From Magnetococcales bacterium (GTDB lineage: Bacteria > Pseudomonadota > Magnetococcia > Magnetococcales > JADFYX01), in the NCBI GenBank assembly GCA_002753565.1, contig PEAM01000013.1, forward strand, positions 1 through 64,000: a DNA stretch of 64,000 nucleotides, written 5' to 3'. Numbering within the stretch: position 1 is the stretch's first letter; every line of letters starts with the position of its first letter. A program made the translations under genes and the position numbers. Shown here piece by piece: positions 1 through 64,000 of the stretch. Under the pieces are notes generated by a model, which was not told where the DNA came from, made no database searches, and was given only the letters and a program-made list of their open reading frames with translations.

Positions 1-232
1 GTTTAGGGGGAGGGATTGGCCGGGGTGTGGGGGCGGGCAGGGATTTGGGGGAACGTTTGATCCCCTTAAAACCTTTGACGGTGATCTTCTTTTTTTGTCT
101 CCCGGTGGTTGAGCCTGTGACTTTATCATCTTGTTCCAAACCATGGCTATTCTTGGCCAGAGACAGGCAAAGCAAGAACAAGAGACAGAGGAGAGCTTCC
201 CGCAGAGGGAAGGTTTTATTTACTATCGTCAC
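1..232 (-). CDS. Hypothetical exported protein, N-terminal part (cut by window edge)
   Basis: The minus-strand frame stays open from a GTG at 232 to the window edge (77 codons). An in-frame TAG lies 20 codons upstream and there is no ATG, GTG or TTG between them, so the GTG is the only usable start. The first residues form a classic signal peptide: a short charged start (MTIVNKTFPLRE) followed by the hydrophobic core LLCLLFLLCLSLA. The mature part begins polar, becomes Lys/Arg-rich (KKKITVKGFKGIKR) and then Pro-rich. I do not recognise a family. No strong ribosome binding site is visible, which keeps confidence moderate. Confidence 0.5.
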   Translation of the reverse strand, partial: MTIVNKTFPLREALLCLLFLLCLSLAKNSHGLEQDDKVTGSTTGRQKKKITVKGFKGIKRSPKSLPAPTPRPIPPPK

Positions 233-485
233 TTTCTGAAATCCATCAATGAAAGGATACTGACTCTTAACCGGGAATAAGCCGATGGACTAGCTGTACC
301 TCACAGTAACTGCTATTTCCAGGTTAAAAGCTCCTGTTGTTCTGTTATGCTCTTATTCTACGCTTCCCCAAAGGTTTGCAACATGATTATGAGGGTGGGA
401 GGAAAAGAGTTTCAGATAGAAGTATGACCTCTAATGGTGTGGAACGGAATCTTAAATCTATGTTGGTAGAAAGTTTGTTAAAGAA

Positions 486-1487
486 ATGATGTCTGGAAAT
501 CCAGAAAAAAAGCCCTATGATGCGTTGGGACCTGAGACCATTCTTGATGCTGTTGAGAGTGTAGGCTATCAATGTGATGGTGGCCAGCTAGCTTTAAACA
601 GCTACGAAAATAGGGTCTATCAGATAGGAATTGAGGAAGATTCTTCTTTGGTGGTTAAGTTTTATCGGCCACAACGGTGGACGGATGTTGCCATTTTGGA
701 GGAGCATCTTTTTAGTCAGGAGTTGGCCGATTTAGAGATTACAGCGGTTCCTCCTATTGCTGATCATGAGGGGCGGACGTTGCACCAGTTCAAGGCGTTC
801 CGGTTTGCTCTTTATCCTAAGCGGGGAGGGCGGGCCCCGGAGTTGGAAGACCCAGAAACCTTGGCTCAATTAGGCCGGTTTATGGGAAGGATTCATCAGG
901 TTGGCCAGAGTAAGAGATTCGAGCATCGGCCTACTTTGGATATTGAAAGTTTTGGGGTATCTTCTCGGCAGTTTCTACTGGAGAGCGGATTTATTCCCCT
1001 GGAGATGGTCTCTCCTTATCGTTCTTTGACAGAGGATCTGTTGGATCGTATCCGGGCTGGTTTTGAGCGGGCTGGGAAGGTGGCTTCTATTCGGCTTCAT
1101 GGAGATTGCCATGGGGGCAATATTCTTTGGACAGATTCAGGACCACATTTTGTCGATTTTGATGATGCCCGAATGGGGCCAGCTATTCAAGATCTCTGGA
1201 TGTGTCTCTCGGGTGATCGGGAGGAGCGTAGTTTACAACTCTCCCATCTTTTGAGTGGTTATCTCCAGTTTGCTGAATTCAACCCCAGAGAGTTGCATCT
1301 TATCGAGCCTCTTCGAACCCTGCGTATGATGCACTATGCCGCCTGGGTGGCTCGACGCTGGCACGATCCAGCCTTTCCTCGTGCTTTTCCTTGGTTTAAT
1401 GGGCCGCGGTATTGGGATGAGCATCTGCTCTCTTTACGAGAGCAGGCTGCTTTAATGGAAGAGCTACCTCTGGAGTGGAAACTGTAG
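486..1487 (+). CDS. srkA: SrkA/RdoA-type stress response Ser/Thr protein kinase
   Basis: A 333-residue protein close to the usual length of the SrkA (YihE/RdoA) family, cytoplasmic kinases of the aminoglycoside-phosphotransferase fold that protect envelope-stressed cells. Visible landmarks are the N-terminal NSYENRVYQ segment of the nucleotide-binding lobe, the conserved KFYRP lysine strand, the catalytic loop HGDCHGGN near residue 203 and the metal-binding VDFDDA near residue 223. In enterobacteria the gene precedes dsbA; here no thiol oxidase follows and the next gene is convergent, 42 bp away. The first of two adjacent ATGs was taken; the ribosome site (AAAG) is weak and either Met is possible. 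Confidence 0.9.
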   Translation: MMSGNPEKKPYDALGPETILDAVESVGYQCDGGQLALNSYENRVYQIGIEEDSSLVVKFYRPQRWTDVAILEEHLFSQELADLEITAVPPIADHEGRTLHQFKAFRFALYPKRGGRAPELEDPETLAQLGRFMGRIHQVGQSKRFEHRPTLDIESFGVSSRQFLLESGFIPLEMVSPYRSLTEDLLDRIRAGFERAGKVASIRLHGDCHGGNILWTDSGPHFVDFDDARMGPAIQDLWMCLSGDREERSLQLSHLLSGYLQFAEFNPRELHLIEPLRTLRMMHYAAWVARRWHDPAFPRAFPWFNGPRYWDEHLLSLREQAALMEELPLEWKL

Positions 1488-1529
1488 AACAACTCTATTC
1501 ACACAAAAACCGTTGATCCCAATATGGGT

Positions 1530-4500
1530 TTAACGGGTGAGGGTAACACTACCATCAGCAATCGCAATGCTGCTGATCAACCCAGGGAAGTAGTAGCTGA
1601 AATTCTGGCTGGTTGGAATGGTCTGGCCGGTGGTAAAATCGGTACTGCCAAGTTCCAAGGCGATGTTGTCATTATAATGGGTCCAGACTTCTGGAGTATC
1701 TCCCAAAGTGTCTACCAGGAAATTATGGGGAGGTGTTGAGCCTCCACCCAGGAAAAAGCTCAAGCTGTCGGTCGCCATGTCGCTGATGATACCATTATAC
1801 CCGCTAATCAGCTCACTCAAGGTAAAGGTGAGGTTGGGGGTCAGTAGGGAGTCCTCATGGAGAACATCCACATAGGATGAGGCGCTGTCAAAGGAGATGG
1901 AGGTTCCAGAAACCGTTGGAACAACTCGAAACCGGACACCTGCCGTATAGTCGCTGGCGTAGGGGGTAAGAGTATCGAAAAGGCTGTTGGCTGCTGTCTG
2001 AACCGAAGAGGGGAGTCGAGCATGGATGGCATCGATCACACCGATCTCCATGGTGGCGGTAATCAGGGAGCCGGTAATCTCCAGGTTGAACTGCTTGATT
2101 ACATCGGTCAGGGAGTAGGTGAAGGTGCCGCCAGAGGTGAACTGCTGACCCACCTTGCCAATAATCATGTTTTCAAAATCGGACTCCGATACAACGACCG
2201 TTCCGCCGGCTGCAGATTCGAACAGGTTTTTATAGATGGCTGCATAGGTTGCTTTTGCCGCAGCCTGCATGGCTGAGACTGAAGCGTTGCTTTCGGGTAT
2301 ATCTTCTACGGAAAAACCACCGATGGAGACACTAAAGGTTTCGCTGTAAGTGAGACCACCGCTGTCTGTCGTGGTAATTTCCAGGCTGAACACACCAAAA
2401 ACCGAACCATCTGAATCCACAACCATGAGTTGATCATCTTCAATGGCAAAAGCCCCATTTTGGTCATCGGTCAGGGTGTAGGTAAAGGTGTCGGCGGCGT
2501 TTAAATCGGTTGTGGTCAGGACGCCAACCGACATGGATGTAGGACGGTCCATGAAAGGGAGGACCGAACTACTCAGACCAATGTCAGTTGGGGCGACGTT
2601 AACCTCGGTAACCGTGATGGAGAGGGATTTGGTATAGGTCAAGCTGCCATTATCGGTCACCGTTACCTCGACAACCAGAGTGGAGCCGGTGGTCAGCTCT
2701 GAGCCAGATTTAACCTGAAGTATCTCGCCGGAGACCTCAAAGAGGGCAGAGTCGCTGCCGCCGGTAACCGCAAAGGTATGGGTGTTGCCGGTATCTTGAT
2801 CGGTAGCGGTCAAGGTGCCCACCTCCGCTGCCGCGGTTAGAGTGGCGGGGGAGGGTGGGGTAATCTCGACGCTCTCCGCCGACAGGGTGATATCGGTTGG
2901 GGCATCGTTGATATCGTTGATATCGAGGGTCAGGGTCTTATCAAAACTTTTTCCGCCCGCATCAGTAGCCCGAATCTGCACCTCCACACTGGTGGTGGTC
3001 ATGGTCTCATAATCGAAGGTGGTCCCTTGTAACAGCATGAGGTTGGAACCATTAACAGTAAACAGTGCCTGATCTGCTCCGCCTATGACGGTAAAGGTAT
3101 GGGTGTCGTCGGTATCCTGATCGGTGGCGGTGAGGGTGCCAATGGTCAGGTCGACCACGCCGGTCTCCGGGTTTTCATCGATAGAGGTGACCGAAAGCGT
3201 GAGATCGGTGGGTGCGTAGTTGGATGTGGTGATGGTAACGGTCAAGGTCTGGGCATAGGTCAGGCCACCACCATCCGTTACGGTGACCTCGACCGAATAG
3301 GTCGGCTTGGTATCCACATTGAGGGAGGTTCCGGCCACAAACTGCAGGGAGGTGTCGGTAATCTGGAAATGGGCTTGATCCTCTCCACCGGTTACGGCAA
3401 AGGTGTGGCTTAAGTTGGCGGTTTCGATATCTTCATCCACAGCCGACAAGGTGCCAACCGTCAAGGCTGAGGTGGTATCGTCATTCTCTGCCACACCCCC
3501 TCCAGTGAGGGTGATCTCGGTGGGAGCCTCGTTGATATCATTGACGTTAATGGTCAAGGTGCCGGTCAGCCCGCTAGATGAGGTGACCGAGACCGTCAGG
3601 GTGCTTTTATCCTCATAGTTGGGTATGTAGCTGCTGTTTATCCAGAGTTGGCTGCCGTTGACAATCTGGAAATAGGCCTCATGATTTTCACTGCCGAGAG
3701 TGTAGGTTTGGCTGCTGTCGGTACTTTGGTCGGCAATCTCATAGATGGAGAGGGTGCCAATTTGTACCGGAGTGGCGCTGTTCTCATCGATGGAATCAGA
3801 AGAGAGAACAATACTGGTCCCCTGTACCGTAAAGCTCAGGCTATCTTTTACACCACTTGGAAAGGCCTGAACCTCCCAGACATAACTGCCCGAACCCAGG
3901 GTAATCTCTGGGGTGGCGCTACAGTCGGTGGAGCTGCTGCAGCCGGCTTCACTGGCGGTAAAAGATTGTCGGAGCAGGGCGCTGCCCGATGTTTGTTCCT
4001 GAATTTTAATCCGATAGTTGGTGGAATCGGTAATGGCGGTCCAGGTAAAAGTGGGGGTTACCGTGGTAACCGTTCCGGTTGGGGAGAGCGCAAAATTTCC
4101 GGTTGAGCCCCCATCCTCATCTCCGGTTGAGATGGTAAAGGCTTGGGAGGCGGTTTGACTGCCCATGGTGCCGGTAGTGTTGTTGACGGTTTGAATGGTC
4201 CAGCCATAGGTTCCGTCAGCCAGCTCTTGGGTCAAGGTGATGGAACAGGTCACCAGACCATTGCCACAATTGGCTGTAGAGCTGAGCATGGTGTAGTTGA
4301 CAACCTCCACACTGCTGGCATCGGTGATGACCAGCTTATAATGGGTCGAGTTGACATCCGGGCTCCAGGAGAAGAGCGGCGTTTTGGTGGTTTCTGTTCC
4401 GGTCGGGGTGATCAGATTGACCAAGCCTGGGCCGGTGGCAGAGGTGGCGATGGTAAAGGTGGTGGTGGCCGTTGTGCTGACCCGGACATTGGTTTCATCC

Positions 4501-6668
4501 AACGCATAGATCGACCAGCTACCCTGACCGGTTGGCAATTTGGTCGAAGGAGTGATGGAGCAGTTGCCGGTACCGCTGCTACAATTTGCTGCATTGGCGC
4601 TGAGTTTGCCGACAGTGGTGGTGGTCCCCTCAGAGTTGATGATGGTAATATAATAGTGGGTGGCATCGGCGACGGCTGTCCAGGAGAAGCTCGGTAACTG
4701 GGTAGTTGATTCCGTCGTACTGTTTGGGCTGACGATGGAGGGTGTCGTCAGATCCCCACGTGTCACTTTGAAGGTGGTAGAGCCGGTCTGTTTATCGGGC
4801 AGTACATAGATGGACCAGTTGATGGTTTGGTCGTAGTCGAGAGTAACAGCCGGGGTTACGGAACAGCTACCGGTTCCACTGCTACAGCCCGCCTCATCGG
4901 CTGTGTACCACTCTCTTAGGAGCAGGGCGCCGTTGGACTCCTGCTCGATCATGAGACGATAGTTGGTCGCCCCACTGATGGCGCTCCAGGTGTAGGTGGG
5001 AGCAGTCTCGGAGATGGTGCCGGTAGGAGCGGTCAGGGTGGCGGTGGTTGACCCGATAAGGACGGTAAAGCTGACGGCACTGGAGACGGCACCGGTTTCA
5101 GAATTGGTTTCGTTAACTCCCTGCAGGGTCCACTGGTAGTCGCCATCGGTCAGGGTGGTTGTCGGGGTGATGGAACAGGTGCCGGTTCCGCTGGAGCACC
5201 CCAGGGTGCTGGCGCTGTATTGGGTGCTGATAACAGTACCTGAACTGCCGGTTACGGTCAGCTTGTAGTGGGTGGTGTTTTCGGTTGCTGTCCAGCTATA
5301 GGTCGGTGTGGTCGTGCCGATGGTGCCGCTGGGTGACGTGGGTGTCGGAACGCCGGGTGTGACAACCGGGGCCGTCACGGTAAAGGCAAGCGCGGAGGAC
5401 TCTGAGCTGGAGAGGCTGTAACTGGTGTTGAAAGCGGTCACCGTCCACGAACTGGCCCCATCTGGCAGGGAGAGCGAGGGGGTGAAAGAGCAGGTCCCGG
5501 TTCCAGCCGAACAGTTGCTCTGACTGGCGGTCAGGGAGCTGTTGAGAACGATGGAGCCGGTGGAGGCGGTTACCTTGAGTTTATAATGAGTTGCACTGCT
5601 GACAGCACCCCAGGAAAAGGTGGGGGCTGTACTGCTTGTCGCTCCACTGGGAGAGGTGGGCGTCGGGGTCTCCAGTGCGGTGGGCGCTGTTGAGAAGGTG
5701 AGGGTCTGTTTGTCATAGTCGGGGGAGGTGGTCACCTCCCAGGTAAAGGAGCCTTCTCCAATGTCCACTGTTGGTGTGACCGAACAGCTTCCTGTCCCTG
5801 AACTACACCCCACCTCGGCTGCCGTATACCATTGACTGATAAACTCCTGACCAGAGCCGGTTTTGGCGACGCGAAGGCGATATTGGGTAGCGGTGCTGGA
5901 GGCAGTCCAGATGTAGGTTGGGGTGGTATCGGTAATGCTTCCTGTCGGGGAGGTCAGGCTAATGGGCGTGACCGCTGTCCCGATGGTAAAGGCGATGGCG
6001 CTGGACTCTGCTCCCAGAGAGGTAGGCCAGGGTTTGACATACCAAAGATAGCTGCTGCCGTTGGTCAGGACCGTGCTGGGCTTGACACTACAACTGCCGA
6101 TACTGCCGCTACAGTTGGCGCTGGCTGCCGAGTGCCACTTTTGATAGATTGTCGACCCGCTGCTGGTGGTGACCCGAAGCTGATAGTAGGTGGCCGAGGT
6201 GATGGCGCTCCAACGGTAGGTTGGGGTGGTTTTGGTGGTAGAGCCACTGGGCAGGCCGGGAGATGAGGCGGCCTTGGAGAGGGCAAAACTTCCCGTTGTG
6301 GTTGCGCCCATGCCGGTGGCACCATAGGTGCGAATAGACCAGGTATAGTTGCCTGCCTCGAAGGTGGAGGTGGGGGTAACCGAGCAGGTCCCGGAACCAC
6401 TGCTACAGCCGACGCTGGCTGCTGTGTACCACTTGCGAAAAAGGGTCTGTTTGCCGGTGGAGTCCATCACCTTGACGGCATAGTAGGTGGAGTCGGTGTT
6501 GGCGTTCCAGCTGAAGGCAATAGTCGATGGGGTGGTCTCCGCCGAGATGGAACCACTGGGTGCGATAAGCGTCACCCCACCTGGGCCAGCCGAGGCCGCC
6601 AGTGGATAGAGCAGAAGGGTGGTCATGAAGAAGACCAGCATCCTGATATGTCTGAAAAATCTATTCAC
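1530..6668 (-). CDS. Very large secreted beta-repeat/cadherin-like protein
   Basis: A 1712-residue protein with a signal peptide ending near AASAGPGG. Residues about 30-950 hold nine units of roughly 100 residues. Each has a TPT-x-x-W-[ST] strand, an ATHYKL-type strand, and a conserved Cys pair in a segment like GCSSGTGSCSVTP (seven residues between the cysteines), suggesting one small disulfide per unit. Residues about 950-1450 hold five cadherin-like repeats with VGTLxAxDxD and DINDxAPT calcium-binding signatures. Residues about 1450-1712 form a domain I cannot name. No RTX, LPXTG or autotransporter barrel is evident and the secretion route beyond Sec is unknown. A role as adhesin, matrix or flagellar-sheath component is inference. 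GTG start kept because it gives the best signal peptide (MNRFFRHIR then hydrophobic core). Confidence 0.85.
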   Translation of the reverse strand: MNRFFRHIRMLVFFMTTLLLYPLAASAGPGGVTLIAPSGSISAETTPSTIAFSWNANTDSTYYAVKVMDSTGKQTLFRKWYTAASVGCSSGSGTCSVTPTSTFEAGNYTWSIRTYGATGMGATTTGSFALSKAASSPGLPSGSTTKTTPTYRWSAITSATYYQLRVTTSSGSTIYQKWHSAASANCSGSIGSCSVKPSTVLTNGSSYLWYVKPWPTSLGAESSAIAFTIGTAVTPISLTSPTGSITDTTPTYIWTASSTATQYRLRVAKTGSGQEFISQWYTAAEVGCSSGTGSCSVTPTVDIGEGSFTWEVTTSPDYDKQTLTFSTAPTALETPTPTSPSGATSSTAPTFSWGAVSSATHYKLKVTASTGSIVLNSSLTASQSNCSAGTGTCSFTPSLSLPDGASSWTVTAFNTSYSLSSSESSALAFTVTAPVVTPGVPTPTSPSGTIGTTTPTYSWTATENTTHYKLTVTGSSGTVISTQYSASTLGCSSGTGTCSITPTTTLTDGDYQWTLQGVNETNSETGAVSSAVSFTVLIGSTTATLTAPTGTISETAPTYTWSAISGATNYRLMIEQESNGALLLREWYTADEAGCSSGTGSCSVTPAVTLDYDQTINWSIYVLPDKQTGSTTFKVTRGDLTTPSIVSPNSTTESTTQLPSFSWTAVADATHYYITIINSEGTTTTVGKLSANAANCSSGTGNCSITPSTKLPTGQGSWSIYALDETNVRVSTTATTTFTIATSATGPGLVNLITPTGTETTKTPLFSWSPDVNSTHYKLVITDASSVEVVNYTMLSSTANCGNGLVTCSITLTQELADGTYGWTIQTVNNTTGTMGSQTASQAFTISTGDEDGGSTGNFALSPTGTVTTVTPTFTWTAITDSTNYRIKIQEQTSGSALLRQSFTASEAGCSSSTDCSATPEITLGSGSYVWEVQAFPSGVKDSLSFTVQGTSIVLSSDSIDENSATPVQIGTLSIYEIADQSTDSSQTYTLGSENHEAYFQIVNGSQLWINSSYIPNYEDKSTLTVSVTSSSGLTGTLTINVNDINEAPTEITLTGGGVAENDDTTSALTVGTLSAVDEDIETANLSHTFAVTGGEDQAHFQITDTSLQFVAGTSLNVDTKPTYSVEVTVTDGGGLTYAQTLTVTITTSNYAPTDLTLSVTSIDENPETGVVDLTIGTLTATDQDTDDTHTFTVIGGADQALFTVNGSNLMLLQGTTFDYETMTTTSVEVQIRATDAGGKSFDKTLTLDINDINDAPTDITLSAESVEITPPSPATLTAAAEVGTLTATDQDTGNTHTFAVTGGSDSALFEVSGEILQVKSGSELTTGSTLVVEVTVTDNGSLTYTKSLSITVTEVNVAPTDIGLSSSVLPFMDRPTSMSVGVLTTTDLNAADTFTYTLTDDQNGAFAIEDDQLMVVDSDGSVFGVFSLEITTTDSGGLTYSETFSVSIGGFSVEDIPESNASVSAMQAAAKATYAAIYKNLFESAAGGTVVVSESDFENMIIGKVGQQFTSGGTFTYSLTDVIKQFNLEITGSLITATMEIGVIDAIHARLPSSVQTAANSLFDTLTPYASDYTAGVRFRVVPTVSGTSISFDSASSYVDVLHEDSLLTPNLTFTLSELISGYNGIISDMATDSLSFFLGGGSTPPHNFLVDTLGDTPEVWTHYNDNIALELGSTDFTTGQTIPTSQNFSYYFPGLISSIAIADGSVTLTR

Positions 6669-7159
6669 ACCCGGTTTTCCGCTATCGGCCTCTTGGCCTG
6701 TTTAGCAGATTCTCCCAGTTAAGGTAATACAGGGGAGCTTCCCCCTGACACGCTCGGACAAAACCCTATCATGAGTATACACCCAGAGCCTTAAATAACA
6801 ACGCCATTTTTATAACGAATCGTGACATCTGTAACAGGGCGATGTACTGTTAATTCTCTCTTTTCCTTCTGTTTTTCCTTTTGTTTCAACCCTCGGCACC
6901 CCCCGATGAAAGCAGACTGAGCAAGGGGGATATCCGATTCTTCCCCTCCCTCTAGAGCTGGTCTGCCTTCTCAACCCTTGAGAAGAGGAGGATGCATGAT
7001 TCGTGCGAAAGTTTCCGCCAAGCCTGAACAACTGTCAGTCGTTCAGGCGAAATGGATGAGTCTTGATGCTGCTATCCTATTAAAAAATAATAATAGATCA
7101 ATTGGTTATTCTGCCTTATCTCAGGTGGAACAAAAAAACAAAGGGTCCTGTTTTCTCCT
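6669..7159. other. 491-bp intergenic region with two consecutive perfect hairpins
   Basis: No convincing gene is seen between the large secreted protein and the TPR protein. It contains an inverted repeat at 6967-6985 (CTTCTCAA, three-base loop, TTGAGAAG) and a second at 7022-7048 (arms GCCTGAAC and GTTCAGGC, with an inner ACTG-T-CAGT core and one mismatch). A smaller GC hairpin lies at 6730-6747. Neither large hairpin is followed by a T-run in either direction, so they look like operators or structured 5' leader RNA of the minus-strand gene ending at 1530 rather than terminators. I could not match them to a known riboswitch. Confidence 0.5.
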
Positions 7160-8956
7160 CTATTGAGTGCCCGATTGGATGGTTTTAATCTTCTCCAGAT
7201 AGCTGTTAGCAGCAGATGGATTGTTCAAATGTTGCAGGGTAGAGGCATAATTTGCCATGACCACTGCCAAATAAGGGTTGTTGGGGTTGGGCGTCTGCTG
7301 CAGGATGAAAAGGGACTTTTCATAGTAGTATTTAGCCTGGTTATAGTCCCGATTACGCTCATAAAGCCTGGCCAGATCGTTGTATCCAACAGCCACCTTC
7401 GGATGGTTATCGCCCACATGAGCTTTTTCGATAGCCAGCGCCCTGTTTTGATAGCTGATGGCCTGGTCATACCTCTTCTGCGCCCGAGAGAGGGCCGCCA
7501 GATGCCGATAACCGGAGACTAGAGAGGGATCCGAAGCATCTAAATGATTGTTTTTTATCCGTATGGACTCATTTAACAGCTTTTCTGCCTGGCTGAATTT
7601 TCCCTGATTGGCCAGGGCCGAAGCCAGATTATGCAGTGCAGATGCTGTAGAGAGACTCTCCTTGCCGGCTGTTACCTCTTTAACCTCCAAATGGCGGGAA
7701 AGCAGGTTCTCTGCCAGGACAAAGTTGCCGCTTTGTAGCGCTTTGTTAGCCAGTGTAACCGTTTTGTTGGTCAGGGTTGGTGGAGGAATCAAGGTGACCA
7801 TGGCGACCGGAGGCTGGGCAATATTTTCTGTCGGGGGATCAGGCTCTACGGTTTTTTTCTCCGCTACCAGATCAGCCTCACCCACTTCTTGAGTAGGAGG
7901 TGGGGGTGTGACCGGTTGTTCGGGGGTTTTCTCTTCTGCCAGGAGTTTTTGGTTCTCCTCAATGGCTGCAATGCTCTCTTTGGTCTGAATGACGATGGGG
8001 TTTTCACTGCCCAGGTTGGGGGTGTCGATTTTGAGAGCCTCTTTTAAGGTCTCTTTGGCGGCACCCAGGTTTCCGGTACCAGAATAGAACGCTCCCAGAT
8101 TTCTAAGGGGAGGGGCCAACTGGGGGCTGTCTGCCGCAAAGCTTTTTTGGGAGAGCAGAACCGCCCGATTGAGCACCGCTTCGGCCTCGACGATCCGTCC
8201 TCTTTTTTCCAGAGCAGCCCCCCATTTTCCCAACAGCTCGATACGGCGAGGAATATCTCCCTTGGGGAGCAGCTTCAAGGCCTCTTTATAGGTGAGGATG
8301 GCTTTGTCGGCTTCAGCTTTTTCCAGCTGCAGGTCAGCCAGGCTGGTTTGGACGGCGGCAGCCTTTTGGAGCATCTCTTCCCGCTGGCTTGGTGAACGTT
8401 TGGCCTCATCCAGCAACAGTTGGCTGGTTTGGTTCAGCAACATCTCGGCCTGTTGGCTCTGTCCCGATTGAAGGGCAGAGAGGGCATTTTGGTGAACAGA
8501 GGTGATCTCCTCCTGCTTGGAACGGCTGGAGGGGAGACCGACAACCTGCTGTTGCCCCTTGGCCGCGTCCGTCTTGCTCTTGATGACCGGGTTGTATTGA
8601 GAAACCCGATTGGGAAGATAGAGGCTTGGTGTGGCAGAAGGGGTTTCGGTCTGCTGGGAGGAGAACGCCAAGGGCCAGAGGGCGGCAACCAGGGCAACCC
8701 CACCCATCAGGGTGGGAATGCCCAAGGTGGTGAGAGTGCCGGGAGAGCTTTTGGTTCGGAGTATGGAGGGTTGGGAGGTGGAAAAGAGGGCCATTGCCCC
8801 CCCCGCCAGGGTAAGGGGGATGCCCGATAGCAGGATTTGATTGATGGCTGGAGAGTCGGGTATCAGTTGAAGCAGCGACAAGGAGGCAGGGAGCAGTATG
8901 GCTAATAAGCCAACCGTCATGATGACCCAACCTGACCGTAGATATGTCTGCCTCAT
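7160..8956 (-). CDS. Membrane-anchored tetratricopeptide (kinesin-light-chain-like) repeat protein
   Basis: A 598-residue protein. The first 105 residues contain three hydrophobic stretches (WVIMTVGLLAILL; ILLSGIPLTLAGGAMALF; MGGVALVAALWPLAF) that should place it in the inner membrane. Two arrays of TPR-like helices follow (about 150-330 and 400-590), separated by a Pro/Glu-rich linker. The second array has the NxALAI-type and HPKVAVGYNDLARLY motifs typical of kinesin-light-chain TPRs, which bind peptides or partner proteins. The start is supported by AAGGGG nine bases before the ATG. Partner unknown; a scaffold for envelope or surface complexes is possible but unproven. Confidence 0.8.
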   Translation of the reverse strand: MRQTYLRSGWVIMTVGLLAILLPASLSLLQLIPDSPAINQILLSGIPLTLAGGAMALFSTSQPSILRTKSSPGTLTTLGIPTLMGGVALVAALWPLAFSSQQTETPSATPSLYLPNRVSQYNPVIKSKTDAAKGQQQVVGLPSSRSKQEEITSVHQNALSALQSGQSQQAEMLLNQTSQLLLDEAKRSPSQREEMLQKAAAVQTSLADLQLEKAEADKAILTYKEALKLLPKGDIPRRIELLGKWGAALEKRGRIVEAEAVLNRAVLLSQKSFAADSPQLAPPLRNLGAFYSGTGNLGAAKETLKEALKIDTPNLGSENPIVIQTKESIAAIEENQKLLAEEKTPEQPVTPPPPTQEVGEADLVAEKKTVEPDPPTENIAQPPVAMVTLIPPPTLTNKTVTLANKALQSGNFVLAENLLSRHLEVKEVTAGKESLSTASALHNLASALANQGKFSQAEKLLNESIRIKNNHLDASDPSLVSGYRHLAALSRAQKRYDQAISYQNRALAIEKAHVGDNHPKVAVGYNDLARLYERNRDYNQAKYYYEKSLFILQQTPNPNNPYLAVVMANYASTLQHLNNPSAANSYLEKIKTIQSGTQ

Positions 8957-9040
8957 AGAGACGAACCCCTTATCCTTCTTTATTTAAAGAGATGGATGCC
9001 TTGCCTGAATCGATAATCCTCTTCTGGAGTTGATCGGTTA

Positions 9041-9865
9041 TTATTTCTTCAACTTGAGCGTTGTTTTCCTCTCCAGCTTATGGTCAGGGGCCAGCTTGTC
9101 CATCATAAGGGTATGAATGGCCGGGTTGGCGGCAACAATCTCTCCATTATTCATATAGCCACCCTTGCCCTGAAAGTCGGTGACGTATCCGCCGGCCTCT
9201 TTAAGAATGATGGTTCCCGCCGCCACATCCCACCGGGAGAGGCCCGACTCCCAATAGCCGTCATATCGACCCGCCGCCACATAGGCCAGATCCAGTGCGG
9301 CACTGCCCTGCCTGCGCACATCCCGGCTGGCATGCCACAGAGCGGTAAAGCTTCTCAGGTAGCTGTCCATGCGGTCTCTGTTTTTGATGGGAAAGCCGGT
9401 TGCCAGCAGAGCCTCGGAAAGGGCGCGGGTCTTGCCTACCCGGATTCGATAGTCGTTCAGAAAAGCCCCCCGACCATTCTCTCCTACAAACATCTCATTG
9501 CGCATGGGATCGAAAACCAACCCGCCGATTACGACGCCATTTTCAGCCAGAGCAATGGATATGGAGAAGTGAGGGAGGCCGTGGATGAAGTTGTTGGTGC
9601 CGTCGATGGGGTCGATAATCCAGCAGAACCCTCGGGGGGGGATGGAGCCGCCGCTCTCTTCCGCCAGAACCTGATAGCTGGGATAGGAGGTTTTAAGCTG
9701 CTGGATGATCTCCTTCTCTGTTTCAACATCTGCCTCGGTGACCAGGTCGTTTAGCCCTTTGTGTTGAACCGAGAGTTCATAGTGATGTTGGAAACGGTCT
9801 AAAAGACGTTTGGCAACGGAGCGGGCGGTACGTACCGCAATATGCATTTGGGGAGATAGGTTCAT
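9041..9865 (-). CDS. suhB: Inositol-1-monophosphatase / SuhB family phosphatase
   Basis: The metal-dependent sugar-phosphatase fold is clear: LAEESG metal site, the WIIDPIDGTNNFIHG motif and the C-terminal SRWDVAAGTIILKEAGG motif. Family members hydrolyse myo-inositol-1-phosphate, and SuhB also takes part in rRNA transcription antitermination. The open frame extends 34 codons further upstream to 9967, but the family normally begins just before the first helix (here MNLSPQMHIAVRTARS), giving 274 residues against about 267 for E. coli SuhB, so the ATG at 9865 was chosen. No good ribosome site is visible for any candidate. The gene lies alone, divergent from the flagellar region. Confidence 0.88.
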   Translation of the reverse strand: MNLSPQMHIAVRTARSVAKRLLDRFQHHYELSVQHKGLNDLVTEADVETEKEIIQQLKTSYPSYQVLAEESGGSIPPRGFCWIIDPIDGTNNFIHGLPHFSISIALAENGVVIGGLVFDPMRNEMFVGENGRGAFLNDYRIRVGKTRALSEALLATGFPIKNRDRMDSYLRSFTALWHASRDVRRQGSAALDLAYVAAGRYDGYWESGLSRWDVAAGTIILKEAGGYVTDFQGKGGYMNNGEIVAANPAIHTLMMDKLAPDHKLERKTTLKLKK

Positions 9866-10231
9866 TTGAAACGGTCTACTCAGAAGAGGAGGGGAGTTCA
9901 TGGTCCATGGATTAGGAAGACGACAACAGTGGCCCACCATAACATGGTTGGATGGGTGAAGCCACACATCCTGATGAGATTGATTGAAGGGGGGTAAAGA
10001 AGGGCGGAGGGCAGGGAGGTGGAAACATTTTCCCTTTGCTGGACAAAGAGGTGTTTTTTACCGGTTTGAGGCATCTTTTGCAGGGTAGAAAAAGGCTGTT
10101 TTTCAGGGAAAACAGGTGACTGTTTGTAAAAATATAGCTAATGAAGAAATTTTCTTAACTAGTTGAAAATAATTGTAAAAAATTGATAGTAACAGTGATT
10201 TGAAAGGGAGGTTGGGTCCGTATTGAATGCT

Positions 10232-10248
10232 TTGGCACACCATCTGCA
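10232..10248 (+). promoter_or_regulatory. Sigma-54 promoter of the flgK operon
   Basis: TTGGCACACCATCTGCA matches the -24/-12 consensus with the exact 12-base step from the GG to the GC element. It lies about 80 bp before the flgK ATG, and the preceding 100 bp are very AT-rich, as expected for a flagellar enhancer-binding region (FleQ/FlrC type). Class-III flagellar genes are often sigma-54 dependent, which fits. Confidence 0.8.
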
Positions 10249-10327
10249 CAATAGTTGGCAACGGTACAGTTAATACCGGGGTTTAGAATCATCATTATAA
10301 CCGCATTTTTTTTGGAGATATTGGGCG

Positions 10328-12106
10328 ATGGGACTTACAAGCCTGCTGAACGTTTCAAAACAGGGAATTTACGTATCCCAAGGAACTTTGCAAACCATTT
10401 CGCATAATATTTCAAACGTAAACACACCCGGCTATTCACGTCAGAGTGCCACACTGGAAAACACATCCGGTGATTTGAACAATCCGATTGGTGGTGGCGT
10501 TAAGATTTCGCAAATTACACGCCAATTTGATGAGTTGATTCAGCGCCGGGAAGAGCTGGGTACCGCTGAGATCGGTCGTCTTGAATCACGGGAACGGTTT
10601 TTAACCATGATCGAGGATGTTTTTAACGATCTGGATGGTGACGGGCTTTCACAACGACTGGATGCCTTTTATACCGCCGCAGACAAGCTGACCGACAACC
10701 CAACCAACACCGTTGGGCGGGAAGAGTTGGTGGCTGAAGCTGATGCACTGGCTCGCTACATGCATGATATGAATCAATCGCTGAGCGAGTTGACCATGCC
10801 GGTTGATCAAGAGATCAACGTGGTTTTGGAAGATATCAATGTGCGCTTGGGGGCTCTGCAGCGGATCAACGAAACCATCGTCTCCAATGAAAATTCCCAT
10901 CCGGCCCTGGATCTGAAAGATCAACGCCGCAAGATGATTCTGGAGTTGGGAAAGATTGTCGATATCCGCACCTTCGAACTGCCCAATGATGGTATTCAGG
11001 TTGTAACCTCCAAGGGGCAAGAGTTGCTGGTTGATACCTCCTATTCTGCCCAGTTCAAGCGGAGTGCGACAACGGATGAGAACGGTTTCCTGGGTATTGA
11101 GGTCAACGGTCGGGATTTTGGGATCAATGATCGGATTCAAGGGGGTAACCTTAAAGGTCTGATAGAGATTCGGGATGAGGTTCTCTATGGGGATAAAGGC
11201 TATATCACCCGCTTGGAGTCCATTGCCGATGAGGTTCGCTTTCAGGTCAACAAGGTCCATGCCCAAACCGTCAACCAGACCCTTTATACCAGTCTGACAG
11301 GCATTGCCGAGTTGGGTAGCGATCTGGACTCCGCGGTCTCCAGTTTGGTCACCGATGAAAAGAGTGCCAACTATGTGGATAGTCCGGTTGATCTGAGTCG
11401 CCTGGAAGCAGCCGGTGGTGCGATCACCTTTGCTACCGGTACAAGCACCGACAACTTAGACACCATTGCTTCGGTCAACATTACCACCAGCATGAGTTTG
11501 AGAGAAATAAAAGATGCCATTAACAATTCTGGCGCGGTTAATGCATCTATTACTACAACCGGTGATAAGCAGTATCTCAAAATAGAGGCAACCACCGGAA
11601 AAGTATTTGGTGTCGTATCCGATACTAGCAATGTTTTAGCGGCGTTAGGTGTCGGAGGGATCTTTAGTGGTACCGGTGCAAAGGATATGGCGGTCGGTGC
11701 CGATTTACTGGCAGATTCCAAATTGTTGGGGATTGGCAAGCTTAATAGCCATGGTACCAACCCGCCAACAACCGTAACCTTTGATGATGGACATAGTGGC
11801 GGGGCTTTGGCCCTGGGTGATCTTCGAGAGGCAGAATTTACCCTTTCCGGAGATAGCACCACCCTGGCGGCACATTATGCCCGGTTGGTTGGAGAGTTGG
11901 GTTCAGTCATTAGACAAGATAAAGAGAGCCTGTTGGCTCAGGAGTCGGCACAGAAGTTCATTAGTGATCTGCAAGAGTCGGTCGCTGGTGTCTCTCTGGA
12001 GGAGGAGTTGACGGATTTGATTCGTTTTCAACGCTCCTTCCAGGCCTCGAGTAAAATGGTCGGTGTCGCTGATGAGTTGATGCAAACCATCATCTCAATG
12101 GTTTAA
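10328..12106 (+). CDS. flgK: Flagellar hook-associated protein 1 (FlgK)
   Basis: A 592-residue hook-filament junction protein exported by the flagellar type III system. The N-terminus has the rod/hook family signature (SQGTLQTISHNISNVNTPGYSRQ), and the C-terminus ends in the amphipathic helix LIRFQRSFQASSKMVGVADELMQTI common to FlgK proteins. The middle (about residues 320-490) is a family-variable region with flagellin-hook-like beta repeats. It is the first gene of a set reading flgK-flgL-fliW-flagellin with short gaps (21, 26 and 41 bp), so one transcript from the sigma-54 promoter at 10232 is likely. Ribosome site TTTGGAGA before the ATG. Confidence 0.95.
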   Translation: MGLTSLLNVSKQGIYVSQGTLQTISHNISNVNTPGYSRQSATLENTSGDLNNPIGGGVKISQITRQFDELIQRREELGTAEIGRLESRERFLTMIEDVFNDLDGDGLSQRLDAFYTAADKLTDNPTNTVGREELVAEADALARYMHDMNQSLSELTMPVDQEINVVLEDINVRLGALQRINETIVSNENSHPALDLKDQRRKMILELGKIVDIRTFELPNDGIQVVTSKGQELLVDTSYSAQFKRSATTDENGFLGIEVNGRDFGINDRIQGGNLKGLIEIRDEVLYGDKGYITRLESIADEVRFQVNKVHAQTVNQTLYTSLTGIAELGSDLDSAVSSLVTDEKSANYVDSPVDLSRLEAAGGAITFATGTSTDNLDTIASVNITTSMSLREIKDAINNSGAVNASITTTGDKQYLKIEATTGKVFGVVSDTSNVLAALGVGGIFSGTGAKDMAVGADLLADSKLLGIGKLNSHGTNPPTTVTFDDGHSGGALALGDLREAEFTLSGDSTTLAAHYARLVGELGSVIRQDKESLLAQESAQKFISDLQESVAGVSLEEELTDLIRFQRSFQASSKMVGVADELMQTIISMV

Positions 12107-12127
12107 GGCCCTTAAAGGGGAAGTAAA

Positions 12128-13321
12128 ATGCGTGTTACAAGCAATTTGATGTTTAGCTCCGGCATGACCGCTCTGCAGAACAAGCAGCAGGAGCTCATGC
12201 AGGTTCAGGAAAAATCGCTCTCCGGTAATCGGATGAACCGTCCTTCTGACGACCCATCCAGCATCTACCGTCACCTGCTTTTTTCCTCCGACCTCTCCGG
12301 TGTGAAGAGCTTGAAAAAGACAACGGAATTTGCCTCCCAACGGGTTGATCTGGCAGACGCTCAATTGGGACAGGTTCATGAGCGGATGTTGGAAGCACAA
12401 GATTTGGTTATGAAAATGTCCAGCAGCTCGGTAGGCGGAACCCCAGAGATCATGAAAGCTACGGCTGAAGAGGCCAAGGCCATGTATCAAGAGGTTCTAG
12501 GCAACATCAATACAGAGTTGGATGAGGTACCCATCTTCGGAGGCGGTCGGACTCGCACCCCTTATCAGGATGAGATGCTGGCCCCCACCAAAGTACGGGT
12601 ACAGAGCAACAGTGAGGGAAGTCTGAAGGATGCCGACACAGCGATCAAAGCGGTTGTCGCCACCGATAACACCCTCACCGATGTTCCGTTGAGTATCAGA
12701 GTTCGTTATCTGGCTTCCGAGGGAAAGTATGAGGCCGATATCAACGGTATCACCCAGGAGAAGGCTGAGCCATCAACGGGCACACCGCCGGTTCTCGATC
12801 TGGGTAATGGACTCACCTTGGAGATCGGTGCCACCCCAGAAGTGGGCGATACCTTCTTTTTCGAGGTTGTTGCTGAGTATCAGGGTGGAGAAAAAGATCG
12901 TCCGGTTCGGGTTTTGAACGGTCGCTCTCTGCCGGGCAACCCCACCGCCAAAGAGGTTCTGGAAGGGACCGGCGAGTTGGGACGTGGCATTAATGTCTTG
13001 GGTGCCTTTGCCGCACTGCGGGGGGCACTGCTTCGGGCCGACCCCACCGAGGTGGCGGTTCAGTTGAACCGTATCCAAGAGGGAAGGGCGCAAGTTTCAG
13101 ATTTACAGGCTGTAGCCGGTATTCGGGTGACACAGGTTAACGCTGTCAATAACACCCTGGCACTGGATGAGGCTTCTATAACAGAGATGAAGGCAACCAA
13201 TGTGGAAGCCGACCTGGTTGAGGTGTTGAGCGAATTGGAGCAGACCTCTCAGGCCATGCAGGTGATGACGGTCACGGAACGTCAGGTCCTGAATACATCT
13301 TTAATTGATTTTATTCGTTAG
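12128..13321 (+). CDS. flgL: Flagellar hook-associated protein 3 (FlgL)
   Basis: A 397-residue flagellin-related junction protein. The N-terminus (MRVTSNLMFSSGMTALQNKQQELMQ) and the SGNRMNRPSDDPSS motif are typical of FlgL. The C-terminus carries the matching coiled-coil ending in LEQTSQAMQVMTVTERQVLNTSLIDFI. It is exported by the flagellar type III apparatus and caps the hook-filament junction on top of FlgK. It follows flgK by 21 bp with the ribosome site AAAGGGGAAG, so they are co-transcribed. Confidence 0.95.
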   Translation: MRVTSNLMFSSGMTALQNKQQELMQVQEKSLSGNRMNRPSDDPSSIYRHLLFSSDLSGVKSLKKTTEFASQRVDLADAQLGQVHERMLEAQDLVMKMSSSSVGGTPEIMKATAEEAKAMYQEVLGNINTELDEVPIFGGGRTRTPYQDEMLAPTKVRVQSNSEGSLKDADTAIKAVVATDNTLTDVPLSIRVRYLASEGKYEADINGITQEKAEPSTGTPPVLDLGNGLTLEIGATPEVGDTFFFEVVAEYQGGEKDRPVRVLNGRSLPGNPTAKEVLEGTGELGRGINVLGAFAALRGALLRADPTEVAVQLNRIQEGRAQVSDLQAVAGIRVTQVNAVNNTLALDEASITEMKATNVEADLVEVLSELEQTSQAMQVMTVTERQVLNTSLIDFIR

Positions 13322-13347
13322 TATCTTTGGGAGTGGAGAAAAACGTC

Positions 13348-13881
13348 ATGGAAATTCATGGAACTCGGTTTGGAGTCCTCGAATTCAACGAGAAAGAGAT
13401 CATCGAAATCAGTGATGGACTGCTTGGTTTCCCTTTGAGTCACCGATTTCTCTTGTTTCCTTACGGGCAAGACTCCTCTTTCTTCTGGTTACAATCGGTT
13501 GATGAGGTGGATATCGCTTTCATCGTCGTCAACCCCTTCGATTTCTTCTCCGACTTGGAGTTTTCCATCCAAGATGCCGATGGTGAAACACTGGGGTTGG
13601 AGCGGGAAGAGGATGTGGAGGTCTTTACGCTGGTTACCATCCCAGAAGGGCGTCCCGAAGAGATGCGAACCAATTTGGCCGGACCGGTTGTGGTCAACAC
13701 CGTCAACCGTCAGGGCAAACAGATTCTTTTAAAAGAGTTTTCTCCCAGACAGCCTCTGATTCCCAACGGGATGCGGGCAAAGTATCTGAGAGAAACGATT
13801 GATAAAATTGGGCAAAAGGGGACGCGGCGGCGTCACCAACAGGAGAAAAAGCGCCCCGTTAAATTGGCCGCTGCAAGTTAA
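13348..13881 (+). CDS. fliW: Flagellar assembly factor FliW (copy 1)
   Basis: FliW binds flagellin in the cytoplasm and, where CsrA is present, antagonises CsrA repression of flagellin translation. Family landmarks are the LLGFPLSHRFLLFPY strand region, the WLQS-x-D segment, AFIVVNPFDFF, and the TLVTIP-x-G motif. The open frame also extends to a TTG at 13327, but the ATG at 13348 has GGAGTGGAG nine bases upstream and aligns with copy 2, so it was chosen (177 residues). It has a basic 30-residue tail beyond the usual end of the family (KKRPVKL), absent from copy 2. No csrA is in the window. Confidence 0.93.
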   Translation: MEIHGTRFGVLEFNEKEIIEISDGLLGFPLSHRFLLFPYGQDSSFFWLQSVDEVDIAFIVVNPFDFFSDLEFSIQDADGETLGLEREEDVEVFTLVTIPEGRPEEMRTNLAGPVVVNTVNRQGKQILLKEFSPRQPLIPNGMRAKYLRETIDKIGQKGTRRRHQQEKKRPVKLAAAS

Positions 13882-13922
13882 TTTCCCCTATTCGGAAAAG
13901 AATATTAAAAGAGGATTGAGTC

Positions 13923-16001
13923 ATGCCACTCTATATTAATACCAATGTTGCTTCCCTAAATGCCCAAAGAAACCTGTTGGGTTCCACCGGTGATCTGAAC
14001 AAGGTCTTTGCCCGGTTGTCTTCCGGACTGCGTATCAACACCGCAGGAGACGATGCGGCCGGATTGGCCATCAGCAACCGGATGACTGCCCAGGTTCGGG
14101 GTCTTACCCAGGCCATGCGTAATGCCAACGATGGCATCTCGGTCTCTCAGGTAGCAGAGGGGGCCCTGGCTGAACACTCCAACATGCTGCAACGGATCAA
14201 CGAGTTGTCCGTTCAGGCTGCCAACGGTACCAACAGCGAGTCCGACCGGGAAAACCTCCAACAAGAGGTGGTTCAACTTCTTGCTGAGATTGAGCGGGTT
14301 GCCCAACAGACCGAATTCAACAACTGGCCTGTTCTCAACGGTGAGACCGATCCTTTAGTGTTCCAGATCGGTGCCCGTGAGAGCCAGACGGTTAAAGTTG
14401 AGTTGGCCGATGCAACCGCCAACACCTTGTTGGCTCAGCCCAAGTTGTCTGACCCCAACAATAAAGAGAGCATCTTCAATCCCAAGATCAAAGGGTTGAC
14501 CATTACAGCACCCCAGAGTCAGTTGGCCGGTTCCAAACTGTTCAGCTCCAAAGCGGGTAAGTTGATCAATGTGGTCGCCAACGCCAAAGAGTCGACCACC
14601 ATGATGGGCACATCTCTGTCCAAGAATGTTGCCTCAAACATGTTCAAAGTGATTGAGAACAAAGATCCCAGCACCCTGGCAACCGCCCTGGAGGCCAAAG
14701 TTGCCACCAAGTCTCCGCTGGTGACTGTTTTATCCGGCTTTGAAGGCAACCCGGTTGCTCCAACCGTAGACGAACTGTCCGACGGTATCATGGATTCGGT
14801 CATGACCGGCAATCCGGCTGCAGCCCAGGTGAAGACCGATACCAAAGCGGTTATCGATGCCGGTATCGCCAGTGGTCACAGCGCAGCAACCATGTCGACC
14901 AATATTCAGGCGGTTACCGATACCGATATCAGTGCAACAGAAGCCGATATGCTGGCGGCCTCTGCTCTGGCCATGTACGGTCGGACGGCCGATGGTGCGA
15001 CCGAGATTACCGGTGGCGGCACACTGGACAACGCCATTGCCGCAGCCATGGCTGTTGAGACCATCCTGTCGGCGGATGCCACGGTGGATTCGGATCAGGC
15101 ACGGATTATTGCGGCAGCCACCTACGCAACCAATAAGAGTTATGCCACATCAGAGAATGTACCGAGCAGCTATCAGTCCCTGGCCGGAGACACCACCGGC
15201 TTGATTGCGACCACAACAGGTATTGGCGATGTGGTGGATAATGCCATCAACGGCAGCACCACGGTACCGCCTCGGGTAGATGATGTGCCGGTTGGCAACA
15301 TTATCGATGTGATCAAAGCGTTTGATGCAGCCATCAGCCAGAACAAGGATATCGAGTCGGTTGCCACCGCCGCGATGACAGCGGACAAGAGTGGCAAATT
15401 GAGCCTGGCTGATGCCAAGATCATTGCCGCCGCCGGTCTGGCTGCGGCTCTGCCCAGTGGTACTGTTGCCAAGGCGGCCACGGCTGCCAAGGAGATGTCT
15501 CTGGTGCTTGCCGGGCGGGATGCCGCCGCCGCCGCTGCCTCTCAGCCAAGTGCCGGTGAGCAGATTACGGTACCGGATTGGCTGTTGGATACCTCCGGTT
15601 CCAACTCCTTTCCGCCGGTGCCATTGATTGACATTACAGGGGCAACGATCCCAACCGACCCGACCCTCCCATTCAATCCGCCCAGCACGGATGGCAGCAA
15701 CCCGGCTTTGGGTGGACAGGATGCCGCTGCTCGGATGATCTCCGTGGTGATGGCGGCTCTGGACCGGGTCTCCAGCACACGGGCCGAGCTGGGTGCTGTT
15801 GAAAACCGTTTTGAGGCCAACATCAAAAACCTGGCCAACGTGGTTGAGAATGTCTCAGCAGCCCGCTCCCGGATCTTGGATGCGGATATTGCCGAAGAGA
15901 CAGCCAATCTGACCAAGTTGGCCATCATGCAACAGGCCGGTACCGCCATTCTGGCACAGGCCAACCAGCAACCCCAGCTTGCCTTGCAGCTGTTAGGCTA
16001 A
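13923..16001 (+). CDS. Flagellin with a large central insert (flagellin 1)
   Basis: A 692-residue flagellin, filament subunit exported by the flagellar type III system. Residues 1 to about 145 are the conserved D0/D1 N-terminus ([53 protein letters not shown]). Residues about 605-692 are the C-terminal D1/D0 ([20 protein letters not shown] to LALQLLG). The roughly 450 residues between them form an enlarged surface-exposed region, Ala-rich and with recurring motifs such as [20 protein letters not shown] and [10 protein letters not shown], implying internal helical repeats. It follows fliW by 41 bp with AAAAGAGGATTGAGTC before the ATG. Confidence 0.93.
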
Positions 16002-16008
16002 GCGGGGG

Positions 16009-16063
16009 GATCGTCGGAAATCCGCTTCGAACACTCCCATCGGAGCGGGTTTTCTGACGGATC
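16009..16063 (+). terminator. Long imperfect hairpin after flagellin 1
   Basis: About 20 base pairs (GATCGTCGGAAA paired with TTTTCTGACGGATC, then TCCGCTTCG with CGGAGCGGG, with two bulges and one mismatch) around an 11-base loop. It lies 8 bp after the flagellin stop. No clean T-run follows, so it may be an mRNA 3'-end stabiliser as much as a terminator. Confidence 0.5.
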
Positions 16064-16166
16064 TTAAGGATAAAAATTGCCTATGGGAGGCAGGATTTAC
16101 CCACTATTAGGGATCAAATCCACACAAGATAGGCTCTTATTGTCGGTATAGCGTGATTTTTTAGTT

Positions 16167-16184
16167 TTGGCACGAGCAATGCAT
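16167..16184 (+). promoter_or_regulatory. Sigma-54 promoter of the fliW2/flagellin 2 operon
   Basis: TTGGCACGAGCAATGCAT has the -24 TGGCACG and -12 TGC elements at the canonical spacing, about 195 bp before fliW copy 2. The rest of the 378-bp gap between flagellin 1 and fliW2 shows the flagellin 1 hairpin and AT-rich sequence (16200-16300) that may hold activator sites; no gene is seen there. Confidence 0.82.
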
Positions 16185-16379
16185 TAAAGAGTCTAAACGT
16201 AAGTAAGCTCAGTGAAGTCAAGCTGTTGTTTGGATGATGGATCTGTTTAAAGTAAATCGGTTTTTTTTAGTGATTAATAGTGAATTGATTGGGTACCTCG
16301 TTATCACCGTTGCAAGAGGCAAGAGTGGTACAAGGGTCGATTAAGACGACATCGTTTCTAAATACAATGGAGAGTGATA

Positions 16380-16871
16380 ATGGAGGTTCAAGATACGCGA
16401 TTTGGCACGTTAAAGGTAAATGAAGAGGAGATCATCACTCTGAATGGTGGGCTGATGGGGTTTCCCATGAGCAGCCGCTACATCATGTTTCCCTATTCAG
16501 AGGACTCTTCCTTCTTTTGGTTGCAGTCCATTGATGAGCCGGAAATCGCTTTCATTGTCATTAATCCTTTTGATTTCTTTAATGACCTGGTTTTTGAAGT
16601 AGCTGACAGTGATGCCGCAAGCATCGGTTTGGAACGAGGTGAAGATGTGGAGATCTTCACACTGGTTACCATCCCCGACGGAACACCTGAGGAGATGAGA
16701 ACCAACTTGGCCGGTCCGGTTGTCGTGAATGTAAATAATCGGCAAGGACGTCAAATTTTGGTTAAAGAGTACTCGCCCAGGCAGGCTCTTATTCCGGCTG
16801 AAATGAAAAATACTGTCTTACGGCACAATGGCAAAGGGCATTCCGAAAAGCCGCAGCAGGTTGCGGTATAA
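16380..16871 (+). CDS. fliW: Flagellar assembly factor FliW (copy 2)
   Basis: A 163-residue FliW paralogue very similar to copy 1 through the core (DSSFFWLQSxDE, NPFDFF, TLVTIPxGxPEEMRTNLAGP), but lacking the basic tail of copy 1. A GTG two codons upstream (16374) is in frame; the ATG at 16380 was preferred because GGAGAG lies eight bases before it and it aligns with copy 1. It heads its own sigma-54-driven set with the short flagellin-like protein and flagellin 2, suggesting each flagellin has a dedicated FliW or that the two arose by duplication of a fliW-flagellin unit. Confidence 0.92.
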   Translation: MEVQDTRFGTLKVNEEEIITLNGGLMGFPMSSRYIMFPYSEDSSFFWLQSIDEPEIAFIVINPFDFFNDLVFEVADSDAASIGLERGEDVEIFTLVTIPDGTPEEMRTNLAGPVVVNVNNRQGRQILVKEYSPRQALIPAEMKNTVLRHNGKGHSEKPQQVAV

Positions 16872-16907
16872 ATCGGATTGGACAGAACAGGATAAAAGGG
16901 GATTTTT

Positions 16908-17123
16908 ATGCCACTACTAATTGATAGAGATGAGATGGCAGCAAGAGGGCGCTCTCTTACCGGTTCCGCTCATAAGGGGAGCTTGGCTCGGATTGTCTCC
17001 GGCATGAAGGTCTCTACCTCTCGCTCGGATTCAGTCGGATTGGACCGTTTCATGCGGGATATGTCAGCTCTGTTTTGCCAGGATCAGGTTGAACCATTTG
17101 GGGCCAAAAGTTCGGCTCTGTAA
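16908..17123 (+). CDS. Small stand-alone flagellin N-terminus-like protein
   Basis: A 71-residue protein with a strong ribosome site (AAAAGGGGA, seven bases before the ATG). It begins MPLLID where the flagellins begin MPLYIN, and its residues 26-55 align without gaps to the flagellin D0/D1 helix: LARIVSGMKVSTSRSDSVGL against [20 protein letters not shown] in flagellin 2 (about one third identity, most other positions conservative). It stops after about 65 residues of the flagellin frame and has no C-terminal D0 helix. It may be a short decoy, export or regulatory peptide, or a decayed flagellin copy. The intact start, ribosome site and compact frame argue mildly for function. Confidence 0.65.
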   Translation: MPLLIDRDEMAARGRSLTGSAHKGSLARIVSGMKVSTSRSDSVGLDRFMRDMSALFCQDQVEPFGAKSSAL

Positions 17124-17182
17124 ACAAGATTAGCCAGTCTTTATGATCTGGCACCGTTGCTCCCAAAGAAGGGGAATAAGTC

Positions 17183-18010
17183 ATGCCATTGTATATTAAC
17201 ACCAATATTGCTTCCTTAAATGCTCAGCGGAACTTGCTGAATTCATCTAATGAGCTGGGAAAGACCTTTGCCCGGTTGTCTTCAGGACTTCGGGTCAACT
17301 CGGCCAAGGATGATGCCGCCGGTCTCTCCATCTCTACCCGGATGACCTCTCAGATCAAGGGTCTGAACATGGCGATCCGCAATGCCAATGATGGCGTCTC
17401 CATGGCTCAGGTTGCCGAAGGGGCTTTGTCAGAAACCACCAACGCTCTGCAGCGTATGCGTGAGTTGGCTGTTCAGGCTGCTAACGGTGCCTTGACCGCC
17501 AGTGATCGGGCCGATCTGCAGCAGGAGGTGACCCAGTTGATCTCTGAAGTTCAGCGGATCTCCACCCAGACCGAGTTTAACACCATGCCGATGTTGAACG
17601 GCAGTTTCACCGGGATGAGAATCCAGGTGGGTGCCGAGTCGGGACAGACCATCTCTTTTGCTATCGATCCCATGAGCACCTCTGCTCTGGGCATCACCAA
17701 CGTCAGCATCGGTTCCAATGCCGGCCCGTTGGGAGCAGCCTCTGCCATCAGTACTCTGGATGCGGCTCTGTCGAGTGTGTCCGACCTGCGGGCAACCTTG
17801 GGTGCGGTGCAAAACCGTTTTGAAGCGGTCATTGCCAACCTCTCCAACGTGGTAGAAAACATGTCTGCGGCCCGTTCAAGGATTTTGGACGCCGATATTG
17901 CTGAAGAGACCGCTGCCTTGACTCGGAACGCCATTTTGCAGCAGGCCGGCACAGCGGTATTGGCACAGGCCAATCAGCAGCCTCAGTTGGCTTTGCAGCT
18001 GCTGGGTTAA
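17183..18010 (+). CDS. Flagellin (flagellin 2, compact)
   Basis: A 275-residue flagellin containing essentially only D0/D1: N-terminal [53 protein letters not shown] and Q-x-E-FN, then a minimal hinge, and a C-terminus [20 protein letters not shown] ending LALQLLG. It lacks the insert of flagellin 1 and is about 60% shorter, so the two should differ in the exposed outer surface they give the filament. It lies 59 bp after the small flagellin-like protein, ribosome site AGAAGGGGAA. Confidence 0.96.
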
Positions 18011-18054
18011 TCGACTTCTCTTGGTTTTCTTTGAATCAAAGGGGTGTTTTTTAC

Positions 18055-18082
18055 GAAAGTTATGCTACCTGACTGCCGATAA
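18055..18082 (+). promoter_or_regulatory. Sigma-28 (FliA)-like promoter before the small ORF and fliD
   Basis: A perfect GCCGATAA -10 element at 18075-18082 with an upstream GAAAGTTA (-35 consensus TAAAGTTT) separated by 12 bases, one more than the usual 11. It is placed about 45 bp before the small gene that precedes fliD, where a late flagellar promoter is expected. The one-base spacing departure keeps this tentative. Confidence 0.5.
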
Positions 18083-18127
18083 GAGTATCATTGGCAGCAG
18101 GTTGGGTAACAACGGATGGAGGTTGCC

Positions 18128-18409
18128 ATGACCGCAATCGCTGCGGGAAAAATCGTCGCTGGACAGGACTCCGGGGGGATCTATGGTGACACGGAGTTGC
18201 TGGAAAGCTTGGTGGATGAAGTCAATGGTACGCTGGGAAGGTTGGCGACATTGGGGCTTCAAGTGAATCAAGTCGGGGAGATAAGCGTAGGAGACGGGTT
18301 GAATGCAGAGGTTGAATCCTTGATTCATCTGCTTCCTCAAGAGCAGATGGAGGATATCGCGCGACGTGTTCGATCCATCGAAAGCTTACTCCTCCATGCC
18401 GCCCAGTAG
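18128..18409 (+). CDS. Small protein in the flaG position (function unknown)
   Basis: A 93-residue protein between flagellin 2 and fliD, where many bacteria carry flaG. It does not show the FlaG C-terminal motif, so I do not name it. After a short Gly/Ala-rich start it is predicted largely helical (ELLESLVDEVNGTLGRLATL; EVESLIHLLPQEQMEDIARR; VRSIESLLLH). The frame also opens at an ATG at 18116, but GGAGG sits six bases before the ATG at 18128, which decides the start. Context suggests a filament-length, chaperone or regulatory role (inference). Confidence 0.75.
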   Translation: MTAIAAGKIVAGQDSGGIYGDTELLESLVDEVNGTLGRLATLGLQVNQVGEISVGDGLNAEVESLIHLLPQEQMEDIARRVRSIESLLLHAAQ

Positions 18410-18450
18410 GGAATGGATGATGGCGGCAGTTATCTTATGGGAGCAGGACA

Positions 18451-20289
18451 ATGGCTAGTAGTTTTGCGGTTGGAGGTTTAGCGAGCGGTTTGCCGTCTGA
18501 TATGGTTGATCAGCTTATGGCGACCAAGCAGCAGCGCCTGAAAGCTTACGAAAATGATAAGAGCTTTTTTACAGGCCAGAAGAGCGCCTTTGGTGAGTTG
18601 AAGACCAAACTACTGAATCTTTCCAGTGTTTCAGAAACACTACAGGAAACATCAGCGTGGTCTCCTCACACCTCATCCAGTTCTGATGAGGATAAGGTGG
18701 CGGTTTCGGCCTCCAGCAGTGCGGTTTCGGGTACCCATCAGATTGGCGTCTCCCGGCTAGCCAGCAGTTCGACCCTGATGACCAGCGGCGGCGTAACCAA
18801 CAGCACGGATAAAGTCAAGACGATCAACAGTTTCTCTTTTACTTATAATGATAGAGATTACAGTGTCGTAGCCGGAAATGCCAACCCCTTCGGTATTATC
18901 GCCGGCGACACCTTGGCTGATATTGCATCCAAAATTACCACCTACGATTTTGAGGATGCTTCCGGGACCGATGAGGCGGGCATCAGTGCCAGTGTTCTCA
19001 ACGATGGTACAAACTATCGCCTGGTCTTGACGCCCAAGGATCAGGGGGCCTATGAGCGTAATAATGATGGCACGACCAAGACCTCCCGAATAACCGGGCT
19101 GACCATGGATATGGTCTTTGAGAATTCGGATGGGACATCCACAACCGCTACCTGGAACACCGGGGGGGACTCTTCTGGTTTTTCGACAGGAGCAGGCTTA
19201 ACCGATGCAACAGCCACCATCGACAGTATCGCCGCAGCCAACTTCTCCTTTACCTACGGTACAAATACCTGGGCACTGGATGCCAGTACTGGTAATCAGT
19301 TGAAAAAAGATGGGGTTGCTCTGGTAGCCGGAGCCGCCACCCTGGACAATGTCGCCACCGCCATCAACCAGTCGGTTGACGGTGTCAGTGCCAGTGTGGT
19401 CAATGATGGTACCAACAACTATCTGGTTATAGATGGCTCCACCGCCTCTCAGGTGATCTCGGGGGTGACGGTTAATCTCGGCTTTACCCAAGGTACGTCA
19501 ACGTATACGGTTAATAGTACCAGTACCGGTTTTTTCCAGAGCAGCGAAGGACAGGACGCCAAAATTACCGTCGACGGCCTCTCCAACATCTACAGCTCCA
19601 GCAATGTGGTTGATGAGGTGTTGCCTGGGGTGGCCATGACCATCAAGGGTATTACCACCTCCAGCGTTTCAGTGACGGTTTCGGATGATACCGCCGCCTT
19701 GAAGGAGACGTTGAACTCTTTTACCACAGCCTATAATGATGTCATTGACTATATCGGCAAGAATAAGGAGACCGTCTTTTCTGGGGCAACATTGACACGG
19801 AGCATCATATCCCAGATGCGATCGGTATTGAACACCTCCACCCACAAGGGTGATAAGAGCGGGGATGTTCTCTCCCCCTTTTCGATTCTAGCCGAGATGG
19901 GGCTGCGGACAGACCAGAAAACCGGCAAGATCAGTTTTAATGACTCAACGTTGGATGAGGCCATTGCCACCAACTTTACGGCATTGACCAACCTTTTTAC
20001 CAATACCCAGACAGCGGTAGATACCGGGAATAATGCGGGTGTTGCGCACCGATTTGAGTCTCTGATCGATGACATCACCAACAGCTCCAGCGGATCTTTG
20101 ACCGGTAGAAGTGATGGGCTCCAGGCCCGTATCGATGGCCTGGAAGACAGTATTGAGCGGGAGAACTATCGTCTGGAGAAGGTGCGGGAGCGGTTAACCC
20201 TGAAGTTTGCCAATCTGGAACAGTTGGTCAACAGTTTGAATGCCTCGGGCAATGCTTTGACCAGTGCATTGGGTGGCTTGAGCAAATAG
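18451..20289 (+). CDS. fliD: Flagellar filament cap FliD (hook-associated protein 2)
   Basis: A 612-residue cap protein that folds flagellin at the filament tip. N-terminal signature ASSFAVGGLASGLPSDMVDQLM, VSASSSAVSGTHQIGVSRLA in the first beta domain, flagellin-hook-like repeats in the middle, and the C-terminal FliD domain with LNSFTTAYNDVIDYI, FSILAEMGLRTDQKTGKISF and a final coiled coil ending LERLVNSLN-like (FANLEQLVNSLNASGNALTS). It is somewhat longer than the enterobacterial protein. It is followed by the two fliS-type genes. Confidence 0.95.
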   Translation: MASSFAVGGLASGLPSDMVDQLMATKQQRLKAYENDKSFFTGQKSAFGELKTKLLNLSSVSETLQETSAWSPHTSSSSDEDKVAVSASSSAVSGTHQIGVSRLASSSTLMTSGGVTNSTDKVKTINSFSFTYNDRDYSVVAGNANPFGIIAGDTLADIASKITTYDFEDASGTDEAGISASVLNDGTNYRLVLTPKDQGAYERNNDGTTKTSRITGLTMDMVFENSDGTSTTATWNTGGDSSGFSTGAGLTDATATIDSIAAANFSFTYGTNTWALDASTGNQLKKDGVALVAGAATLDNVATAINQSVDGVSASVVNDGTNNYLVIDGSTASQVISGVTVNLGFTQGTSTYTVNSTSTGFFQSSEGQDAKITVDGLSNIYSSSNVVDEVLPGVAMTIKGITTSSVSVTVSDDTAALKETLNSFTTAYNDVIDYIGKNKETVFSGATLTRSIISQMRSVLNTSTHKGDKSGDVLSPFSILAEMGLRTDQKTGKISFNDSTLDEAIATNFTALTNLFTNTQTAVDTGNNAGVAHRFESLIDDITNSSSGSLTGRSDGLQARIDGLEDSIERENYRLEKVRERLTLKFANLEQLVNSLNASGNALTSALGGLSK

Positions 20290-20382
20290 TATTTTTCTTG
20301 GGTAGTGGTCCGGTTTGGTTCACCACTTAATCTTGTCAATGTGTTGGTAGATATGGACGATAACGGAGAGAAGGGTAATAAG

Positions 20383-20760
20383 ATGAACGTGCAATCATTT
20401 GAATCACCGGCTGCAGAGCAGCCCATACCGTCGGGCCTGGATGTATTGATTCAACTCTATGAAGGGTGTATCAACTTTCTGGAAGAGGCCTCCGAAGCGT
20501 GTGAGGAGGGGCGTGTGGAAGCGTTCAATGATCGTCTGACACGAGGTCGGCGCATTATCGAGCATTTTCAGCAAACCCTGGATTTTGAGATGGGCGGGCC
20601 GGTTCCCAATCAGCTCAACGATCTCTACACCTTCATGCTGGATGCTCTCACCCAGGCTGACCTGACCCATGAGACCAAATATATTCAGCAGGTGATAGAC
20701 CAGTTGTCTATTTTGCTGGACGGGTGGCGCGGTGCACAACCTGCGGTCCTCGAATCCTGA
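20383..20760 (+). CDS. fliS: FliS-family flagellin chaperone (copy 1)
   Basis: A 125-residue four-helix-bundle protein of the FliS family. It carries the hallmark LIQLYEGCINFLEEA helix, TLDFEMGGPVPNQLNDLYTFM and the closing LLDGWR helix. FliS holds flagellin monomers in the cytoplasm and prevents premature polymerisation. The frame opens further upstream at 20305, but GGAGAGAAGGG before the ATG at 20383 sets the start. It is quite divergent from copy 2 (about one third identity by eye), so the two probably serve different clients or one is specialised. Confidence 0.82.
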   Translation: MNVQSFESPAAEQPIPSGLDVLIQLYEGCINFLEEASEACEEGRVEAFNDRLTRGRRIIEHFQQTLDFEMGGPVPNQLNDLYTFMLDALTQADLTHETKYIQQVIDQLSILLDGWRGAQPAVLES

Positions 20761-20784
20761 TCCTCGAATCGATAAAGAGAAGCT

Positions 20785-21231
20785 ATGTCCTACGGCCTTC
20801 GTAAATATCGGACTTCCCAAGCGAACACCGCTTCGCGTGAAGATCTCCTGATCCTTCTCTATGAAGGGGCCATCCGTTTCCTGGAGCGATCCATTAAAGA
20901 GATGGAGGCAAAACGACTCAGTGAGCATAAGATGTATCTGCGCCGGGGTTTGGCGATTGTGGCAGAGTTGCAGAGTACCCTGGATTTTGAAAAGGGTGGG
21001 GATCTCTCCATGAAACTGTTCGACCTCTATGGCTTTATGTTGGAGCGCTTGACCCAGGCCAACATGAAGCAGGATATGGATCAGATTCGGATTGTGATCA
21101 AAAATTTGGAGACGCTTCTGGAAGGGTGGCGAGATGCTGTGCGCCAGGTGAAAGAGACGGCGGGGCTGCATACCACAGCACCGACCACACCTCCCCCTCC
21201 CGGTAGACGCCTCGCTGGTGGAGCCTATTAG
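20785..21231 (+). CDS. fliS: FliS-family flagellin chaperone (copy 2)
   Basis: A 148-residue FliS with the fuller set of family motifs: N-terminal YRTSQANTASREDLLILLYEGAIRFLERS (residues 8-36, where the tyrosine helps gate flagellin binding), STLDFEKGGDLSMKLFDLYGFM and LETLLEGWRDA. The last 20 residues are Pro/Thr-rich and outside the fold. It is the more canonical of the two copies. It lies 24 bp after copy 1, and its stop codon abuts the ATG of the next gene. Confidence 0.9.
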   Translation: MSYGLRKYRTSQANTASREDLLILLYEGAIRFLERSIKEMEAKRLSEHKMYLRRGLAIVAELQSTLDFEKGGDLSMKLFDLYGFMLERLTQANMKQDMDQIRIVIKNLETLLEGWRDAVRQVKETAGLHTTAPTTPPPPGRRLAGGAY

Positions 21232-21582
21232 ATGGAAACAATTCTGACCAATTTGGAGAGTATTTTAGATACCCTCTCCAGCCCCACCGACCTGGATGGT
21301 GAGGCCCTGGCGTTTCTCAATACCAGGTGGGTTCTTTCCATCTCGGAGCTAAAGGATTACATGGCGACGGGGTCGGAGCGTTCCGATGCGGAGATACCGG
21401 AGCATAAGAGACGGCTGTCCGAACTTTTAATTCGACTTCCTGAGGTTCAGACCCTGTTGAATAACCACAAATCAGAGATAGCCGGTCAGCTTTTTTCCGA
21501 GACCCGGAGGGTTCAGGCTATCCGTCAAGGGGGCTACGGTGCTCTCTCCGGTCGTTCACAGTTGATTCACCAAAGAGCTTGA
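21232..21582 (+). CDS. FliT-position helical protein (putative flagellar chaperone)
   Basis: A 116-residue, probably all-helical protein whose ATG directly follows the fliS stop (TAG-ATG), indicating translational coupling. In size and position (after fliS) it matches FliT, the chaperone for FliD, but sequence similarity to FliT is not obvious to me, so no symbol is given. Helices are suggested by METILTNLESILDTL, LNTRWVLSISELKDYM and EHKRRLSELLIRLPEVQTLL. It ends the flagellar run; a low-complexity G/T-rich stretch (21590-21655) without a hairpin separates it from convergent hemW. Confidence 0.6.
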   Translation: METILTNLESILDTLSSPTDLDGEALAFLNTRWVLSISELKDYMATGSERSDAEIPEHKRRLSELLIRLPEVQTLLNNHKSEIAGQLFSETRRVQAIRQGGYGALSGRSQLIHQRA

Positions 21583-21655
21583 TGCGTGTTGTAAGGTGTT
21601 GTTGGTAGGTTGTTGTTTGTTCCCTTTGTTCTCTTGTTGTTCCCTTCGTTCCCCC

Positions 21656-22840
21656 TCACAGAAGCTGTGACAAGACAGCGTCTGTGAGGGGGACTCCCTT
21701 TTGGGTCAGGGTGATCCTTTCCGGTTCGACCCGAATCAGACCCGCTTCCAGACAGTTCTCTATCCCTTTTGGTCGCTGTTCCAGCAGATCGTGCCCGCTT
21801 ACCCTTTGGTAGGTTTCCCGGTTCATCCCCTCTTGGAGTCGAAGTCCCATCAATAGGGCATCTGTTGCCGCTTCAGCTTGGGTGCAGCGTGTCTCGGAAT
21901 GGAGGCAGCATCCGCTGTTCTGCTGTTTTTCCAGGTAGTTATCTGATTGGTTGACGGTTCTTGTTAGCGTTCTGGCTGCTCCAGGCTCACTGTGGCGTTG
22001 GGTCAGGCAGCCGTGGGCAGAGGGTCCGATACCCAGATAATCGCCCAGACGCCAATAGTTGAGATTGTGCCGACAGGCTCGGCCTGGTTTGGCATAGTTG
22101 CTGATCTCATAGGGTTGCCACCCCCCCTTGGAGAGAATTTGCCGGGTGGTCTCGAAAAGGGCCAGCTCCTGCTCTTCATCCAGCAGGGAAAAGAGACCCT
22201 GCCGATGTTGCCGCTCAAAAGGGGTGCCCCCTTCCAGGCTTAATCCGTAACAGGAGAGGTGTTCCGGCTGCCAGTCCATGGCCTCCTCAAGCTCCCTCTG
22301 CCACCCTGCCAAGGTTTGGCCAGGGGTGGCAAAGATAAGATCCAGATTGAGGTTGTTGAACCCTCCCTGGCGGCTGCTGCGGATGGCTTGTCGGGCTTCG
22401 TCCAGGGTATGGGGTCTCTCCAGGATGATCAGTCGGTCTTGGTTGAAGGCCTGGATACCCAGGCTAAGCCGATTGATCCCCGCCGCCAGCCACTGGTCGA
22501 CCTTTGCCGGTGTGCAGGATTCGGGGTTGGACTCCAGGGTGATTTCACACCCTGCTGCCAGAGGCCAGAGAGAGCGAACGGTTTGCAGTAGATGCTGGAC
22601 GGTTCTGCCCTCCAGCAGAGAGGGGGTTCCGCCCCCTAAAAAAAGGCTCTGCAGGGGACGGTCATCATGGGTCAGACGCCCTCGCCAAAAATGCAGCTCT
22701 CGCTCCACGGCAGCCAGATAGCCCTGTTCAGGAATGTGGCTTTGAACCGTGGAGTGAAAATCGCAATAGGGACACTTTCGGACACAGTAGGGTACATGGA
22801 GATAGAGTCCCAGAGGGGGAAGGTCTCCCCCTTGACTCAC
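21656..22840 (-). CDS. hemW: HemW-type radical SAM protein (coproporphyrinogen oxidase-like)
   Basis: A 394-residue radical SAM protein. The [4Fe-4S] motif CVRKCPYC (Cys19, Cys23, Cys26) carries the CxxxCxYC form of the HemN/HemW group, followed by [11 protein letters not shown], the ESNP motif and the HemW-typical [20 protein letters not shown]. HemW proteins bind heme and are thought to be heme chaperones rather than true oxidases. It starts at a GTG that overlaps the rph stop by four bases (GTGA), so rph and hemW are translationally coupled, an arrangement seen in other proteobacteria. Confidence 0.93.
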
Positions 22841-23583
22841 AGTTTTTCCAGTAACAGCTTGCGTTGCATGGCAATCAGCTCTCTGACCCCTTTTTCTGCC
22901 AGGGTTGCCATGGCGTCAAACTCACTCCGGCTGAAGGGGTGCCCCTCTGCGGTGCCTTGGATCTCAATAAACTTGCCTGTACCGGTCATGACAAAGTTCA
23001 TGTCGGTTGCACAGTTGGAATCTTCCTGATAGTCCAAGTCCAACATGGGGGTATCCTGAACGATACCGCAACTGACCGCTGCGACAAAATCGGTGATGGG
23101 CAGCTCTCGGATCTCTCCGGCATCCCGCAATCGGGTGCAGGCGTCCATCAGAGCGACAAAGGCGCCGGTAATGGAGGCAGTGCGGGTTCCACCGTCGGCT
23201 TGAATGACGTCACAATCAATCCAGATGGTCCGCTTGCCGAGTTTTTTCAGGTCGGTTACCGAGCGAAGAGAGCGACCGATCAACCGTTGAATCTCCAGGG
23301 TTCGTCCCCCCTGTTTACCCCGGCTGGCCTCTCGACCAATTCGGCTGTGGGTGGAGCGTGGCAGCATGCCGTATTCACCGGTAACCCAGCCTTGATTTTT
23401 CCCCCGCAACCAACGGGGCTGCTGCTCCTCAATGGAGGCGGTGCAGATTACCTTGGTGCCACCAAAGGTGATCAGGCAGGAGCCTTCGGCATGGTCGTTA
23501 TAGGGGCGGGTAATGGTAACCGGGCGCATCTCATCCAGGGTTCTGTTGTGGCTGCGGGTAGGGGTGGGTCGGGTATTGGACAT
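22837..23583 (-). CDS. rph: Ribonuclease PH
   Basis: A 248-residue phosphate-dependent 3'-5' exoribonuclease that trims tRNA 3' ends. The near-full-length match to the family is clear: [19 protein letters not shown] at the start, [17 protein letters not shown] with the phosphate-binding region, [32 protein letters not shown] with catalytic acid residues, and VDLDYxED-like [11 protein letters not shown] near residue 180. The stop overlaps the GTG of hemW. Confidence 0.97.
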
Positions 23584-23688
23584 GAAAAAAGCCTGTTAAA
23601 ATAGAGTTTAGAAGAGTGATAGTGGGTTTTTAATGTAAAGTTGCTGTTACTTAAGTGGCACAGTCCGAAATGATGAGCGTAGCCATTG

Positions 23689-25020
23689 TCAGGCTTTAAC
23701 CTTTTGAAGGGAACGTTCCTTAAAAAGGGTCTGCAGAGTCGGTAGCGTCTCCTTGGCATGGGGGCCGATCAATACCACCACCATGTTCTCCTTCTGCATC
23801 AACCCTTCAACGATGGTCGGTAGCTGCTCCGGGCGGATGGATCGGGCCTTGTCCCAGGCTTGGGAGAGGGGTTCCTGATGACCAAACAGCCGATCTCCCA
23901 CATAACGGTCAATCAGAAGGCTGGGCCTGTCCAGTTGGGTGATCAGGCTGGCTCGCCATCGGGTTTGCAGGCGCTGCCACTCTTCATCGGAGGGGAGACT
24001 CTGGGAAGCTGACGCCAGTTCATCCAGCAGGGCGGTAAAAAGCTTGGGCAGATTGTCAGGAGAGACCGAGGCTCCCAACTCCAGAACGCCACACTCCAAA
24101 AAAGCGGTGTAGGCTGCCCAGATATCGTAGACCAGCCCCTGTTTTTCACGGATATTGGCTTGGAGTCGAGAAGAAAAACCGTCATCCATCAGCCGCCGAA
24201 CTGCGACAACTTTGGTGTAGTCAGGATTGTTATAACCAAAGGTTCGAAAGGAGAGGGTCAGACAAAACTGGGCATCTTGATCGTTGACCGCAACCCAGTG
24301 CGGACCCGGTGTCATGGAGGTTGGTGGGGTGGGGGTGGGGGAGCGGCCTGATGGCAACCCTCCCAGGTTCTCCTCAGCCAGTTGGATGCTCTGGGCATGC
24401 TGAATGGGGCCACAAAAGGCGATGGCCATGTTGCCGGCCCGATATTGGCGTTTCATGTAGTCGTGAAGATGGTCGGCGGTGAGCTGTTTAATCACTTCGG
24501 GCAGGCCAAGAATAGAACGGGAGAGGGGGTGGTCTGGCCAGAGTTTCTGGCTGCTCAATACCGAGGCGTTGGTGTTCTCGCCCTGCTCGTTCTCCTCGTC
24601 CCGCATCTCTGCCAACACGACACTGCGCTCGGTCTCCATATCGGAAAAAACCGGCAGGGTAAACATTTCGCAAAAAGCCCGCAGTCCCGGTGGCAACTGC
24701 TCCGGTGGCAGAGAGATCCAGTAGGCGTTGCTCTCATGACCGGTGGCAGCATTCATGTCGGCTGCCATGGATTCGATCAGGGCATGAAACTGGGTAGGGT
24801 TGGGGGTGTTGACGGTCCCCTTGAAGAGCATATGTTCCAGAAAATGGGCAATGCCGGTCTCCTGTTCCGACTCAAAGCGGCTACCGGCTCGCACCAACAG
24901 GGTGACGCTGACCTCATGGAGCCAGGGCATGGGCAGGGTGGCAACAGTCAGTCCGTTCGGTAGATGAGAGAGCTGATAGTCCGGGTCTGGAATGGGAAGA
25001 TCGGCGGAAGAAGGTTTCAC
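23689..25020 (-). CDS. M16-family zinc metallopeptidase (processing-protease-like)
   Basis: A 443-residue single-copy M16 (pitrilysin/insulinase, PqqL/YmxG-like) protein. The inverted zinc motif HFLEH is at residues 59-63 (His59, Glu62, His63), with the third ligand probably Glu138 in VVLAEMRDE, at the expected 74-76 residue distance, so it should be catalytically competent. No signal peptide is evident, so it is likely cytoplasmic or acts with a non-catalytic partner, which I do not see nearby. GTG start without a strong ribosome site. Confidence 0.9.
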   Translation of the reverse strand: MKPSSADLPIPDPDYQLSHLPNGLTVATLPMPWLHEVSVTLLVRAGSRFESEQETGIAHFLEHMLFKGTVNTPNPTQFHALIESMAADMNAATGHESNAYWISLPPEQLPPGLRAFCEMFTLPVFSDMETERSVVLAEMRDEENEQGENTNASVLSSQKLWPDHPLSRSILGLPEVIKQLTADHLHDYMKRQYRAGNMAIAFCGPIQHAQSIQLAEENLGGLPSGRSPTPTPPTSMTPGPHWVAVNDQDAQFCLTLSFRTFGYNNPDYTKVVAVRRLMDDGFSSRLQANIREKQGLVYDIWAAYTAFLECGVLELGASVSPDNLPKLFTALLDELASASQSLPSDEEWQRLQTRWRASLITQLDRPSLLIDRYVGDRLFGHQEPLSQAWDKARSIRPEQLPTIVEGLMQKENMVVVLIGPHAKETLPTLQTLFKERSLQKVKA

Positions 25021-25102
25021 TGGAGGTATCTAACCCGTTAAACAAGATCGATTTGGGGGCTGTAGTGGCAGCGCCTTGCCCCCATTTGAAAACAGCTGTG
25101 GG

Positions 25103-26449
25103 TTATCTGCGTCCGCCACGCCGAGGATGGCTGTCACGACGACCCCCTCGATTGCTCCGGCCCCCTTTTCTATCTTGAGAGGGTAGGCGGGGAGGCTTGA
25201 TAAGTTTCGCATACAAGGCGTCATCGGCCCATTCGACATCAATTTTCATTCCGACATACTGCTCGATGGCCTCCAGGTTGTAGGCGCCCCCTTCGTCGAC
25301 CAATGTAATGGCATCACCCTTGGCACCCGCTCGGGCTGTCCGTCCGATACGATGGACATAATCTTCTGCATTTTCAGGCAGGTCGTAGTTATAAACGTGG
25401 GTTACTCCGTCAATGTGCAGTCCCCGGCCCGCCACATCCGTGGCAATCAAAACAGCCAGCTCACCTTTTTGAAAACGGTTGAGCACCTTCATCCGTTTGG
25501 CCTGGGGCACATCACCAGAAAGATAACCGGCGGCAATATTGTTGACCGCCAGCCAGTTTTTCAGTTTTTCGCCCATACGCTTGGTATTGACAAACAGCAT
25601 GACCCGACCGGTAATTTTTTCCGGGGGGGAAGATTCTCCTTCGATGGGCGCTGGACGCATACCGAGATCCCGACGCATCAGGCCAACCAGCAGGCTGATT
25701 TTCTGTCCCCCTTCAACGTGATAGAGAACCTGGGTCACATGGTCGACGGTTTTCATCTCGGTTTTGGTGGAGATGACCTCCGGGGCGTTCATATACTCGT
25801 AGGACAGCTCTTGAGCTCGATGGGACAGAGTAGCGGAAAAGAGCATGGAGAGTCGCTGTTCGTAGTGGGGCAGGCGGCGCATGAGATAACGCAGGTCTGC
25901 AATAAACCCCATGTCGAACATTCGGTCAGCCTCGTCGATAACCAGCACTTCGACCCGAGAAACCAGATAGCTTTTCTGCTTGAAATAGTCGATCAGCCGG
26001 CCCGGTGTGCCAATGAGGATATCGACCCCTCCTTGAATCAACCGCTCGCGCTGTTTTTCGTAATCGACCCCGCCATAGACCGCATGGATGGACAGCCCGG
26101 TATGGGCGCCAAGGGTGTGGGCATCCTGTTCAATCTGGATGGCCAACTCTCGGGTTGGGGCGATCAGCAAGGCTCTGGGGCGGCTGACCCCTTTGGGTTT
26201 AGCCTGCTTGTCTGGGTCATCCCGCATGGCTTTCAGGGTTTCGAGGGTGGAAGCACCGTTGAGTCGGGCCAGGGTGGCAACCAGAAAGGCCGCGGTTTTA
26301 CCTGTGCCGGTCTGGGCCTGTCCAGCCACATCTCGACCTGAGAGGGTGAGGGGAAGGGTAAGCTCTTGGATGGAGGTACAGGTGCTGAACCCGCAATCAC
26401 GAACACCGGCCTGAACCGGCTCTGGGATGGGAAGCTCAGAAAATTCCAT
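25103..26449 (-). CDS. rhlB: DEAD-box ATP-dependent RNA helicase, RhlB-like
   Basis: From the ATG at 26449 this is 448 residues. The Q-motif region and GRDVAGQAQTGTGKTAAFL closely resemble RhlB. Other motifs in order: PTRELAIQIE, GTPGRLIDYF, VLVIDEADRMFDMGF (DEAD box), FSATLSHRAQELS, LFVNTKRM, ATDVAGRGLHIDGVTHVYNYD and HRIGRTARAG. The C-terminus is an Arg/Gly-rich tail (RGGRRDSHPRRGGRR). RhlB unwinds RNA in the RNA degradosome; other members assist ribosome assembly. The frame also extends to 26494, but the ATG at 26449 with GGATACGT before it and the family N-terminus is better. Confidence 0.85.
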   Translation of the reverse strand: MEFSELPIPEPVQAGVRDCGFSTCTSIQELTLPLTLSGRDVAGQAQTGTGKTAAFLVATLARLNGASTLETLKAMRDDPDKQAKPKGVSRPRALLIAPTRELAIQIEQDAHTLGAHTGLSIHAVYGGVDYEKQRERLIQGGVDILIGTPGRLIDYFKQKSYLVSRVEVLVIDEADRMFDMGFIADLRYLMRRLPHYEQRLSMLFSATLSHRAQELSYEYMNAPEVISTKTEMKTVDHVTQVLYHVEGGQKISLLVGLMRRDLGMRPAPIEGESSPPEKITGRVMLFVNTKRMGEKLKNWLAVNNIAAGYLSGDVPQAKRMKVLNRFQKGELAVLIATDVAGRGLHIDGVTHVYNYDLPENAEDYVHRIGRTARAGAKGDAITLVDEGGAYNLEAIEQYVGMKIDVEWADDALYAKLIKPPRLPSQDRKGGRSNRGGRRDSHPRRGGRR

Positions 26450-26527
26450 ACGTATCCAATATATAAAGTTGGGTTGGTTGATTATAGACTTCAAAACGGA
26501 CGATCAGTCCGAATGAGTCCCAATACA

Positions 26528-26690
26528 GCGGCTGATCAACTCGATAAGGAGTTTGGGAAAGGGGGCTGATCAGCCAGATGTTGGTTCTAAGGGAGATTAT
26601 GCTCACCACTCCCCCAACGCAAGACACTCTTGAAGGGCTGATCCAGCGCCCGACGTGCCTTGTAAAAGAGAGGCGGATCAGCCCTTTCAG
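26528..26690. repeat. Cluster of GGCTGATC-type inverted repeats between rhlB and rpsT
   Basis: Around 26495-26700 the core GCTGATCA or its relatives recurs: GCGGCTGATCAAC near 26530, the palindrome GGCTGATCAGCC near 26564-26575, and the arms AAGGGCTGATCC (26633-26644) and GGATCAGCCCTT (26675-26686), which form a perfect 12-bp stem with a 30-base loop. No gene is seen in the 329-bp gap. Confidence 0.55.
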
Positions 26691-26699
26691 GTGCAGCAA

Positions 26700-26753
26700 G
26701 AAAAAGACAACTCCCCTCCCGCGAGCCGGCCTCTGTTCTGTTCAGGCCCGGCT
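26700..26753 (-). terminator. Hairpin after rpsT (minus strand)
   Basis: Read on the minus strand, AGCCGGGCCT and AGGCCGGCT pair around an 11-base loop with one bulge (26724-26753), and a run TCTTTTT follows after about 20 bases. It lies 25 bp beyond the rpsT stop. The long gap to the T-run makes this a moderate call. Confidence 0.42.
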
Positions 26754-26778
26754 GCTAAGAGGTTGGAGAGAGGCTTTT

Positions 26779-27054
26779 TCAGGAGGCGGCAGTCGCCAAC
26801 TGTTTGACCTTGGCGTTCAGCCTTTTTGCCCGACGGGAGGCCTGATTCTGGTGGATGATTCCCTTACGAGCAGAAATAGCCAGTTCGGAAATGGCGATGG
26901 TGAGAGTGCTCTGTGCCACTTTGATGTCACCTGACTCCACGGCTGTGATCACTTTTTTGCAGAAAGTGCGAAGACGTGCCCGGATTTCACGATTGCGTTG
27001 GGTACGTTTGACCGTTTGACGGTTGCGCTTCATGGCAGATTTGATATTGGCCAC
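26779..27054 (-). CDS. rpsT: 30S ribosomal protein S20
   Basis: A 91-residue basic protein matching S20 over its whole length (MANIKSAMKRNRQTVKRTQR, SARKGIIHQNQASRRAKRLN). It binds 16S rRNA in the bottom of the small subunit. It is monocistronic, divergent from murJ, as in several proteobacteria where rpsT lies next to murJ (mviN). Confidence 0.98.
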   Translation of the reverse strand: MANIKSAMKRNRQTVKRTQRNREIRARLRTFCKKVITAVESGDIKVAQSTLTIAISELAISARKGIIHQNQASRRAKRLNAKVKQLATAAS

Positions 27055-27227
27055 TGAACAAAAACTCCTATTGCATTTTTACGGGCTTTGGGCCCATACA
27101 CTGGTGGTTCGTTAAACAAACAGGTACCCTGAAATTCGACTTGAATAGCAGAGAAACCGGATATCACTAATCGAAGAACGTAATAGTATCGCAATTCCTG
27201 GAACGTTCGTCAAAGGGTTTTTCCAAA

Positions 27228-28826
27228 TTGACCACCGAATCAGACCATACTCCACCCCCTGTCCGGTCACACCCAGCCAGTCGATTGATGCGTGCGGTGG
27301 GGACCATCAGCTTTTTTACCCTGCTCTCCCGCCTGTTGGGTTTTGTCCGAGATGTGGTCATTGCCCGGTTTTTTGGTGCCGGTATGGGGGCCGACGCTTT
27401 TTTTGTCGCCTTGAAACTGCCCAACTTTCTGCGACGACTCTTTGCTGAGGGGGCCTTTAGTACCGCCTTTGTGCCGGTCTTCAGCGACTATATCGCCAAG
27501 GGGGATGATGGCTCCACCCGAGAGGCGGCCCGAGCGGTTTTTACCGCGTTGAGTGTGGTTTTGCTGGGGGTGGTGGCGGTGGGGCAGTTGCTCATGCCTC
27601 TGCTCATCTTAATCATTGCCCCCGGCTTCTCCGATGACCCGGAGAAAGTACAGTTGACGGTGGATCTGACCCGGATCACCTTTCCTTATATTTTTTTCAT
27701 CTCCCTGGTGGCTCTGGCGGGGGGAATATTAAACAGCTTTCACCGTTTTGCCCTGCCCGCTGCCACCCCGATCCTGCTTAATGTCTCCCTGATTATCGGG
27801 GCGGTCTATCTCTCGCCCTTAATGGAGAGGCCCGCCTTGGGGTTGGCCTTTGGTGTACTGCTGGGTGGGATTACCCAGTTGGCTATCCAGCTTCCGGCCC
27901 TGGCTCGGATAGGGATGCCCTTTGCCTTTTCCTGGAACTGGAAACATCCGGCTATTCAACGGATTCTTTTTTTGATGGGGCCGTCGGTTTTGGGCGTGTC
28001 GGTGGCTCAGGTCAACCTGCTCTTTGATATCTTTCTGGCCTCCTGGCTGGCGGAGGGGTCCATCTCCTATCTCTATTATGCCGACCGTCTGGTGGAGTTT
28101 CCTCTGGGATTGATCGGCATCGCCATGGGAACCGCCATCCTTCCGGCTCTCTCGGCCAAGGCGGCCGGAGGGGATAGGCAGGGGTTGTGTCATGATCTGG
28201 ATTTTGGATTGCGCCTGGTCTTGATGATCAATATTCCCGCCACGGTGGGGCTGGTGGTGCTTCGGGAGCCGATCCTCTCTTTGCTGTTTGAACGGGGCGC
28301 ATTCGATGAAAACGCCACCTATCTGACCGCTCAGGCTCTTTTGGCCTATGGGCTGGGGCTGACCGCTTTTTCTGCCATCAAGGTGCTCGCGCCGGCCTTC
28401 TATGCCATGAAAGATACCCGCACACCGGTTCGCATCGCCATCATCTGCATGAGCAGCAACATGGTGCTTAATGTCCTGCTGATGATTCCTCTTCAGCATG
28501 TGGGCTTGGCTCTGGCTACCACCCTGTCGGCTTTTTTGAATGCCTTTTTGTTGCTCAGAGGGTTGGATAAAAAGGTGGGATATCGTATCGGTAGAAAATT
28601 TATGATAACCATGGGCAAGACCGCCATCGCCAGTGGTCTTCTCTGGATTTTTCTGGAGTTGGCCCTGCTCTCTTTCTGGCATGGGCCGACCCAGACCATG
28701 GAAAAAGCCCTTATTCTGCTCCCCCTCATTTTTTTTGGTGGGTTGCTGTTTGGGCTGGTTATCTGGCTGTTGAAAGGGGAGGAGATGGGGGCGCTGCTGG
28801 CGGCACTCAGACACAAGCGAGGCTGA
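27228..28826 (+). CDS. murJ: Lipid II flippase MurJ
   Basis: A 532-residue, 14-segment inner-membrane protein of the MOP/MurJ family that flips lipid II to the periplasm. Strong motifs: FFTLLSRLLGFVRDVVIARFFGAG in the first segment, DAFFVALKLPNFLRRLFAEGAFSTAFVPVF, and APGFSDDPEKV. The start used is a TTG at 27228 with AAAGGG about ten bases upstream. An in-frame ATG at 27288 is the alternative and would remove 20 hydrophilic residues without touching the first membrane segment. Confidence 0.95.
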   Translation: MTTESDHTPPPVRSHPASRLMRAVGTISFFTLLSRLLGFVRDVVIARFFGAGMGADAFFVALKLPNFLRRLFAEGAFSTAFVPVFSDYIAKGDDGSTREAARAVFTALSVVLLGVVAVGQLLMPLLILIIAPGFSDDPEKVQLTVDLTRITFPYIFFISLVALAGGILNSFHRFALPAATPILLNVSLIIGAVYLSPLMERPALGLAFGVLLGGITQLAIQLPALARIGMPFAFSWNWKHPAIQRILFLMGPSVLGVSVAQVNLLFDIFLASWLAEGSISYLYYADRLVEFPLGLIGIAMGTAILPALSAKAAGGDRQGLCHDLDFGLRLVLMINIPATVGLVVLREPILSLLFERGAFDENATYLTAQALLAYGLGLTAFSAIKVLAPAFYAMKDTRTPVRIAIICMSSNMVLNVLLMIPLQHVGLALATTLSAFLNAFLLLRGLDKKVGYRIGRKFMITMGKTAIASGLLWIFLELALLSFWHGPTQTMEKALILLPLIFFGGLLFGLVIWLLKGEEMGALLAALRHKRG

Positions 28827-28843
28827 CCAGAGGAGGGGGATGG

Positions 28844-28884
28844 GATCATTTTTCTTGACAATGGAATGATCTAACTAGAGAATT
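28844..28884 (+). promoter_or_regulatory. Candidate sigma-70 promoter with overlapping inverted repeat
   Basis: TTGACA at 28855-28860 is followed 17 bases later by GAGAAT (weak -10). The -35 lies inside an inverted repeat, GATCATT (28844-28850) and AATGATC (28865-28871), which could be an operator for the REC-PAS-GGDEF gene downstream. Confidence 0.4.
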
Positions 28885-28930
28885 TACCAGTCAAATCAAT
28901 GTGCCTACCTTTTAAGAAGAGTATGGATAA

Positions 28931-30250
28931 ATGTCTGCGAATAAAGAGAAAAAGCACACCATCATTGTTGCGGATGATTCTCGTTCAGCCAGGACAATGA
29001 TCGCCAATCGGCTAGAAAAAATGGGCTATACCGTCTTTCAGGCAGAGGATGGCAAGGTGGCCTATCAGCTCTTTGTCAAGGAGATGCCGGATCTGATTCT
29101 GATGGATGCCAATATGCCGGTTGTCGATGGTTATCGGACATCGGCAGAGATCAGGCGGCACGCCAGAGGGGAGGATGCCCGTATTATCATGGTGACCGGT
29201 CAGGGGGATGATGCCTCGGTGGAGCGGGCTTTTCAATCGGGGGCGGATGAGTTTATCACCAAGCCGGTCCACTGGGCGGTATTGGAAAAGCGCATTCAGC
29301 TGATGATTGAGCGCAATCACAACCAGATCGCCATCCGTGAAAACAGTGCGCGCATGGAGGCGGTGTTCAATACGGTTGTTGACGGTATTTTGGTTGTCAA
29401 TGATAAGGGGATGATTGAAACCCTCAACCATGCGTCTGCGCGGATTTTTGGTTATTGGGATTGGGAGTTGACCGGTAAGAATGTCTCTCTTCTCATGCCG
29501 CCCAGGGAGGGGGAGAAGCAGGACGCCTTTTTTCAGGGCTGCCTGATGTCTGGCGAGAAAAATGTGACCGGTAAATTGCGTGAGGTGGAGGGGAAACACA
29601 AGGAGGGCCACCTGTTTCCTGTCGAGCTTTCCGTCACCGAGGTCAAGCTGGCTGATCGGGTGGTTTTTACCGGGGTGGTACGGGATATTACCCAACGTAA
29701 AGAGGCAGAACAACGTATCTATCATCAGGCCAACTATGATGCCTTGACCGATCTGCCCAACCGTTCCCTGTTCATGAAAAATCTGGCCGATAAGTTGGCG
29801 GAGACTCAAAAAAAAGGTGGCTCTCTTGCTCTGATCTTTATCGATCTGGATCGTTTTAAATGGGTCAATGACAATCTGGGCCATCCGGCGGGAGACGAGC
29901 TCTTAAAGGCCGCTTCCGCTCGGGTCAAGGCGTTGGTTGGCGAGAAGGATGCGGTGGCTCGACTGGGTGGAGATGAGTTTACCGCCACCGTTACCCAATT
30001 TAAAGACCCCTCCGAGATAGAGACGCTGGCCTTTTCTCTGTTGAAAGCCTTGAACAAGGCGTTTGAGTTGGAGGGGCAGGAGGTGTTTATCTCCGGCTCT
30101 CTGGGGATTTCGCTCTTTCCACAGGATGCGGACGATCTGACCACCCTGTTGAAGCGGGCCGATGAGGCCATGTACCAATCCAAAAAGGCTGGGCGCAACG
30201 CCTATCATTTTTGTTGCGGACAGTCGTTGATTCTCGACAAGCGGTACTGA
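28931..30250 (+). CDS. Response regulator with PAS and GGDEF domains (diguanylate cyclase)
   Basis: A 439-residue cytoplasmic protein. Residues about 9-125: receiver domain with acidic pair Asp15/Asp16, phosphoacceptor Asp59 in LMDANMP, the T of VTGQG and the KP lysine, all intact. About 140-260: PAS domain ending in VVRDITQRKEAEQ. About 275-430: GGDEF domain with intact RLGGDEF, DxLTDLPNR and FIDLDRFKWVNDNLGHPAGD. The inhibitory RxxD site upstream of GGDEF is not evident, so product inhibition may be lost. It should make cyclic di-GMP under phosphorelay and PAS control. No cognate kinase is adjacent. Confidence 0.92.
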   Translation: MSANKEKKHTIIVADDSRSARTMIANRLEKMGYTVFQAEDGKVAYQLFVKEMPDLILMDANMPVVDGYRTSAEIRRHARGEDARIIMVTGQGDDASVERAFQSGADEFITKPVHWAVLEKRIQLMIERNHNQIAIRENSARMEAVFNTVVDGILVVNDKGMIETLNHASARIFGYWDWELTGKNVSLLMPPREGEKQDAFFQGCLMSGEKNVTGKLREVEGKHKEGHLFPVELSVTEVKLADRVVFTGVVRDITQRKEAEQRIYHQANYDALTDLPNRSLFMKNLADKLAETQKKGGSLALIFIDLDRFKWVNDNLGHPAGDELLKAASARVKALVGEKDAVARLGGDEFTATVTQFKDPSEIETLAFSLLKALNKAFELEGQEVFISGSLGISLFPQDADDLTTLLKRADEAMYQSKKAGRNAYHFCCGQSLILDKRY

Positions 30251-30256
30251 TCCAAC

Positions 30257-30946
30257 GTGCCTACCCCCCTGCTGGCTCTATCTCAGCTCTGTTTTGCCCT
30301 GCCCAACCAGGGGCCGGCACTCTTTGCCAACCTTTCCTTTGCCCTGTATCCGGGAGAGCGGGTGGCGATTGTGGGGGGGGAGGCGTCGGGTAAAAGTTGT
30401 TTGATGCGGTTGATGGCGGGGTTGATGGTGCCTGACTCCGGTCAGGTTCTCTTCAAGGGCAGCGCGCTTTGCCACCCCCCTCCCCAGCCGGGAGGTGTCG
30501 CCCTTTTGTTCCGGGAGGCGGCGAACCATTTTTTGGCACCGGTTGCCGGAGAAGAGATCCGCCTGGGGATGGCGCGGGGATCGGATCGGCAGCAGTCAGA
30601 GCGTACGGCGACCCTGTTATCGATGGTTGGCCTGCCCCCTCAGGCTGTTGGTTGGTCTCTCTCCACGTTGTCGGCTTCTCAACAGTATCGGGTGGCGCTG
30701 GCTGCGCTGCTGGCCGGAAAACCCGCCCTGATTTTGGCCGATGAACCGGGTCATGCTCTGGATTCGGAGGGCGAGGAGGGGGTGGCCAACCTTTTTGCCC
30801 GGCAGTGTCAATCCCACGCTGTTGCTCAGCTGATCTTAACCAGTCGGCTGGATCGGGCCGACCGTTTTGCCGACCGTATTCTCTCCTTGGGTCAGGGTAT
30901 TTTAACCCCACTCTCTACCACCCCTTCCCCAAACAGCCATCCTTGA
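30257..30946 (+). CDS. Orphan ABC-type ATP-binding protein, degenerate signature
   Basis: A 229-residue ATPase domain of ABC type without an attached membrane part, six bases after the diguanylate cyclase gene and on the same strand. Walker A is GGEASGKS and Walker B is ALILADEP followed by GHALD (Asp after the glutamate loop), both usable. The signature LSGGQ is replaced by LSASQ, and the Q-loop is weak (ALLFREAANHF). No permease gene is near. It might work with a distant membrane partner or in another ATPase role. GTG start; weak ribosome site. Confidence 0.75.
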   Translation: MPTPLLALSQLCFALPNQGPALFANLSFALYPGERVAIVGGEASGKSCLMRLMAGLMVPDSGQVLFKGSALCHPPPQPGGVALLFREAANHFLAPVAGEEIRLGMARGSDRQQSERTATLLSMVGLPPQAVGWSLSTLSASQQYRVALAALLAGKPALILADEPGHALDSEGEEGVANLFARQCQSHAVAQLILTSRLDRADRFADRILSLGQGILTPLSTTPSPNSHP

Positions 30947-31067
30947 TATAAGCTGAATCAAGCAACTTTTCGTTTCCAGGTTAAACGATCCTATCAATGA
31001 TGGGCCTGGAAGAGAGACAAAAGGGATAATCTCTTTTTTTCGTGGCTCCAACAGCAAAGGGAAAGAT

Positions 31068-31568
31068 ATGGAAGAGCAGACCAAAGAACAGGCACCACCT
31101 TCAGATCAACCGGCTTTTCATGTTGAAAAGCTCTATATCAAGGATCTCTCCTTCGAAAGCCCCAACACCCCGGAGATTTTTGCCGATTTGGGTGAGCCAA
31201 AAGTGGAGTTCAACCTCAATACCGGTGCAACCCAAAAAGGGGAGGATCACTTTGAGGCGACGTTACAGGTAACCGTGAGCGTTAAAAATGCGGAGAAGAC
31301 CCTCTTTTTGGTCGAGGTCTCCTATGGCGGTATTTTCCTGATTCGTAACTTTGAGAAGGATCAGCTTGATGCCTTGTTGGGTATTGAGTGTCCTTCCATT
31401 CTCTTTCCCTACATCCGTCGTGTGGTCTCTGATCTGGTCACCGAGGGGGGGTTCAAGCCGCTGGTTCTGGACCCGATCAATTTCGCGGCCCTTTTCCATC
31501 AGGCACGGGCCGAAGAGGCCAAAAAAGCAGCGGCTTCGGGTGGTGGCAGCGGCGAAAAGCTTAACTAA
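31068..31568 (+). CDS. secB: Protein-export chaperone SecB
   Basis: A 166-residue SecB with clear family sequence: FHVEKLYIKDLSFESPNTPEIF, then KNAEKTLFLVEVSYGGIFLI, and CPSILFPYIRRVVSDLVTEGGFKPLVLDPINFAALF. SecB tetramers keep preproteins unfolded and deliver them to SecA, whose gene is also in this window at 41685. The final 15 residues are an Ala/Gly/Ser-rich tail. Followed by a strong bidirectional terminator. Confidence 0.97.
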   Translation: MEEQTKEQAPPSDQPAFHVEKLYIKDLSFESPNTPEIFADLGEPKVEFNLNTGATQKGEDHFEATLQVTVSVKNAEKTLFLVEVSYGGIFLIRNFEKDQLDALLGIECPSILFPYIRRVVSDLVTEGGFKPLVLDPINFAALFHQARAEEAKKAAASGGGSGEKLN

Positions 31569-31599
31569 AGTGACTTAAGCCCTTTGGTAGGCCAAAAAA

Positions 31600-31635
31600 A
31601 GAGACCCAGTTTAAGTTCGCTTAAACCGGGTCTCT
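31600..31635. terminator. Bidirectional intrinsic terminator between secB and queF
   Basis: Stem GAGACCC-A-GTTTAAG (31601-31615) with a TTCG tetraloop and CTTAAAC-C-GGGTCTC (31620-31634); one A/C mismatch. An A7 run at 31594-31600 becomes a U-run in the queF transcript, so it should terminate queF well, and the hairpin also ends the secB message. Confidence 0.85.
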
Positions 31636-31686
31636 GTCGTTATATAGTGAGTGAAAAAGGGCCGAACGGGAGGGCTTCCCTGTCTG

Positions 31687-32022
31687 TCAGGGTTTGGTAT
31701 AGTCCGCGGTTACGATGGTTGAGATGCCACCTCTGACATTAAAATCTCCCACCACGGTCATGGTGCGGGGAGAGGCGATGGCGACCAGCTCATCCAGAAT
31801 CTGGTTGGTGACCGCCTCATGGAAGTGGCCTTTTTCCCGGAAGCTCCATAAATAGAGCTTGAGGGATTTTAGCTCGATACAGGTCTGGTCCGGTATGTAG
31901 GAGATGCGAATCTCGGCAAAGTCCGGTTGACCGGTTTTGGGGCAGACACAGGTAAACTCCGGACATTTCATCTCGATCCGGTAGTTCCGATTGGGGTTTG
32001 GGTTGGGAAAAGTTTCTAACAT
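31687..32022 (-). CDS. queF: NADPH-dependent 7-cyano-7-deazaguanine reductase (QueF, unimodular)
   Basis: A 111-residue enzyme converting preQ0 to preQ1 in queuosine synthesis. [12 protein letters not shown] holds the catalytic cysteine (Cys27 by alignment with the CPxTGQPD motif) and the proton-relay aspartate; IELKSLKLY is the QueF substrate motif. It is the short, unimodular type rather than the two-domain E. coli form, and shorter than the typical 140-160 residues, mainly at the N-terminus. Convergent with secB, divergent from the DUF748 gene. Confidence 0.94.
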
Positions 32023-32140
32023 AGCGACCTTTTACTAGGCGATTTGTGGGCAGAAGTCAATTTTTCATTTATGATCGGGATGTGATGGCTGATTGGTCAA
32101 GCCATTTTTCAAATGGAATCCTTGTAGACAAGCAGGTGGA

Positions 32141-35100
32141 ATGATGAGCAGCAAGAAAAAACTGGGCTGGGGGAAGCTCTCTCTCTTATTGGTAACCGTC
32201 CCTTTATTACTGCTGGTTGGACTGTTGCTGACCGCTACCCAGTGGATGGAGTGGGGTATCAAGAAGGGGTTGCCGGGTATGGAGGTTCACCTGGAGAAGG
32301 GGGGTATCAACCTGCTGGATGGGCGGGTAGAGCTGACAGGGTTGGCTTTGGCCAAGGGGGGGAGCGAAAAATTGCAGATCTCTCTTCTGGCTGTGGATCT
32401 TTCGTTGAAAAGCCTGTTTAAAAAACAGGTGATCTTGGACCAGCTTCAGGTCGCTCAGGGTAACATTTGGATAGAGGCTCTGCCCTCGGGTGGTTGGCAG
32501 GTGGCTGGTGTCGATCTGCCCCCCTCGTCCCCAGAGAGTCAGGCCCAGAAGCAGAAACAGGAGCCTGCCCAGCCCATCGACAATTTAGGTGTCGGATTCC
32601 GAGAGCTTCTGTTGGATCAGCTCACCTTCCATCTTAAAGAGGGGGGACGGCAACAGACGGTGGGTCTCAACCATCTTCAGGTTACCTCTCAGGGGGTTTT
32701 TCAGACCAGCAGCTCTCTGGGTATTGTTCTCGATGCCGGGCTGGATAAGGCTCGGCTGCAGCTAAAAGGTCAGGCCGCTCCGTTTGCCGCTCCTCTCCAC
32801 TTTAAGGGCAACCTGAATATCAAAGGGCTTGCCCTGGCCCTTGCCAAACCCTATTTGGCAGAGATTCCCCCCTCCCTGCAGGGGTCGGCCTCCACCAATA
32901 TGGATCTGGATCTTTCCTACGCCGAGCAGGGGGAGTCTCAATTCAACCTCTCCGGCGATCTCAATCTGCACGATTTTGCCGTCGAACAAGACGCCCTGGC
33001 GGTGCAGCTTCCCCTGACCGGTTGGCAGGGAAAGGTTGTCGCCTCTCTTCCTCCGGCTTCGGATCATCAGGCTGCCCCCAAAGTGACCCTGACCGGTAGT
33101 CTTAAACTCAGCGGTCTCTCCATGACCCAGGAGGACCATACCGTTCAACTGCCGCAAACCCAGTGGTTGGGGGTGGTGTCGGCCTCCCTGCCGCCGGGGG
33201 CCAAGCCAACAGGATCGATCAAAGGCATGGTGCAGAGTGAAGAGGGTCTGTTTAAACTGGGAGGCACGCAACAGTCAGAGGGAGCCATTGATGGGGTGAC
33301 CTTTAAAAAACTTCTGCTGGAGGGGATCAATGTGGCCCTTGCCGATAACTCGGTGGCGGTGGATGGGGTGGCGTTGGCAGATCTGTACATCCAGACTGTG
33401 GGTAAAAAAAATACGCTGCTGGTGGTTGAAGGGGTCGATCTGAAACAGGCCCAGTACGACCCGTCTGGTCGGGTCACGTTGGATTCAGTCGCGGTAACGG
33501 GCAGCTCGCTCTTTTTGCACCGTAACAGCGTGAATAAGTGGCCCTGGTCCGATTTGACCCCCGCAGACTCCGCCTCGGATGCAGAAAAAAAACCGGAGGT
33601 GGCTGGGCAAGATTCGGATGAACAACAAGGTGATGGGGCAGAAAAACCGGCACTCTCCTATCGGCTGGGCTCTCTCTCCTTCCCCAAGGGGGTGGTTATC
33701 TCTCTGTTGGATGAAGGGGTCAGCCCGGTTGTTCGGGTTGGGGGGCAGATTGATCGTCTGGAGGTTGCTGCCATCGATAGTCTCACCCCGGATAAGGCAA
33801 CCTCTTTCAACATAGCGGGTCGGGTGGGGGAGTATGGCAAGTTTCAATTTTCTGGGGAGGGGAAGCCGCTGCTCTCATCTCCGGATGTTATAGTCAAGGG
33901 GTTTATCAAGGCGATATCCCTTCCGCCATTCTCCCCTTATGTGGTCCCGGAGTTGGGCTATAATTTTGGTAGTGGCAGCTTGGATGTGGATACCGACCTG
34001 ACAGTTGCCCAGTCGGGCATTCAGGCCAAGAATGGTATTAAACTCAAAATGTTCAAACTGGTTTCAGCCAAAAATAAAAAGTCGGCTGAGATTGCCGAAA
34101 AACTTCCGATCCCCATCAACAGTGCCTTGGATTTTCTTCGTGATGGTGACGGGGATATTTCGATGAGCATTCCGGTGGCTGGGACAGTGGAGAACCCTGA
34201 TGTCAAACTGGATGATATTATAAGCAAAGTGATGGGTAAGGTGACCGTCAAGGCGGCCAAAACCACCGCTTTTGCCGCTCTTGGCCCCATCGGCTTGGCT
34301 CTTTCGGCTGTGGAGATGATCGGTACGGCTGCTGTGGAGGCGGAACGTCAGAGCAATCTGGAGCCGATTTTCTTTGCGCCGGGTTCCAGTCAGTTATCGG
34401 CGGATAGTGTGGAGCGGCTGAATAAGTTGGCAACCTACCTGACCACCAAACAGAAAGGGCGTGTCTCTGCCTGTGGTGTGGTGGTTGCGGCGGATGAGGC
34501 TGCCTTGGTGCAATCGGCTGATACGGTTGCCCAGACGCAACCAACGGATGTGGCTGCCCAGACGCAACCAGCAGGAGAGGCTTTAGCCAGCCAGCCGGCA
34601 GTGGAGATGCCGCCATCAAGCTGGATCTATCCTGATGCTATCGAGTCGATCCAGCCGGTTACCCCGGAAAAGGTTGTCCAACCCCAGAGGGAGGAGCAGG
34701 TTGTTGTCCAAAAAGGGGGACGTTTCCATACGGTTCGGGTGGCCTCGTTCCAATCTTTGGACCGTGCCAAGCGCGAGAAGGGGCTGTGGGAAAAAAGGGG
34801 CTATACGGCGTCGATTCAAGCGCTCCCCGGTCGGGGAGGCAGAGAGTGGCAGGCGGTCTCTGTCGGTCTGTTTGACCAGCGCAGCCAAGCGACGGAGCTT
34901 GCGGGGGAGCTGAATAAAACCTATCAGACCCAATCCATTGTTGCCCAAATCGTCACTCCTGACGTTGTCGAGAGCCGGATGGTGGCCTCAGCCCAGCCCT
35001 CTGCAGCCCAGGTGATCCCGGCCAATAAAACCATGGCTGCGCAGCGGCCTGCCCCTGCAGAGTCACCACAGGTGATGGCGCAACCGGTGTACTCATCGAC

Positions 35101-35284
35101 GGGTGGCAAGATGGACCAGCCTCTTTTGGAGCGATTGAACGCCTTGGCTGTTAAACGGTCTTCGGTGGTTAAAAACTTTTTGATCACCCAGGGGAAAGTG
35201 GCGGAAGATCGGGTTTTTGCCTGTACGCCGGCACCACCTCAGCCTCAAGATAAAGAGGGGCCTCGGGTTGGTTTCTCTTTCTAG
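32141..35284 (+). CDS. DUF748/AsmA-like envelope protein with a SPOR domain nested in an OmpA-like C-terminus
   Basis: About 1047 residues. A membrane anchor (LGWGKLSLLLVTVPLLLLVGLLL) is followed by AsmA/DUF748-type beta repeats (VELTGLALAKG, LNIKGLALALAKPYL), which in this class form long periplasmic lipid-transfer or scaffold structures. The C-terminus begins like an OmpA fold: EPIFFAPGSSQLSADSVERL (about 742-761), then VSACGVVVAADEAAL; it is interrupted by about 200 residues containing a Thr/Gln/Ala-rich linker and a SPOR domain (FHTVRVASFQSLDRAKREK to QIVTP, about 856-940), and resumes at LLERLNALAVKRSSVVKNFLI (about 995). Start at the first of two ATGs with AGGTGG upstream; the longer frame to 32093 lacks support. 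Confidence 0.88.
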   Translation: MMSSKKKLGWGKLSLLLVTVPLLLLVGLLLTATQWMEWGIKKGLPGMEVHLEKGGINLLDGRVELTGLALAKGGSEKLQISLLAVDLSLKSLFKKQVILDQLQVAQGNIWIEALPSGGWQVAGVDLPPSSPESQAQKQKQEPAQPIDNLGVGFRELLLDQLTFHLKEGGRQQTVGLNHLQVTSQGVFQTSSSLGIVLDAGLDKARLQLKGQAAPFAAPLHFKGNLNIKGLALALAKPYLAEIPPSLQGSASTNMDLDLSYAEQGESQFNLSGDLNLHDFAVEQDALAVQLPLTGWQGKVVASLPPASDHQAAPKVTLTGSLKLSGLSMTQEDHTVQLPQTQWLGVVSASLPPGAKPTGSIKGMVQSEEGLFKLGGTQQSEGAIDGVTFKKLLLEGINVALADNSVAVDGVALADLYIQTVGKKNTLLVVEGVDLKQAQYDPSGRVTLDSVAVTGSSLFLHRNSVNKWPWSDLTPADSASDAEKKPEVAGQDSDEQQGDGAEKPALSYRLGSLSFPKGVVISLLDEGVSPVVRVGGQIDRLEVAAIDSLTPDKATSFNIAGRVGEYGKFQFSGEGKPLLSSPDVIVKGFIKAISLPPFSPYVVPELGYNFGSGSLDVDTDLTVAQSGIQAKNGIKLKMFKLVSAKNKKSAEIAEKLPIPINSALDFLRDGDGDISMSIPVAGTVENPDVKLDDIISKVMGKVTVKAAKTTAFAALGPIGLALSAVEMIGTAAVEAERQSNLEPIFFAPGSSQLSADSVERLNKLATYLTTKQKGRVSACGVVVAADEAALVQSADTVAQTQPTDVAAQTQPAGEALASQPAVEMPPSSWIYPDAIESIQPVTPEKVVQPQREEQVVVQKGGRFHTVRVASFQSLDRAKREKGLWEKRGYTASIQALPGRGGREWQAVSVGLFDQRSQATELAGELNKTYQTQSIVAQIVTPDVVESRMVASAQPSAAQVIPANKTMAAQRPAPAESPQVMAQPVYSSTGGKMDQPLLERLNALAVKRSSVVKNFLITQGKVAEDRVFACTPAPPQPQDKEGPRVGFSF

Positions 35285-35409
35285 CGCGTCCTGATTCATG
35301 TTTTAATCGCAGCCAGAGGGGGAGGATGGTATTCAAAGCCTCTCCTTAGAGGGGTCAGGCTCCTCTCTGTCTGCTTTAAATGAAAACTATTTGGGAGTTG
35401 TCTGTTGAT

Positions 35410-35550
35410 ATGAGCCGTCAGTCACATTGGCAAGAGGTCTATGCCCATCAGGAGGGGGACCGGTTCAGTTGGTTTCAACCGTTCCTATGTCGCTCTGATC
35501 TTTGGCATGATCGTGCCCTCTTCCACTTTTGTCGGTTTCAACGACAGTAG
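35410..35550 (+). pseudogene. Remnant of a class I SAM-dependent methyltransferase
   Basis: A 46-codon frame reads MSRQSHWQEVYAHQEGDRFS followed by WFQP and, after a few residues, SDLWHDRALFHFCRFQRQ. The first part is the N-terminus and the second the DLWHDRAVFHFL motif of a known family of ~200-residue SAM methyltransferases; in intact members these segments are about 80-90 residues apart. The glycine-rich SAM-binding region is thus missing and the frame stops soon after, so this is an internally deleted gene. It lies in the 278-bp gap before the PEGA/FGE gene; the rest of the gap (35285-35409) shows no gene. Confidence 0.75.
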
Positions 35551-35562
35551 TATGGGTTGGGT

Positions 35563-36864
35563 ATGAAGATTAAAACGCTCTTTTATGGGTTTGTCGGCTT
35601 GGTGCTCTTGGGTTTGTGGGTTGTCTGGGCTTTTTTTATTGTTCCGCCGCCTCCGTTGTCACCTTTGGTTTCCCAACAGGATCAATCTTCCCGGTTTTCG
35701 CTGGATTCCGCCTCTTCATCGGATAAGGCTCTCTCAGCCCAACCGGAGCAGGCCTCCGGGCCATTGCTGCAGCCAGAGGTGAAGCGGACAGCCATCTTGA
35801 AGGTTGAGAGCATACCCCAGGGGGCCAAAGTTCTGTTGGATGGTGGGGTGCTTGGTGTGACGCCGGTGATGGTGGAAAAAATGGCGCTGGGCCAATATCG
35901 ACTCAAGCTGGAGAAGGTGGACTATAGCTATATTGAGGTGGCCTTAAATCTGCAGGAGGACACGGTTGTCAACCTGAGCCTGGATCTTATCCCCCTTTCA
36001 AACAGACCCACCAGAAAACCCCTCAGTCGCCAAGGGAGAATGCCCGATGTGGCCCCGGTGCTGGATCGCAAAAACCAGCCGCAGGGGGTAAATGCCAAGC
36101 CGAAAAGAAAACAGCAGGGGCAGGAGAAGGTGCAGGAACAGGCGGATGGCCTCTGGATTGAACCCAATACCGGCATCTCCTTTGTTTCGATTCCCGATGG
36201 CTGCTTCACCATGGGCAGTGAGACGGGGGGGATGGATGAGAGGCCGGAGCATCGGGTTTGTCTGGATGCCTATAAAATCGGTCGGTACGAGGTGACTCAA
36301 AAAGAGTGGATAAAGGTGATGGGAGAGGAGAACAACCCCTCTCACTTTACCTCGAAGGATACCTTGCCGGTGGATTCGGTCTCCTGGAGTGAAGCCAATC
36401 GGTTTATCCAAAAGTTGAACACTTTGGGGTCTACGGTTTTTCGGCTGCCGACTGAAGCCGAGTGGGAGTATGCCTGTCGGGGGGAAGAGGGTGGGCGAGG
36501 GGATTGGATTACGCCAGAGCAGGCCAACTACCGGGATGGGTCGGCATCGTCTCGACAGGATGGAGGTCGCAACCAGGAAGGTACGGCGCCGGTTGGTTCG
36601 TTTCAGCCTAACGGATTTGGGCTGTATGATATGCATGGTAATGTCTATGAGTGGTCCCAAGATTGGTATGAGAAAGACAAGTATGCCAACTCAGCAGAGA
36701 AAAATCCGATCTCAACCAACGACAGCAGTTTTTTCCGCCTGCTCCGAGGGGGGGCCTGGTACAGCAATCCGAGTCAACTGCGCTGTAGCTATCGCTATCG
36801 GGGGCGGCCTGGTGTGCAGAACAATGGCAACGGCATTCGATTGGTGGTATCCAATTTCCGGTAG
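35563..36864 (+). CDS. Membrane-anchored PEGA plus FGE-fold protein
   Basis: About 433 residues. A membrane segment (LFYGFVGLVLLGLWVVWAFFIV) leads to a periplasmic linker, a PEGA domain (AILKVESIPQGAKVLLDGGV, near 78-145), a basic linker, and a C-terminal formylglycine-generating-enzyme (sulfatase-modifying factor) fold, with FVSIPDGCFTMGS, EVTQKEWIKVMG, RLPTEAEWEYACRG, GLYDMHGNVYEWSQDWY and FRLLRGGAWY. The FGE copper-binding cysteines seem to be absent: by the YRYR anchor the positions are Ser and Gly (CSYRYRGRPG). So it is likely a binding or scaffold member. An earlier TTG at 35557 is possible. Confidence 0.85.
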   Translation: MKIKTLFYGFVGLVLLGLWVVWAFFIVPPPPLSPLVSQQDQSSRFSLDSASSSDKALSAQPEQASGPLLQPEVKRTAILKVESIPQGAKVLLDGGVLGVTPVMVEKMALGQYRLKLEKVDYSYIEVALNLQEDTVVNLSLDLIPLSNRPTRKPLSRQGRMPDVAPVLDRKNQPQGVNAKPKRKQQGQEKVQEQADGLWIEPNTGISFVSIPDGCFTMGSETGGMDERPEHRVCLDAYKIGRYEVTQKEWIKVMGEENNPSHFTSKDTLPVDSVSWSEANRFIQKLNTLGSTVFRLPTEAEWEYACRGEEGGRGDWITPEQANYRDGSASSRQDGGRNQEGTAPVGSFQPNGFGLYDMHGNVYEWSQDWYEKDKYANSAEKNPISTNDSSFFRLLRGGAWYSNPSQLRCSYRYRGRPGVQNNGNGIRLVVSNFR

Positions 36865-36909
36865 GTTGTGTATGATGAAGGAGAGAATAGTATCAACCCG
36901 TAGGTTTAG

Positions 36910-37575
36910 ATGGAGAGATTTCTCGTGGGTCGTCTTAGAACATTGATTATTGGAGCCGGTGTGGCCTTTCTGGTCTCTGGCGTATTGAATATGGGGGGAA
37001 AAGGGGATGGAAAGGTGGATTTTGACAGCCTTCTGACCATGGCCTTTCTGGTCTATATCTGGTACACTCTGCGTTGGGCCGCCTCTTCCAAAAACCGCAA
37101 GAAGGACGCTTCGACCAAACCTCAGGAGTTGGACTCCCAAGGGCCAGAACCCGGTCAGAAACCTCCTCTTGACAAACGAACCGAAGCGGAAATTTTCCGG
37201 ATTCGTGAGATGATGCAGGAAAAAGAGCGCGCTGAAGGGGAGGAGTCACAGCCCCTTTCGGACCAACCCGGCACCAACCAGCCAAAGGCGGAGTCTATGA
37301 ACGATGCCATCCCCAACCTGCTCGGCTCTTTGCGACCAGACAATCACACCATTATTCGCCATAAGTCCCCCTGGGCCATTATTGAGCGGGGTGCTACCGT
37401 AGGCCGTTTCCGTAACGCCCCCATTCCCGCCTGGATTGTTACTTCCGATAACCGTAAAGCCGATTATAACGGCATTACCGATGACCCTTCTCTGGAGGGT
37501 GTCGTCTGTATTGAGGTGCCGGAGCGTTCCGAACTCATTCTGCCCCCAGGGCTGGTTTATCTCTTGCGTTCATGA
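36910..37575 (+). CDS. Membrane protein of unknown function
   Basis: 221 residues. Two hydrophobic stretches near the start (LIIGAGVAFLVSGVLNMGG and LLTMAFLVYIWYTLRWAAS) suggest a hairpin in the inner membrane. A long charged, Gln/Glu/Pro-rich linker (about 58-135) follows, then a globular C-terminal region beginning HTIIRHKSPWAIIERGATV. No family recognised. The frame overlaps the mutS start by four bases (ATGA), indicating translational coupling although a functional link to MutS is not known. TAGGTTTAG precedes the ATG. Confidence 0.72.
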   Translation: MERFLVGRLRTLIIGAGVAFLVSGVLNMGGKGDGKVDFDSLLTMAFLVYIWYTLRWAASSKNRKKDASTKPQELDSQGPEPGQKPPLDKRTEAEIFRIREMMQEKERAEGEESQPLSDQPGTNQPKAESMNDAIPNLLGSLRPDNHTIIRHKSPWAIIERGATVGRFRNAPIPAWIVTSDNRKADYNGITDDPSLEGVVCIEVPERSELILPPGLVYLLRS

Positions 37576-40193
37576 CCGGTACCACCCCCAAGCACACGCC
37601 GATGATCGCCCAGTTTCTGGCAATCAAGGCAGAACATCCCGACGCCCTGCTGTTTTATCGTATGGGGGAGTTTTACGAGCTGTTTTTTGACGATGCCCTG
37701 ACAGCTGCCCCTATTCTGGATATTATTCTGACCTCCCGAGGCAAATCGGGTGGTCAGCCGATTCCCATGGCTGGTGTTCCGGTCCATAGACTGGACTCCT
37801 ATCTGAAAATAGCGGTGGAAGCGGGCCATAAGGTGGCGATCTGTGAACAGATGGAGCCCCCTGGCAAGGGCAAGGGGCCGGTACGCCGGGAGGTGTTACG
37901 GGTGGTCACCAGCGGCACCCTGACCGAGGAGAGTCTGCTCAACCCCCGAAGCAACAATTTTCTTGTTGCCATTGCACCCCCTTCAAAAAAGAGCGGCTCC
38001 CCCGCCCTGGCGGCGCTGGATCTCTCTACCGGTCAATTTCAGGTGGGAGAGCCGGGATCTTGGGAGTTGACGTCGGCTTCCCTCTCGGGATTGAACCCGG
38101 TAGAGGTGGTCGCTCCTGAGGGGTGGAGCTGTCCTCAGGAGATTATGTCGTGGCAACATCGTATTACCCGTCGTCCAGGCTGGGAGTTTGACCGGGATCA
38201 GGCGGTTGAGAGGATAAAAAAACATTTTAACGTCGCTGTGCTGGAGGGTTTTGGCATTGCCGACTCCCCCTTGTGTCAGCGGGCAGCCGGAGCCTTGATT
38301 GCCTATTGCCAGGAGACCCAGCGGGGCGCCCTCTCCCACATTACCGCCCTCTCCCGGACCTTGAGCGATCAATTCATGGTGCTGGATGATAACTGCCGGC
38401 GTAATCTGGAGATCAACGGCGCGCTGCGAGATGGGGGACGAAAGGGAAGTTTGTTGGGGGTGTTGGATGAGACGGCGACGGCTATGGGTAGCCGCCTGAT
38501 GACCCAGTGGTTGAACCGTCCGTTGCAACAGGTAGCCGAGATCCTCGCTCGACAAGAGGGGGTCGAATGGCTGTTGACCGGCAACCCCCTGGCAAGGGAG
38601 AGAATACGGGAGGTTTTGCAGAGGGTACGAGACCTGGAGAGGCTGCTGAGTCGCATTGCCCTGGGACGGGCTGCCCCAAGAGATTTTGGGGCGTTGCGGC
38701 TCACTTTGGAGCAGCTGCCGGTTTTGGCTGACAATCTGTCCGGGGATGATCTGCCTGCTATTCTACGGCAGGTTAAACGGTGTTTGGATGGTCATGAGCG
38801 GCTGTTAACCCTGCTGCAGTCGGTCTTGGCCGACAACCTGCCGGTAGCTTTGAAGGAGGGCGGGGTGATTCGGGTCGGTTACCATGCCGAGTTGGACCGC
38901 CTGCGGGATCTCTCTGGCGGTGGCAAAAAGGGGCTGGCTGATCTGGAGCGCCAGGAGCGGGAGAAGACGGGGATCCCCAGCTTGAAGGTGAAGTATCACC
39001 GGACGTTCGGTTACACCTTGGAGGTAACCAACGTCCACAAAGAGCGGGTACCCTACAGCTACCAACACAAACAGACCATGGCCAACGCCATTCGCTATAC
39101 CACCCCGGAACTCAAGGAGTTTGAAGAGCAGATTTTTGATGCCGAGGAGCGGCTGCATCTGCTGGAGGCGGAGCTGTTTGACACTTTGAGTCAGGAGGTG
39201 GCAACCCATGCAGCCTCCCTCCAACAGACTGCTGTGGGTCTGGCCACCCTGGATGTATTGGCCACCTTTGCCCAAACTGCCGAGCAGCGGGATTTTCATC
39301 GACCAGAGGTGAATGAAGAGTCGGTCATCCATATTCAACAGGGGCGTCATCCGGTGGTGGAGGCTCTTTTATGTGAGGAGCCTTTCGTACCCAACGACCT
39401 GCGGCTGGACACCCACGACAACCGTCTCTCTCTGATTACCGGCCCCAATATGGCGGGAAAGTCCACCTTTATGCGTCAGGTGGCCTTGATTGTTTTAATG
39501 GCTCATACCGGCTCATTTGTGCCGGCCTCCAAGGCGGTGGTTGGTCTGACGGATCGGATTTTTACCCGGGTTGGGGCCGCTGACGATCTGGCGGGGGGGC
39601 GTTCGACCTTTATGGTGGAGATGACGGAAACGGCCCATATTCTTCACCATGCCACCACTCGCTCCTTGGTTGTCCTGGATGAGATTGGTCGGGGAACCTC
39701 CACCTTTGATGGTCTGTCCATTGCCTGGGCGGTGGTGGAGCGAATTCATGGGGTCTGTCGTTCCCGCACTCTTTTTGCCACCCACTATCATGAGTTGACC
39801 GAGTTGGCGCGGTTGAAGCCGGGGATTGTCAATTATACGGTTGAGGTGAAGGAGTCCAGCCGTAGGATTCTTTTTCTGCGTACTATTGTGCCGGGGGCGG
39901 CCTCCAGCTCTTACGGTATTCATGTGGCGGAGTTGGCGGGGTTGCCCAGAGAGGTGATCCGTCGGGCCAGGGAGGTGTTAAGTCAGTTGGAGGAGGCCGA
40001 ACAGAAAAAGCCTGCGCCCTCATCGGCCAAAAAAGCGAGCCAAGCAGAGGCGTATGTGGAGCCGACCCAGCTGAGTCTGTTTATGGAGGCCCCCCCGGAA
40101 CCGGCTTTGAGTGAACTCAAGGCGTTGGACCCGGATGATCTTACTCCCCGGCAGGCGTTAGAGGCTCTCTATCGCTTGAAAAAGCTGCTTTAG
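37572..40193 (+). CDS. mutS: DNA mismatch repair protein MutS
   Basis: An 873-residue ATPase that recognises mismatches and recruits MutL. The mismatch-binding domain shows the F-x-E motif (RMGEFYELFFDDA; Phe and Glu intercalation residues present). Then come the connector and lever domains, and the C-terminal ATPase with Walker A TGPNMAGKSTFMRQ, SxxDD region GAADDLAGGRSTFMVEM, Walker B LDEIGRGTSTFDGLS and the dimerisation helices ending PRQALEALYRLKKLL. Length matches the family. mutL is not in the window. Its end is followed by a MITE-like repeat. Confidence 0.98.
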   Translation: MTGTTPKHTPMIAQFLAIKAEHPDALLFYRMGEFYELFFDDALTAAPILDIILTSRGKSGGQPIPMAGVPVHRLDSYLKIAVEAGHKVAICEQMEPPGKGKGPVRREVLRVVTSGTLTEESLLNPRSNNFLVAIAPPSKKSGSPALAALDLSTGQFQVGEPGSWELTSASLSGLNPVEVVAPEGWSCPQEIMSWQHRITRRPGWEFDRDQAVERIKKHFNVAVLEGFGIADSPLCQRAAGALIAYCQETQRGALSHITALSRTLSDQFMVLDDNCRRNLEINGALRDGGRKGSLLGVLDETATAMGSRLMTQWLNRPLQQVAEILARQEGVEWLLTGNPLARERIREVLQRVRDLERLLSRIALGRAAPRDFGALRLTLEQLPVLADNLSGDDLPAILRQVKRCLDGHERLLTLLQSVLADNLPVALKEGGVIRVGYHAELDRLRDLSGGGKKGLADLERQEREKTGIPSLKVKYHRTFGYTLEVTNVHKERVPYSYQHKQTMANAIRYTTPELKEFEEQIFDAEERLHLLEAELFDTLSQEVATHAASLQQTAVGLATLDVLATFAQTAEQRDFHRPEVNEESVIHIQQGRHPVVEALLCEEPFVPNDLRLDTHDNRLSLITGPNMAGKSTFMRQVALIVLMAHTGSFVPASKAVVGLTDRIFTRVGAADDLAGGRSTFMVEMTETAHILHHATTRSLVVLDEIGRGTSTFDGLSIAWAVVERIHGVCRSRTLFATHYHELTELARLKPGIVNYTVEVKESSRRILFLRTIVPGAASSSYGIHVAELAGLPREVIRRAREVLSQLEEAEQKKPAPSSAKKASQAEAYVEPTQLSLFMEAPPEPALSELKALDPDDLTPRQALEALYRLKKLL

Positions 40194-40278
40194 GAGTCTG
40201 GCAATAATAACCTGCGCAGATTGTGTCGGATTTTGGTTCACCTGCAAGGCGTGGAAAGGTGCGCATACTCGTTGTATG

Positions 40279-40497
40279 TATAGAGATTTCAAACCAAATT
40301 TGTACAAAACGATTGCGGATGGGTCTGGGAAGGCATGAATGCCTTCCCAGCGGGTTTGGGCAGCGCCCAAGGTCCTAAACCTTTGACTTTGCTTTTTTTT
40401 TAATTTTAAAAGCGTGGGGGTTTGGGGGCCTGCAAGGCCTCCCAAGGTGTTGACTTTGCCTTAAACCATTGACCCAATTTGGTCTGAAATCTCTATA
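40279..40497. mobile_element. MITE-like element, copy 1
   Basis: A 219-bp non-coding element between the convergent mutS and polysaccharide deacetylase genes. Terminal inverted repeats of 24 bases (TATAGAGATTTCAAACCAAA... at left, complement of TATAGAGATTTCAGACCAAA... at right; a few mismatches) enclose a hairpin-rich core. The core includes a perfect 12-bp stem (CTGGGAAGGCAT-GA-ATGCCTTCCCAG region, 40325-40350), TTGGGCAGCGCCCAA, a T9 run and GGGGGCCTGCAAGGCCTCCC. The core is about 150 bp and differs at about three positions from copy 2 at 62549-62747. The TA-ended termini suggest an IS630/Tc1-type transposase, which is not in the window. Confidence 0.8.
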
Positions 40498-40504
40498 AGC
40501 CTCC

Positions 40505-41509
40505 TTAGCTGGGAAAATCCTGCCAAAAGCTCCGATGTAGATCTTCCTTGAGTTGTGTCAAGCGTGGCCCAACACCTATTCGGGGCAGGGCCAGCCGGTT
40601 GCTGCTTTTACGCACTACCCCCGGTGTGGTGGTGGTGGCGGTGTGGAAGCCGAAACGGTCCAGCAGAGCCATGGCCTGAGGGGAGCAGTCCCGGCTTCTA
40701 CCGTTGGGAAAGGCAAAATGGTGACAGGCACCAAGCCGAGACTCGATGGCTGTTTTGGAGCGCTCAATCTGCGCTGTCATCTCCTCCAAGCTCTGCCTGG
40801 TGTGCAGCAGAGCATGATCGTGACAGTGAGAACCAATAATTACCCCCCGTTTAGAGAGCTGCTCCACCTCCTGCCAAGAGAGGGGTTGGTCTGAGTCGAA
40901 GCGCTCATCCAACCTAAGCCACTGCTCTTCGGAGAGTAGGGAGCGCAGACGGTTTACAAGCAGGCGAACCCGCTCTTGGGGGGCGGTTTTCAACTGGCTT
41001 ACCACCCCTTGATAGGCCCGTTTTCTGGCCTCCTCTCCTACCAGGGAGAGGGGAGGGCCCTTTTCATCCAGCAAAAAGTGGGTTTGTTGGGTGTAGTTCA
41101 GCGCAACCCGAGCGATATAGGTGGGAAATCGGCTCCCCTCGCTGATGTGGCCGGTGGAGAGGTAGATGCCAAAGGGGATGTTAAAGGTAGAGAGAATAGG
41201 CTCGACCAGGGTCAGGTTGTTGCGGTAGCCGTCATCGAAGGTAAGGATAATGGCGTTGGTGGGTAGCTCCTCTTGCCCTTGGGTTGCATCGTAGAGGTCA
41301 TCCAGGGATACCGGCGTGTAGTTGGCTCGGATGAAGAGGATGATTTTCTCGAAGTGTGACCGCTGCAGATGGAGGCTCTGAACGTGAGGGTCGACTATCT
41401 TCTCTACCACGCCATGAAAAAAAAGGATGGGGACGCTGGGCACCAACCGTCTGGCCAGCGGTTCCATGGCGTGGGAAATTTTTTCCCACTGATAGGACCA
41501 GAAATTCAT
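40505..41509 (-). CDS. Polysaccharide deacetylase family protein
   Basis: A 334-residue NodB-homology (CE4-like) protein. Motif 1 is [11 protein letters not shown] (catalytic and metal-binding Asp pair) and motif 2 is SHCHDHALL (metal His pair, spaced as H-x3-H), with FPNGR as motif 3. Such enzymes remove acetyl groups from surface or exopolysaccharide GlcNAc. No signal peptide is evident, and the [20 protein letters not shown] start may be an amphipathic membrane-binding helix. The start at 41509 is chosen for its GGAGGG six bases upstream; the open frame continues to 41605. Divergent from secA. Confidence 0.9.
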
Positions 41510-41684
41510 GGTCAACCCTCCGTTATTGCTCCTCGGAACCCCCGGCACCCTATCCCCTGTGTTGGGGATTGGTGTGGCTGGTTTGGTGCAAAAAAATTGC
41601 TGCACTATTTATCTGTATGCTAGAGTGGTGTGTTTCTCTATAGAATACAAAATTCAAGATTTTATTGTTGAAGGAAGTCCTTAC

Positions 41685-44384
41685 ATGTTCGGCGCAATTG
41701 CAAAAAAAATATTCGGGTCTAGTAATGACCGTTATCTTGCCAGGCTACAACCTCTCATCGACACCATAAATGGTCTGGAAGCTGAAATCAAACCATTGAG
41801 CGATGCGGCTTTGCGGGGGATGACCGATACGTTCAAAAAACGCCTGGCAGAAGGAGAGACCCTGGACGACCTGCTGCCCGAGGCTTTTGCTGTGGTTCGG
41901 GAGGCCAGCGTTCGATCCATCGGCCTGCGCCATTTTGATGTGCAGTTGGTGGGTGGGGTGGTTCTCCATCAGGGCAAGATTACGGAGATGAAAACCGGTG
42001 AGGGAAAAACCCTCATGGCTACCCTGCCTCTCTATCTCAACGCCCTCTCAGGCAAAGGGGCTCACCTGATTACCGTCAACGACTATCTGGCATCCCGTGA
42101 TGCCGAATGGATGGGGAAAATCTATGGTTTCCTGGGGATGGAGGTGGGGGTCATCGTCCACGGTATGGATGACGAGCAGCGTACCAAGGCCTATCTTGCC
42201 GATATCACCTATGGTACCAACAACGAGTTTGGCTTTGACTTTCTGAAAGACAACATGAAGTTCAGTCTATCGGAGATGTGCCAGAGAGAGCTGAATTTTG
42301 CCATCGTCGACGAGGTGGACTCCATTCTAATCGACGAAGCCCGTACGCCGCTCATTATCTCCGGCCCCACCGAAGATAACACCGACAAATATTACCGGGT
42401 AGACCGACTGATTCCCCACCTGGAAAAGGAGACCCACTACACCATCGACGAAAAGGCTCGCACCGTTGTCTTCACCGAAGAGGGAAACGAAGCGGTTGAG
42501 CAGTTGCTGGCCAAAAACAAGCTCCTCAAAGAGGGGAACATGTACGATGTGGGCAATGTCGAAGTGGTCCACCATGTCAATCAGGCCCTGCGTGCCCACG
42601 CCCTGTTCGAGTTGGACAAAGATTATATCGTTAAAGATGGCGAGGTGGTCATCATCGACGAATTTACCGGACGGATGATGCCCGGTCGGCGCTATTCGGA
42701 TGGACTGCATCAGGCGCTGGAGGCCAAAGAGCAGGTTGTGATTCAAAACGAATCTCAAACCCTGGCCTCCATCACCTTCCAAAATCTTTTCCGCATGTAC
42801 AACAAACTGGCCGGAATGACCGGAACCGCCGATACAGAAGCCGCCGAGTTTCAATCCATCTATAACCTGGAGGTGATCATCATCCCCACCAACCGGGAGA
42901 TGATCCGGGTGGATCATGACGATGTGGTCTATCGGACCGAGACGGAAAAACAGGACTCTATTGTGGAGGATATTCTCGATGCCCATGGTCGTGGTCAGCC
43001 TGTTTTGGTGGGAACCATCTCTATTGAAAAATCGGAGGAGCTATCCCGTATCCTGAAAAAAGCCAAGATACCCCACACGGTTCTCAACGCCAAATACCAC
43101 GAAAAAGAGGCCAGCATTGTCGCCCAGGCCGGACGTAAAGGCGCGGTGACCATCGCCACCAATATGGCGGGACGGGGAACCGATATCCAGTTGGGCGGTA
43201 ATCCGACCATGCGTATCGAGGTGGAAATTCCCAAAAGTGTTGAGGAGGGGAAAAGAGCGGCGCTGGAGAGGGCTATCCACGAGGAGTGCCAGTTGGAAAA
43301 AGAGGCGGTTTTGGCGGCAGGGGGGCTCTATATTCTCGCCACAGAGCGGCACGAATCCCGCCGTATTGACAATCAGCTTCGCGGACGGGCCGGTCGTCAG
43401 GGTGATCCGGGTGCCAGCCGTTTTTATCTCTCCCTGCAAGACGATCTCATGCGGATTTTTGGCTCGGAACGCATGGATGGCATGCTGCAAAAACTGGGTC
43501 TGGAAGAGGGCGAAGCGATTATCCATCCCTGGATCAACAAAGCCATTGAGTCCGCCCAGAAAAAGGTGGAGGGGCGCAACTTCGATATCCGTAAAAACCT
43601 GCTCAAATATGACGATGTCATGAACGAGCAGCGCAAGGTGATCTATGACCAGCGGCGGGAGTTGATGCAGGATGAGGATATTTCTGACTTTTTAGACGAT
43701 GTTCGTGCCGAGATTGCTGAATCCATGACGGATGAATATCTGCCAGAGAGTGTCTATCCTGAGGAGTGGAATACCACCGAGTTTATGCACAACATCAAAC
43801 GTCAGTTTGGTGTTAAAGTGGATGCAGAGCTCTGGAAAACAGAAGATGGTGTGACCAATAAGGTCGCCTTTGAAAGAACCCTGGCAGCCATCAATGCCTA
43901 TAACAAGGCCCGAGAGGAGTCCATGGGGACGGAGCTTATCCACTATCTGGAGAAGACCATTACCTTGCAGATTCTCGACTACCTCTGGAAAGACCATCTG
44001 TTAAACATGGACCACCTCAAGGAGGGTATCCATCTGCGCGGATACGCCCAGAAAGACCCCCTGAATGAATATAAGCGGGAGGCCTTTGAGCTGTTTGACA
44101 ACCTGCTGGAACGCATTAAGCTTGAGGCCATCGAGGTTCTGTCTCGTGTGGAGGTCAACGAGCCACAAGAGGTGCAACAACAGGAAGAGGAGCGGGCCAG
44201 CAAGCGGGATCAATCCCTCTCCATGAACCATCCCAACTCCGAAAGTTGGAGTGGTGAGGGGAAAAATTCGGCTCAGGAGGGACAGACCCCCTTCAGGCGT
44301 CAGGGGGAGAAGGTCGGTCGTAACGCACCCTGCACCTGTGGAAGCGGTAAAAAATACAAACACTGCTGTGGCCGAATCAGTTAA
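41685..44384 (+). CDS. secA: Protein translocase ATPase SecA
   Basis: An 899-residue ATPase driving Sec export, working with SecYEG and SecB. Key elements: GQTGEGKT-type Walker A ([12 protein letters not shown]), preprotein-binding domain, [15 protein letters not shown] (DEAD-like), [10 protein letters not shown], and the C-terminal zinc-binding [14 protein letters not shown] that binds SecB and phospholipids. The frame extends to 41508, but AAGGAAG before the ATG at 41685 and family N-terminus ([16 protein letters not shown]) decide the start. Confidence 0.98.
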
Positions 44385-44414
44385 CAACAGCTACAGGTAA
44401 CGGGCGCCGACAAT

Positions 44415-45680
44415 ATGGCGATGATTCCATCGGACAGACCAACCCTCTTGATGGTCGCCTTTCACTTTCCACCTGCCTTGGGAAGTGGTGTTCAACGGAC
44501 CCTGAGCTTCTGCCGCGATCTGCCCGATTTCGGCTGGCAACCCGAGGTGCTGACTGCCCACCCGCGGGTATTTCCCCGCAAGAGCAGCGGGCAGATTAAC
44601 GATATTCCAAGCCAACTCACGGTCCAGCGGGCCTTTGCGTTAGATGCGGCTAAAGATCTTGCCGTTGCCGGTCGTTATCTGCAACAAACCGCCTCACCCG
44701 ACCGCTGGGCCAGTTGGCGTCTGTGGGCTGTCCCCAAGGGGATGGCCATGATACGACGCCACCGCCCCCAGGCGATCTGGGCCACCTATCCCATTACCAC
44801 CAGCCTGCTGATTGCCCACACCCTGCACAAAAAGAGTGGTATTCCCTGGATAGCGGACTTCAGAGATCCTCTGGTATACGATCCCGACCCGGATGATCCT
44901 GTCATGAGCGAGGTGTACGCTGCCATTGAAAAAAAGTGTGTCGAGAGCTGCCACAAAGCCATTGTTACAACCCAGGGACATCGACATCTTTTTCAGCAAA
45001 AATATCCTCACCTACCCGATGACCGCTGGCAGGTCATCCCCAACGGGTATGATGCCGCCATCTGTACCGAAGTGGAAAACGGGGCTGCCTGCCCCCAAGG
45101 AGGAGGCCAAATAACCCTGCTCCATAGTGGCACGCTCTATACGGGGCCGGATGAACGAGACCCGCGCCCCTTCTTCGCTGTGCTGGCTCGCCTGCTGAAA
45201 GCAGGTCGCATCCATCCGACCACGCTGCACATTCTTTTTCGGGCAACCAGTCACGACCAGGAGATCCAAGGTATGATTGCGGCGGCTGGCCTCACAGAGC
45301 TGGTAACCATCAAACCCCCTCTATCCTATCGCGAGGCGCTGGAGGAGATGTTTCAGGTGGATGGGTTGTTGCTATTTCAGGGGGGGTTCTACAAGCATCA
45401 GGTGCCGGCTAAACTGTTTGAATATTTTCGGGCCAAACGGCCTATTCTGGCTCTGGTCGATCCGGAAGGGGACACCGCCCAACTGATGCGAGAGGCGGGG
45501 GTGACAACCCTTGCTCCCCTGCGAGGGGAAGAGGAGATAGAAAAACAGTTGCTGCGGGTTTTGCAGAGCATTCAAACCCGACAACCCATTCTGACCGACC
45601 CAGAGCAGTTGATGCGTTTTTCCCGCTATGCCCGAGCCGGAGAGTTGGCGGAGGTTCTAGACCAGATCCACCCCAGCTGA
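44415..45680 (+). CDS. GT4-type glycosyltransferase
   Basis: A 421-residue GT-B-fold protein. The N-terminal domain begins with LLMVAFHFPPALGSGVQRTL (the glycine-rich donor-proximal loop) and the C-terminal half contains PRPFFAVLARLLKAG, HSGTLYTGPDE and FQGGFYKHQVPAKLFEYFRAKRPILALV, where the E residue of the EX7E-like EYF segment binds nucleotide sugar. Likely acts in surface polysaccharide or glycoprotein assembly. Starts 31 bp after secA in the same direction. The ribosome site is weak. The next gene is convergent ten bases away with no clear terminator. Confidence 0.85.
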   Translation: MAMIPSDRPTLLMVAFHFPPALGSGVQRTLSFCRDLPDFGWQPEVLTAHPRVFPRKSSGQINDIPSQLTVQRAFALDAAKDLAVAGRYLQQTASPDRWASWRLWAVPKGMAMIRRHRPQAIWATYPITTSLLIAHTLHKKSGIPWIADFRDPLVYDPDPDDPVMSEVYAAIEKKCVESCHKAIVTTQGHRHLFQQKYPHLPDDRWQVIPNGYDAAICTEVENGAACPQGGGQITLLHSGTLYTGPDERDPRPFFAVLARLLKAGRIHPTTLHILFRATSHDQEIQGMIAAAGLTELVTIKPPLSYREALEEMFQVDGLLLFQGGFYKHQVPAKLFEYFRAKRPILALVDPEGDTAQLMREAGVTTLAPLRGEEEIEKQLLRVLQSIQTRQPILTDPEQLMRFSRYARAGELAEVLDQIHPS

Positions 45681-45690
45681 TGACGATAGA

Positions 45691-47391
45691 TCAATCGATA
45701 TTCAACCGCTCCATCCATCGATAGAGCGTACTGCGGCTAACCCCCAAGGCCTTGGCAGCCTGACCCTTGTTCCATTGGGCCGCCTGCAGACTGGCGATCA
45801 CCCTGTCCCGCTCCGAAACCGTACTCCCGGAACCGTTCTCCTCGACAATACCCAGCTCTCTCTTGATGCTGGAGAGGTTTCGCGGCAGGTGGGCCAGACC
45901 AATAGCCGACTCCCGACAGACCACAAAACCATGCTCCAGCACATGTTCCAATTCTCGCACATTACCCGGCCAGTGGTACTTTTTGAACAGAGCCATGACC
46001 GGTTCGGTAACCGATTCGATGTTTTTTTTGAACTGCTGATTAAACTTGCCAATAAAATGGTCGGTAAGCAGAGGGATATCCTCTGTTCGCTCCTTTAGGG
46101 CTGGCAGGCGGATCTCCACCACATTGAGGCGATAGAACAGATCTTTGCGAAAAAGCCCCTCATTCACCTTGGCCTGAAGATCTCGATTGGTGGCAGCAAT
46201 CACCCGAATATCCAGTTTGATGGAGCGGGTATCCCCCACCCGCTCAATAACCCTCTCTTGCAGTACTCGCAGTAAACGGGTCTGCATATTGGCGCTGATA
46301 TCGCCGATTTCATCCAATAAAATGGTGCCGCCGTTGGCTAGCTGAAAGCGACCGATCTTATCTTTGTGGGCGCCGGTAAAAGAGCCTTTGATATGGCCAA
46401 ACAGCTCGCTCTCCAACAGGGTTTCCGTCAATCCGGCACAGTTGACCTTAACCAGTGGCCCCTCACCCCGGCTTCCTTGAAAATGCAACGCCTCGGCAAC
46501 CAACTCCTTGCCGGTGCCGCTATCCCCGGTTATCAACACCGAGGTGTCGACAATCGCCAGATCTTCAATCAGGCTGAAAATGTGTCGCATGGCCGGACTG
46601 CGCCCCAACAGACGATGAAAACGGCTCCGTTCTCGCCGGTTTTGCTCCAGGTGCGCCAGGCGGGTAACATCCAAAATCACCACCACAATGCCATTAAACT
46701 GATGGCGGGTATTGAGCAGCGGTGAAACCGAGACATGGATGACTTGGGATTCGTGCCGAGAATTTTTACAGGAAATTTCAACACGCTCGATGGGCATTTT
46801 GCCTTCGAAAACCCTGGAAACCTGCTCTTTCAACGACTCACAATGGATAACCGAAAGATAAGAGCGCCCGATGACCGCATCCGAGAGGCCGCACAACTGC
46901 TGACCTGCCCGGTTTACATCCCGAATGGAGCCATCCGGGTCCAGGGTGATAATGGCCTCTTGGACACTATCGAAAACCGCCTCCAGATGCTGTTGGGCCT
47001 CCTGTTTTTGGTCGCGGATTTTTTTGTGGCCTAACGCCTGGGCGACACGTTTAAGCAGCTTTTGGGGAGAGACCGGCTTGGAGAGGTAGTCGAACGCGCC
47101 CTCTTGAAGGGCCTGCTGAGCTGTCTCCAGGCTTGGCTGGCCGGTCACAAGTATCACGTAGGCCAGCGGGTCTTTCTGGCGGATCTGATGCAGTAACTCC
47201 AGCCCGGTGGAGTCTCCCAGCCAGACATCGGAGACGATCAGATCGAACTGATCCATAGAGAGTCGCTCCAAGGCTTCATCCAGTGAACCAGCCATCGTAA
47301 TCTGGTGGCCGGCCTCCTCCAGCACAGCTTCAAAAAGGGCCAGGATATCCGGCTGATCGTCCACCAATAAGATAGAGTTATGATTATTCAT
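45691..47391 (-). CDS. REC-PAS-AAA+-Fis sigma-54-dependent response regulator
   Basis: About 566 residues. Receiver domain (Asp11/Asp12 pair, phosphoacceptor Asp55 in IVSDVWLGD, KP lysine), PAS domain (about 145-250, ending VVVILDVTRLAHLEQ), sigma-54 AAA+ domain (GDSGTGKELVAEA Walker A, GSFTGA in place of the usual GAFTGA loop, ILLDEIGD Walker B, R-finger region) and a C-terminal Fis-type HTH (KGQAAKALGVSRSTLYRWM). It should activate sigma-54 promoters when phosphorylated, with the PAS domain adding a second signal. No sensor kinase is near. The ATG at 47391 is preferred to a TTG at 47415, though neither has a good ribosome site. Confidence 0.93.
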   Translation of the reverse strand: MNNHNSILLVDDQPDILALFEAVLEEAGHQITMAGSLDEALERLSMDQFDLIVSDVWLGDSTGLELLHQIRQKDPLAYVILVTGQPSLETAQQALQEGAFDYLSKPVSPQKLLKRVAQALGHKKIRDQKQEAQQHLEAVFDSVQEAIITLDPDGSIRDVNRAGQQLCGLSDAVIGRSYLSVIHCESLKEQVSRVFEGKMPIERVEISCKNSRHESQVIHVSVSPLLNTRHQFNGIVVVILDVTRLAHLEQNRRERSRFHRLLGRSPAMRHIFSLIEDLAIVDTSVLITGDSGTGKELVAEALHFQGSRGEGPLVKVNCAGLTETLLESELFGHIKGSFTGAHKDKIGRFQLANGGTILLDEIGDISANMQTRLLRVLQERVIERVGDTRSIKLDIRVIAATNRDLQAKVNEGLFRKDLFYRLNVVEIRLPALKERTEDIPLLTDHFIGKFNQQFKKNIESVTEPVMALFKKYHWPGNVRELEHVLEHGFVVCRESAIGLAHLPRNLSSIKRELGIVEENGSGSTVSERDRVIASLQAAQWNKGQAAKALGVSRSTLYRWMERLNID

Positions 47392-47441
47392 GACACATTT
47401 TGTCCCATGGGACAAAATGTGTCAAGACACTTTGTCCCATG
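47391..47441. promoter_or_regulatory. 34-bp perfect palindrome plus an extra half-site over the regulator start
   Basis: A perfect 34-base palindrome spans 47391-47424, with half-site TGACACATTTTGTCCCAT and core TTTGTCCCATGGGACAAA. A further half-site, GACACTTTGTCCCATG, follows at 47426-47441. The palindrome begins exactly at the regulator's ATG (CAT at 47389-47391), so a protein bound there would block its transcription start or translation. It lies about 250 bp upstream of the sigma-54 promoter that faces the cytochrome operon, in range for an enhancer. Confidence 0.8.
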
Positions 47442-47647
47442 AATTTTTATCCTTTATTTGAAAAAATGTGAGTAATGCTAGGTTTTCCGGAACCCTTCGG
47501 GCTATCCGCTGTCGAAGTTATCCATTGTAGAAAGAATGTGTGGTGGGTTTCTATATCACTATTTAATTCTATTCTAATATTACAGCTATCTGATATTAAA
47601 TGGTTTTTATTGATAAATAACGGTTATTGATAGGAAGTCCGGCTTGA

Positions 47648-47664
47648 TGGCATGGTAAATGCTA
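47648..47664 (+). promoter_or_regulatory. Sigma-54 promoter of the ankyrin/multiheme cytochrome operon
   Basis: TGGCATGGTAAATGCTA has the -24 GG and -12 GC elements at the canonical 12-base step. It lies about 80 bp before the ankyrin gene ATG, which has the ribosome site AAAGGAGAAGGACC. The remaining part of the 350-bp divergent region (47442-47640) is AT-rich and holds no gene. Confidence 0.75.
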
Positions 47665-47743
47665 CTTGGTTATGTAAAGAGAACAGCCTTTTAGCCGGAC
47701 AGAAAACCGGTCAGTTAGCATCACGACCTAAAGGAGAAGGACC

Positions 47744-48715
47744 ATGAAAAGCACTCAAATCAAACTCGCTCTTTCCGTTCTGGCTATCACTGCCGGACTG
47801 GCTTTTATAACTGGTGAAACACCCAAAACCCAATCTGTCTCCAACGACATGGCTGTCGCCGCCATGGATGGTGATGCCAAGAAGGTAGAGAGTTTGCTCA
47901 ATGGAGGGTGGGATGTCAACTATCTTGGTCGAGTTGGCAATACGCCACTGATGTGGGCGGCTGAGTATGGCCATAAAGAGGTTATTCAACAGCTGCTGAC
48001 AGCCAAGGCGGATGTCAATGCCACCAACCGCTGGGGACAGAGCGCCTTAACCCTGGCAGCACAGTGGGGCCATACCGATATCATCAAAACCCTGATCGCC
48101 CACGGAGCCGATGTCAACGTTGCCACCGACAACGGAGCCACACCGCTGATGAAAGCGGCCCAATATGGCTATAAGGATCTGGCTCAACTGCTGATTGACA
48201 ACCAGGCCGATATCGGAATAACCGATAAAAAAGGCCGTACGGCACTCATGATTGCCGCCGAGTGGGGCTCTAACGAGGTTGGTGAGATGATCATCGCCCA
48301 GGGTGGTGATGTCAACCACCTGGATAGAAACGGCTTCTCAGCGGTGATGCTGGCCGCCATGGGGGGCCACGAGGAGAGCGTCAAGAGCCTGCTGAGCAAC
48401 GGCGCCAGGCTGACCACCAAGCATGACTGTGGCTGTACGGCCCTGCATCTGGCTGCCGAGATGGGGTACGCCTCCATCGTTAAAACCATCATCGAAGCCG
48501 GAGCCGATGTGAACGTGGTCAACAACTGGGGGGTCTCTCCTCTGATGTTTGCTGCCGAAAAGAACCACTTCGATACCGCCAAGGTTCTGATCGAAAACGG
48601 CGCAGACCCCTCCCTGACCGATGTGGATGGTCAGAACGCTTTGAAGCACTATGGCAAGAAGACCACCAAAAGCGCCATGGGCAAACTGTTTGCCAAAGTC
48701 GCTGCGATGATCTAA
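47744..48715 (+). CDS. Exported ankyrin-repeat protein
   Basis: A 323-residue protein with a signal peptide (MKSTQIKLALSVLAITAGLAF) and then eight ankyrin repeats plus partial caps (for example the units around TPLMWAAEYGHKEVI, SALTLAAQWGHTDII, TPLMKAAQYGYKDL). Ankyrin repeats are protein-binding scaffolds. A CGC pair (KHDCGCTALH) sits in repeat 7. Placed first in the operon with multiheme cytochromes, it may act as periplasmic assembly or docking factor for them (inference). Similar Ank proteins accompany cytochromes and catalases in other bacteria. Confidence 0.92.
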   Translation: MKSTQIKLALSVLAITAGLAFITGETPKTQSVSNDMAVAAMDGDAKKVESLLNGGWDVNYLGRVGNTPLMWAAEYGHKEVIQQLLTAKADVNATNRWGQSALTLAAQWGHTDIIKTLIAHGADVNVATDNGATPLMKAAQYGYKDLAQLLIDNQADIGITDKKGRTALMIAAEWGSNEVGEMIIAQGGDVNHLDRNGFSAVMLAAMGGHEESVKSLLSNGARLTTKHDCGCTALHLAAEMGYASIVKTIIEAGADVNVVNNWGVSPLMFAAEKNHFDTAKVLIENGADPSLTDVDGQNALKHYGKKTTKSAMGKLFAKVAAMI

Positions 48716-48760
48716 AACACCCCATAGCGAACCCTCCAACCTGATGCAAGGTGAGAAAAA

Positions 48761-48789
48761 GGGAGGCCCGATTTTTAATCGGGTCTCCC
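48761..48789 (+). terminator. Intercistronic 13-bp hairpin without U-run
   Basis: GGGAGGCCCGATT and AATCGGGTCTCCC pair around a TTT loop (one G-U pair). It lies 45 bp after the ankyrin gene stop and 22 bp before the cytochrome gene. With no T-run it should attenuate or stabilise the message and let part of the transcripts run on to the cytochrome genes. Confidence 0.6.
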
Positions 48790-48811
48790 GAACAAACGGA
48801 AGGCATGGGCA

Positions 48812-49771
48812 ATGAAATCTATCAACCACCAAACCGTTACGCCCTCACTCCTCCTCCTCCTTCTTTTTTTGGGACTGTTTTTAACCTGTTCCGTCGCTTT
48901 TTCCTCTCCCCAACCAAAGAGTGAACCGCCCAACACAGACAGCTATTGTCTGCGCTGCCATGGGATGAAAACCCTAAGCTACCAAGATCCCCAAACCGGA
49001 AATCTGGTCGACCTCTCCATCGATGAGACCGCTCTGCCCCATGCAACGCATGGCAAACAGCCGTGCGAAAGTTGCCACAAAGGCGATTTTGACGATTATC
49101 CCCACGATATTGCCCACGAAAAACAGGCGACCTCCTGCCCCGATTGCCACCAAGACAAGCCGGAGTTGAAAAAATATCGCTTCGACAAAATTGCCATTCA
49201 GTTTAATAAGAGCGTTCACTATCAAAAAGATCCTGAGCACTTTACCTGCTACACCTGTCATGACCTGCACACCTGGCAGATCGGCCAGTCCCATGAGGCC
49301 ACCGATAAACTGGTAGCCGGCAGCAATGGAATTTGCCTTGGTTGCCACACAAAAAACAGCCAGGAGCCGATGCCAACGCCATCGATTACAGAGAGCCACG
49401 ATTGGCTGCCCAGTAGTGGGCTTCATCTACAGTCCATTCGCTGCGTGGAGTGTCACACCCCACGCCCCGGTTCCATTGTGCATGCCATCGAACCGGCTCG
49501 ACGGGCGGAAAAAGAGTGTGAGTCCTGTCACACTCAAGACTCCATTCTTCTCACCAAGCTCTATAAATATCGGCTGGGAGAGAGCGAGCGCAAGGCCGGT
49601 TTTATTAACGGCGTGGTGTTGAACGACAGCTACATTATTGGCATGACCCGCCATCCGATTTTAGATCTGCTCGGTATCCTGATGGTACTGTTTACCGCCT
49701 TGGGTGTTGGCGCCCACGGATTGGGTCGTTGGCTGGCGGCACGCAGGAGGAGAGACCATGACAAACGATAA
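48812..49771 (+). CDS. Seven-heme c-type cytochrome, membrane-anchored
   Basis: 319 residues with signal peptide (LLLLLLFLGLFLTCSVAFS) and seven CXXCH heme motifs: CLRCH, CESCH, CPDCH, CYTCH, CLGCH, CVECH, CESCH. Extra His residues between them can serve as distal ligands. The C-terminus carries a membrane helix (LDLLGILMVLFTALGVGAHGLG) with a basic tail, so the hemes are periplasmic. It overlaps the cytochrome b gene by 14 bases. It most likely carries electrons between the membrane cytochrome b and the octaheme protein. Confidence 0.93.
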   Translation: MKSINHQTVTPSLLLLLLFLGLFLTCSVAFSSPQPKSEPPNTDSYCLRCHGMKTLSYQDPQTGNLVDLSIDETALPHATHGKQPCESCHKGDFDDYPHDIAHEKQATSCPDCHQDKPELKKYRFDKIAIQFNKSVHYQKDPEHFTCYTCHDLHTWQIGQSHEATDKLVAGSNGICLGCHTKNSQEPMPTPSITESHDWLPSSGLHLQSIRCVECHTPRPGSIVHAIEPARRAEKECESCHTQDSILLTKLYKYRLGESERKAGFINGVVLNDSYIIGMTRHPILDLLGILMVLFTALGVGAHGLGRWLAARRRRDHDKR

Positions 49772-50426
49772 CAGCACAACACGACTGGTGATGCTCTATC
49801 CTCTCTGGCTTAGAGTCTGGCACTGGAGCAACGCCCTGCTTTTTGTTCTATTGGTCGTCAGCGGTATCAGCCTCCACTTTGCCGGGCCACAGATGCCCCT
49901 GATCCCTTTTCGTACGGCCCGGTCCATCCATAACGTCAGCGGTCTCTTGATGTGTGCCGGCTATCTTTTCTATGTTATTAACAATTTTCGTTCCAACAAC
50001 ATACGGCACTATATTCCGGTCTGGCAGGGGCTGGTGGGGCGACTGGTCAAGCAGGCAACCTTTTATGGTGTGGGTATTTTTAAGGGGGAACATCACCCCA
50101 TCCCCCCCACAGAAGCACAAAAATTCAATCCTCTGCAGCAGTTAACCTATGTGGCGGTGATGTTTGTCGCCATACCCGTTCTCATCATCACCGGTGTGTT
50201 GCTGCTGGTTCCCGAATATGCCCCGGAGCAATTTTTGGGTATGGGCGGCCTCTGGCCCATTGCTGTGCTGCACTATCTTATCGGTATTGGCCTCACCGCC
50301 TTTCTTATCTCCCATGTTTATCTGATCACCACAGGAGAGACCCTCACCCACGACCTGAAAAAAATGATCCATGGAATGGAAAAAATCGCTGTCAAGAAGG
50401 AGGATAACCATGAAAACCCTGCCTGA
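49758..50426 (+). CDS. Di-heme cytochrome b membrane subunit
   Basis: 222 residues of the b561/formate-dehydrogenase-gamma type, four membrane helices (WSNALLFVLLVVSGISL, NVSGLLMCAGYLFYVINNF, VMFVAIPVLIITGVLLLV, VLHYLIGIGLTAFLISHVYL). Histidines in RVWHWSNAL, SIHNVSG, LHYLIG and SHVYL are the likely ligands of two b hemes. It should exchange electrons with the quinone pool. Start at the ATG with AGGAGGAGA before it (49758); a longer frame to 49704 has no support. Confidence 0.92.
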   Translation: MTNDNSTTRLVMLYPLWLRVWHWSNALLFVLLVVSGISLHFAGPQMPLIPFRTARSIHNVSGLLMCAGYLFYVINNFRSNNIRHYIPVWQGLVGRLVKQATFYGVGIFKGEHHPIPPTEAQKFNPLQQLTYVAVMFVAIPVLIITGVLLLVPEYAPEQFLGMGGLWPIAVLHYLIGIGLTAFLISHVYLITTGETLTHDLKKMIHGMEKIAVKKEDNHENPA

Positions 50427-52557
50427 AAAACTCGTGACCTTCCTGCGCAACCCTCTGATTCTTGTTGCGGTATTGGTGATTTTGGCGGTTGGCTATCGAT
50501 GGCTCTATCCGTGGGGAATCGCCAAGTACAGTGGTGTGGTTAATGCCCCCCTTACCTTTGCCAACAGTGTCGAATTGAGTGACCGAGGGTTTGAAAAACT
50601 GGCCAACGAGCTCAACGCCAGCCACAGCCAGCAGATTGCCGACAAGCTGACAGCCGATGAGGAGGTCCCTTTTGCCAAGCGGCTTCGGCAACAGAGGGTG
50701 ATGAACCTGCGCTCGGTGAAAGCCGAGGGGCCTTTTCCCCATATCGACTATTTCCGCAAAGCCGGTATTCGTCAATACAAAGGGCCAGACACCTGCCTCA
50801 CCTGCCACAAAAAGATGGATGTGCCCGACGGGAAAGGGGGCCACAAAAAGGTCAGCACCCTGGATGATATTGTCAATACGGTCCACTACAAATTTCAGCA
50901 GTCCGAACCCGGTTTTTCAACGTATGGATTCGATGGGCGGGAGGTCAACGCCAAAGGTACCCGAGGTATTCCCATGGGTAAAATTGACCGGGCCTGTGGG
51001 GTTCCCGGCTCTTTCTCCTGGACTGGCTGGGCCGATCTGATCAAAACAAAACCGGCGCACTCCCATGGTGAAATTGAGATGCGCAGTGAAGGGTGTGGCC
51101 AGTGTCATGTGGGGGGAGGGTATCACCCCGCCACCGAAATGATGATGCCCGGCGGGCGGGTGCCAGAGGTAGCCAAACAGGGCATCGACTGCCTGATCTG
51201 CCACGCCACAGCCTATGATATGAACCAACGCTTTGTCATCGAAGATGAGGGCGGACCACGCTGGAACCAAGACCGAAGCATGAAGGCGGCCATGACAGTC
51301 GGCATGCCGGACAACAGAACCTGCATGAGCTGTCATCAACACAATATGGGCGGAGACCTGGAGAAAAATCTCCCTCCTGGTGCCGCACCGGATAATCTTG
51401 GTTATCAAAACCGTCGTCTTCTTCACCCCGGTTCCAAACGGGGTAACTCCATGACGGCGCAACACGATGTTCATATGGCTGCCAACATGAGCTGTACCGA
51501 TTGCCATGTACCCGAAGGCCACAAAATACCTCGGGGCACCAAAGGGGTCGATCTGATTGCCAACGATCTACCCGGCAAGGTGGTCGCCTGCGAAACCTGC
51601 CATACGACGGCCCCCCATGTGAAGGATGATGAGGATCGAGCCATTTTGAATGGCCATGGCGCTCGGGTCTCCTGCGAGGCCTGCCACATTAAAAATCTGC
51701 GTGATGACAATGTGGTGCTGCGAGATTGGGTCCATCCGGTCTGGAACGAAGAGGAGGGGGTCTATACCTTTGTCGACATCTTCCAATCCGGCAAACCGGG
51801 CCAGGGCTTTACCTTCCTCTGGTTTAACGGCAACGGAACCTTCTTAGCCAACGCTCTGGGCAACAACCCCAACGGTGGCGATGCCTATAATCCCCTCATG
51901 GATCAGATGGTCACCATTGACGATCCCGAGGCCATCGCAACCATTCGTGCCGCCGCTATCCGACTCAAAGAGAGTTATCCTGAGCTGGATGTAGATCGCT
52001 ATGTCAAGGAGGCCACCAACCCCTTGATGGCTCTCTCCCCAGAGATGTTGGCCAAACGACAGAAGATGATCGAAGAGAACATCCGCCCGGTGATGGAGAA
52101 GGGTGAGAGCAAACTCTACCCCTTTAAAATCTTCAATGCCATCATGTACGAGGATATGAGCAACCAAGGCCCCTTTGGCGCCATGATTCTCCCCTTCGAC
52201 TATCCCACCTACTACGAAAAGGGAGACCCCAAGGCATCAGTTGTCGAGGCGCTGGGACACCCCATTGTCAAACGGATGTATGAGACCCCCTTCAAGCTCT
52301 ATATGATGGACGAGTTCATGAAATATTTCGGGGTTGAAAAGTGGTCCGGTAGCTATCCCCTCAAAGGGGGAGTGTTGCAAAACGTCGAAGCCCATTGGAT
52401 GCGACAGATGGGTACCTTGATGATCAACCACGGTATCCAGAGAAAGGGGCGGGGTTGTAAGGAGTGCCATGCCAATAAAGGGATCATCAACTTTGAGGCG
52501 CTGGGCTATCCTCCCGAACGGGCCAAAGAGCTGAGAAATCTCCCTGAACTGGATTGA
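50410..52557 (+). CDS. Octaheme c-type cytochrome (tetrathionate-reductase-family-like), membrane-anchored
   Basis: About 715 residues; N-terminal membrane anchor (NPLILVAVLVILAVGYRWLY) without cleavage. Eight CXXCH motifs: CLTCH, CGQCH, CLICH, CMSCH, CTDCH, CETCH, CEACH and CKECH. Order and spacing of the central motifs (GIDCLICHATAYD, TCMSCHQHNMGGD, CTDCHVPEGHKIP, CETCHTTAPH) resemble octaheme tetrathionate reductases, but the active-site CXXCK heme of that group is not present, all eight being CXXCH, and it is about 250 residues longer. Substrate unknown; a terminal reductase or electron hub. ATG with AAGGAGGATAACC; overlaps cytochrome b by 17 bases. Confidence 0.9.
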   Translation: MKTLPEKLVTFLRNPLILVAVLVILAVGYRWLYPWGIAKYSGVVNAPLTFANSVELSDRGFEKLANELNASHSQQIADKLTADEEVPFAKRLRQQRVMNLRSVKAEGPFPHIDYFRKAGIRQYKGPDTCLTCHKKMDVPDGKGGHKKVSTLDDIVNTVHYKFQQSEPGFSTYGFDGREVNAKGTRGIPMGKIDRACGVPGSFSWTGWADLIKTKPAHSHGEIEMRSEGCGQCHVGGGYHPATEMMMPGGRVPEVAKQGIDCLICHATAYDMNQRFVIEDEGGPRWNQDRSMKAAMTVGMPDNRTCMSCHQHNMGGDLEKNLPPGAAPDNLGYQNRRLLHPGSKRGNSMTAQHDVHMAANMSCTDCHVPEGHKIPRGTKGVDLIANDLPGKVVACETCHTTAPHVKDDEDRAILNGHGARVSCEACHIKNLRDDNVVLRDWVHPVWNEEEGVYTFVDIFQSGKPGQGFTFLWFNGNGTFLANALGNNPNGGDAYNPLMDQMVTIDDPEAIATIRAAAIRLKESYPELDVDRYVKEATNPLMALSPEMLAKRQKMIEENIRPVMEKGESKLYPFKIFNAIMYEDMSNQGPFGAMILPFDYPTYYEKGDPKASVVEALGHPIVKRMYETPFKLYMMDEFMKYFGVEKWSGSYPLKGGVLQNVEAHWMRQMGTLMINHGIQRKGRGCKECHANKGIINFEALGYPPERAKELRNLPELD

Positions 52558-52575
52558 TCTCCCTTCAGGAGCTTG

Positions 52576-52618
52576 GGCTTGATCTGACCATTGGTTGGAT
52601 CAAGCCTTCTTTTTTTTA
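52576..52618 (+). terminator. Intrinsic terminator of the cytochrome operon
   Basis: GGCTTGATC (52576-52584) and GATCAAGCC (52598-52606) form a perfect 9-bp stem with a 13-base loop, followed by TTCTTTTTTTT. It lies about 20 bases after the octaheme gene stop. Confidence 0.9.
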
Positions 52619-52779
52619 TCTATTTCGCTACACTGCTCTTTTATAGGGGGTGGAGAGAGGAACTAAAAGGTGTGGTTCTCTGTCCTAGCCATGTTATTTA
52701 AATTAAATATCGGTATCAAAGCCGGATTATCCCCTCAGTTCTATTATAATAATACTTTAAGATATCAGGAGAAATGTTG

Positions 52780-53214
52780 ATGAGTCAATCCAGCGACAAC
52801 CAAGCTTCCACCTGTCTGTTACAAGATGTGGGCGTCATGCGTTTTAACAAGGAGCATATGCGTCTGGCTTCCTATGCGGCAGAGTTTCAGGAGTTGGTTG
52901 ACGAACTAAGAGAGCGTCCCCCTGAAACAAAGGATTGGCAGCATATTGATGCTCTGTTCAGTCGCATTCTTCGGGTTGCTTCTGGCCATTTCAAGGTGGA
53001 AGAGGAGATGATGTCTTCTCAAGGGTATCCCGGTTATGCCAGCCAAAAAAAGCAGCATGACAAGTTTTTGAAGAAAATGTTGGAGGTGCAAGGGGAGATT
53101 AGGAACCGTAACATTCGATTCAAAGATGATTTCAAATCCATGCTCTGGGACTGGTTGATTCACCATATCAATGAGGTGGATGTGGAGTATCGGGCTTTTT
53201 TTCAAGGTAAATAA
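52780..53214 (+). CDS. Bacteriohemerythrin
   Basis: A 144-residue single-domain di-iron protein, usually binding O2 or serving as oxygen sensor or carrier in microaerobes. Conserved ligands are seen in FNKEHMRLAS, SGHFKVEEEMM (HxxxE), KKQHDKFLKKM and WLIHHINEVDVEY. The frame begins MLMSQ: the ATG at 52774 is only two bases after the Shine-Dalgarno GGAG, while the ATG at 52780 is eight bases away, so it was preferred. The gene is monocistronic, between the cytochrome terminator and convergent sulfotransferase. Confidence 0.93.
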   Translation: MSQSSDNQASTCLLQDVGVMRFNKEHMRLASYAAEFQELVDELRERPPETKDWQHIDALFSRILRVASGHFKVEEEMMSSQGYPGYASQKKQHDKFLKKMLEVQGEIRNRNIRFKDDFKSMLWDWLIHHINEVDVEYRAFFQGK

Positions 53215-53286
53215 GATCCTGCCGACCAATCAAGACAGAAGCTCTCTCAGGTTTTTTTCTCTAGCCTTTGGCCCCTTTTTATTGGC

Positions 53287-53343
53287 GTGTAATGGAAGAG
53301 ACTCTTATCACCAATAAGGTGACGGCGATTTCTTCCATTACAC
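53287..53343. repeat. 13-bp perfect inverted repeat between hemerythrin and sulfotransferase genes
   Basis: GTGTAATGGAAGA (53287-53299) and TCTTCCATTACAC (53331-53343) pair, with a nested TCACC...GGTGA stem inside the loop. No T-run follows in either direction. The convergent setting suggests a transcription-end or mRNA-stability structure. The other part of the gap holds a 14-base match to the MITE-like terminal repeat (53362-53375). Confidence 0.6.
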
Positions 53344-53361
53344 CTGATATTGTTATTCTCC

Positions 53362-53375
53362 TTGAAATCTCTATA
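53362..53375. repeat. Possible relic of the MITE-like terminal repeat
   Basis: TTGAAATCTCTATA is identical to the complement of the left terminus of the element at 40279. Neighbouring sequence does not continue the match. A 14-base match could be chance in a 64-kb window only rarely, but is not proof. Confidence 0.35.
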
Positions 53376-53422
53376 AATCAATGGTTTGCGCCATGCACAC
53401 ACCACCAACTGTCGTTTCTGGG

Positions 53423-54301
53423 TTACATACCGAGGGATCGAGCCAGATATTTCTCGTAGGTTGGAGAGAGTCGTTGGCGAATTCGGCTGACCTCCTGGTC
53501 GGACAAGGTGTAGGGTTGACGTTTTTTTTCTTCGGCAGAACGCAGTGAGATCACCCCATTTTTAACATGGCGGATACCCTTGCCTGCGCTGTTGGGGCGA
53601 TCGTCATAATGGGGCGCATTGATAAAACCAAGAGGGAAGGTTCGGGGAGGCAATGCACAAAAATCGGCTGTTTTGTGCAAGAGTTCCAAGCTGTTTTCCA
53701 CCAAGGTTTCGTAAGCGATCATCAGGGTTTTATCTGGAAAGTCCTGGCAATCGGCTAAAAACTGCTCATGAAGATCTTGCCAGAAGTCACATAACAGCTC
53801 CAAGCTCTCCTGACCATAAAAATCGGGCCATTTGCGCCGCAACCCCTCAATATTATCCGCCGGATCTCGAAAAATCATCACAAACCGGGCGTTGGTAAAG
53901 GTTGCGTTGTAGGGTTTGCTCCGCAGAAGATTGGCACAAGCCGACTTATCTAAAATCCGGTTTGTCGGCATCGGCGTGCGAACCGCACGCCGATAGACCA
54001 ACAGTTTACCTCCGCGAATCTCCTCTTGGCTGATATCAATCGGTAGCGGCAGGGCGGCCCGGTAGTGGGTAAGGTTTGAGTAGTGCCGCACGCCGTCAAT
54101 TTTAAGCCGGGAGGAGCCCAAGGCGGGATTCATGTCACTCTCGTGGATGTAGGCATCGGTGCGGTAGTGCTGGTGAAGCAGGGCCGGAAGCAGAGAGGTT
54201 CCCGCCCCGGAGACGCCGCAGATAAAAATTGGTTGAATGGTGCGGACCGGTTTAAACAGCCGACCTGTTAGGGATTCGATGCTGTTTTTCATCCATTTCA
54301 C
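53423..54301 (-). CDS. Sulfotransferase family protein
   Basis: About 292 residues. The N-terminal IFICGVSGAGTSLLPALL is the 5'-phosphosulfate-binding P-loop-like motif, and ARFVMIFRDPADNIEGLRRKW resembles the 3'-phosphate-binding RDP motif of PAPS-dependent sulfotransferases. Likely transfers sulfate to a glycan made by the neighbouring glycosyltransferases. It is the last gene of a run of minus-strand genes beginning at 57694; 30 bases separate it from the GT2 gene. The first Met is a GTG at 54301; an ATG three codons on (54292) is equally possible. Confidence 0.82.
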   Translation of the reverse strand: MKWMKNSIESLTGRLFKPVRTIQPIFICGVSGAGTSLLPALLHQHYRTDAYIHESDMNPALGSSRLKIDGVRHYSNLTHYRAALPLPIDISQEEIRGGKLLVYRRAVRTPMPTNRILDKSACANLLRSKPYNATFTNARFVMIFRDPADNIEGLRRKWPDFYGQESLELLCDFWQDLHEQFLADCQDFPDKTLMIAYETLVENSLELLHKTADFCALPPRTFPLGFINAPHYDDRPNSAGKGIRHVKNGVISLRSAEEKKRQPYTLSDQEVSRIRQRLSPTYEKYLARSLGM

Positions 54302-54331
54302 AAGGCAATATCCACAAGATAGAAAGTTGTG

Positions 54332-55357
54332 TTAAGCGACCAAACGGTTGGCAAGCACTTTTTTCACAGAGCCAAACAGTGACCAACCCCCATAGCGCAA
54401 GAAGGTGGCAACGACACTTGGGTTGAATTCAACGCCTGAACGACTCAACAGGCTCAAGGTATACCGGTCCAGCAGTTGTTGACGAAGGGTTGTCAGCAGG
54501 ACAGGGTCCAGACCGGGTTGTTGTTCAAAGGCCCGGAAAAGAGACAGTAGAGCCAGCCATTGGCTGGCTGGCTCTCGCTCTGTTGGCCAGGGTGATTGGC
54601 TTAAATCCCGAATGTTGGCGATAACCTCTGGACTCCAGCTCTGTTCTGGCAGGAGGCTGGAGAAACGTTGCGCCACAATTCGCTGGCCAATCTGTTGTTG
54701 GCGATCATACTGTTGGCTGCTGGTTCGGTTGGCGTGGCGTCGGCTTTCGATGAGAGGCTCTGGGAGGTTGGCCCCCTGAGTCACCTGTAACAGCCGTCCC
54801 CATAGCTCAAAATCTTGAGCAAAGGGAACAGACTCATCGTAGGGGTGCTGAAGGGCCAGCGAACGTTTAAACAGGGCTGCTGTATGGAAAAAGGGGTTGT
54901 GGAAAAGGTTCCGCCAGCAGATTTCGGTGTGGCTGGCGGGTAGCTTCCGGGGTTGCGGCTCCCGCTTCCCTTGATGGTCGATGATCCAGGCTCCGGTGCC
55001 CAACAGCTCCACTTGCGAATGGCTCTTGACAAAGGCCATCTGCTTGGTAAAACGGTCTGGTTGGGAGCGGTCGTCGGCATCCTGCCGGGCAATCCACTCC
55101 CCCCTGGCCCGTCTTATGCCTCGGTTCAGGGTGGGGGTAAGTCCCAAATTGGTGCGGTTGCTGACCAAGACAAGGCGGGGATCTTGTTTGGCCCAACGGG
55201 CAAGAATCTGTGAGGTTTTATCGGTTGAGGCATCATCGATGATGATAAACTCAAAGGCACTGAAGCTCTGCTTGAGTATGCTCTCAATGGCTTCATCCAG
55301 ATAGCGCTCACCGTTGTATACCCCCATGATGACGCTGATGGTGGGGGGGCTGTTCAA
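54332..55357 (-). CDS. GT2-type glycosyltransferase
   Basis: A 341-residue GT-A-fold inverting transferase. N-terminal TISVIMGVYNGERYLDEAIESILKQ, IIIDDASTDKT and the metal-binding ARQDADDRSQPDR motif are clear; HNPFFHTAALFKR and QDFELWGRL are the acceptor-side motifs. The TTG start at 55357 overlaps the stop of the GT4 gene by four bases (TTGA), so translation is coupled. Probably builds a surface glycan with the neighbouring GT4 and sulfotransferase. Confidence 0.9.
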   Translation of the reverse strand: MNSPPTISVIMGVYNGERYLDEAIESILKQSFSAFEFIIIDDASTDKTSQILARWAKQDPRLVLVSNRTNLGLTPTLNRGIRRARGEWIARQDADDRSQPDRFTKQMAFVKSHSQVELLGTGAWIIDHQGKREPQPRKLPASHTEICWRNLFHNPFFHTAALFKRSLALQHPYDESVPFAQDFELWGRLLQVTQGANLPEPLIESRRHANRTSSQQYDRQQQIGQRIVAQRFSSLLPEQSWSPEVIANIRDLSQSPWPTEREPASQWLALLSLFRAFEQQPGLDPVLLTTLRQQLLDRYTLSLLSRSGVEFNPSVVATFLRYGGWSLFGSVKKVLANRLVA

Positions 55358-56511
55358 GGGCTCATTTCCGCAAGAAGGGCCAGCTCCTGCTGGACGATCA
55401 AGGGGAGGCTGAGATGGTCCAGGGCATAGCGCCGTGCCTGGTTACCCAGTTTCGTCTGCAGGTCGGGTTGCGAGAAAAGCTGTTGGACACTCTGATGGAT
55501 ATCGGAAACCTCCAGGCCGGTCAGCAGGCCGTTCTCTCCGTGTGTGATGATCTCACGAATGGCGGGAATGTCCCCCCCAATGACCGGCAGACCACACGCC
55601 ATGGCCTCCAACAGGGTTTTAGGGTGTCCCTCATACAGGGAGGGGAGAATCAGGGCGGTGGCGCTGTTGAGCAGCTTGGGTAGCGCTTCATGGGGTTGAG
55701 AGCCCAAAAAACGGCAGGTGACTCCCCCCTGTTGGGCAGCCTGCTGCAGTTTCTCTTTCAGGGTTCCTGCGCCCACCAGCCAGCACTCCAGATCCAGCCC
55801 CCCCAACCCCTTGATGAGGTTGAAGAGATTTTTTTCCGCCTCCAACCGACCGATAAAAATCAGCCGTTTAGTGGATGGTTCTCGAGTGGGGTTGGGGGCG
55901 AACAGGTCGGTATCCACATAGTTGGGAATACGGGTGATTTTTTGGGGGTCGATGCCGTGGTCGTTGATAATCATGGTTTTCATCAGGGCGGTGGTCACCA
56001 CAATCCGATCTGCTTGTTCAAAGACTCTCTTCTCCAACTCCAGGGCTTGCTGGGTAGCGGGTGCCTCTCTGCCCTCTCTCTGTTTCATGGTGAAGGAGAA
56101 GGAGAAACCGCTACGAGAGAGAAACCGCTGTGAGAGCTTGCGAGCCAAAGCTGCCGGAATGTCACTGCCACGCATCTGGTTGGTTTTAAAAACGGCACCC
56201 GTTTTTCGCAGGGGAGGGGCCATCCAGGTCAGGTAGCGTTGGTACCAGGGGAGGGGCAGTTTCCAACGGTTGCAGATAAGGGTGATTCCCGGCAACCGGG
56301 AGGCAAAGGCCAGATCTCTTTTATCGCCATAGGTGACAAAGGTGATACTGCCAAGGTGGGGAAGCAGTGCCCGATAGAGGGCCACCTCTCGATGAAATCC
56401 CCCGCCCTTCTCCCAAGCGAGCAGAGACATGTTCTGGGTGAAAAAGAGAACCAGATGAATCTGCTTTAACGTGGCGGGGTCCGGGGGGAAGATGGGGGTG
56501 GTCTGGGTCAC
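55354..56511 (-). CDS. GT4-type glycosyltransferase
   Basis: A 385-residue GT-B glycosyltransferase. The C-terminal half is classic: RLIFIGRLEAEKNLFNLIKGL, ATALILPSLYEGHPKTLLEAMACGLPVI (with the EX7E-type motif), and GENGLLTG. The N-terminal half carries FFTQNMSLLAWEKGGGFHREV. It is coupled to the GT2 gene through a four-base overlap. Starts at a GTG; the gap to the upstream gene is 58 bases. Confidence 0.9.
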   Translation of the reverse strand: MTQTTPIFPPDPATLKQIHLVLFFTQNMSLLAWEKGGGFHREVALYRALLPHLGSITFVTYGDKRDLAFASRLPGITLICNRWKLPLPWYQRYLTWMAPPLRKTGAVFKTNQMRGSDIPAALARKLSQRFLSRSGFSFSFTMKQREGREAPATQQALELEKRVFEQADRIVVTTALMKTMIINDHGIDPQKITRIPNYVDTDLFAPNPTREPSTKRLIFIGRLEAEKNLFNLIKGLGGLDLECWLVGAGTLKEKLQQAAQQGGVTCRFLGSQPHEALPKLLNSATALILPSLYEGHPKTLLEAMACGLPVIGGDIPAIREIITHGENGLLTGLEVSDIHQSVQQLFSQPDLQTKLGNQARRYALDHLSLPLIVQQELALLAEMSP

Positions 56512-56569
56512 TCTCTTGCTACTCCGGTTGTCTCTGGAGGGCAGAGCCGAAGCGTGTCTGCTTTTGGTC

Positions 56570-57694
56570 TCATGGACGGATCACCTGCCAGTCTGGTTGA
56601 TCGAACTCGACGATCTCAATCACCATGGAAAGGGCCCAGGTCAACAGACAGGTCCCGTGAATATCTCCCTCGTTCAGCCCTTTGGAAATGGAGGCACCAT
56701 AGTAGACGTGTTGCGCTTTACCTGGCTGATAGGAGAAGCCGCCGTCGGCATTTTGATGGGTTCTGATCATCCGGGCAATCTGCAGACATTGGGTCTGTAT
56801 TTCTGCTCTTCTGTGGTTGGTTTGCAGCAGGCAGCGATGTACAACGTAGATCCAATCCACCACATGACAACCGGCGGCGGGTGGCCCCTGTTCCAGGCAG
56901 GTATCGATCAGTTTTTCGGGATAGTGAACCGGAACTTCCAGCCAGTCCAGTGCGTTGAGAACCTTCATGGCTCCGTTGATCAGTTGACCCCGAGGGGGCC
57001 GCTTGCCCCGAAAATAGGAGCCGGACTCTTTGTCCACCACCCCCTCAAGAAACCGGCTGGTCTGGGCCATGAGCATTAAATGGTCCAGCTTCTTGAGCAG
57101 CGGACCCTGGCTGCGGTAGAAGACGGAGAGGATGGCTGTCTGTGCCCCGGCTGACCAGGGGGTGGTCCAGGGTAGACTCTCCAGCTTTTTGAGCAGGTCT
57201 CTTTTTTGGTGGGGAAACTGAAAAAAAGGGATGGTTGGTGTGGCATCCACCTGGGCCAGGGTTGCGATGGCCTGTTTGGTTTCGGCTTTAATGGCGTTGA
57301 CCACCGGATTTTTCTTGGCCTCCCCCCGCAGCCAACGGCCTAAAAGATTCCGAACCCCTTCTGGGGGCAGAGGGGCGATGCCAGCCAGGAGGTGGGGGTC
57401 TATGAAGGAGCTGTGATACGGGGTGGAGCTATCGAGAATCTGGTAGGAGCGGATAAAATCGAGCCAGGCCTGCTTTTCGGATTGAGGGAGCGTATCCCAA
57501 AGCCCTAAAGTATAAACTATTTTAAGAGCAAAACAGCTAAAGCCCAAGGCCGCCTTCTCTCCCACTACCGTGGTCCCTTTCAGGCAGGGGCGGTATCGAC
57601 CGGTTTGCCCGGGAATCTGCAGTTTGCCCATGAACTGATCCACCTCACCACGGAGGCCGGATATCCAGGCTTGAGTCTCGGAAAATTCTGACAT
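56570..57694 (-). CDS. Alpha/alpha-toroid-like protein of unknown function
   Basis: A 374-residue soluble protein, predicted almost wholly helical. Motifs recalling squalene/prenyltransferase-type barrels are seen, for example QNADGGFSYQPGKAQHVYYG, MKVLNALDWLEVP and DIHGTCLLTWALSM, where the aromatic/QW-like DGGF turn is typical. I cannot name a reaction. As it heads the GT4-GT2-sulfotransferase run on the same strand, it may belong to the same glycan or lipid-carrier pathway. The start at 57694 has no strong ribosome site. Confidence 0.7.
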   Translation of the reverse strand: MSEFSETQAWISGLRGEVDQFMGKLQIPGQTGRYRPCLKGTTVVGEKAALGFSCFALKIVYTLGLWDTLPQSEKQAWLDFIRSYQILDSSTPYHSSFIDPHLLAGIAPLPPEGVRNLLGRWLRGEAKKNPVVNAIKAETKQAIATLAQVDATPTIPFFQFPHQKRDLLKKLESLPWTTPWSAGAQTAILSVFYRSQGPLLKKLDHLMLMAQTSRFLEGVVDKESGSYFRGKRPPRGQLINGAMKVLNALDWLEVPVHYPEKLIDTCLEQGPPAAGCHVVDWIYVVHRCLLQTNHRRAEIQTQCLQIARMIRTHQNADGGFSYQPGKAQHVYYGASISKGLNEGDIHGTCLLTWALSMVIEIVEFDQPDWQVIRP

Positions 57695-57885
57695 GTATTA
57701 TTTGTTTTGGGCCGCAAGCAAAAGGATGGATGAGAGAAAACCGCCTATGCCAACAAAAGCAAACGCTCCCAAGATTAATCTTTTGCACACCCTTTATTCA
57801 AGAGGAAAAAGATTAAAGTAACTTATAAATCGCGTACTTTTCCGATGATACCGACCAAGGAGAGGCGGAGAGCAGAGGGTTGCCG

Positions 57886-58446
57886 TTAGTTTGCTGTCGC
57901 CTGCAATCGTTGCCTTTTATCGATCAAGTGGGCCTGAATGGTAAAGAATACCTCGTCAGTGGGGCTGTCCAGGGAGCCGCAGAGCAGGATCAATCGCGGG
58001 CTGTTTTGACGATGAAGCCAAAAATGGAGCAGTCGGTACCAGAAGGTTCCGGTCTGTTTGACAAAGAGGGCTGGTTCCAAATCCAATAGAATAACCGGGA
58101 GAGCCACGCCCAGAACCGAAAGGCGGGAGGCGCCCAGAACAGAGTGCCATGGGATGGGTTGGTCGCTCAGGCGAAAGTCGGTTACGCCTCCATGGTTGAT
58201 GCGTAGCATGATGCGGCATCCCGGCCTGAAAAGCTGGCGGATACAAAAAAACAGCAGGGTTAAGCCGACCAGGGTCATGGGAAGTTGAACAAGGGCCGCG
58301 GCCCGACTGGTGCCAAGAAGATCTGCCCAGCCAAAATAGTGGGAGATACCCGGACCGGCAAGCAGAAGGCTTGCGACAAGCAGAAAACCCAGGCGATCAT
58401 CGTCTGAGAGGGAGACAAGGTGGGGTGGTGGCTTGGGATGCTTCAT
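57886..58446 (-). CDS. Membrane protein with a PH-like soluble domain
   Basis: A 186-residue protein with two hydrophobic segments (LGFLLVASLLLAGPGISHYFG; VQLPMTLVGLTLLFFCIRQLF) and a C-terminal beta-rich part (INHGGVTDFRLSDQPIPWHS) that resembles the PH-like domain of STM3941/YcxB-type proteins (function unknown). The ATG at 58446 was chosen, with AGGAG ten bases upstream, over a start at 58500. Its expression is independent of aspC, 232 bases away on the same strand. No family known to me gives a definite role. Confidence 0.65.
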   Translation of the reverse strand: MKHPKPPPHLVSLSDDDRLGFLLVASLLLAGPGISHYFGWADLLGTSRAAALVQLPMTLVGLTLLFFCIRQLFRPGCRIMLRINHGGVTDFRLSDQPIPWHSVLGASRLSVLGVALPVILLDLEPALFVKQTGTFWYRLLHFWLHRQNSPRLILLCGSLDSPTDEVFFTIQAHLIDKRQRLQATAN

Positions 58447-58608
58447 CTCCGAGGGGCTCCTGATATTTTTAAAGGGAGGTCTGTTCTTTCTAAAAAACAT
58501 TGGAGTACCAAGCCCTCAAAAAAGTTTATCTTTTCCAGCTTTTTTTTTGCAATCCTGAAAAGAGCCGCCTCTTTGAGATGAAAAAGGGGGGTCGTGTAAA
58601 GGGAGTCA

Positions 58609-58646
58609 CAAAAAAACGGCCTCTACCCACCAAGGAGCAGAAGCCG
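58609..58646 (-). terminator. Intrinsic terminator of aspC
   Basis: On the minus strand, CGGCTTCT and AGAGGCCG (one G-U pair) enclose a 14-base loop and are followed by a T7 run. It lies about 30 bases after the aspC stop. Confidence 0.78.
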
Positions 58647-58677
58647 CTTGCTTGCTATGTTGTCGAGCCTTGACGAT

Positions 58678-59886
58678 CTATTCGCCGGTCAACACCTTGG
58701 CAACCGCATGAATCCGCTTCAAGGCCTCTTTTAAATCGGCCATGGAGGTGGCAAAAGAGATGCGAATATAGGGGTCCATACCAAAGGCCGAACCGGGCAC
58801 GACCGCAACCCCTTTGGACTCCAGCAGGTGGGCTGCCAGATCGATGGTGGTTTTGATCTCATCTCCCTTGGGGGTTTTTTTACCCATCAGACCGCTGACG
58901 TTGGGGTAGACATAAAAGGCCCCTTCAGGGTTGCGGCAGGAGATGCCGGGTATTTTGTTGAGGGTCTTGACCACGTAGTTGCGCCGTTTGGTGAAGGCTT
59001 TCAGCATGGGGGCAACACATTTCTGTGATCCACCAATGGCAGCCGCTGCCGCAACCTGGGCAATGGAGGTGGCGCAAGAGGTGCTTTGAGACTGAATTTT
59101 GGTCATCGCCTTGATGATCTCGGCGGGGCCGGCGGCATAGCCGATACGCCAGCCGGTCATGGCATAGGCCTTGGCTACGCCGTTGAGAATGATGGAACGC
59201 TCTTTCATCTCTGGGCAGGCTTCGGCAAAGGTGAAGTGTTCGAAGTTGTCATAGACAATCTTTTCGTAAATGTCATCTGAAACAGCATAGACATGGGGGT
59301 GTTTGAGCAGTACCTCCCCCAAAGCGGCCAACTCCTCAGCGGAATAGGCAGAGCCGGTTGGGTTGGAGGGGGAGTTGAGAATAACCAGTCGGGTCTTTTT
59401 GGTGAGAGCTTTTTCAAGCTCGGCTGGTGTCAATTTAAAGCCGTTCTCCTCTTGGGTGTCGACAATAACCGGTGTACCGTCGGCCAACAGCACCATGTCC
59501 GGGTAGGAGACCCAATAGGGAGTGGGAATGATCACCTCATCTCCGGCATCCAGCATGGCCTGGGCCATGTTGAAAAAAGCCTGTTTACCCCCCACAGTCA
59601 CCACAATCTGGTTGGCTTCGAAGATCAGGTTGTTATCTTTCTTGAACTTTTTGATGATGGCATTTTTTAGTTCGGGAATGCCGTCAACGGCGGTATATTT
59701 GGTAAAGCCAGCTTCAATCGCTTTGATGGCAGCTTTTTTGATGTGTTTAGGGGTATCGAAGTCAGGTTCACCAGCCCCCAGGCCGATCACATCTTGCCCG
59801 GCGGCACGCATGGCTTTGGCCTGTGCGGTAATTTGCAGGGTGGCAGAGGGTTTTACTTTTTGAATACGTTGGGATAAAAGGGCCAT
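58678..59886 (-). CDS. aspC: Aspartate aminotransferase, class I
   Basis: A roughly 402-residue PLP enzyme of fold-type I, subgroup Ib/gamma, near the usual 400 residues. Motifs: GLGAGEPDFDTPKHI, TVGGKQAFFNMAQAML, NSPSNPTGSAYS, and SIILNGVAKAYAMTGWRIGYAAGP, with the PLP-binding lysine in NGVAKAYA. The last segment IRISFATSMADLKEALKRI contains the substrate-binding Arg. The frame opens to 59919 but the family N-terminus (MALLSQRIQKVKPSATLQI) fits the ATG at 59886. Converts oxaloacetate and glutamate to aspartate. Confidence 0.93.
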   Translation of the reverse strand: MALLSQRIQKVKPSATLQITAQAKAMRAAGQDVIGLGAGEPDFDTPKHIKKAAIKAIEAGFTKYTAVDGIPELKNAIIKKFKKDNNLIFEANQIVVTVGGKQAFFNMAQAMLDAGDEVIIPTPYWVSYPDMVLLADGTPVIVDTQEENGFKLTPAELEKALTKKTRLVILNSPSNPTGSAYSAEELAALGEVLLKHPHVYAVSDDIYEKIVYDNFEHFTFAEACPEMKERSIILNGVAKAYAMTGWRIGYAAGPAEIIKAMTKIQSQSTSCATSIAQVAAAAAIGGSQKCVAPMLKAFTKRRNYVVKTLNKIPGISCRNPEGAFYVYPNVSGLMGKKTPKGDEIKTTIDLAAHLLESKGVAVVPGSAFGMDPYIRISFATSMADLKEALKRIHAVAKVLTGE

Positions 59887-60108
59887 GGTTATCGGTACTC
59901 TCTTGAAATAAGATTTCATGAAGTAGGTGTCAAGGTAAGAGATTTATAGCCAGCATCGCCTTTTAATTCAACAAAATTTATTGCTAGAGGGCGTTTTTTT
60001 ATTGCATCATGGGCTGTTCCCGGTTTTTCATCCGGGCCGTTTTTAAAAAAGGGTGGGATCTTTTTTTGCAGGCTGGATCTCCCTTGAATTTATGGGTATG
60101 GACATTGT

Positions 60109-61608
60109 ATGACAATTCAAATTTTCAACTCCATGGGTCGGAAAAAAGAGCCGCTGATCTGCCGAGAACCGGGCAAGGTGGGACTTTATGTGTGTGGGGT
60201 GACGGTTTATGACTACAGCCACATCGGCCATGCACGGGTAATGGTGGTGTTTGATGCGATTGTTCGGCATCTGCGGGCCAGGGGGTTGGCGGTCACCTAT
60301 GTACGCAACTATACGGATATTGACGACAAGATCATCCAACGGGCCAATGAGTTGGGGATCTCTATCGGTACGTTGACCGAAAAATATATTCAAGCCTTCC
60401 AGGAGGATATGGCGGCTTTGGGGATGGCGCCGCCGGATATCGAACCCAAGGCGACCGAACATCTGGCCGAAATGCAGACCATGATTGGTCAATTGATCGA
60501 TAACGGACTGGCCTACGAGAGTGGCGGGGATGTCTATTATGCCGTGGATCGTTTTACCAAATATGGGCTGCTCTCTGGCAAAAATCTGGCTGATCTGGTC
60601 GCCGGCTCTCGGGTGGATGTCAATACCCAGAAGAGAAACCCTCTGGATTTTGTCCTCTGGAAAGGGGCAAAGCCGGGTGAGCCTCAGTGGCCCTCCCCTT
60701 GGGGTCCGGGTCGGCCGGGTTGGCATATTGAGTGTTCGGCCATGAGCTCTAAATATCTGGGTAATCGTTTTGATATCCATGGGGGTGGGCGGGATCTGAT
60801 CTTTCCCCACCACGAAAACGAAATTGCCCAATCCGAAGGGACTACCGGCCACGACTGGGTGCGCTATTGGCTGCATAACGGCTTTGTCAACGTCATCTCC
60901 GATGCCGGTGAGCGAGAGAAGATGTCCAAGAGCCTGGGTAATTTTTTCACCATCCGAGATCTGCTCAAAGCCTATCGGGGGGAGGTGTTGCGGGTCTTTA
61001 TTCTCAACAACCACTACCGCTCCCCCCTGGACTTCTCCTTTGGGCTGCTTAACGGTGCCCGAGGTGGGTTGGATAGGCTCTATAGTGCTCTGGAGGGGGC
61101 CGGTAAAATCATTGGTGTTCTCCCTTCGGCAGCCCCCATTTCACCCGAAACAGAAGAGGGCAGGCCTCTGGCTTCGGAGGTGGGGAAATTTTTCTCTGCC
61201 ATGGATGATGACTTCAATACCCCGCAAGCGGTCGCGGTTCTATTTGAGGTGGTCAAAAAACTTAACCTGATTTTGGTTCAACCAGATAGCGAGCAGAAAA
61301 ACGGGTTGGTTCTGGAGCATGTGCGGGTTTTGCGTAGTCTGGGGGCTATTATCGGCATGGGCCAGGGAGAGCCCGTTGAACATTTTCAGTTTCAACCGGA
61401 AGTCAACCTCTCTACCCTTTCCAGCGAGGGCAATTCGGCGGATGATGCCGATTTGACGGTAGAACAGATAGAGGATTGGATAGAGCAGAGAGCCCAGGCC
61501 CGAGTCAATCGGGATTATGCCGAGTCCGACCGGATTCGGGATCTGTTGGCGGACCAGGGTATCTCTGTATTGGACTCAAAAGAAGGCACCACCTGGAGAC
61601 GAAATTGA
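60109..61608 (+). CDS. cysS: Cysteinyl-tRNA synthetase
   Basis: A 499-residue class I synthetase. YVCGVTVYDYSHIGHARVMV holds the HIGH motif and the first zinc-binding cysteine; WHIECSAMS holds the second, with HHENEIAQSE as the other zinc ligands; the KMSKS loop is REKMSKSLGNFF. It is about 35 residues longer than E. coli CysS, near 435-460, with an acidic insert. rlmB overlaps its stop by four bases. The 190-bp gap to divergent aspC should hold both promoters; none is clear enough to mark. Confidence 0.97.
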   Translation: MTIQIFNSMGRKKEPLICREPGKVGLYVCGVTVYDYSHIGHARVMVVFDAIVRHLRARGLAVTYVRNYTDIDDKIIQRANELGISIGTLTEKYIQAFQEDMAALGMAPPDIEPKATEHLAEMQTMIGQLIDNGLAYESGGDVYYAVDRFTKYGLLSGKNLADLVAGSRVDVNTQKRNPLDFVLWKGAKPGEPQWPSPWGPGRPGWHIECSAMSSKYLGNRFDIHGGGRDLIFPHHENEIAQSEGTTGHDWVRYWLHNGFVNVISDAGEREKMSKSLGNFFTIRDLLKAYRGEVLRVFILNNHYRSPLDFSFGLLNGARGGLDRLYSALEGAGKIIGVLPSAAPISPETEEGRPLASEVGKFFSAMDDDFNTPQAVAVLFEVVKKLNLILVQPDSEQKNGLVLEHVRVLRSLGAIIGMGQGEPVEHFQFQPEVNLSTLSSEGNSADDADLTVEQIEDWIEQRAQARVNRDYAESDRIRDLLADQGISVLDSKEGTTWRRN

Positions 61609-62528
61609 TTAAAAAAAGTGCACGCCGTGCCGCATCGAAAAAGAGTGATTCACGTCAGAGTGACGAAGGAAAAAAGGGCGGACCACGGGAGCGACCCAGA
61701 AAAAAAGAGAGCTGGAAAAACGCTTATGAAAAAAAGCCCTTTGAAAAAAAACCACCCCCTCCCACCTCTACCCAGCAGGAGGAGACGGAGGAGAGTGGAT
61801 TGGTGATTGGCGTCAATCCGGTTCAAGCCCTGTTTCAAGATGCCAACCGCCCTGTCGAATACCTGGCTGTCTCCAAGGGGGCTGGCGGAAAGCGGATTCA
61901 GGAGATTGTCGATAAAGCCCGTGAACAGGGGTTGAGAACCCGCTTTGTTGATCGGCAGACACTGGATGGCATGACCGGTGGTCTGGCCCACCAAGGGGTT
62001 GTGGCTCGAGCGGGTATCCGTAAACAGCCCTCCTTCAAGCAGCTTATCGCGCGGGTCAAGGGGTCACCTCAAACTCTCCTGGTTCTGTTGGATGGGGTGG
62101 AGGATCCCCATAATCTGGGGGCCATCATCCGTTCTGCCGAATCCTTCGGGGCCATGGCTGTGGTGCTGCCGAAAGATCGGTCGGCGGCCCTCTCTGCGGT
62201 AGCCGCCAAGGCTTCTGCCGGTGCTGTTGAGCGGTTGGATGTGATCAGGGTGACCAATCTGACCCGAGCCATTGACGAGTTGAAGGGGTGCGGGGTTCAG
62301 GTCTGGGGGTTGGCAGGGGAGGAGGGGGCTGAACCGATCCAGAAGGTGGCTTTTCCCCAGTCGGTGGCGCTGGTTTTGGGGGGAGAAGGCAAGGGGCTGC
62401 GCCGTTTAACCCGTGACCATTGCGATGGGCTGCTCTCTATTCCCATCACCGGTGGCGTTGGCTCTTTGAATGTCTCTGTGGCGGCTGGGGTCGCCCTGTA
62501 TGAGGTGCGGCGCAGGGGTGTGGAATAA
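61605..62528 (+). CDS. rlmB: 23S rRNA 2'-O-ribose methyltransferase, RlmB/TrmH family
   Basis: A 307-residue SPOUT methyltransferase. Motifs in order: VIGVNPVQALF, the N-terminal RNA-binding domain, LLDGVEDPHNLGAIIRSAES (motif 1), LVLGGEGKGLRRLTRD (motif 2), IPITGGVGSLNVSVAAGVAL (motif 3, SAM knot). An about 65-residue Lys/Arg-rich extension (ARRAASKKSDSR... RPRKKES) precedes the usual start and could aid RNA binding. The chosen start is TTG at 61605, overlapping the cysS stop (TTGA) with GGAG six bases before it. The longer frame to 61476 lies inside cysS. Confidence 0.88.
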   Translation: MIKKSARRAASKKSDSRQSDEGKKGGPRERPRKKESWKNAYEKKPFEKKPPPPTSTQQEETEESGLVIGVNPVQALFQDANRPVEYLAVSKGAGGKRIQEIVDKAREQGLRTRFVDRQTLDGMTGGLAHQGVVARAGIRKQPSFKQLIARVKGSPQTLLVLLDGVEDPHNLGAIIRSAESFGAMAVVLPKDRSAALSAVAAKASAGAVERLDVIRVTNLTRAIDELKGCGVQVWGLAGEEGAEPIQKVAFPQSVALVLGGEGKGLRRLTRDHCDGLLSIPITGGVGSLNVSVAAGVALYEVRRRGVE

Positions 62529-62548
62529 CATATTGTTTTTTTGGGTTT

Positions 62549-62747
62549 TATAGTCATTTAAAACCAAATTTGGACAATTTGGACAATGGTTAAAGGCAAA
62601 GTCAACACCTTGGGAGGCCTTGCAGGCCCCCAAACCTCCACGCTTTTAAAATTAAAAAAAAAGCAAAGTCAAAGGCTTAGGACCTTGGGCGCTGCCCAAA
62701 CCCGCTGGGAAGGCATTCATGCCTTCCCAGACCCATCCCGGTAACGT
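62549..62747. mobile_element. MITE-like element, copy 2 (inverted)
   Basis: Same element as at 40279 in the opposite orientation. One end (TATAGTCATTTAAAACCAAA at 62549) is a variant of the terminal repeat; the other ends at about 62747, directly at the TAA of the following minus-strand gene, with the outer terminal repeat missing. The core (about 62590-62735) is nearly identical to copy 1. Like copy 1 it lies between convergent genes and may serve as a terminator. Confidence 0.78.
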
Positions 62748-63155
62748 TTAGCCCGACTGACCGGAAAAAAGACGGTCGTGGTTTTTCTGTACGAAGGGGG
62801 CCGCCTCTTCCATCAGGCACCAGACCATCCCTTTTTTATCCAGCACTTCCAGCCCTGGAAAGGGACACTTTTCACGCAGCAGATCCGAGAGGTTTTTCTT
62901 CTCGGTGTCACTGGCCTTGCCTCCGAGTAGATTCCACGCCATACAACGGTACAGCTCCTGATTAAAATCTTGGTTGGCTTTTTCCAGATCGTTGGCATAG
63001 AGATTTTTGGCATGGGAAAAGCTGGCCTGAAAACAGCCGGAGGTTGCACTGACCAGCCCTTTGGGGTCGGTAACCGCCTCTTTGGAGCAGCCCGATAGCA
63101 GCAAGGCCATGAGAAGGGGTATCAGACGGTGTCGGCTTGGTGTGAAGGGTGTCAT
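62748..63155 (-). CDS. Cys-rich lipoprotein (paralogue A)
   Basis: 135 residues with a lipoprotein signal: LMALLLSGC lipobox with the lipidated Cys, then a serine at +2, suggesting the outer membrane. Four more cysteines are conserved with the next gene: GCFQASFSHAK, ELYRCMAWN, EKCPFPGLEV and VWCLMEE, which could form two disulfides in the periplasm. No family recognised. Its stop codon abuts the MITE-like element. ATG start 63155. Confidence 0.78.
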   Translation of the reverse strand: MTPFTPSRHRLIPLLMALLLSGCSKEAVTDPKGLVSATSGCFQASFSHAKNLYANDLEKANQDFNQELYRCMAWNLLGGKASDTEKKNLSDLLREKCPFPGLEVLDKKGMVWCLMEEAAPFVQKNHDRLFSGQSG

Positions 63156-63241
63156 GGTAGGTTAAGGCTCTCTGGTTTGGGGTAAGGGTGCGGGGTGCTG
63201 GTTGGCTGCAAGGATCAGCCAAAGAGGGGTATCCATAGGCC

Positions 63242-63643
63242 TTAGTTAGACCGTTGTTGCGCTTGGTTATTCTGTATCGAGGGGAGGGAGGCCTTCTCCA
63301 GACAGGCGACAATCTCCTTTCTGACCACCAAGGTCAGGCCCGGAAAGGGGCAGGCCTCTTTGTACTGTTGGGAGAGGGCCTGTTTTTGATCTTCCGGGGC
63401 TTGGGTGCCGAGAATATTGCGTACCATGCAGGGGTAGAGTTCGGCGTTGATATCGTGGTTGGCTTTTTCGATATCGTTGGGGTATCTTTTCTTGGCCAGG
63501 GAGAAGCTGGTCTGAAAACAGCCCAGGGTGGTCCGGCCCAGAAGTGCGTGGTCGGTGAGCGGCTCTTTTTCAAAACAACCGGAGAGAAACAGGGTTGCCA
63601 TGGCGGTCAGGAGAAAGATTCGACGGTATCGGAGGGTGATCAT
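63242..63643 (-). CDS. Cys-rich lipoprotein (paralogue B)
   Basis: 133 residues, a tandem paralogue of the gene at 62748: lipobox LFLSGC, and the shared pattern GCFQTSFSLAK, ELYPCMVRN, EACPFPGLTL and VACLEKA. The four mature cysteines align with those of paralogue A, and length and order of segments are the same, so the two genes arose by duplication. The cysteines presumably pair in the periplasm. The residue after the lipidated Cys is Phe (outer-membrane sorting likely). Separated by 86 bp from paralogue A on the same strand. Confidence 0.8.
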   Translation of the reverse strand: MITLRYRRIFLLTAMATLFLSGCFEKEPLTDHALLGRTTLGCFQTSFSLAKKRYPNDIEKANHDINAELYPCMVRNILGTQAPEDQKQALSQQYKEACPFPGLTLVVRKEIVACLEKASLPSIQNNQAQQRSN

Positions 63644-63762
63644 GGGGTGACAGACTCTCTTTATGGTAGGTAATGGGGTCGATCAAGAGGGGGGAGTATA
63701 CCTGAAATGGGTGAATATTCCACACCCTTTGCTCAGCAAGTGGAAATGGATAGGGGTTGACA

Positions 63763-63954
63763 ATGGGTGGATGGGGTTGTCCTCATGAGCGGAACGGCTG
63801 TTGTGTCAAGGTGGCTAACCTGCCTTGTGACCCAGGTATGAAGGGGTGTGTCTTGTCCAGCCGGTTTACCTTTAGCAAACCGGAAAAAAACCGTCCCAAG
63901 CGAGATGAGCAGGGGCGGCGGATCGAACCTGAAAAGCGTGGTGGTTCTGATTAG
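63763..63954 (+). CDS. Small Cys-rich (putative metal-binding) protein
   Basis: 63 residues from an ATG with AGGGG six bases upstream. Pattern: WGCPHERNGCCVKVANLPCD followed by PGMKGCVLSSRFTFSKPEKN, i.e. five cysteines in the first 31 residues arranged C-x6-CC-x7-C-x6-C, then a basic tail. Short proteobacterial proteins with a CPHE-x2-G-x-C start and CxPGxxGCVL motif are familiar to me as conserved hypotheticals, so I regard it as real; a zinc or iron-sulfur site is possible but not shown. A CCGGTTT...AAACCGG hairpin (63860-63882) lies inside the frame. Confidence 0.62.
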   Translation: MGGWGCPHERNGCCVKVANLPCDPGMKGCVLSSRFTFSKPEKNRPKRDEQGRRIEPEKRGGSD

Positions 63955-64000
63955 ATTTTAGTATCATAGGGTGATTTCTCAACCTTTCCCTCTTTTTTTA

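Follow-up and report, generated by a model that had tools for sequence, protein, structure and literature searches.

Between the second fliW gene (fliW2) and the second flagellin gene of a Magnetococcales flagellar cluster lies a 71-codon open reading frame (ORF) whose product starts like a flagellin and ends without the C-terminal half of one. Is this ORF a gene, and if so, what would a stand-alone flagellin N-terminus do beside fliW2? The ORF was analyzed in the window, which is the whole 64,000-nucleotide stretch of DNA under study, and in related genomes.

Arrangement of the flagellar cluster

The ORF occupies positions 16908–17123 of the forward strand and encodes, from an ATG start codon, the sequence MPLLIDRDEMAARGRSLTGSAHKGSLARIVSGMKVSTSRSDSVGLDRFMRDMSALFCQDQVEPFGAKSSAL. 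Its own Shine-Dalgarno (SD) sequence, AAAGGGG, is read at approximately 16894–16900 on the same strand, and a GGGG-type SD is observed at the same place upstream of the ORF in all four species that carry it. The ORF is separated from fliW2 by 36 nt and from flagellin 2 by 59 nt. The fliW2 gene (about 16380–16871, forward strand; start chosen from a conserved MEVQ) matches the Pfam family PF02623 with an E-value of 9e-34, and flagellin 2 (17183–18010, forward strand; 275 aa) matches PF00669 and PF00700 with E-values of 1.5e-44 and 1.1e-23, respectively. A sigma-54-like promoter site, TGGCACGAGCAATGCA (TGGCACG-N4-ATGCA), is located upstream of fliW2 at 16168–16183 on the forward strand and is kept in 4/4 species. 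The placement of a 71-residue ORF with its own SD between fliW2 and flagellin 2 was found as a sequence-only reading of the window, which had also put it in a sigma-54 operon, had described it.

The cluster is ordered flgK, flgL, fliW1, flagellin 1, the sigma-54-like site, fliW2, the 71-codon ORF, flagellin 2, a 97-aa ORF, fliD, fliS and fliS. The fliW, flagellin and fliS genes were named through Pfam, and flgK, flgL and fliD were named through our own reading of the sequences. The two fliW paralogs each adjoin their own flagellin. The fliW1 gene (13327–13881, forward strand; PF02623, E-value 1.2e-34) precedes flagellin 1 (13923–16001, forward strand), which matches PF00669 and PF00700, contains 692 aa here and 712 in the relatives, and has normal D0/D1 ends separated by a large insertion. 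The fliS genes form a tandem pair (20305–20760 and 20785–21231, forward strand). The 97-aa ORF between flagellin 2 and fliD (18116–18409, forward strand) is conserved in the genus with dN/dS values of 0.2–0.3 and has no Pfam or NCBIfam match; its location fits that of the “putative flaG” of the magnetotactic cocci MC-1 and MO-1 (PMC7175107). The compact cluster of MC-1 and MO-1 consists of flgKL, fliW, one fliC, putative flaG, fliD and two fliS genes (PMC7175107), to which the present cluster adds a second fliW/flagellin module and the 71-codon ORF. The genome encodes two FliW proteins, the usual number in most of Magnetococcales, the order to which the magnetotactic cocci belong, and one 77-aa CsrA with a C-terminal extension, so that FliW and CsrA, as required by the FliW-CsrA-flagellin homeostasis system, are both present.

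Similarity to the flagellin N-terminus

The similarity between the ORF product and flagellin is beyond chance, though modest. When a Magnetococcales flagellin-N profile was compared with the 403 window ORFs of 40–150 aa, the 71-codon ORF ranked at the top with 15.6 bits. The 97-aa ORF ranked second with 4.4 bits, which is chance level. Conversely, a profile built from four orthologs scored flagellins at up to 23.0 bits, a value reached by none of 200 column shuffles (≤8.5 bits). In hhalign, residues 1–47 were aligned with flagellin residues 1–50, start to start, with a probability of 92% and an E-value of 5.9e-7. Whole-genome profile searches of the order led to flagellins: 23 of the 26 non-self loci that were fetched contain a flagellin motif and a 24th (L080) is a flagellin by eye; of the remaining two, one is a likely radical-SAM protein and the other a frame interrupted by stops. 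This likeness is visible to custom profiles only, which find the N-terminal homology. The ORF product is not recognized by PF00669, has no PF00700 C-terminal region, matches nothing in Pfam (up to an E-value of 10) or NCBIfam, and obtains only a chance-level match in PHROGs. In a sequence search of the whole PDB, flagellins were not significant (E-value 0.7) and ranked below a chance match to ribosomal uS11. Judged from local similarity combined with position, the ORF very likely shares descent with the neighboring flagellin.

Flagellin-like residues are observed at the start and in the middle of the protein. Codons 1–5 (16908–16922, forward strand) encode an MPL-x-I start, equivalent to the MPLYI of flagellins, and its MPL and I residues are invariant in 4/4 orthologs. 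Codons 25–46 (16980–17045, forward strand) encode the core LARIVSGMKV...DSVGL, which aligns with flagellins, especially flagellin 2 of the operon, in a register within three residues. The core is the best-kept part of the product and, in our own alignment, lies over approximately residues 26–47 of FliC, an export signal (PMC6337784). In contrast, residues 6–24, at the place of the flagellin ND0 helix, are variable, with many proline and glycine residues in the relatives; the D1 hairpin and the C-terminal domain are absent; and the last 24 residues (48–71) form a new conserved sequence that is unrelated to flagellin. The sequence-only reading had extended the likeness over residues 26–55, which is slightly too long because residues 48–71 are not detectably flagellin-like; its alignment holds for residues 1–5 and approximately 25–46. 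Its description of a stand-alone flagellin N-terminus that lacks the C-terminal half was borne out, as the tail scores ≤0.4 bits against flagellin C-termini. An internally deleted mini-flagellin with a C-terminal D0 as its tail, suggested by eye, was rejected on this score, which 94 of 200 shuffles equaled or exceeded.

Codons 43–65 (17034–17102, forward strand), which have no flagellin counterpart, encode a predicted amphipathic helix (residues 43–57) followed by a QDxVxxFG motif that is invariant in 4/4 orthologs. The amphipathic tendency of the helix gives shuffle p values of 0.03–0.09 across the four orthologs, and an AlphaFold monomer of the ORF product (pLDDT 53) contains this helix only, at low confidence. 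Given the retention of residues 1–5 and 25–46, the loss of ND0 and the new tail, the protein appears to be the spoke and export-signal part of a flagellin, devoid of the filament-forming parts and supplied with a tail of its own.

Conservation and selection in one genus

Three further species in this GTDB genus, all represented by Magnetococcales MAGs, encode full-length orthologs of 69–71 aa with intact frames and 48–49% identity. The gene is thus present in 4/4 genus members that possess the locus, in each case as the next gene after fliW2 and immediately ahead of flagellin 2; a fifth, incomplete genome of the genus is without any fliW locus. A single-sequence genome scan returned no orthologs, and the three relatives were recovered by a profile scan. 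The alignment of the four orthologs contains 24 invariant residues and one 6-nt in-frame gap. Pairwise dN/dS values are 0.26–0.49 for the ORF versus 0.04–0.17 for the neighboring fliW and flagellin genes, two independent pairs give Fisher p values of 0.0009 (G003-G000) and 0.07 (G002-G004), and the frame is intact despite large synonymous divergence among the four species. The ORF very probably represents a translated gene on which purifying selection acts, less strongly than on its neighbors.

Outside the genus, no comparable ORF was observed between fliW and flagellin at 29 other fliW loci examined in the order, each of which is followed by a flagellin. No further orthologs were found in the rest of the order, in a GTDB contig scan, in 398 sampled genomes of the phylum or in viral contigs. 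Short-frame profile matches in other families were rejected, as they were contig-edge flagellins (G006) or fell by chance within a likely radical-SAM gene (G017). The gene appears to have arisen in, and to be so far confined to, one Magnetococcales genus.

This restriction to a single genus, the dN/dS values above those of the neighbors and the degenerate ND0 helix would suit a duplicated flagellin that is decaying and has no function. The sequence-only reading had named missing conservation and a frame interrupted in sister strains as the signs of such a copy; instead, neither a broken frame nor a loss of protein-level constraint was found. As the frame is intact in four species and under purifying selection, the ORF is very probably not a decaying flagellin copy, and its new conserved tail and its retained SD and start codon point in the same direction. 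The decay explanation is largely refuted and very improbable. Equally hard to credit, and if anything more so, is co-assembly with flagellin as a filament, cap or length-control component. The flagellin-like start and spoke region would allow such a role, and magnetotactic cocci have flagella of complex composition, with 14 flagellins in MO-1 (PMC7175107). However, the ND0 helix sequence is replaced by a variable, proline- and glycine-rich one, and the CD0 partner is absent, the tail not being CD0-like; these losses disfavor a filament subunit. The earlier suggestion of filament-length control gained no support, and the degenerate ND0 helix speaks against assembly.

Possible function beside FliW2

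The reading that we favor, with a probability of only about 0.38, is that the ORF product is a genus-specific FliW2 ligand derived from the flagellin N-terminus. The gene would encode a small protein derived from, or remodeled on, the first ∼47 flagellin residues, in which the filament-forming ND0 helix and the entire C-terminal half are gone and a short, conserved amphipathic tail has been added. This protein would be produced with FliW2 and flagellin 2 from one sigma-54-type transcript and would bind FliW2 in the manner of the flagellin N-terminus. FliW2 would be drawn off CsrA or flagellin, and flagellin translation would be lowered or timed. The protein may afterwards leave through the flagellar export gate and free FliW2, since the segment that it has preserved best corresponds to the one acting as export signal in FliC.

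A FliW2 ligand is favored on the basis of published mapping and the extended CsrA of this genome. In B. subtilis, the flagellin fragments N60 and N72 are soluble and suffice for FliW binding (PMC6070490). In C. jejuni, FliW requires the flagellin N-terminus, FliS requires the C-terminal D0 of flagellin, and CsrA with a C-terminal extension is the type said to accompany FliW (PMC5466977). The decoy for FliW or FliS proposed from the sequence therefore survives in its FliW half, which in principle best fits the mapping (PMC6070490, PMC5466977), whereas a FliS decoy is disfavored because FliS needs the C-terminal D0 (PMC5466977) and the ORF tail is not D0. The ORF product resembles the N60 and N72 constructs in length and flagellin-N nature and adjoins fliW, and it may in effect be a natural counterpart of N72. 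The constructs are, however, artificial truncations of a true flagellin and are identical to it at residues 11–34 and 50–72, where FliW confers protection in HDX (PMC6070490), whereas the ORF product has diverged there. This footprint overlaps largely unkept stretches (residues 6–24 variable and 48–71 different), which argues against a FliW2 ligand, as do the 29 other fliW/flagellin junctions of the order that manage without the gene. An AlphaFold model of FliW2 fused in frame to the ORF product (pLDDT 35) left FliW itself unfolded and is thus uninformative on a FliW2 contact. More doubtful than FliW2 binding as such is the fuller proposal that the protein is a free-standing natural flagellin-N mimic, that is, a dedicated FliW ligand clearable by export that gives the FliW-CsrA switch a second input besides flagellin.

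Since the FliW-protected stretches are mostly diverged and the export segment is kept, with a core closer to the export signal than to the region protected by FliW, the main rival is a small flagellar export substrate, either a secreted factor or a FlgM-like timing signal, which we regard as unlikely. Residues 25–46 would guide such a substrate to the gate, and the amphipathic tail would be the working part that binds a partner, either ahead of export or following it. FlgM is an exported anti-sigma factor; the ORF product is comparable by analogy only, as a small and possibly exported flagellar regulator, and no sequence similarity to FlgM was detected in it. The best-conserved flagellin-like stretch coincides with FliC residues 26–47, reported to direct export, but these residues alone were inefficient in one study (PMC6337784), and retention of residues 25–46 need not imply export because flagellin N-termini are in any case most conserved there. 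The tail (residues 43–65) is conserved, predicted to be helical and amphipathic, and distinct from the flagellin C-terminus, as a working part would be, but no known secreted factor matches the ORF product. C. jejuni FlaC, a secreted, non-filament flagellin, is likewise related to flagellin and has been suggested to work outside the filament; FlaC, however, has the D0/D1 domains of a flagellin and binds FliS but not FliW (PMC5466977), in contrast to a 71-aa protein without a C-terminal half.

The position directly upstream of flagellin 2 also raises the improbable alternative of a translated leader, in which ribosomes on the ORF would alter a hairpin and the SD of flagellin 2, possibly with an export-sensing arrest peptide (SecM/VemP-like, for the flagellar gate). 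Between the ORF stop codon and the flagellin 2 start codon (17124–17182), a weak hairpin is observed at 17130–17155 on the forward strand, with a CCAGY/RCUGG stem in the relatives and a few compensatory changes; four sequences are a small number for judging covariation. A 21-nt sequence over the flagellin 2 SD, CTCCCAAAGAAGGGGAATAAG (17159–17179, forward strand), is identical in the four species and could form a short TCCC/GGGA stem; it occurs at no second place in the loci fetched. Together, the hairpin and CTCCCAAAGAAGGGGAATAAG are a possible CsrA-type or SD-masking element. Folding energies are nonetheless ordinary (z −0.2 to −1.0), little better than those of shuffles, and synonymous sites within the ORF vary freely. 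Conserved residues lie near the C-terminus of the ORF product, but the last six residues are unconserved, unlike the usual arrest motifs, and no known arrest motif was seen in the ORF.

To our knowledge, no conserved stand-alone gene of this sort has been described, and none that is flagellin-N-like was found in the open-access literature. FliW is known to sense flagellin itself. If the ORF product is a FliW2 ligand, the sensing part of flagellin would be separable from the building part through a gene of its own beside fliW, and cells with two FliW/flagellin pairs could set each pair separately. The 71-residue protein would also be a ready tool for mapping the FliW site. The gene may serve naturally to tune flagellin production.
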